Of a stretch of 32,743 nt of DNA, positions 1 through 32,743 are shown one piece after another; the stretch's first letter is position 1; each line of letters starts with the position of its first letter. A model generated the notes under the pieces. It saw nothing but the letters and a program-made list of their open reading frames with translations. It had not been told where the DNA came from and made no database searches. The position numbers and the translations under genes were made by a program. Source of the stretch: an uncultured Oscillochloris sp. (GTDB lineage Bacteria; Chloroflexota; Chloroflexia; Chloroflexales; Chloroflexaceae); assembly GCA_903877945.1 (NCBI GenBank), contig CAIRFY010000042.1, positions 1-32,743 on the forward strand, read 5' to 3'.

Positions 1-118
1 CCCAGCCCCCTCTCCCTGAGCGGGAGAGGGGGAGTCGGAGGCATCCTGCTGCGGAATCTCCCCTCTCCCCGTGAGGGAGAGGGGCAGGGGGTGAGGGCTG
101 AGCGGCAGCAGACTCCTT
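1..118. repeat. Family A dispersed GC-rich double-hairpin repeat, copy A1 (truncated by window edge)
   Basis: ccctctccctgagcgggagaggg and cccctctccccgtgagggagagggg hairpins; right end gtgagggctgagcggcagcagactcctt is the reverse complement of the left end of copy A3 (~10845). Confidence 0.85.
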
Positions 119-136
119 ACTTGAAAAGTATTGCTA

Positions 137-538
137 CTAGAAGGGCACCTCCTCCTCGGCAACCTCCGTCGGGGCGTCAACCTGCTCGGGGCGTGGGTCG
201 AGGAACATCACCTCCTGGGCGCGCACGAAGGTGCGGTAGCGGGTCTGGCCGCTCTCTTTATCGACCCAACTGTCATTGCGCAGGTTGCCGACCACCCGGA
301 CGCGGCGGCCCTTGTGCAGATAGGTGTTGCACAGCTCGGCGAGGTGCTCCCAGGTCTCAATGTGGGTCCAGTCGGTTTCGTAGAGCCGGGCACCCTGCTC
401 ATCCTGGCCGGCCGAGCGTTTGGTGGCCAGGTTAAAGCGGCACAGCGCCTTGCCGCTCGACAGAAAACGCATCTCCGGGTCGGCTCCCAGGCGGCCGATC
501 AGCTCGACTTGGTTCAGAGTTCCCTTGATTGCGTTCAC
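137..538 (-). CDS. ssb: Single-stranded DNA-binding protein (OB fold)
   Basis: VNAIKGTLNQVELIGRLGADPEMRFLSSGKALCRFNLAT...; acidic tail ending EEEVPF; GTG start at 538 preceded by AGGAGG (545-550). The longer ORF to 595 is less likely. Confidence 0.9.
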   Translation of the reverse strand: MNAIKGTLNQVELIGRLGADPEMRFLSSGKALCRFNLATKRSAGQDEQGARLYETDWTHIETWEHLAELCNTYLHKGRRVRVVGNLRNDSWVDKESGQTRYRTFVRAQEVMFLDPRPEQVDAPTEVAEEEVPF

Positions 539-645
539 GGCGATCCTCCTGTAGATGGGCCGAGCGTCTCCGTCGGCTCGCGTAGGCCAACACATCTGTC
601 GGCGTCGCTATCTGTACCGGGTAGGGGCGCGGGAAGGTTACGCCT

Positions 646-674
646 TTGCGCCGAGCTTTGCGGGGACGTATAAT
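646..674 (+). promoter_or_regulatory. Sigma70-like promoter upstream of GAF hybrid kinase
   Basis: TTGCGC (646-651), 17-nt spacer, consensus TATAAT (669-674), 36 nt before the ATG at 711. Confidence 0.5.
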
Positions 675-710
675 GGCCTGATGTGATGTTTCACCATAGG
701 CGATCTAGCT

Positions 711-3392
711 ATGCAACCAACTACGATGGAAGCCCTGCTTGATCTGAGCCGTCTCGTCTGTGCATCTCTTGACCTGAATGAGGTGCTTGACCGGGTGATC
801 GCGGCTGTTGCAGACCTGAGTGGGGCCGAAGAAATCTCGATAATGCTGCTTGATGATCGCAGCGATCACCTGATCATCGTTGCGTCGCAGGGGATTGACC
901 GGCAGATCTGTGAGCGTCTGCGTCTGCGGGTTGGCGATGGGATCGCTGGCTGGGCGGTGCTACACGGCCAGTCGGTTCATGTGGTGAATCCGGCCAGAGA
1001 CCCGCGCTACACACAGCTCATGCCTGATGCGCAACAGGTGCTCTTTTCGCTGCCGCTGCGGGTTCACGACCGCACGCTCGGCGCGCTGAACCTGTCTCGG
1101 CGCTTCAGCTCTGAGCCGTTTAGCCCCGATGTGATACAGGGGGTCGAGATTTTTGCTGGCCACGCCGCAATCGCGATTGCAAACGCAAACGCGACCTCAG
1201 CTCTGCGCTATGCCGCCGCCCGTGAGCAGCGCTCACGGGATCTGACGACGGCCCTCAGCCAGTTGGCCAACATCTGTAACGCCATAATTGACCAGGATCG
1301 GGTGCTTGACTTCATCCTTGAGCAACTGGCCCGCTTTGTGGCCTACGACTCGGCAGGGGTCTTTCTTTTTCACGATGTTCAGTACGCCCGACTGGTGGCT
1401 GGGCGCGGTTATCACCACGAGAACGGCCAGGTTATTGTGTTCATGTCCGGGCCGGGTTCGCCCGCCTGGGTTGTTGAGCATAACCATCAGACCGTCTACA
1501 TCCCCGATGTCCAGCAAATTGCCGACTGGCAAAGCGTGTCCAACAGCGGGATCATCCGGGCCTGGATTGGCGTACCCCTGCTGGTCAACGAGGACACGAT
1601 TGGCGTGATGACCATCGACAAATGGACTCCCGACGCCTTCGACACCGCTGATGTGCAGGTGGCCCAGATGTTTGGCGACCACATGGCGGTTGCGATCAAT
1701 AACGCCCGGCTGCTACGTGAGGCAAAGACGAGATCGAGCCAACTCCATGTGATCCATCAGTTGAGTGAGCAACTAAACGCGATCAGCGATGTGCAGACTC
1801 TGCTCGATAAGGTGGCGGGCCTCTTACATCGCTCCTTTGGCTATTACCAGGTGGGGATCGCACTGATAGAGGGCGATTATCTGGTGCTGAGGGCGGCGCG
1901 GGGGATTGTGAACGATGTCGCCGAGTTTGGCGCATTTAAGAGCATCAGCATGCTGCGCGGGTTGACGGGTTGGGTGGCCCGTCACGGCGAGACGTTGCTG
2001 GTGCATGATGTGTCCAAGGATCCGCGCTACGTTGCGGTGGATCGCCTGAGCGACACGCGCTCGGAGCTGATTGTGGCGATCCGGCAAGGCCAGACGATCT
2101 TAGGCGTCATCGACATTGAGGGTAATATCAGCGGAAGCTTTAATCAGAGCGATGTCTACCTAGCCGAGTCGCTGGCCGGGCAGGTGGCGGTGGCGCTGGC
2201 GAATATCTTGCGCTACGAGGAACTGCGCAGCACTCAGGAGCAGTTACTGCGCGGCGAGCGGCTGCGCGCTCTGGGCGAACTGGCCAGCGGGATCGCCCAC
2301 GATTTCAACAACCTGCTGGCGAGCATCCTCGGTCACTCCCAGTTGCTGATCGGTGAGACGCGGGATCTAGTGATGATCGAGGGGCTGGGGATCATCGAGC
2401 AGGCTGCCCACGATGGCGCGGCCGCCGTGCGCCGCCTCCAGAACTTCGCCCAGACAAACCGTTCGCTGCCGACCGAGGAAGTGCTGATCGATAAGATTAT
2501 TGTTGAAAGTCTGGCGATCACCCGCCCGCGCTGGCGTGATAGCTTGCAGAGCCAGGGGTTCCATCTGCAGATCATCCAGTCGCTTGGCGGCCTGCCCCTC
2601 ATGGTGGGCGACGGCCCGGCCCTGCGGGACATGGTGACGAATCTGATTCTGAATGCCCTGGATGCGATGCCGGGTGGCGGCGAACTGCACCTGCGCACGG
2701 CGCTGCTAAACGATGACGAACCCACGGCGCTGATTGAGGTGTCCGATACGGGCGTGGGTATGAGCGCCGAGGTGCGGCAGCGCATCTTCGACCCTTTCTT
2801 TTCAACCAAGGGATCCAGTGGCACCGGAATGGGTCTCGCTATGGCCTACGGCATTGTGCAGCGCCACCAGGGCAGTATCAGTGCGGAGAGCGTGCCGGGA
2901 CACGGGAGCACCTTCCAGGTTCGGCTGCCGGTGCGCAATATGGTTCCGCGCACGTTCACACCGCCGATACCGGAGGTGTCCACGCCAGTCCACTCGATAC
3001 GCATTATGGTGGTGGAGGACGACGAAGCGGTGCGCCGGGTGCTGGTGCAGATTCTGCGTCGGGCTGGCCACGATGTGGTTGATGTTGCCTCGGGCCACAG
3101 CGCGATTGAGGTGTTGGCGGTTGATCGATTTGATATGCTCTGCACCGACCTTGGCATGCCGGAAATGTCGGGGTGGGATCTGATCGCCCATACTCGCGCC
3201 ACGTACCCCCGGATGATGACGATTCTGATCACCGGCTGGGGTGAGCAGATCGATGCCGCCGAGGCTCATCTGCGCGGGGTGGATGCAATTGTCGCGAAGC
3301 CCTTTGACGCCACACGCCTGCGTCAGTTGATCGCCGATCTTCAGCGCGGCAAGAACAATGTCCAGCATGTGCTGACGTCGATGGTGGGCTGA
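711..3392 (+). CDS. Hybrid histidine kinase with multiple GAF domains, HisKA/HATPase and C-terminal receiver
   Basis: GAF-like repeats; RLRALGELASGIAHDFNNLLASILGHSQLL H-box; DTGVGMS / GTGMGLAMAYGIV ATPase motifs; REC domain VVEDDEAVRR...TDLGMPEMSG...AKPF. Confidence 0.92.
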   Translation: MQPTTMEALLDLSRLVCASLDLNEVLDRVIAAVADLSGAEEISIMLLDDRSDHLIIVASQGIDRQICERLRLRVGDGIAGWAVLHGQSVHVVNPARDPRYTQLMPDAQQVLFSLPLRVHDRTLGALNLSRRFSSEPFSPDVIQGVEIFAGHAAIAIANANATSALRYAAAREQRSRDLTTALSQLANICNAIIDQDRVLDFILEQLARFVAYDSAGVFLFHDVQYARLVAGRGYHHENGQVIVFMSGPGSPAWVVEHNHQTVYIPDVQQIADWQSVSNSGIIRAWIGVPLLVNEDTIGVMTIDKWTPDAFDTADVQVAQMFGDHMAVAINNARLLREAKTRSSQLHVIHQLSEQLNAISDVQTLLDKVAGLLHRSFGYYQVGIALIEGDYLVLRAARGIVNDVAEFGAFKSISMLRGLTGWVARHGETLLVHDVSKDPRYVAVDRLSDTRSELIVAIRQGQTILGVIDIEGNISGSFNQSDVYLAESLAGQVAVALANILRYEELRSTQEQLLRGERLRALGELASGIAHDFNNLLASILGHSQLLIGETRDLVMIEGLGIIEQAAHDGAAAVRRLQNFAQTNRSLPTEEVLIDKIIVESLAITRPRWRDSLQSQGFHLQIIQSLGGLPLMVGDGPALRDMVTNLILNALDAMPGGGELHLRTALLNDDEPTALIEVSDTGVGMSAEVRQRIFDPFFSTKGSSGTGMGLAMAYGIVQRHQGSISAESVPGHGSTFQVRLPVRNMVPRTFTPPIPEVSTPVHSIRIMVVEDDEAVRRVLVQILRRAGHDVVDVASGHSAIEVLAVDRFDMLCTDLGMPEMSGWDLIAHTRATYPRMMTILITGWGEQIDAAEAHLRGVDAIVAKPFDATRLRQLIADLQRGKNNVQHVLTSMVG

Positions 3393-3940
3393 TGAAGGTA
3401 CTGCGGCGACGTGTGATGTGGCAGTCAGTCGGCGTCCAGTTGGTGCGGTTGGCCTCGCTGCTGCTTGTCATCGGGCTCCTTGCGCTGGGCCTTGCCGTCG
3501 CTGTGATCGCCATCCAAGTTCAGCACGACGAGACGCGCAACGTGGATCTGCTGCTGGTGATGGCACCAGATCTGCCGTCCGCCGCCCTGATCGACCATAG
3601 TTTCGACCTCTACCACCGGGGTTACGCGGTGCATCTGGCTCTGGTTGGGCCGGGGCGCGGGCGGGCCAAGGCCGATCTGCTCACCCGTGGGGTGCCGGAG
3701 TCGGCCCTCGTGGTCGCCGCCGAGGGTGAGTCGCTGTTCACGGCTCTGGCTGTTGCTCGTGGCGACGCGCAGAGCCTGCTGGTGGTGAGCGATCCTGCCG
3801 ACCAACTGCTGAGCCTGAAGGTTGCGCAGGATCAGGGTCTCCAGGCGTATGGATCACCGACGCCGTCAGCGTCGTTGGATCTCCTCGATGTGCTGCGTGC
3901 CGCGCTTGACTACTGGCGCTATGTTCTTTTGCAGGTGTGA
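3392..3940 (+). CDS. YdcF/DUF218-like (ElyC/SanA-type) membrane-anchored protein
   Basis: N-terminal TM segment, then VDLLLVMAPDLPSAALIDHSFDLYHRGYAVHLALVGPG...GVPESALVVAAEGES; stop/start overlap TGATG with the upstream kinase. Confidence 0.65.
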   Translation: MKVLRRRVMWQSVGVQLVRLASLLLVIGLLALGLAVAVIAIQVQHDETRNVDLLLVMAPDLPSAALIDHSFDLYHRGYAVHLALVGPGRGRAKADLLTRGVPESALVVAAEGESLFTALAVARGDAQSLLVVSDPADQLLSLKVAQDQGLQAYGSPTPSASLDLLDVLRAALDYWRYVLLQV

Positions 3941-3949
3941 TCCTCACAC

Positions 3950-4093
3950 CAATACCTTTCAGCCCTCACCCCCCAGCCCCCTCTCCCTGAGCGGGAGAGG
4001 GGGAGTCGGACGCATCCTGATACGGAATCTCCCCTCTCCCCGTGAGGGTGAGGGGCAAGATCGATGCAGGATCGGCTTATGTGAAAGGTATTG
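3950..4093. repeat. Family A repeat, copy A2, with 12-bp perfect terminal inverted repeats
   Basis: caatacctttca (3950-3961) / tgaaaggtattg (4082-4093) bounding the GC-rich double-hairpin core. Confidence 0.8.
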
Positions 4094-4107
4094 TTTTTAG
4101 GAGTCCC

Positions 4108-4929
4108 TTGAGCATCTACGAGTCTTACGCCCCGATTTATGACGCCATCGGCCAGGGCGCGTTTGCGGAGAACCTGACGGTGCATATTCTGGGATCGCTG
4201 CCCGCACCGCCGCGCCGTGCGCTGGATCTGGCGTGCGGCACGGGGGCGGCGGCCTTGGCTCTGGCTGCGACCGGGGCGCAGGTGGTGGGCGTGGATCGTT
4301 CGTCGGCGATGCTGCGGATCGCCCGTGCCCGCGCCCGTGATCGCGGCCTATCGGTGCGCTGGGTGGCCGCTGATATGCGCAGCCTGGGCCAGCGCACAGC
4401 GGCGCGTGGTGCGCTTCGCCCGGCCTCCTTCGACCTAATCACCTGCCTGTACGATAGCCTCAACTACCTTGCCGACCCGCACGATCTGGCGACGGTCTGC
4501 GCGGGCGTGGCTCGCCTGTTGCGCCCCGGCGGTCGGTTTGTGTTCGATCTAAACACGGTTTATGAGTTCGAAATGTGGGACGAAACCGACCAGGTTGTTT
4601 GTGACTCGCCCGACATGTTGGTCTACAACCAACTGAGCTACGACGCCGAGCAGCGCATCGCCAAGGGGCGGATCGTCTGGTTTGTGCGCGAGATCGACCA
4701 CTGGTGGCGCGGCGAGGAGATCCACGAGGAGCGCTGGTGGAGCGATGACGAGGTGGTGTCGGCCCTGGGCGCGGCGGGGCTACGGGTGGCGGCGCGGCGC
4801 ACGCCGACGTGGGAGCCAGCGCCCGCCGAGGCGCCCAGGGTAGTGTACGAGGCGTGTGCGCTAACCCTCGCGGAAGATCCGCTCGATGGCCGCCCGGCTG
4901 AGGGCGCGGTAGATATTGCGCAGAGCTAG
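4108..4929 (+). CDS. Class I SAM-dependent methyltransferase
   Basis: MSIYESYAPIYDAIGQ...ALDLACGTGAAALALAATGAQVVGVDRSSAMLRIAR...FDLITCLYDSLNYL; TTG start at 4108 with AGGAG at 4099-4103. The ORF call starting at 4042 begins inside the repeat. Confidence 0.85.
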   Translation: MSIYESYAPIYDAIGQGAFAENLTVHILGSLPAPPRRALDLACGTGAAALALAATGAQVVGVDRSSAMLRIARARARDRGLSVRWVAADMRSLGQRTAARGALRPASFDLITCLYDSLNYLADPHDLATVCAGVARLLRPGGRFVFDLNTVYEFEMWDETDQVVCDSPDMLVYNQLSYDAEQRIAKGRIVWFVREIDHWWRGEEIHEERWWSDDEVVSALGAAGLRVAARRTPTWEPAPAEAPRVVYEACALTLAEDPLDGRPAEGAVDIAQS

Positions 4930-5721
4930 TTCGCTCTCGCCGGGGGGCGGGCCGTAGCGACGTAGCAAGGCCGTCTCCACCTCGGGGGCGACGATATGCG
5001 ATGTCAACTCGGCCAGTTCGGGGCCAGGCTCGTCGAAGGAGCCGAGTTGGTCGGCCAGGGCGGGCACCACCTCGACCGGCGCTACCGTCACGCTGACCGG
5101 ATCGGTCGCCTCGGCCCGGCGGGCGCGTAGGGCGGCGATAATCTGATCCTTGCTGCGCCCGCGCAGTTCGAAGATCAGGAAGGGATCCTCGTCGAAGCGT
5201 TCGCCGAGCAGGAAGTAGACGGCGGCGATGTGTTTGCAAGGGTTGGCGAAGTCTGGGCACGAGCAGGTGGTTGCCAAGTCACCAGAGTGCGCCGGGAACA
5301 GGTCAACGTCCGCCGCCGCAAACGCCTGCTCGATCTCCTGGGGCATCTCGCCGGCCAGGAGCTTGGCGGCGAAGATCGCCTGCTCGGACATCGCATCGGT
5401 GGCCTGCTCCCACTGCGCCTTTGAGAGCGGGATGATCGAGATCGTCACCTTGTAGGGTGTGCGCTGCGAACCCTGCACACGCGCAGCTACCTGGCCGGAT
5501 GCGATATCGATATTCAGCACAGACCCGTTGCGGGCGTAGCTGCGGCCACGGGTGAGCCGACTGCCGAAGCCGAATCCCTCCAGCACGCTGATCCAGCGTT
5601 TGGCCCACCACGACTCGCCGAAGTCGCCGCGCTGGCTCTTGGCCTTGATCCCGTCGGCGGGGATGCGCGGGCGGCGCTCCGGCCAACTCTCGTTATATCT
5701 GCTGCCTTTATGGCGGGGCAT
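4861..5721 (-). CDS. SWIM zinc-finger family protein
   Basis: SWIM motif TTCSCPDFANPCKHIAAVYFLLGERFDEDPF; N-term MPRHKGSRYNESWPERRPRIPADGIKAKSQRGDFGESWWAKRWI typical of SWIM proteins that partner SNF2 helicases; ATG at 5721 preceded by GAGGAG. Confidence 0.88.
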   Translation of the reverse strand: MPRHKGSRYNESWPERRPRIPADGIKAKSQRGDFGESWWAKRWISVLEGFGFGSRLTRGRSYARNGSVLNIDIASGQVAARVQGSQRTPYKVTISIIPLSKAQWEQATDAMSEQAIFAAKLLAGEMPQEIEQAFAAADVDLFPAHSGDLATTCSCPDFANPCKHIAAVYFLLGERFDEDPFLIFELRGRSKDQIIAALRARRAEATDPVSVTVAPVEVVPALADQLGSFDEPGPELAELTSHIVAPEVETALLRRYGPPPGESELALRNIYRALSRAAIERIFREG

Positions 5722-5732
5722 GGCGAATCTCC

Positions 5733-7067
5733 TCAATCCTCATCGTGGGAATCAAACAAAGGCAATGCCAGGATCGACGATTCCTCGGCCACGTAGCGGA
5801 CTGGCTTATTGAGCTTGCGTACGTGGCCAAGATCAAGGGCACGACGTAACCAGATCTGGGTTTGTTTGATCTCTAGCTGAAAAAGTTCTGCTACCTCCCG
5901 TTCCGTGTGCGCAGCCGCCAGCGCACGTTTGATGTGCGGCCACACGATGGGAAACAGATCAGTGGGATCATCTCTGTCTGCGGTCAGCACGGGTTCCACT
6001 GTTTCAGGATTGGGCCGCGCAGGGGCTGATTCCGCTGGTGCCGGGACAATCATATCTGTCACGACAGCAGCTACCGGCTGTGTAGGTGAGTCAAAGGGAA
6101 GCGGAGTAGCCGATGCCAGATCACGACCATTCAGCCAGGAATCCAGACTAACAGTGTGGGTCAAGACGGTGCGATCAACGGCATTGCCACCCTTCTCGAT
6201 CAGGCGCTGGTTTCCAGAATGCGGATCGGCGCTACGAACGAAGAGCGGCACCCATGACCGGCGCAGATTCTCGATTGCGCCTTCCCAGGTACCGCCTTTT
6301 GCAAGGCTGGCGCTCACAACTAGGGCAAAATCACTTAGAGCGTAGATCGCCTTGTTCCGATTCATCGCATTGCCGGTATTAAAGCCAGCTTCCGGGTCGT
6401 AGGGTGAGACCAGCACCATCCGCCCCGCCCGCAACGCTGGGCGATACTTTCCCGCTACGGCTGCGCGAGCCAGACTATCGGCTAATACGCCCAGCACTAT
6501 TCCTTCGCAGTCGAGGGCGGATTGCATGGCTTCGCTGTCTACGCCACGCGCACCGCCAGAGACCACCGCCACCCCCTGACGGGCGCAGGCGAGGGAGACG
6601 GCGCGGGTAAAGTCGAGAGCTTCCTCGTCGGCATCCCGTGAGCCAACAATGGCGAGGCCACCGCTGTCCAAAAGGGATCGTTCACCGACACCATAAAGGA
6701 TCGGTGGAGAGTAACGACCGAGGCGTGTACGCAACCGTTGCGGATAGCGCGGGTCGCTGCGACCCACCACCCAGAGTCCCTTATGTGTCCAGTTCTCAAC
6801 CGCCAGCGCCAGCGCCGTCCCTCGGGCGACAAGACTCACAACTCGTTCGCCCAACGGCAATTCGGTACCAGCCGTCTGAACCCGCGTGATTCCCTCAGGT
6901 TCCAGCAGATTGGCCGGGCGTAAATCCTGCTGCTGAAGCCACTGGGCAACCTGATTATACTCACCCAAGGTAAGCGGAGACTCGCTGGCCCGTGGTCGGC
7001 CCAGGCTGCCACAGAGCAACAGAATTGCTTGCGTATCTGGATGAAGGATATGGCTGGTGACACTCAT
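5733..7067 (-). CDS. DprA/Smf-like DNA-processing protein with C-terminal winged-helix-like region
   Basis: PPILYGVGERSLLDSGGLAIVGSRDADEEALDFTRAVSLACARQGVAVVSGGARGVDSEAMQSAL...LVVSASLAKGGTWEGAIENL Rossmann-like DprA core; RBS GAGGTG before ATG. Confidence 0.85.
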   Translation of the reverse strand: MSVTSHILHPDTQAILLLCGSLGRPRASESPLTLGEYNQVAQWLQQQDLRPANLLEPEGITRVQTAGTELPLGERVVSLVARGTALALAVENWTHKGLWVVGRSDPRYPQRLRTRLGRYSPPILYGVGERSLLDSGGLAIVGSRDADEEALDFTRAVSLACARQGVAVVSGGARGVDSEAMQSALDCEGIVLGVLADSLARAAVAGKYRPALRAGRMVLVSPYDPEAGFNTGNAMNRNKAIYALSDFALVVSASLAKGGTWEGAIENLRRSWVPLFVRSADPHSGNQRLIEKGGNAVDRTVLTHTVSLDSWLNGRDLASATPLPFDSPTQPVAAVVTDMIVPAPAESAPARPNPETVEPVLTADRDDPTDLFPIVWPHIKRALAAAHTEREVAELFQLEIKQTQIWLRRALDLGHVRKLNKPVRYVAEESSILALPLFDSHDED

Positions 7068-7103
7068 GATCGCTCACCTCTTGACTGACGGCCAGGGTAC
7101 GGG

Positions 7104-9197
7104 CTACGACAGCACCTGCGCCAATGCCACCGGGAAGACCGGCCCGCTTCCTGCTGCACGCAGCAACGCTGCGATGATCGTGAACGTCCATTGCGAGTCC
7201 ACCATATCGTCTACCAGCAACACCGGCCCGGCCATACGTGGCCAAGGGTCAACCACAAACGCTCCCGCCAGATTACGCGCCTGTTGTGCGCTATTCTGCA
7301 TTGTTTTCTGCGGTGCGGTCGCACGAACGCGGCGAACAACCGGGACAAAAGGGATGCGAAGCGTATCAGCAAGGCGCTGCGCAACATCTCTGACGAGGCC
7401 AGGGTGGTTGCCCGATGGAACACAGGTGATCCACGTCGGAGTTGGAGTCGGTTGCCAGCGGACACGGATAAGATCAGTCATGGCCTGGACAAGGGCATCG
7501 TCAAAGTGACCATCCACCTGCTTGCCGCGCTTGACCAACGTGCCCCAGCCGGCATCGCCCCAAAGACAAAGCGCACGCCCCTCTTCGGCCTGTAGGTTGA
7601 GGCTAATCCTTCCACGCCAGCCGTGCGCCGTAACCAGGGTATCACTTGGCCATAGCTTGCGTGGCTCGATCACCTGATCAAGTCGGCGCAGAAACCCGGC
7701 AGCCTGGATTGCCAACTCGTCCGCGTAGGACTCCGAAATCAGCGGGTGACCGACACAAACGGCACAACGCCCACAAGGCTGATCTGTGGGATCATCAAGT
7801 TCATGGCTCAGAAATCGCATCAGGCACTCACGGCTATGCAGATAATCCCGCATACGATCCTGCTCAACGCGGCGCAGCCGGGTCAGTTGCTCAACCTTGG
7901 CCTGGTTCGGCACGTAGTCTATCGGATTCGCAAACCAGCAGGTTCCACGTTTACTCACCGGCGATGGCGTTTCCACCAGCAGCAGCTTCAACACCTTCTC
8001 GATCTGCGAGTGTCTGATATTCAGTTTGCTTTCGAGTTGCGGGATGGTCAGCCCGTTTTCGGCAGCATCCAGCAGCGCAAGCACATCAGCAACATGGGCG
8101 GCAGGTGGAAAGGCCGTGCGGATGAAATAGTCGGAGATCTCGTCGTCCTCATCGCCACTGAGCATAATTCCATAGGCGCGCTCGATGGCTCGCCCAGCCC
8201 GCCCAACCTGCTGGTAGTAGTGGATAACTGAGCCAGGTCGCTGGAAATGAATAACAAACCCGAGATCTGGCTTGTCAAACCCCATACCGAGGGCCGAGGT
8301 GGCAACCAATGCCTTGATCTGATTTTGAAGGAGGCGCTGTTCCAGATCCTCGCGCAGTTCGTTGGCGACATCACCATAATAGGCGGCGACGGCAATACCT
8401 TGCGTTTGCAGCCAGTCGGCGACCCGCTGGGCATCGCGAACGGTGAGGGTGTAAATGATGCCACTGCCAGGCAATTGTGGCACATGTTCCGCAAGCCACG
8501 CCAAACGGGCTGCCTGATCAGGCAGATGGATATTCTGAAGGGCAAGGCTATCGCGCACGAGCGAACCACGCAGCACTTCAACACCAACTCCAAGCTGGGA
8601 GACAATATCGTTGACCACGCGGTCATTAGCCGTGGCCGTTGTGGTGAGGACAGGAATGTTGGCGGGTAGAGCTTGCAGCACACGCACGATCCGGCGATAG
8701 TCGGGACGAAAATCGTGACCCCAATCCGAAATACAGTGGGCTTCATCGACAACGAGGAGGCCGATCCGACCTGCCATCGGCATCAGGTACGTATCGCGGA
8801 ATGTGTCATTGGCCAGTCGCTCAGGCGAGATTAGCAGGATGTCAATCTGATTAGCCAGGAGCCGACCACGTATCGTATTCCATTCTTCCGTGTTGCTGGA
8901 ATTGACCGTCTCGGCGCGCACTCCAATGCGCTTAGCTGCGAGAATCTGGTTACGCATGAGGGCCAGCAGCGGCGAGATCAGCAAGGTCGGCCCGGCACCT
9001 TGGTCACGCAATAGGCGGGTCGCCAGAAAATAGACCAGACTCTTGCCCCAGCCGGTGCGCTGCACAACCAGCAACCGGACGCGTTGGGCAACTAATTGCT
9101 CAATGGCCTGCCACTGGCCTGAGTGGAATGTCGCCGTTGGGTCGTCTAGTGCCTGGCGCAGTAACGTCAATGCGTGATCGTAGGTGGAATGACTCAC
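7104..9197 (-). CDS. RecQ-family ATP-dependent DNA helicase with C-terminal phosphoribosyltransferase-like domain
   Basis: Walker A QRTGWGKS; DEAHCISDWGHDFRPDYRRI; VGRAGRA; Zn-binding CGRCAVC; C-terminal PRPP-loop-like GPVLLVDDMVDSQWTFTIIAALLRAAG; GTG start at 9197 with AAGGGGTG upstream. Confidence 0.88.
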   Translation of the reverse strand: MSHSTYDHALTLLRQALDDPTATFHSGQWQAIEQLVAQRVRLLVVQRTGWGKSLVYFLATRLLRDQGAGPTLLISPLLALMRNQILAAKRIGVRAETVNSSNTEEWNTIRGRLLANQIDILLISPERLANDTFRDTYLMPMAGRIGLLVVDEAHCISDWGHDFRPDYRRIVRVLQALPANIPVLTTTATANDRVVNDIVSQLGVGVEVLRGSLVRDSLALQNIHLPDQAARLAWLAEHVPQLPGSGIIYTLTVRDAQRVADWLQTQGIAVAAYYGDVANELREDLEQRLLQNQIKALVATSALGMGFDKPDLGFVIHFQRPGSVIHYYQQVGRAGRAIERAYGIMLSGDEDDEISDYFIRTAFPPAAHVADVLALLDAAENGLTIPQLESKLNIRHSQIEKVLKLLLVETPSPVSKRGTCWFANPIDYVPNQAKVEQLTRLRRVEQDRMRDYLHSRECLMRFLSHELDDPTDQPCGRCAVCVGHPLISESYADELAIQAAGFLRRLDQVIEPRKLWPSDTLVTAHGWRGRISLNLQAEEGRALCLWGDAGWGTLVKRGKQVDGHFDDALVQAMTDLIRVRWQPTPTPTWITCVPSGNHPGLVRDVAQRLADTLRIPFVPVVRRVRATAPQKTMQNSAQQARNLAGAFVVDPWPRMAGPVLLVDDMVDSQWTFTIIAALLRAAGSGPVFPVALAQVLS

Positions 9198-9265
9198 GAA
9201 TAACACCCCTTCACGTGCGAAACTTTGGGATGAAAGGCAATACCGCATAAGTCACGCTGTCATAG

Positions 9266-9340
9266 TGTCACGCTGAGCGAAGCGAAGCGTCCCGGCGGGC
9301 AATACGGACGCCGGGACGTTTCGCTTCGCTCAGCGTGACA
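9266..9340. repeat. Large palindrome (family B), 32-bp arms with one mismatch and 11-nt spacer
   Basis: tgtcacgctgagcgaagcgaagcgtcccggcg (9266-9297) vs reverse complement of cgccgggacgtttcgcttcgctcagcgtgaca (9309-9340). Confidence 0.9.
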
Positions 9341-9380
9341 GCGTTACTTAATGCTCTATTGCGATGAAAGGTTTCATCCC

Positions 9381-12300
9381 CTACTCCGCATCACGCCGCA
9401 GGGCCACCAGTTCGCGCAGTTGGGCGGTGCTCATCTCGGTGAGCCACGCCTCGCCCGCGCCGAGTACCTGAGCGGCCAGGGCGCGTTTGCCCTCGATCAT
9501 CTCGTCGATCTTCTCCTCAAGGGTGCCGCCGCAGACGAACTTATGAACCTGCACGTTCTTGGTCTGCCCGATGCGGAAGGCCCGGTCGGTGGCCTGATCC
9601 TCCACCGCCGGGTTCCACCAGCGGTCGAAGTGGAAGACGTGCGAGGCTCGGGTGAGGTTCAGGCCCACGCCACCCGCCTTGAGCGAGAGGATGAAGATCG
9701 GCGGCCCCTCGGGAGCCTGGAAGCGCCGCACCAGCCCGTCACGGGACTTGGCCGGGGTGCCGCCGTGCAGGAAGAGCGCCTCAACCGAAAGCTGTTTGCT
9801 CAGGTGGGCCTGGAGCATGCCGCCCATCTCGGCGAACTGGGTGAAGATCAGCGCCCGGTCGTCGGCGGCGATCACCTCCTCCAGCATCTCGTCGAGGCGG
9901 GCCAGTTTGCCCGAGCGGTCGTCGAGGGCCGAGCCATCTTTGAGAAAGTGGGCCGGGTGGTTGCAGATTTGCTTGAGCTTGGTGAGCATGGCCAGCACCA
10001 GGCCGCGCCGCCGCGCCTTCTCGCCCTCGTCGTCAGCGCCCTCGATCTGGTTCAGGGCGTCGCGCACAGTGGCCTCGTAGAGCGTGGCCTGCTCCTGGGT
10101 CAGCGGCACAAAAACCTTCATCTCCAGCTTGTCGGGCAGGTCGCTGATGATGCTGCGGTCGGTCTTCAGGCGGCGCAGGATAAAAGGCGCGGTGAGGCGG
10201 CGCAACTGGGTGGCGGCGTCGGCGTCACCGGCACGCTCAATCGGGCGGGCGAACGTGCGCCGGAACTCGGTCTCGCCGCCGAGGTAGCCGGGGTTGAGGA
10301 AGGCCATGATGCTCCACAGTTCGCTCAACCTGTTCTCCACCGGCGTGCCAGTGAGGGCCAGACGACCATCGGAGCGGATGGCGCGTGCCGCCTGGGCCTG
10401 ACGGGTTTCGCTATTCTTGATGTTCTGGGCCTCATCGAGCACAGCCAAACGCCAGGTCATTGCCGTGAGCGCCTCGCGGTCACGGGCGAGCAGCGGGTAA
10501 CTGGTGATCACCACATCGTGTTCAGTGGCCACCTGCTCTAGCTCATCGCCACGGTGACGCTCGGCACCCTGGTGGATGTGGACGCGCAGCGAGGGCGCGA
10601 AGCGGGCCAATTCGCGTTGCCAGTTGCCCACCACCGAAGTCGGACAGACCAGCAGGGTCGGCCCGCCATTGGGGGCGATGTCGCGCTCGTAGAGCAGGAG
10701 GGAGATGGCCTCGGCGGTATTGTGGCAGAGAATAGTGTTGGCGACGAAGTTGTGATGCTCTGTCACCTCTAGGTCATAGACCCAGCCCTCGTGCATCTGC
10801 GTTTCGACCGACCTGATCCGGCAGAAATGCACCTCCTGGTCGAAAGGAGTCTGCTGTCGCTCAGCCCTCACCCCCCAGCCCCCTCTCCATGAACGGGAGA
10901 GGGGGAGCCGAAGGCATCCTACTACGGTATCCCCCCTCTCCCCCGGTGGGAGAGGGGCAGGGGGTGAGGGGGTACGGTTGGCACTGAGAATGTCGTCCAT
11001 CCCTGCAATCACGCGGGCGAGGCTCTGGCGCGAGAATTGCTGCGAGCCATTCAGGTAGACGGTGTTGTGCATGCCAAACATCCGTACCGGCAGGCCCGTA
11101 GCACGAACGCTGTGCGCGACGAGCGTAGATGCGGGAACGCCCTCGACATTCGTGTTTGGCGTGCTGATGCAGATCTGCTCAAGAATCCGTTGCTTGGCTA
11201 CAATCCCAAACCCAACCTCGCGCAGGAATCTGCGCGCCGAGTTGCCACCGATCACGCCGATCTGGTAGGTGCGGTAGATGCCGGAGCCGTTTGTGGCCCG
11301 CTTACGTTTCTGCGAGACGCGCATCCAGATGCCGAGCCGCCGGAGGAGGAGGACAATCTGCTGCATAAGCAGTGACGAGGCCGAGGAGATCTCGATGCTC
11401 GCCATGCTTACGATGACAGATGCCTCCGCATCGAAATAGTTGCGCAGGAAGACCCGCACACCCTCGTCGTTGGCTTGCATGACGAGGTCGGGGATCACTT
11501 TGTCTGCCGATAGCTTGCCCCATTGGTAGCCGTGATTGACGAGAAATCGCTGGTAGGCGCGGCTTGTCCAGCGCAGGTAGGATGCTTTGTGTGCATACGT
11601 GAAGATGATGGCCGACGTGTTCAGCTTGAGGCCGTAGCGATCATCAATAGCATGGAGCGTCGCCCGCAGATCCTCCAGAATCGCCTGGTCGGCCTGTGTG
11701 AGTGTGACTGTGGCATTGTGGTGATTCTCGTGTCCCTCGGCGATCTGCCAGGCGAGTACCTTGATCAGATCGAGATCCGCCGGAGTGCCCTGCCATGTGA
11801 GGTGTGCGGGGACGCAGACGTAGTCGCCGGGAGCGAGATTATTCGTCCAACCCTGGTTGGTGAGGAGCCGGTGACGCCCGGTGATCGTGATGCTGCTGCC
11901 GTCTTCAAGCCTGACCGTGCGCAGCGACTCATTGATCCGCTGACGATAGAGGCGTCGTACCGACGCGGTAACGATCTTGCCGGTCGCTTCGTCAATCGCG
12001 TTCACCTGGAGCAAGGCTGACGGTTCGGCCCAGAAGCCCTCGCCATCGAAGGTCGTTGCGCCAGCGAACTGCTCCCAGATCTGTTCAGCGGGCCTGAGTG
12101 TGCCGTTGACGTAGATCAGACTTGAACCCAAAAGGCACTTGCCGAGTCCCATATCGTCTGCCAGACACGCCCCCATACCGAAGCGGCGCATAAAGGCCAT
12201 CCAGGCCAGGCCGCGTAGCTGGTAGGGGCGCAGCGTGCCGTGGAAGGCGTCAGGCTGGGGCAGGGGCGTAATCGACTCGGTGTTGGACAGCTCACGCAGG

Positions 12301-13889
12301 AGTATCCCCAGGTCGCCCTCGGCGTCCACGCCACCGAAGGCCAAGCCAGCGGGCAGCCCGTCGGAGATGCCGCCGAGCCCCATGCGCAGCAGTTCGGCCA
12401 TGCTCAGTTCGCCGCCCTTGGTGAACAGTTCCATCGCCTTGCGGGCCTGCTCGGGGTCGAGGACCACCCACTCGCCGCGCACCTGGACGAGGGGCTGCTT
12501 CAGCTCGACGAGGCGCTCGAACTCGGCGCGGTCGATTGGCTGCTCACCAACGCTGAGTTCCCAGCGAAAGTCGATCATACTCTGAAAGCTCAGGCGACCA
12601 GGGCCGTCGTTGCGCTTCATCTTACGCGGGGATGCTTTAGCGCGGGCCTTGAGGCGACCAGAGTTGCCCCACCACGCGGGTACCAGCACGCCAAAGCCGC
12701 TCTGTTCCAGCAGCGGAGCGGCGTCCTTGAGGAAGCTAAACGCCTCCTCCACATTCAGGCTGGCGTGGTCGGGAGCCTTGCCACGCAGGCTGCGCTCGAT
12801 AGGCGAGGCCAGACGGGCAGCAAAGCCCAGGCCGCGCAGCAGCCGCTCCTGCGGGTGGTCGAAGCGCCGGTCGAGGTAGGAGAAGTGCTGGCCGCGCTCG
12901 CGCCAGAGTTGGGCGGCGGGTACCAGCAGGCTCGGGTCGTCGGTGGCCTGGAGCAGGTAGCTGAGCGACCAGGGTTCACTGGCCTCAGTCGGCGGCTCCA
13001 GCCGGAAGGTGATGCGGAAGCTCTCGTCGCCGGCCACTTGCTCCTGACCGGCCCACGCCTGCCACGCCTTAAACAGTTCGTCGGCGGGGCGACCGCGCAG
13101 AGAGAGCCCAGGGTCGCGGCCAAGCAGGGCGACCATCCAGGCTGAGCCGGGAGTAGACGGGATGCTGCGCCACACGCTAAGCTGCGCGGAAGCGGTCGGG
13201 TCATCGGCGGCGATCTGACGGGCGAGGGCGTCCACGGCGGCGGCAAGGAAGCTATCGACGATGGTGCGCGGCGCGGGGGCGGCAGCCGGGTCTTCGGTGA
13301 TGGCGCGGCAGAGGGCGGGCATTCCGCTGCGCAGGGCCGCGATCTTACGGGCGGTGGCAGGGACAGGCCGTGGCTCCCAGCAGGCCCGCAGGCTGCCGCT
13401 CTCACGCACCAGCGCGGGGAGGATCTGCTGACCGGCCACCAGTTCCACGGCCAGCAGCGCGGCGGTGCGCCAGACTCGCAGGTCGGCCCCAATGCCGTGG
13501 TCGGGGGAGGGAGGCAGCAGCAGGTCAAGCGCCTGGGCCGCACTGAGCAGCAGGCCACGCACGCGCCAGGGGGCCAGAGTCGGCACGCCCTCGGGGATCT
13601 CGGCTCCGGCCTGGCGCAGTTCGCGCAGCGGCAAGGGCGCACCGCCCACCGAGGGCAGCCAGATCGTCTGCTCGGCGTGGGCCATCGTGCCCGCGCCCGG
13701 ATGTAGCTCGCGCAGGCGCTCATACAGCGCCTCGGGCTGAGCGTGGGCCGGGTGGGATAGGTGCCCTGGTCGTCGTCGCTGTCGTCCGCGCCGCGCCACC
13801 CGCTCGGCCAATTCGCCCCACAAGAAAAGCCGCCCCTCACTGGGTAGCCATGTGCCGTGTATCACGGCGGGGAGGGCCGCATTGGACAT
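9381..13889 (-). CDS. SNF2-family DEAD/DEAH helicase interrupted by an in-frame intein
   Basis: SNF2 motifs LRPYQLRGLAWMAFMRRFGMGACLADDMGLGK^T, VLDEAQNIKN, LTGTPVENRLSELWSIMAFLNPGYLG, FTQFAEMGGMLQ, ATDRAFRIGQTKNVQVHKFVCGGTLEEKIDEMIEGKRALA; intein splits GLGK from TAEAISLLL. Confidence 0.93.
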   Translation of the reverse strand: MSNAALPAVIHGTWLPSEGRLFLWGELAERVARRGRQRRRPGHLSHPAHAQPEALYERLRELHPGAGTMAHAEQTIWLPSVGGAPLPLRELRQAGAEIPEGVPTLAPWRVRGLLLSAAQALDLLLPPSPDHGIGADLRVWRTAALLAVELVAGQQILPALVRESGSLRACWEPRPVPATARKIAALRSGMPALCRAITEDPAAAPAPRTIVDSFLAAAVDALARQIAADDPTASAQLSVWRSIPSTPGSAWMVALLGRDPGLSLRGRPADELFKAWQAWAGQEQVAGDESFRITFRLEPPTEASEPWSLSYLLQATDDPSLLVPAAQLWRERGQHFSYLDRRFDHPQERLLRGLGFAARLASPIERSLRGKAPDHASLNVEEAFSFLKDAAPLLEQSGFGVLVPAWWGNSGRLKARAKASPRKMKRNDGPGRLSFQSMIDFRWELSVGEQPIDRAEFERLVELKQPLVQVRGEWVVLDPEQARKAMELFTKGGELSMAELLRMGLGGISDGLPAGLAFGGVDAEGDLGILLRELSNTESITPLPQPDAFHGTLRPYQLRGLAWMAFMRRFGMGACLADDMGLGKCLLGSSLIYVNGTLRPAEQIWEQFAGATTFDGEGFWAEPSALLQVNAIDEATGKIVTASVRRLYRQRINESLRTVRLEDGSSITITGRHRLLTNQGWTNNLAPGDYVCVPAHLTWQGTPADLDLIKVLAWQIAEGHENHHNATVTLTQADQAILEDLRATLHAIDDRYGLKLNTSAIIFTYAHKASYLRWTSRAYQRFLVNHGYQWGKLSADKVIPDLVMQANDEGVRVFLRNYFDAEASVIVSMASIEISSASSLLMQQIVLLLRRLGIWMRVSQKRKRATNGSGIYRTYQIGVIGGNSARRFLREVGFGIVAKQRILEQICISTPNTNVEGVPASTLVAHSVRATGLPVRMFGMHNTVYLNGSQQFSRQSLARVIAGMDDILSANRTPSPPAPLPPGERGDTVVGCLRLPLSRSWRGGWGVRAERQQTPFDQEVHFCRIRSVETQMHEGWVYDLEVTEHHNFVANTILCHNTAEAISLLLYERDIAPNGGPTLLVCPTSVVGNWQRELARFAPSLRVHIHQGAERHRGDELEQVATEHDVVITSYPLLARDREALTAMTWRLAVLDEAQNIKNSETRQAQAARAIRSDGRLALTGTPVENRLSELWSIMAFLNPGYLGGETEFRRTFARPIERAGDADAATQLRRLTAPFILRRLKTDRSIISDLPDKLEMKVFVPLTQEQATLYEATVRDALNQIEGADDEGEKARRRGLVLAMLTKLKQICNHPAHFLKDGSALDDRSGKLARLDEMLEEVIAADDRALIFTQFAEMGGMLQAHLSKQLSVEALFLHGGTPAKSRDGLVRRFQAPEGPPIFILSLKAGGVGLNLTRASHVFHFDRWWNPAVEDQATDRAFRIGQTKNVQVHKFVCGGTLEEKIDEMIEGKRALAAQVLGAGEAWLTEMSTAQLRELVALRRDAE
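10719..12137 (-). other. Intein with LAGLIDADG-type homing endonuclease (473 aa), inserted in Walker A between K and T
   Basis: N-terminal block CLLGSSLIYVNGTLRPAEQIWE; block B ITGRHRLLTNQGW; endonuclease motifs LIKVLAWQIAEGHE and FLRNYFDAEASV; block F/G HEGWVYDLEVTEHHNFVANTILCHN followed by +1 Thr. Confidence 0.95.
10841..10970. repeat. Family A repeat, copy A3, located inside the intein coding sequence
   Basis: aaggagtctgctgtcgctcagccctcaccccccagccccctctccatgaacgggagaggg...; encodes in-frame TPSPPAPLPPGERGDTVVGCLRLPLSRSWRGGWGVRAERQQTPFDQ on the minus strand. Confidence 0.88.
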
Positions 13890-13943
13890 AATGTAGTAAC
13901 TGCTCTCGCTAAATTAAGGGTACAGGGAATTAAGGTATGTTTC

Positions 13944-14090
13944 GCACTACCGCAAAAGTCACGCTGTCTTCGTTTTCTTTGCGTCTTCGCGTCTTTGCGT
14001 CACGCCATACTCATGTGTTCGACGCAAAGGCGCAAAGACGCAAAGACTCTCATGTCGTTCAACGTGACAGCGTTCCTTTTGCGGTAGTGC
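13944..14090. repeat. Nested inverted repeat (family B)
   Basis: Outer arms gcactaccgcaaaa / ttttgcggtagtgc; inner arms ctttgcgtcttcgcgtctttgcgtc (13977-14001) vs gacgcaaaggcgcaaagacgcaaag (14021-14045), 23/25 complementary. Confidence 0.85.
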
Positions 14091-14263
14091 CATGTTTCAG
14101 ATCGGACGATTCCAGCGTGACAGTTCGTAGTGTGCCGATCAGTTCCGCAAGTGGCTGAAGCTACTACAACGAACGACGCAAACTGTAAAGCTGTTCTGAA
14201 CTATCGTGAAGGCCAGCCATGCTATCATGCCACAGTGGTGCAAAGACAGCAAACGAGGTCATA

Positions 14264-14908
14264 ATGGGCAAGAAACAACAACAACAGAAGAAAGGCGTGG
14301 CACAGTTGGCGCGACCGACCGGCGGCATGGCGATCACTGTGGGCTGGTCAGTCCACGAGGTGCTGCTTTCGCAGGGCTGGAATCAGGAGGGCGCCCTCGT
14401 CTCTGTCCTGGTGGCCCGCATGTCACCGCGCTCAGGCAAGGTGGCTGCCGCGTCGTACCTCGTCGATCTGGCCTGCCTGGGGATAAAGGGTACGCAGGTG
14501 ATGATGTTCAAGGATTCGGACGAGTATGCCGCCGGGCTGCGTGCCCATATTGTCCAGCACTTGCCCATGGCTCCGTCCAACATCAACCTGGCGGCGAAGA
14601 TTGTGGGTATCGGCTATGAGTATGCCGCCAGCATGGGCTTCTCGCCCGACCCGATCTTCGCCCAGTCCCGCTACCTGCTTGAGGGAGCCAACCCCAACGC
14701 TGACCCAACGCCTGTTCGCACTGGGGGCAAGGACGGCAAGCCCTGGTTCATCAGCGGCCCGAACGACAATGTCGCCCAGATCCTCGCTCAGCTTCAGCGC
14801 GTGGTCGGCGAGGGAAACTACCACTTCCTGCTCGGCGAGGAACTGATGGACAGTGATGATGATTTTCTCGATGATGGCAAGTTCATCATCGACCACGATC
14901 CCAGATAG
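14264..14908 (+). CDS. Conserved hypothetical protein
   Basis: MGKKQQQQKKGVAQLARPTGGMAITVGWSVHEVLLSQGWNQEGALVSVLVARMSPRSGKVAAASYLVDLACLGIKGTQV...; ATG at 14264 with upstream GAGG; coherent ORF without a recognised family. Confidence 0.7.
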   Translation: MGKKQQQQKKGVAQLARPTGGMAITVGWSVHEVLLSQGWNQEGALVSVLVARMSPRSGKVAAASYLVDLACLGIKGTQVMMFKDSDEYAAGLRAHIVQHLPMAPSNINLAAKIVGIGYEYAASMGFSPDPIFAQSRYLLEGANPNADPTPVRTGGKDGKPWFISGPNDNVAQILAQLQRVVGEGNYHFLLGEELMDSDDDFLDDGKFIIDHDPR

Positions 14909-14918
14909 GATCGTGAAT

Positions 14919-14948
14919 CCGTGAGGCGGCGTGTGCGCCGCCTCACGG
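14919..14948. terminator. Bidirectional hairpin between convergent genes
   Basis: ccgtgaggcggc-g-tgtg-c-gccgcctcacgg perfect 13-bp stem with 4-nt loop; sits in the 42-bp gap between convergent stop codons; no long U-tract. Confidence 0.7.
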
Positions 14949-14950
14949 AC

Positions 14951-16012
14951 TCATCCCTTGTGCAGAGCCAGGTGCGCCTCGTGCAGCAGGCGCTCGGTCG
15001 TCTCCCAGCCGATGCAGCCATCGGTAAGTGAGACGCCGTATTTCAGGCTTGCGTGGTCGGCAGTGAGGGTTTGCTTGCCCTCGTTCAGATTGCTCTCGAC
15101 CATCACACCGACAATGGGGCCAACCTTGCGGATTATCTCGTCGATCACCGTGTGCAAGACGGCCTCCTGGCGGCGGAAGTCGCCGCTGGCGTTGGCGTGG
15201 CTACAGTCTACCATCACCGCCGGGCTCAGGTGGGCCTCGCGCATCAGGCGTGCGGCCTGCACCACATACTCCTCGTGATAATTTGGCTCGGCCCGCCCAC
15301 CGCGCAGGATGACAAAGCCGTCGGGGTTGCCGGTGGTCTTCACCACCGCGCTGCGCCCATCATTGTCGATGCCCAGGAAGCTGTGCTGCCCGGCGGCCGA
15401 GACGCAGGCGTGGACCGCAACCTGGATACCGCCATCGGTGCCGTTCTTAAAGCCTACCGGCATCGAGACACCGCTGGCCAGGGCACGGTGGGTCTGGGCC
15501 TCGGTGGTGCGTGCGCCGATGGTACCCAGGCTGATCTGGTCATCAATATACTGCGGGCTGATCGTATCGAGCATCTCGGTGGCCACAGGCATACCCATGC
15601 CATTAATCTCACGCAGCAGGGTGCGGGCGATCGTCAACCCGGCCCCCATATTAAAGCTGCCGTCGAGGTACGGGTCGTTGATCAGGCCGCGCCAGCCCAC
15701 CGTGGTGCGTGGTTTCTCCAGGTAGACGCGCATAATCAAAAAGAGTCGGTCGCCCAGATCGGCCTGGAGCGCCGTGAGGCGGCGGGCGTAGTCGATGGCG
15801 GCCGCAGGGTCGTGGATCGAGCACGGGCCGATCACCACCATCAGGCGAGGGTCTTCGCGACGTAGAATGCGCCGGATGGTCGCTCGCGAGTCGACCACCG
15901 TGCGGGCCACCGCATCGCTCACCGGTAACTGGGCCTTCAGTTCGCGTGGCGACAGGAAGGGCGTCAGTTCGCGGACGTGCAGGTTGGCAACTTTGTGCGT
16001 ATCGTTAGGCAT
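14951..16012 (-). CDS. 3-deoxy-7-phosphoheptulonate (DAHP) synthase, class I
   Basis: LMVVIGPCSIHDPAAAIDYA, MRVYLEKPRTTVGWRGLINDPYLDGSFNMGAGL, ARTTEAQTHRALASGVSMPVGFKNGTDG, VMVDCSHANASGDFRRQ; ATG at 16012 (MPNDTHKVANLHV). Confidence 0.93.
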   Translation of the reverse strand: MPNDTHKVANLHVRELTPFLSPRELKAQLPVSDAVARTVVDSRATIRRILRREDPRLMVVIGPCSIHDPAAAIDYARRLTALQADLGDRLFLIMRVYLEKPRTTVGWRGLINDPYLDGSFNMGAGLTIARTLLREINGMGMPVATEMLDTISPQYIDDQISLGTIGARTTEAQTHRALASGVSMPVGFKNGTDGGIQVAVHACVSAAGQHSFLGIDNDGRSAVVKTTGNPDGFVILRGGRAEPNYHEEYVVQAARLMREAHLSPAVMVDCSHANASGDFRRQEAVLHTVIDEIIRKVGPIVGVMVESNLNEGKQTLTADHASLKYGVSLTDGCIGWETTERLLHEAHLALHKG

Positions 16013-16033
16013 AGCATCGAGTCCTCTTGCTGC

Positions 16034-16083
16034 GGAATCTCCCCTCCTACCGTGGGCGAAGGGCCGGGGATGAGGGCCAAATG
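16034..16083. repeat. Degenerate/partial family A repeat, copy A4
   Basis: ggaatctcccctcctaccgtgggcgaagggccggggatgagggcca resembles the right half of A1/A2. Confidence 0.5.
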
Positions 16084-16154
16084 CCGCCAGTATACCTGAG
16101 AATCCCCGCCGTGGGATACAGCGTCGGGCGCATCGCAGGGCTGATGTACCGTCG

Positions 16155-18239
16155 CTACGTGTGCATGGTGCCTGATCCCGCGAGCAGCGCACGGACGCCC
16201 TCGTTATCGAGGCCGGGGGCGAAGAGCCAACCCTGGCCAAGGCTGCAGTGCAGGTCGCGCAGTTGCTCGTACTGCTGCTCGGTCTCGATCCCCTCGGCCA
16301 CTACATCCATGCCCAACGTGTGGGCCAGGCCGATGATCGTCTGCACGATCTCGTTCTGCCCGTCTGGCAGGCCGAGGCGACGGATAAACGAGCGGTCGAT
16401 CTTCAGCGTACTTACAGGAAAACTGTAGAGGTAGCTGAGGGACGAGTAGCCGGTGCCGAAGTCGTCAATACAGAGGTGGACGCCCAAGTCGCGGATGTGC
16501 CGCAGGATCTGGCCAGTCTCACCACTCAGATCAACAAAGTTGTGTTCAGTGATCTCAATCTTCAGGCTCGACGAGGGCAGCCCGCTGACCTCAAGGGCGG
16601 TGGCGATCTGACTCACAACATCGGGTTCGGCGAAGAGCCGGGCCGAGAGGTTCACGTTCACCGTGAGAGCCGGATCAGACGCGAATTCATCCTGCCATTC
16701 GCAGGCACGTTGGCATGCTTCGCGCAGCACCCACCAACTGATCGGCACGATCAGGCCCGTCTCCTCCGCAGTATCGAGGAAAGAGCCGGGGTAGAGCAGC
16801 CCGCGTTGCGGGTGCTGCCAGCGCAGCAGCGCCTCAAATCCATTTACCCTGCCGCCCGCCAGAGTGATGATCGGCTGGTAGTGGAGGCGCAATTCGCTGT
16901 GCGCCATCGCTTCGCGTAGGTCGCTCTCAAGCTGAAGATCCGCCATCGCCTGGGTGTGCATCGCGGGTGTGAAAATAGTGTGGCGATCCTTGCCGCTCAT
17001 CTTCGCATGGTACATCGCCGTGTCCGCATCGCGGATCATCTCGGCTGAACCGGTATACTCCAGCGCACTGGTAGTCACCCCAATACTGATGGTCGTGATC
17101 GCCTGGTGTTCGCCCAACATGATCGGTTCGGCAATTGCGCGCTGGATGCGGTTGACGATCACATCGACCGATTGATCGTCAAGAAGATTCTCGACTAGGA
17201 TGGTGAACTCGTCGCCGCCGAGACGGGCCACGGTATCGCCGGGCCGCAGACAGCCCTGGATACGCTCGGCAATAATGATGAGCAACTCGTCGCCCCTGGC
17301 GTGGCCCAGGCTGTCGTTAATCGTTTTGAAGCGATCAACGTCGATAAAGAACACCGCGAAGCGACGCTCCTTTTCGCGGCGGGCAATCGCGATAGTGCGG
17401 TCGAGTCGGTCGATGAAGAGGGCGCGGTTGGGCAGACCCGTCAGCAGATCGTGCAGGGCGTCGTGCTGAAGCTGCTGCTCAACCGCACGGCGGACGGTGA
17501 TGTCCGTCTGCGAGCCAGCGATGCGCGTGGCATGGTTGGTTTCGTCCCAGACCGCCATGCCCCGGCAGAGTACCCAGCGGTAGGCTCCGCTACAATGGCG
17601 GATGCGGTATTCGTACTCAAAAAAGCTGAGCAGCTTGTGGAAGTGAGCGGATAGACGCACCTTGAAGGTTTCCACGTCGTCGGGATGGATGCGGTCGATC
17701 CACTCAGCGGGCGTATCGCTGATCTCACCCTCATCAATGCCGAGCATAGCCTTCCAGCGCGGCGAGAGGTAGACCCTGTCCGTCAGAAGATCCCAGTCCC
17801 ACAGGCCATCGTTCGCCCCGCGTGCGGCCAGGGCGTAGCGCTCTTCGCTCTGGCGCAAAGCCATCTCGGCGCTGCGGGCGGCGCTCATGTCACGAATGAT
17901 GGCCATGCCGCCGCAGATCGCGCCGTTGTCATCGATCTGCGGGCGGGCGGTGATGCTGAGCCAGCGCCCGGTGGGCAGAAAGAACTCGGCGGCATCGGTC
18001 GCGACCCCGACAATCGCACGGGCCAGCGGCGTATCGGCGAGCGGGCAAGGGGTGCGCTGGTCGGGCAGGCAGAGCGAGGCCAGGGCAGTCAGTGGATCTG
18101 CGCCGAGGATCTGGATTGCCGCCGGGCTGACACTCACCAGATCGCCGACCCTATCTACCACCACTACCCCATCCCCCATGCTATCGAGGATGGACTGTAG
18201 CACATCCGCCTGGGTTCGTTCTACCATAGGTATAGTCAC
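16155..18239 (-). CDS. PAS-GGDEF-EAL diguanylate cyclase/phosphodiesterase
   Basis: RLGGDEFTILVEN; GFEALLRWQHPQRGLLYPG; IDDFGTGYSSLSYLYSFPVSTLKIDRSFI; PAS region ERYALAARGANDGLWDWDLLTDRVYLSPRWKAMLG. Start may be 18227 (MVERTQ). Confidence 0.93.
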   Translation of the reverse strand: MTIPMVERTQADVLQSILDSMGDGVVVVDRVGDLVSVSPAAIQILGADPLTALASLCLPDQRTPCPLADTPLARAIVGVATDAAEFFLPTGRWLSITARPQIDDNGAICGGMAIIRDMSAARSAEMALRQSEERYALAARGANDGLWDWDLLTDRVYLSPRWKAMLGIDEGEISDTPAEWIDRIHPDDVETFKVRLSAHFHKLLSFFEYEYRIRHCSGAYRWVLCRGMAVWDETNHATRIAGSQTDITVRRAVEQQLQHDALHDLLTGLPNRALFIDRLDRTIAIARREKERRFAVFFIDVDRFKTINDSLGHARGDELLIIIAERIQGCLRPGDTVARLGGDEFTILVENLLDDQSVDVIVNRIQRAIAEPIMLGEHQAITTISIGVTTSALEYTGSAEMIRDADTAMYHAKMSGKDRHTIFTPAMHTQAMADLQLESDLREAMAHSELRLHYQPIITLAGGRVNGFEALLRWQHPQRGLLYPGSFLDTAEETGLIVPISWWVLREACQRACEWQDEFASDPALTVNVNLSARLFAEPDVVSQIATALEVSGLPSSSLKIEITEHNFVDLSGETGQILRHIRDLGVHLCIDDFGTGYSSLSYLYSFPVSTLKIDRSFIRRLGLPDGQNEIVQTIIGLAHTLGMDVVAEGIETEQQYEQLRDLHCSLGQGWLFAPGLDNEGVRALLAGSGTMHT

Positions 18240-18323
18240 ATTCTTAGCACCTATGCTGCAATCAGCACAGAATTGTCGCCGTATTAGCGTCCTACTGCGG
18301 CTCCCGTGATCTCACACCAAGGC

Positions 18324-18446
18324 ATGTTTCAAAATGGGCACATTCAGATTTACAGTCTTGCGATGCTGCGCCGAGGCGATGACGCGCTCGTATCGAGTCA
18401 TCGCCTCATCGCCTCGGCGCTGAACTGTCACGCTAGATTGAAACAT
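18324..18446. repeat. Family B nested palindromic repeat
   Basis: Outer atgtttcaa (18324-18332)/ttgaaacat (18438-18446); inner gcgccgaggcgatga (18368-18382)/tcatcgcctcggcgc (18406-18420); contains gaactgtcacgct. Confidence 0.8.
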
Positions 18447-18853
18447 ACCCAAGCGCTGGAGTCTCCCGCCGGGGGTATTCAGCGATGTTGCAACAGCTCT
18501 GATAGGCGCTATATCTGCTGGTGGCGTTATGGTATGATCCGCCAGCACGCTTCCTCGTGTGTCGGTTCGATCTACGGGAGAGCAAGAGGGAGCCATGTGG
18601 GCGCATTTGCAAAGGGCGGTACTGAGAATCTGATAACTTCCAGACCGTCGATTGTACGGTATGACAAGCGATACATTGTACACGATCACGAGGCTGAAGA
18701 AGGACGATAACCTGCTGATTACAGGGCTGATGCAAAATCGCTTCCGGCGGGGTTCGGGGGTGGCGAAGCGATGTCGTACGGAACAGATAGTGTCTGGCAC
18801 TGCACGGATACCCAGGAATAGCGATCTGCATTATATGAAGGAGTCCCCCGTCC

Positions 18854-19897
18854 ATGGACGAGCTAGCATTTCTCACCGCGCTGTTGCACATCCCCTCGCT
18901 TTCAGGGCAGGAGGCGGCAGCGGCGGCGTTCCTGGTTGAGCAGATGCGCGGGTTCGGCTGGGAGGCGTTCGTGGATCCGGCGGGCAACGCCGTGGGCCAT
19001 CTGGGCGAGTCCGGCCCGCTGGTGGTGCTGCTTGGCCACATCGACACGGTGCCGGGCGAGGTGCCGGTGCGCGTCGAGGACGGCAAACTCTACGGGCGCG
19101 GGTCGGTGGACGCCAAAGGCCCCTTCGCCACCTTTGTGATGGCCGCCCGCCGCGCCCAGCTCGCCGGGCACCTGCGCTGTCGCCTGGCCCTGGTCGGGGC
19201 CACCGAAGAGGAGGCCGCCAGTTCGAAGGGCGCGCACTATGCCAGGGATCAGTACGCCCCGCAGTTCTGCGTGATCGGCGAGCCCAGCAGCTGGGATCGG
19301 ATCACCCTGGGCTATAAGGGTCGCCTGTTGGCCTACTACCGTCACCAGCAGCCCTCCGCCCACAGCGCCGGCGAACTGTGCGCCGCCCCTGAGCTTATGG
19401 CTGATTTCTGGGCCGCTGTGCAGGCCCGCTGCGCCGCGCACAACGCTGGCCGCGAGAAGCTTTTTGAGCAGCTTATCCCCTCGCTGCGCCGTGTGGCTAG
19501 TGGTGGCGATGGCATGGCCGACTGGGCTGAGGCCACGGTGGGCTTGCGTCTCCCCGAGGGTGTGGATCCGTCCGCCCTGGCCGAAGAGTTGGCCGCCCTG
19601 GCCGCCCCCGCCGAGCTGCGTACCGAGGGCGACTGCCCGGCCTTCCGCAGCCCGCGCACCACTCCCCTCGCCGGTGCCTTCGTGCGCGCCATCCGCGCCC
19701 AAGGCGGCCAGCCCGCTTTCCTCCACAAGACCGGCACCGCCGACATGAACGTGGTTGGCCCGGCCTGGGCCTGTCCGATTGTCGCCTACGGCCCCGGCGA
19801 CTCGCGCCTCGACCATACCCCCAACGAGCATGTTGAGGTAGACGAGTACTACAAAGCAATCTCCGTCCTCGCCGATGTACTGGCGCAGGTCGGGTAA
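18854..19897 (+). CDS. lysK: M20-family peptidase, LysK-like ([LysW]-lysine/ornithine hydrolase)
   Basis: [43 protein letters not shown]...[14 protein letters not shown]...[25 protein letters not shown] upstream of ATG. Confidence 0.78.
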
Positions 19898-19907
19898 GGA
19901 ACCACCG

Positions 19908-20540
19908 ATGCGTACCAGTGTCTGGCTCATTCGCCACGGGCAGACCCAGGCCAACCGCGAGCGGCGCTACCAGAGCCACAGCGACAGCCCGCTTACCAGC
20001 TACGGCCAGCGTCAGGTTGCCGCCCTGGCCGTGCGGCTGCACGCCATCCCCTTCGGCCTGATCATCACCAGCCCGCGTGAGCGCACCCGCCGAGCCGCCG
20101 AGGTAATAATGCAGGGCCACCAGGGCGTCACTCTGCGCGAGGATCCGGCCTGGGCCGAGGTGGGCCACGGGCGCTGGGAAGGACTGACCTACGCCGAGGT
20201 GCGCGCCCAGTACCCTGCCGAGGCCCGCGCCCGCTGGGACGCCGGGATCAACGGTAAGGCCGAGGGCGGCGAGAGCCTAGCCGATGCCAACGTTCGCATC
20301 AGCGCGGCGTGGCGCAGCCTGCTGCGCGATCATCCCGGCGGGCGCGTCCTGATCGCCACCCACGCCACGCCCATCCAGCTCATCCTCTGCGCCAGCCTCG
20401 GCTTGCCCCCTCAGGATCACTGGCACTGGCGGATCGACCTCGGCAGCCTCACCTGTCTCGATGTCTACCCAACCGGGGCGATCATTCGTATGGTTAATGA
20501 GGTGCCGCGTCTCTCCAAGGTTTCTAAGGAGTCGCTGTGA
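19908..20540 (+). CDS. Histidine phosphatase family protein (phosphoglycerate mutase/CobC-like)
   Basis: TSVWLIRHGQTQANRERRYQSHSDSPLTSYGQRQ; ITSPRERTRRAAEV; VLIATHATPIQLIL; 4-nt overlap with cobS suggests a CobC role. Confidence 0.85.
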   Translation: MRTSVWLIRHGQTQANRERRYQSHSDSPLTSYGQRQVAALAVRLHAIPFGLIITSPRERTRRAAEVIMQGHQGVTLREDPAWAEVGHGRWEGLTYAEVRAQYPAEARARWDAGINGKAEGGESLADANVRISAAWRSLLRDHPGGRVLIATHATPIQLILCASLGLPPQDHWHWRIDLGSLTCLDVYPTGAIIRMVNEVPRLSKVSKESL

Positions 20541-21319
20541 GCGAACAACAGAACGGCGGCGCGCCGCAATGGGGCATCTGGGGGCCGATCATCAGTCTCG
20601 GCGAGTCGTTGCGCTTCCTGACGATTATCCCGCAGCCCTGGCTGCCGCCCGCAAGTGAGGCCAGTATGGTCGCCTCGATTCCCTGGTTCCCGGCGGCTGG
20701 CGCGATCATTGGTGCGCTGCTGCTGCCCGTCGGCTGGCTGGGTGATCTGGGCTGGGGGGCGATGATTCGCGCCGTCTTTGTCGTGGTCGCTTGGGGTATT
20801 ATCACCAGCGGCCTGCACCTCGATGGCCTGAGCGACACCTTCGACGGCGTGATGAGCTGGCGCACCCGCGAGCGCAAGCTGGAGATCATGCGCGACAGCC
20901 GGATCGGCGCGATGGGAGCCATCGCCATTGGCGCGGTGCTGCTGCTCAAGGTTGCCTTCCTGGCCGGGGCCGGGCCGCGCTGGTGGCAGGCCGCCTTGGT
21001 GGCCCCCGCCCTGGGCCGCTGGGTCAACTGCTACGCTATCTTCTGGTTCCCCTCGGCCCGTGAGGGCGGGCTGGGGCGCAGCTTCAACGCCCAGGTGCGC
21101 CGCCCCGACTTTTGGCTCGCCAGCATCTTCGCCCTCTCCTTCGCGATCATCGTCGCCGGGCCGTCTGGCCTGGTCGCCGCCCTGCTCGTCCTGGCCGGGT
21201 CGCATCTGCTCATCCGCTGGTGGGTACGCGACCTGGGCGGCCTTACCGGCGACACCTACGGCGCGCTCTGCGAGATCGGCGAGGTGGTCGCGCTGGCGGC
21301 GCTTACCTGGGGGGGCTGA
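20537..21319 (+). CDS. cobS: Adenosylcobinamide-GDP ribazoletransferase
   Basis: ESLRFLTIIPQP...LHLDGLSDTFDGVMSWRTRERKLEIMRDSRIGAMGAIAIGAVLLLKVAFL; multi-TM protein. Confidence 0.93.
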   Translation: MSEQQNGGAPQWGIWGPIISLGESLRFLTIIPQPWLPPASEASMVASIPWFPAAGAIIGALLLPVGWLGDLGWGAMIRAVFVVVAWGIITSGLHLDGLSDTFDGVMSWRTRERKLEIMRDSRIGAMGAIAIGAVLLLKVAFLAGAGPRWWQAALVAPALGRWVNCYAIFWFPSAREGGLGRSFNAQVRRPDFWLASIFALSFAIIVAGPSGLVAALLVLAGSHLLIRWWVRDLGGLTGDTYGALCEIGEVVALAALTWGG

Positions 21320-21337
21320 TGTAACGTCGCGTGATTG

Positions 21338-21393
21338 CCGCTCAGCCCTCACCCCCCAGCCCCCTCTCCCCGTGAGGGAGAGGGGCAGGGGGC
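21338..21393. repeat. Family A repeat, copy A5 (short form)
   Basis: ttgccgctcagccctcaccccccagccccctctccccgtgagggagaggggcaggggg. Confidence 0.8.
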
Positions 21394-21465
21394 CGATGTT
21401 GCTATATACCCTGGACGCTTACCTGGGGGACTGATCAAGATTGTAGAATAGCGTATACTAAACAC

Positions 21466-22701
21466 ATGACAACACTGCCGGAAGGCTTCACCATCCTGGC
21501 CATAGAGACATCCTGCGACGAGACGGCGGCGGCCGTGGTGCGCGGCGGGCGCACCATCCTGTCCAACGTCGTCGCCTCACAGATGGACATGCATAGCCGC
21601 TACGGCGGTGTAGTGCCCGAGGTCGCCTCGCGCCAGCACATCATCAGCCTGGTTCCCGTGGTGCGCGAGGCGCTGGCGGCGCTGCCCGGCGGCTGGGCCG
21701 ATATTCACGCGGTGGCCGCCACCCACGGCCCTGGACTCAGCGGCGCGCTGCTCACCGGACTCAACGCCGCCAAGGCTATCGCCTGGCAGCGTGGTCTGCC
21801 CTTCGTGGGCGTGAACCACCTGGAGTCGCATATCTACGCGAGTTGGCTGGATGTTGATGACGGAGTGACAAAGCAACCGGGCGATAAGGTGACAGATCTC
21901 ACCCCCTCACCCCGTCACCCCCTTACCCCGTCACCCCCTCACCTCGTCACCCCCTCACCCCCTCACCTCGTCACCCCCTCACCCCCCGAGTTCCCCCTCG
22001 TCGCCCTGGTGGTCTCCGGCGGTCACACGCTGCTGGCCCTGCTGCGCGGCCACGGCGACTACACGATCCTCGGGCAGACCCGCGACGACGCAGTGGGTGA
22101 GGCGTTCGATAAGGTGGCCCGCATCCTGGGCCTGGGCTACCCCGGTGGCCCGGCCATTCAGCAGGTCGCCCAGAGCGCCCAGCCGCCCGTCGGTGTGCTA
22201 CCCCGCGCCTGGTTGCGCGACAGCTACGACTTCTCGTTCAGCGGCCTGAAGACCGCTGTGCTTCACAAGGTACAGGAGCGCCAGGATCGCCAGGATCGCC
22301 TGCCGAAAGTTGACGTTAAAGCGAAGGCTGGTCGCCCGGTGCTTGGCTCCCAGCCTCCCCCAGTCCCTAGCCCTCCGCCCCCCCTCGACGCTGCCTGGGT
22401 CGCCCAGATGGCCTACGCCTTCCAGGAGTCGGTGGTGGACGTACTCTCGACCAAGACGGTTGATGCTGCGCGTCAGCACGGGGCGACCGCGATCATCCTG
22501 GCTGGCGGGGTGGCCGCCAACACCCGCCTGCGCAGCGAACTCTCCCGCCGCGCTGCGGTGCCCGTGCGCTTCCCGCCGATTGCGCTCTGCACCGATAACG
22601 CGGCTATGGTCGCCGCCGCCGCCTTCTATCGCTTCGCGGCTGGGGCGCAGAGCGGGTGGGATCTGGATGTGACGCCGAATCTGAAGCTGGGTATGTCCTA
22701 G
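21466..22701 (+). CDS. tsaD: tRNA N6-adenosine threonylcarbamoyltransferase TsaD, with two lineage-specific insertions
   Basis: ILAIETSCDETAAAVVRGG...HSRYGGVVPEVASRQHI...HGPGLSGALLTGLNAAKAIAW...VNHLESHIYASWL...FPLVALVVSGGHTLL...YDFSFSGLKTAVLH...LAGGVAANTRLR...CTDNAAMVAAA. Confidence 0.96.
   Translation: MTTLPEGFTILAIETSCDETAAAVVRGGRTILSNVVASQMDMHSRYGGVVPEVASRQHIISLVPVVREALAALPGGWADIHAVAATHGPGLSGALLTGLNAAKAIAWQRGLPFVGVNHLESHIYASWLDVDDGVTKQPGDKVTDLTPSPRHPLTPSPPHLVTPSPPHLVTPSPPEFPLVALVVSGGHTLLALLRGHGDYTILGQTRDDAVGEAFDKVARILGLGYPGGPAIQQVAQSAQPPVGVLPRAWLRDSYDFSFSGLKTAVLHKVQERQDRQDRLPKVDVKAKAGRPVLGSQPPPVPSPPPPLDAAWVAQMAYAFQESVVDVLSTKTVDAARQHGATAIILAGGVAANTRLRSELSRRAAVPVRFPPIALCTDNAAMVAAAAFYRFAAGAQSGWDLDVTPNLKLGMS
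21864..21988. repeat. 8-bp (ACCCCSTC/GTCACCNN-type) tandem repeat inserted in the tsaD coding sequence
   Basis: accccctc/accccgtc/acctcgtc units preceded by inverted GTGAC motifs; encodes TPSPPHLVTPSPPHLVTPSPP. Confidence 0.88.
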
Positions 22702-22730
22702 GTACAATACGTCGATCTCGCACCGACCTT

Positions 22731-22789
22731 GCCCCCTCACCCCCGGCCCCTCTCCCTCACGGGGAGAGGGGGCTGGGGGGTGAGGGCCG
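22731..22789. repeat. Family A repeat, copy A6, between convergent tsaD and hisN (possible terminator)
   Basis: gccccctcacccccggcccctctccctcacggggagagggggctggggggtgagggcc, long hairpin. Confidence 0.78.
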
Positions 22790-22809
22790 TTCGGCGGTGG
22801 CCTCGTGTC

Positions 22810-23586
22810 CTACGCCCCCCGGATCAACCCCAACACCTCGTCCAGCACCAGGCCGTTGGTGCCGATCCCCTCGCCGCCGTCAATCGTCGGCGTGCCCTTC
22901 CAGTCGGTGTAGGTGCCACCGGCCTCCTGGAGAATGGGGGCCAGGGCCGCCGCGTCCCAGATGTTCATCGCCGGGTCGAGGGCCAGTTCGGCCCGCCCGG
23001 TCGCCACCAGCAGATAGCCGTAGCAGTCGGCCCAGGTGCGGAACATGCCGGTCGCCCCTAGGATGCGCGCAAACGCCGCGCCCTTGCCCCACTCCTCGTA
23101 GCCCGTCGCCACCGTTGCCACCGCCAGGCTTTCGCGCAGCCTGCCCACGCTCGACACCCGGCACTGTCGCCCGTTCCACCAGCAGCCCTGCCCCGTGCCT
23201 GCGGAGACCACCTCGCCCAAGGCTGGCATATTCACCACGCCCACCAGCGGCTCGCCGTCGCGTAATACCCCCACCATCACCCCGTAGAGCGGCACCCCGC
23301 GTACAAACGACTTTGTGCCGTCAATTGGGTCGAGTACCCAGCGGTACTCGGCGTCGGCCCCGCCGCTCAGTCCATCTTCCTCGCCCAGCACGGCGTGATC
23401 CGGGTAGCGCGCCGTGATCTGCGCCCGCAGGTACGCCTCCGACTCGCGATCCGCCACCGTCACCGGCGACTCGTCGGCCTTGTGGTCTACCGCCACTCCG
23501 CTCTGGAAGTGGCGCAGAGTGATCTTCCCCGCCTGCCAGGCGATGGTGTTGGCAAAATCTAGTAGCTCTTTGATCTTCTCTGCCAT
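22810..23586 (-). CDS. hisN: Inositol monophosphatase-family protein, probably histidinol-phosphatase HisN
   Basis: KADESPVTVADRESEAYLRAQITARYPDHAVLGEEDG...YRWVLDPIDGTKSFVRGVPLYGVMVGVL...DPAMNIWDAAALAPILQEAGG; ATG at 23586. Upstream ORF extension is repeat-derived. Confidence 0.85.
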   Translation of the reverse strand: MAEKIKELLDFANTIAWQAGKITLRHFQSGVAVDHKADESPVTVADRESEAYLRAQITARYPDHAVLGEEDGLSGGADAEYRWVLDPIDGTKSFVRGVPLYGVMVGVLRDGEPLVGVVNMPALGEVVSAGTGQGCWWNGRQCRVSSVGRLRESLAVATVATGYEEWGKGAAFARILGATGMFRTWADCYGYLLVATGRAELALDPAMNIWDAAALAPILQEAGGTYTDWKGTPTIDGGEGIGTNGLVLDEVLGLIRGA

Positions 23587-23610
23587 GAAGAATCTCCTTT
23601 GGATTGTGGA

Positions 23611-23686
23611 GAGGACGCGAGGACACGATACGAGTGCCTCATCGCGTCCTCGCCTCGTCGCCGAACTGTCACGCTGAATTGAAACC
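23611..23686. repeat. Family B palindromic repeat
   Basis: gaggacgcga (23611-23620)/tcgcgtcctc (23642-23651); ccgaactgtcacgctgaattgaaacc matches the right side of the 18.3-kb copy. Confidence 0.75.
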
Positions 23687-23700
23687 TTGTCTTGTAGCGA

Positions 23701-23770
23701 AATCCACAATCCACAATCCACAATCCACAATCCACAATCCACAATCCACAATCCACAATCCACAATCCAC
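23701..23770. repeat. Perfect heptanucleotide tandem array (AATCCAC)x10
   Basis: Ten uninterrupted copies of aatccac between kinase stop (23773) and hisN. Confidence 0.98.
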
Positions 23771-23772
23771 AC

Positions 23773-27356
<3,584 letters not shown>

Positions 27357-27360
<4 letters not shown>

Positions 27361-28490
27361 ATGCCGGTGCTGGCGTGCTGAAGCGCGGCGATTACCACAT
27401 CAGTCTGTGCGGGGGTGCCCACACTAATTCGGATGTAGTCGCGCAGCAAGGGGGTATTGTAGTAGCGCACCAGTACGCCCATGCGCTCCAGGGCCAGCTT
27501 CAGCTCGTGGGCGTTGCCCCGCGTCACCCGGCAGAGGATGAAGTTTGACTCGCTGGGATACGGCACGAGGAAGGGCAGATTGCTCAGGTGCGCCAGCAGC
27601 CGACTGCGCTCGGCCACAATCCGGGCCACATTGGCCCGCAAGTAGTCCAGGTCGTCGAGGGCGGCGATGGCGGTTATCTCGGCGCCAAGGCTGAGGTTAT
27701 AGGGCTGCTTGATCTTCCAGAGTTGGGTGATCATCCAGTCGGGGAAGATTCCGTAGCCGATACGCATCCCGGCTAGACCGGCCCACTTGCTGAAGGTGCG
27801 CAGCACCGCCAGGTTCTCGTGCTGGCTCACCCAGGGTATCACGCTGGCGTCGCCGTCTGGATCGACAAACTCCATATATGCCTCGTCCACCACCACGAGC
27901 AGCGGCAGGCGCAGCAGCCGCTCGATCTCGTCGGGCGGGGTGAGGTTGCCGGTGGGGTTGTTCGGCGAGGTGAGGAAGAGGACTTTGGCCCGGCTGACAG
28001 CGGCAGCCACCTCAATCGCCGGGATGTCCAGGGAAAAGTCGGCGCGGCGCGGCACGCGGATCACCCGCCCCCCGTTCACGCCGGTATCGAAGCTGTACAT
28101 GCCGAAGGTGGGTGGACAGTCGATCACCGCATCGCCGGGCGACAGAAAGAGCCGCAGCACCAGATCGATCAACTCATCAGCACCTGCCCCGCACAGGATG
28201 CGCTCAACCGGCTGACCCACATAGCCGCTCAGAGCTGTGCGCAGCCTGGTCTGGTTGGGGTCGGTGTAGATCGCGATTGAGAGACGGCCCGTGGGGCCGT
28301 CTGTCGTCGCCAGATCCGCCAGAGCTTGCGCAGTTCGCGGCGATGGGCCGTACGGATTTTCATTAGCATCGAGCTTCACCAGCCGCTCAATGGGAATTCC
28401 TAAGCGAGCTGCCAGCACGTCAAGGGGTAGGATGGGCGTGTAGGGCTCAAGCCCAGCGATCTCGGGCCGGATCAGGTTGGTAATTGACAT
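27357..28490 (-). CDS. hisC: Histidinol-phosphate aminotransferase
   Basis: LVKLDANENPYGPSPRTAQAL...ILCGAGADELIDLVLRLFLSPGDAVIDCPPTFGMYSFDTGVNGG...LTSPNNPTGNLTP...VVDEAYMEFV...LRTFSKWAGLAGMRIGYGIFP; ATG at 28490; 4-nt overlap with downstream kinase. Confidence 0.94.
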
Positions 28491-28565
28491 CAGGGTATTC
28501 CTCAGCTTAGCTGCGCACCCCATGATACCATGCGCAGACGTGCGTCACATCCAGGACGGTGGTCT

Positions 28566-28573
28566 GCTACAAT
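28566..28573 (+). promoter_or_regulatory. Extended -10 element TGC-TACAAT upstream of FHA/C11 gene
   Basis: tgctacaat at 28565-28573; no clear -35. Confidence 0.35.
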
Positions 28574-28661
28574 AGAGGTGTGTGCCGCAGCACACCCATC
28601 TCCTCTGCATCACCATATTACACTCCACATGTACCCTCCGCCACAGAACAGGAGGTTTGTC

Positions 28662-31112
28662 GTGCCGTTGCAGATCGTGGCGCTCAGCGGCCCTCTGGCG
28701 GGCCGCATCTTTCCACTTGGCAACGTGCCCCTGAGCCTGGGGCGAACCCCTGAGAATGCGGTTGTTCTTGCCAGCGCCCTGGCTTCGCGCCACCACGCCG
28801 AGCTGCGTTACGAGGGCAATGGCTATGTCCTCTATGATCTGGGCAGTTCTAACGGCACGTTGGTGAATGGCCAGCGCGTCCAGACCGTACACCTGAACCC
28901 CGGCGATGTGATCACCATTGGCGATGAGTCGTTTCGCTTCGACGCACCGGCGATGGACAAGACGTTGCTGGTCGGCGGTACTCATCCACCACCAGCCTTT
29001 GCTGCCCAAACCCCGCTGCCGCCTGTTGCGCTGCCCCCCGCCTATGCGCCCACCCCGTCCCGCCCCAGGTCGCGCACGCCGATTGTGATTGTCGTCGGCC
29101 TGCTGCTGGCCTGTGCGGTGGTCGCGGGCCTGGCTGGCGGCGCGCTGCTGATCACCCGTATCTCTGGCGGTGGTTCTGCGACCACGCAGCCCGTGGCGGG
29201 AACCAGCGCCGCCGGGGGCCAGGCAGCGCCCGCCCCGGTGCCCACCCGTGTCCCCGCTTCTGGACAAGACGCCGCCTGGACGGTGATGGTCTACCTGGAC
29301 GGCGACAATAATCTGGAGGCCGACGCCCTGGCCGACTTCGCCGAGATGGCCAAAGTCGGATCGAACGACTCGATCAAGATCGTCGTCCAGTTCGACCGGG
29401 TGCAGTCGCGGGAGGCGTGGGACGACACCTCGGCGGGGGACTGGGACAGTACCAAGCGTTTCTTGGTGGGGAAAGATATGCGGCCCACGCCGGGGAATGC
29501 GCTTGAGGATCTTGGCGAGCAGAACATGGGCGATCCGACCGTCCTGGCCGACTTTGTCGCGTGGGGGGTGACGACCTACCCTGCCCAGCACTACGCCCTG
29601 ATCATCTGGGATCACGGCGGCTCGTGGCTGGGGCTTGCCAGTGATGACACCGACCAGGATCAGCTAAACCTGCCGGAACTGAGCGCGGCTCTGGAAACGG
29701 CCCGCCAGAAGACAGGATTCGGCACCCTCGACCTGATTGGCTTCGACGCCTGCCTGATGGCGCAACTCGATGTTCTGATGGCGATTGAACCCTACGCGCA
29801 CGTGGCGGTGGCCTCGGCGGAACTGGAGCCACGTCAGGGCTGGGCCTGGGATACGTGGCTAGAATCCCTGGCCGCAGACCCGTCCCAGGACGCGCTGACC
29901 ATCGCGCCGGTGATTGTGCAGACCTACATCGACTCGTACCAGTCTGTTCATGAGAACGACGTGACCCTCTCGGCGTTCGACCTGCGCAAGCTACCCGCGC
30001 TGACCCAGCAGGTTGACCGGCTGGCACAGGCGATGCTCGCTGATATGCGTGGCTCGTACACCGCAATCGGCCAGGCCCGCTCGTATGTGGATGTCTACGC
30101 GCCCGCGTACTCCGAGCAGTTTAACTCCGTGGATCTGGGGCAGTTCGCTGGGTTGCTGCCTGAGCAGGGGGCGAAGGGCGAGGTGGCGGCGGCGGCGGCC
30201 GATCTGGGCAACGCCCTTACGCAGGCCCGCATTGCCAACGGCACCGGGAGCTACCACGCGAAGGTCAGCGGCCTGTCGATCTACTTCCCGCAACTGGCCG
30301 AGCTGTATGTGGACGCCTACGAGCGCGGGTCGCCCCTGCCACGCGCCACAAAATGGGCCGACTTCCTGAAGAACTACCAGAGCGCGGGCGACACGGCGGT
30401 GACGACGCCGACGATCAGCGACCTGCAGATTGACCGCACCAGTGTGAGTCCACATACGCCGGTGACGCTGAGCGGCTCGCTCAGCGGCAGCGATAGTGCC
30501 TACGTCTTCTCCTTCATCGGTATCCCCAACGCCAGCCGCGACACGGTGGATCTGATCTCGGTAGATTTCATCTACCCGCCGGGGGCGGGGCCGGGCAGCG
30601 CTGCGCCGAAGTGGCCCAATGGTAAATTTGACCTGAGCCTGAACTGGGACGCAACCAACTGGTACTTGAGCAACGGCAGGGATCAGATCGAGGCGCTGCT
30701 GGGGCCGGTGAAGTACGGCAGCGGATTCTACGGCGTGGAGGGCGTCTATACCTCGCGGGCCACTGGCGAGCAGATCGACGCTGGCTTGATCTTCAGCGTG
30801 AGCGGCACTCAGGGCGAACTGACCCGGATCTGGGGCTTCCCGAAGTCAGCGGGCAAGCAGGAGGCCCAGCCCTACGAACTGAACCCGGCTGCGGGCGATA
30901 CGTTCACCGCCTACACACGCAGCTACACCGATACTGGCGGCAGCCTCAAGCCCGCCCGCGTGAAGGGGCAGACGATCACGTTTGGCGACACGCCCCTGAG
31001 CGCGAGCGACGGGCCAACCCTGAGCGGCGATTATGTGATGGGCTTTCTGGTGCGCGACATCGCTGGGAACTATAGCTATGATTATGTTGATGTGACTGTG
31101 ACGAATCCGTAA
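28662..31112 (+). CDS. FHA-domain protein fused via a TM segment to a clostripain (C11)-family cysteine protease
   Basis: FHA: LSLGRTPENAVVLASALASRHHAELRYEGNGYVLYDLGSSNGTLVNGQRV; TM PIVIVVGLLLACAVVAGLAGGALLI; C11: TVMVYLDGDNNLEADALADFAEM...IWDHGGSWLG...IGFDACLMAQLDV; GTG start with AGGAGG upstream. Confidence 0.88.
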   Translation: MPLQIVALSGPLAGRIFPLGNVPLSLGRTPENAVVLASALASRHHAELRYEGNGYVLYDLGSSNGTLVNGQRVQTVHLNPGDVITIGDESFRFDAPAMDKTLLVGGTHPPPAFAAQTPLPPVALPPAYAPTPSRPRSRTPIVIVVGLLLACAVVAGLAGGALLITRISGGGSATTQPVAGTSAAGGQAAPAPVPTRVPASGQDAAWTVMVYLDGDNNLEADALADFAEMAKVGSNDSIKIVVQFDRVQSREAWDDTSAGDWDSTKRFLVGKDMRPTPGNALEDLGEQNMGDPTVLADFVAWGVTTYPAQHYALIIWDHGGSWLGLASDDTDQDQLNLPELSAALETARQKTGFGTLDLIGFDACLMAQLDVLMAIEPYAHVAVASAELEPRQGWAWDTWLESLAADPSQDALTIAPVIVQTYIDSYQSVHENDVTLSAFDLRKLPALTQQVDRLAQAMLADMRGSYTAIGQARSYVDVYAPAYSEQFNSVDLGQFAGLLPEQGAKGEVAAAAADLGNALTQARIANGTGSYHAKVSGLSIYFPQLAELYVDAYERGSPLPRATKWADFLKNYQSAGDTAVTTPTISDLQIDRTSVSPHTPVTLSGSLSGSDSAYVFSFIGIPNASRDTVDLISVDFIYPPGAGPGSAAPKWPNGKFDLSLNWDATNWYLSNGRDQIEALLGPVKYGSGFYGVEGVYTSRATGEQIDAGLIFSVSGTQGELTRIWGFPKSAGKQEAQPYELNPAAGDTFTAYTRSYTDTGGSLKPARVKGQTITFGDTPLSASDGPTLSGDYVMGFLVRDIAGNYSYDYVDVTVTNP

Positions 31113-31161
31113 ATTACGAAGAATGTAGACATGAAACCCTGCGTAAAAAGTGAGGTGGGCG

Positions 31162-32433
31162 ATGTCGCACCCGATGAATGCGTTTATGGCCCGGCTCCAG
31201 CACGTAGGTGTGGGCGTGATCAGCGGATGCTATACACCGGCGACGATTGCCCAACTCGCACAAAGCCTCGGTCGGTTGGCCTTTTTCGGTGATGAGAGTG
31301 TCTTGTTGGTAGCCGGCGGCGATCAGCAGCGGGCCTGGGCCGACCTAGCGCTGCGCGGGGTGGATGTCCAGGTACGGCGGATAGATCTGTTGGCCGCGCC
31401 GAACGTGGGAACGGGCTTTATCCTGATCGGCGTCGGCCCGGCCCACGGCTTCGCCCTGCTGGCCTACCCGATTGAGCCGGTGGAACGCGATGAGAGCGTG
31501 CGACTGCACGATGTATGCTGGTGTGTTAGCCCGGCGGCTCTGCGCGAACTCGCCGACATGCTGCACGAGGCAATCAGTGCCGATGTGATCCGGCGAATTG
31601 CCGCGCTCCACGCCCCCGCATCCGAGCTACTGCTGCGCCTGAGCAGCAACCTGCTCGACTTCGCCGCCCGCCAGCACAGCACCCTCGGTGTGGCCAACCG
31701 CGCGCTTAGTGAGCGCATGCGCAACCAGGAGGATCAGACGCGCATGATCGTCCACGATATGCGTGCGCCTCTGCATACGCTGCTGATCAGCATCAAGGCT
31801 CTCCAGCGCCAACGCTTTGACCCTGACGGCCAGAACGAGTTGCTTGGCGTGGCCAGGGATAGCGCCAGTTACCTGCTGACCCTCACCGAGACGGTGCTGG
31901 ACTCAGCGCGCCTGGAGACTAACGACTGGTCGCTGAAGCGCCAGCCGGTGCGCCTGATCAACCTGGTGCAATCGGTATGCGACCCGCTGGAGGTTGCGGC
32001 GCGTCCAGATCAGGCTCGGCTGCGGCATATGGTGGCCGACGATCTGCCGATGATCTGGATCGACCGCACCCTGATGGAGCGCGTATTGATGAACCTGATC
32101 ACCAACGCGATTAAGTACACCCCGGCCAGCGGCGAAATCAGCGTGACGGCCCGGCTGATCCACGATGGTCATACGGTTGAGATGAGCGTGAGCGACTCGG
32201 GCCAGGGCATCTCGAAAGAGGCGCAGGCCCACATCTTTGAGCGATTCTACCAAGCCAACGAGAACGACCGTCGTCGTGGTACGGGCCTGGGCCTCTACTT
32301 CTGTCGGCTCGCTGTGGAAGCTCACGGCGGTAGTATCGCGGTGCAAAGCGCGGTGAGCCAGGGTAGTTCCTTTATTATTTCGCTCCCGATTACCACTGGA
32401 GGGGGTGACAGGGTGACATTGGTGACAGGGTGA
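31162..32433 (+). CDS. Sensor histidine kinase with N-terminal DICT-like sensory region
   Basis: DQTRMIVHDMRAPLHTLLISIKAL H-box; NLITNAIKYTPASGEI; DSGQGISKEAQAHIFERFYQ; GTGLGLYFCRLAVEAHGG. N-terminus resembles DICT domains (moderate). Confidence 0.88.
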   Translation: MSHPMNAFMARLQHVGVGVISGCYTPATIAQLAQSLGRLAFFGDESVLLVAGGDQQRAWADLALRGVDVQVRRIDLLAAPNVGTGFILIGVGPAHGFALLAYPIEPVERDESVRLHDVCWCVSPAALRELADMLHEAISADVIRRIAALHAPASELLLRLSSNLLDFAARQHSTLGVANRALSERMRNQEDQTRMIVHDMRAPLHTLLISIKALQRQRFDPDGQNELLGVARDSASYLLTLTETVLDSARLETNDWSLKRQPVRLINLVQSVCDPLEVAARPDQARLRHMVADDLPMIWIDRTLMERVLMNLITNAIKYTPASGEISVTARLIHDGHTVEMSVSDSGQGISKEAQAHIFERFYQANENDRRRGTGLGLYFCRLAVEAHGGSIAVQSAVSQGSSFIISLPITTGGGDRVTLVTG

Positions 32434-32671
32434 CTTGGTGACTTGGTGACTCCCCGTCACCCCGTCACCCCGTCACCGCGTCACCCCGTCACCGCGTCAC
32501 CCCGTCACCCCGTCACCGTGTCACCCCGTCACCGCGTCACCGCGTCACCGCGTCACCCCGTCACCCCGTCACCCCGTCACCGCATCACCGCGTCACCCCG
32601 TCACCCCGTCACCCCGTCACCGCATCACCGCGTCACCGCGTCACCCCGTCACCCCGTCACCCCGTCACCGT
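32404..32671. repeat. 8-bp tandem array with inverted lead-in: (GGTGACNN)~6 then (GTCACCNN)27
   Basis: Twenty-seven contiguous 8-bp units gtcaccCC/GC/GT from 32456 to 32671, preceded by reverse-orientation ggtgacNN units overlapping the kinase stop. Confidence 0.95.
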
Positions 32672-32684
32672 GAAGGATACAGGT

Positions 32685-32713
32685 TTGACGGTCTGTGTCA
32701 CGGATGCTATGAT
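32685..32713 (+). promoter_or_regulatory. Strong sigma70-like promoter directing transcription out of the window
   Basis: TTGACG (32685-32690), 17-nt spacer, TGC-extended TATGAT (32708-32713). Confidence 0.65.
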
Positions 32714-32743
32714 GCCGCGCAAGCCACCCCTTCTACGTCTACA

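Follow-up and report, generated by a model that had tools for sequence, protein, structure and literature searches.

A translated MITE-type repeat in the place of a conserved accessory-domain segment of a helicase intein in a Chloroflexota-type bacterium

The Rickettsia palindromic elements are hairpin repeats of about 110-190 bp, with a preferred open frame and a recurrent peptide found in unrelated genes (PMC10969869). In Coxiella burnetii, the bacterial MITEs known as QMITEs at times lie in frame within ORFs and, in the portions of that source considered here, the cases are terminal extensions or hypothetical ORFs, none of them in an intein (PMC5896051). A non-autonomous DNA repeat within a self-splicing element is represented by the MITEtron of Thiomargarita dsrA (PMC4853749), the host being a group I intron removed by RNA splicing and the repeat remaining untranslated. 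Regarding inteins with a homing endonuclease (HEN), TliVMA, PI-PfuI and PI-PkoII have the fold order HINT-HEN-accessory-HINT, in which the accessory domain connects the HEN to the C-terminal HINT part, as in 7qss (PMC8966425). When the accessory domain of TliVMA is removed, both folds and the cleavage of the homing site remain with an altered cleavage profile, whereas removal of the whole HEN impairs splicing; according to the same authors, inteins acquire accessory domains 'by yet unknown mechanisms' (PMC8966425).

The locus presented here has features of each of these systems. It is likened to the Rickettsia palindromic elements by these features and not by membership, phylum and sequence being different; here the host segment belongs to a selfish spliced element, native codons are replaced and not only interrupted, and in-gene cases are a small minority of the copies. 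In the intein, unlike in the MITEtron, the repeat is part of the translated sequence and protein splicing would remove it, and in contrast to TliVMA, PI-PfuI and PI-PkoII the accessory domain is partly repeat-encoded and predicted to be disordered. While in-frame MITEs are already known, no MITE inside an intein was found in the literature searched (open PMC set).

The window, i.e. the whole stretch of 32,743 nucleotides that was analysed, lies on contig C42 of a 4.5 Mb draft genome in 696 contigs (G000). On the reverse strand, positions 9381-13889 encode an intein-bearing Snf2-family helicase of 1502 aa, recognised from its translation, from Pfam matches (SNF2-rel_dom, DUF3670, Helicase_C, Intein_splicing and LAGLIDADG_3) and from NCBIfam matches to the sll1366 family 'intein-prone helicase' and to the end models intein_Nterm and intein_Cterm. 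The intein (10719-12137, reverse strand; helicase residues 585-1057) counts 473 aa from C1 to a terminal HN followed by T and is inserted after DDMGLGK of the helicase Walker A motif; its limits come from the Pfam and NCBIfam matches and from comparison with an intein-free orthologous helicase in genome G041, for which the match begins directly after the insertion point.

All parts of this intein lie on the reverse strand. The N-terminal splicing (HINT) part (11799-12137; residues 1-113) carries C1 and the block-B His89, as established from a 33-sequence alignment and from an AF2 model with pLDDT of about 90-97. The LAGLIDADG HEN (11208-11777; residues 121-310) is delimited by PF14528 and by invariant columns, and keeps the motifs AEG (133-135) and FDAE (235-238), E134, G135, F235 and E238 being invariant in the same alignment. 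Further on, an orthologue-conserved part of the accessory domain remains (10989-11159; residues 327-383, NTNVEG...GMDDI, from the orthologue alignment), and the C-terminal splicing strands, (F)DQEV...HNFVANTILCHN, occupy 10719-10843 (TIGR01443; pLDDT 91-96; alignment). The presence of C1, of the block-B His, of a terminal His-Asn then Thr/Ser/Cys and of LAGLIDADG motifs is what characterises a LAGLIDADG intein. Since C1, His89, His472 and Asn473, of which the last two are invariant in the 33-sequence alignment, are retained along with AEG and FDAE, it is plausible that the window intein is still able to splice. The same Snf2 allele is common to cyanobacteria, ANME archaea, Acidobacteria and actinomycetes at 43-57% identity (L105-L157), a distribution pointing to wide horizontal spread. 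A relative at about 35% resides in another host gene, a UvrD/PcrA helicase, also at the Walker A motif (L064, L065 and L150), the L065 copy having a frameshift within the endonuclease.

Between the remaining accessory-domain part and the C-terminal strands, residues 384-431 (LSANRTPSPPAPLPPGERGD...GVRAERQQTP; 10844-10988, reverse strand) are derived from a repeat, as seen by BLAST, copy alignment, nhmmer, orthologue alignment and pLDDT. The DNA derived from the repeat extends over 10844 to about 10972, including a double-hairpin core at 10859-10970, and probably reaches 10988, with CTCAGTGCCAACCGTACC matching the flanks of the repeat. The initial annotation had proposed that a dispersed GC-rich repeat is read in frame within the intein, and this stands: the DNA at 10841-10975 has at least 40 matches in its own genome with 85-91% identity over about 110-130 nt (best E 6.5e-42; 40 of 748 first-look candidates were scored), and the helicase ORF stays open across the repeat with intein matches on both sides. 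The 46-residue peptide then quoted is letter-perfect, but its final FDQ is native, orthologues having (L)LDQEV there. The RNA fold of this copy reaches -82.6 kcal/mol against -65.4 for shuffles (z -4.0), and residues 388-412, which are repeat-encoded, have pLDDT below 50 in the AF2 model of the window intein and are predicted to be disordered.

In copies aligned from four genomes, the repeat core consists of about 110 nt, namely two GC-rich hairpins and a spacer (GATTCCGCAGCAGGATGC...). The core is open in one frame per strand, in 36 and 37 of the 49 full copies, any other frame being open in at most 15; the intein reads the first of these two frames. Several intergenic copies carry TIRs outside the core, of at least two types, AATACYTTTCRNATAAG and CAGGGCNTNTGCAAAGTCG, which measure 17-19 bp in the best intergenic relatives. 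The type-1 TIR AATACTTTTCRAATAAG occurs 99 times in forward and 112 times in reverse orientation in the genome, against 0 for a reversed-pattern control, and among the matches listed only close pairs are found; pairs of this TIR bound elements of 111-181 bp. The repeats, 111-189 bp in size overall, are multi-copy, non-coding and too short for a transposase, and direct duplications of about 10 bp (GATCTAAACC, GAGCTAGGAG and GCCCTAAACC), with CTA or TTA near the centre, border 7 of 16 TIR-bounded elements in a strict test. By their TIRs, target duplications and short multi-copy non-coding sequence, the intergenic relatives are MITE-like, which agrees with the mobile nature first ascribed to the repeat. 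In the copy alignment, the intein copy is without both TIRs and no target duplication is recognisable there; transposition at the intein is consequently deduced from these relatives. The tag typical of REP sequences (GTAG/CGTC at the foot of a palindrome of 20-40 bp) is absent, the consensus core starting with CCCTCACCCCC and ending with GGGGTGAGGGCTGAGCG, and an Rfam search of the hairpins returned only sub-threshold chance matches to miRNAs. The TIRs of elements that contain the double-hairpin core (window 1-132; L002, L015, L019 and L022) fall into two unrelated kinds at least, and probably three, of which the L022 element combines two, as though the core could pass from one MITE backbone to another.

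Besides the intein copy, the window contains a copy at 1-132 (forward strand; repeat search, nhmmer and TIR pattern), matched over 1-97/118 and with a type-1 TIR at 116-132, a core copy at 3959-4059 (reverse strand; repeat search and nhmmer), and a half copy at 21340-21392 (reverse strand; repeat search and nhmmer) that forms an inverted pair with another at 22735-22771 (93% over 21337-21392 / 22740-22795). Other repeats are also encountered. The helicase gene is flanked by near-perfect inverted repeats at 9266-9340 (32-nt arms, 97%) and 13944-14090 (26-nt arms, 92%), which have related flanks, GCA(A/C)TACCGCA(T/A)AAGTCACGCTGTC, and probably make up a second MITE-like family. An 8-nt tandem repeat forms long arrays at 32412-32690, overlapping the end of the ORF at 31150-32433, and at 21870-22029. 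A 72-nt repeat pair, 18373-18444 / 23614-23685, ends with CTGTCACGCTNNATTGAAAC, the second member being followed by a tandem AATCCAC array (23687-23777).

In the search for orthologous inteins, an alignment of four inteins was used as query against 85,462 species genomes and led to 50 encoding loci, the majority being inteins of the window type (Microcoleus, Nostoc, Scytonema and other cyanobacteria, ANME/Methanosarcinales archaea, Chloracidobacterium and Actinomadura); three further contigs came from IMG/VR. A single-sequence search of genome contigs gave no relative. In 400 genomes sampled across the phylum, no additional close intein was detected, and none related was found in phages, plasmids giving weak partial matches only. 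Repeat-free orthologues, the comparison suggested at the outset as a possible refutation, thus exist in quantity, an outcome in favour of the initial annotation: all 20 full-length orthologous inteins aligned (461-469 aa; from cyanobacteria, ANME archaea, Acidobacteria, actinomycetes and viral contigs) are without the repeat, as is the UvrD-gene relative L150. Between ...GMxxIxSG and DQEVFYC, the orthologues have about 42 residues, [A/S]EQEYRQLKPSKWTxQTLEAYxxLDxxxLxxxRxxLQxLL, of which Y392, W400, L405 and L423 each reach a conservation of at least 97% in a set of 31 relatives.

It is the place of these residues, between the HEN and the C-terminal splicing strands, that the repeat-derived residues 384-431 occupy in the window intein. 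Since the native segment of the orthologues is missing there, the comparison indicates that the repeat replaced a conserved intein segment, by insertion and deletion, rather than being merely inserted. A simple insertion is ruled out by the loss of the roughly 42 native residues, and the earlier statement that the repeat had invaded the intein therefore holds for a mobile-type repeat lying in frame but not for an insertion into otherwise intact sequence; the overall length of 473 aa masks the replacement. In the AF2 model of a Microcoleus orthologue (mean pLDDT 93.5), the native segment forms three helices with pLDDT 92-95, while the model of the window intein has a mean of 85.2 with HINT and HEN mostly above 90; the best structural neighbours of both models are the HEN inteins 7qss (TliVMA), 1dq3 (PI-PfuI) and 2cw7. 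The proposition that the intein inherited this segment as a fast-evolving part of its own, with no more than a resemblance to the repeat, could draw on the diversity of intein accessory domains (PMC8966425), yet it is scarcely credible in view of about 90% DNA identity to dispersed repeats and of a different, conserved segment in all aligned orthologues from two domains of life.

A second orthologous intein with a repeat, which the initial annotation did not foresee, is found at the same site in a related genus, in G042, an uncultured Oscillochloris MAG of the same genus as G041 (CAIRDL010000539.1). It measures 411 aa, shares 66% aa identity with the window intein over the N-terminal HINT part and the HEN, and has SPSLLPSLAGREEDRIRMRQVGSPLPTGEGLGVRAESAV, from another repeat subfamily, instead of the whole accessory domain (about 100 residues). 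The existence of a like arrangement in two separately assembled genomes weighs against an assembly artefact, in which the repeat would misjoin reads and hide the native segment. Such an error could be expected from a MAG-type draft in 696 contigs with hundreds of repeat candidates, assemblies being prone to err at repeats, which does count against our preferred explanation; moreover, the related intein of G043 (57%) breaks off at a contig edge inside the intein. However, on either side of the repeat the frame holds, through to the expected C-terminal splicing block and extein, and the window copy, at 88.5% to the consensus of its genome (11.5% away), is lower than every other copy compared, such copy-specific differences arguing against a collapsed repeat. 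An artefact is accordingly considered very unlikely.

A repeat-for-segment replacement being retained as the preferred reading, the relation between the two inteins has to be considered. Outside the repeat, 62% of fourfold sites differ between them, i.e. these sites are saturated, yet each repeat is within about 14% of copies in its own genome; from this comparison, both repeats in their present form postdate the divergence of the two inteins, and simple vertical descent of one repeat into both is rejected. There is an even chance, in our estimation, that each intein took a repeat from its own genome independently at the same permissive junction. Beyond the saturated fourfold sites, this is favoured by the G042 insert (L069:5155-5265) being 86-89% identical to two other G042 copies, the flank GAGTCGGCTGCAA included, and only 72.5% to the window copy, by right flanks that belong to the subfamilies of the respective genomes (GCGGAGTCGGCTGtAA for G042; CAGCAGACTCCTT, of the G000 type, for the window copy) and by left junctions about 60 codons apart. 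Less easily accommodated by two insertions are right junctions that differ by no more than about 3 nt, identical orientation and frame, and the restriction of the repeat to loci of this one allele among 30 splicing-domain loci in 11 related genomes. These same observations, with the other fetched intein loci being repeat-free, would suit a single ancestral insertion followed in each lineage by gene conversion from local repeats and, in G042, by extension through deletion. Such a history is considered somewhat less probable; conversion must then also have swapped the subterminal flanks, and synonymous saturation makes a plainly inherited copy very unlikely. Both histories are compatible with replacement of the native segment by a repeat.

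Translation of the repeat is not confined to the intein. The peptide RAERQQTP, previously reported to be encoded elsewhere, is indeed readable as VRAERQQTP at 91-118 (forward strand) in the first copy of the window, and it is translated in contig C143 of the same genome, where a full copy (L194:1251-1362) lies in the same frame as in the intein, in a loop between helices of a membrane protein (776 aa). The peptide of this copy, PSPPAPLPHGERGDSATGSVRLPLSRSGRGGWGVRAERQQTPYLKRIG, includes one terminal repeat; the intein and the membrane protein have in common PSPPAPLPxGERGD...RGGWGVRAERQQTP, while in G042, G016 and G010 the orthologous proteins show no more than a short loop at the repeat site. 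In the G002 orthologue, a different tandem peptide (RAQQSAVDGI...) is present in the same loop. The likeness to Rickettsia palindromic elements drawn in the initial annotation is borne out, since each orientation has a single open frame and the same peptide comes from a second complete copy that is in frame. In addition, contig C408 (L196:13022-13072) has an in-frame half copy in a CobB-like protein, in the variable linker between the CbiA and GATase_3 domains; the same linker has tandem SAVSGQP repeats in the G015 orthologue. The DAHP synthase ORF (14951-16240) bears another half copy (16020-16076, reverse strand; nhmmer) in its 5' extension; this copy probably precedes the true start and was left out of the translated count. 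Long 'ORFs' over copies in C571, C415 and C276 of the source genome and in loci of G017, G004 and G015 were rejected as spurious frames and not counted. Among 45 near-full copies, counted in 267 kb selected for containing copies, the convincing in-gene cases are the intein and the C143 protein. Since most copies are outside such frames, the in-frame ones are, as far as their positions indicate, survivors in loops and linkers, with no sign of directed insertion.

Altogether, we hold it to be quite probable that the C-terminal half of the intein accessory domain gave way to a MITE-type repeat belonging to this genome, which was tolerated there, being spliced out so that the mature helicase is unchanged. 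A MITE-type element would have entered accessory-domain codons, after which deletions, perhaps promoted by the hairpins, would have taken out about 42 neighbouring native codons as well as the terminal repeats. The frame would have survived because the repeat offers a single open frame in either orientation and because helicase could go on being made from in-frame products alone. The position may be tolerant because the accessory domain would serve DNA recognition rather than splicing and because the repeat-encoded segment would be excised with the intein, leaving the mature helicase unaffected; the likely cost would be homing that is lost, weakened or changed. Two further observations count against this explanation. 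The Anaerolinea sp. CH6 intein (L152:2203-2901), also located at this Snf2 site, is deprived of most of its endonuclease yet retains the KPRSKWT...LD segment; as this is exactly the segment lost in the window intein, it may matter for splicing and could mean that the segment helps this reaction. The impaired splicing of TliVMA upon HEN removal (PMC8966425) may, by analogy, weigh in the same direction.

As a broader and, at this stage, unlikely extension, the junction between endonuclease and splicing domain could be a safe landing site, as any in-frame entrant would be spliced out with the intein, and mobile repeats could repeatedly rewrite accessory domains as one route for the exchange of DNA-recognition modules. 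More immediately, the locus represents a selfish DNA repeat that is housed by a selfish protein element, is translated with it and presumably disappears upon protein splicing, in other words one selfish element remodelled by another in a Chloroflexota-type bacterium. It offers a natural, datable case of loss or exchange of an endonuclease-side module of an intein, a process for which the structural study named no mechanism (PMC8966425). It also extends in-frame repeats like the Rickettsia palindromic elements beyond the endosymbionts of their original description, with three genes in one Chloroflexota-type genome.
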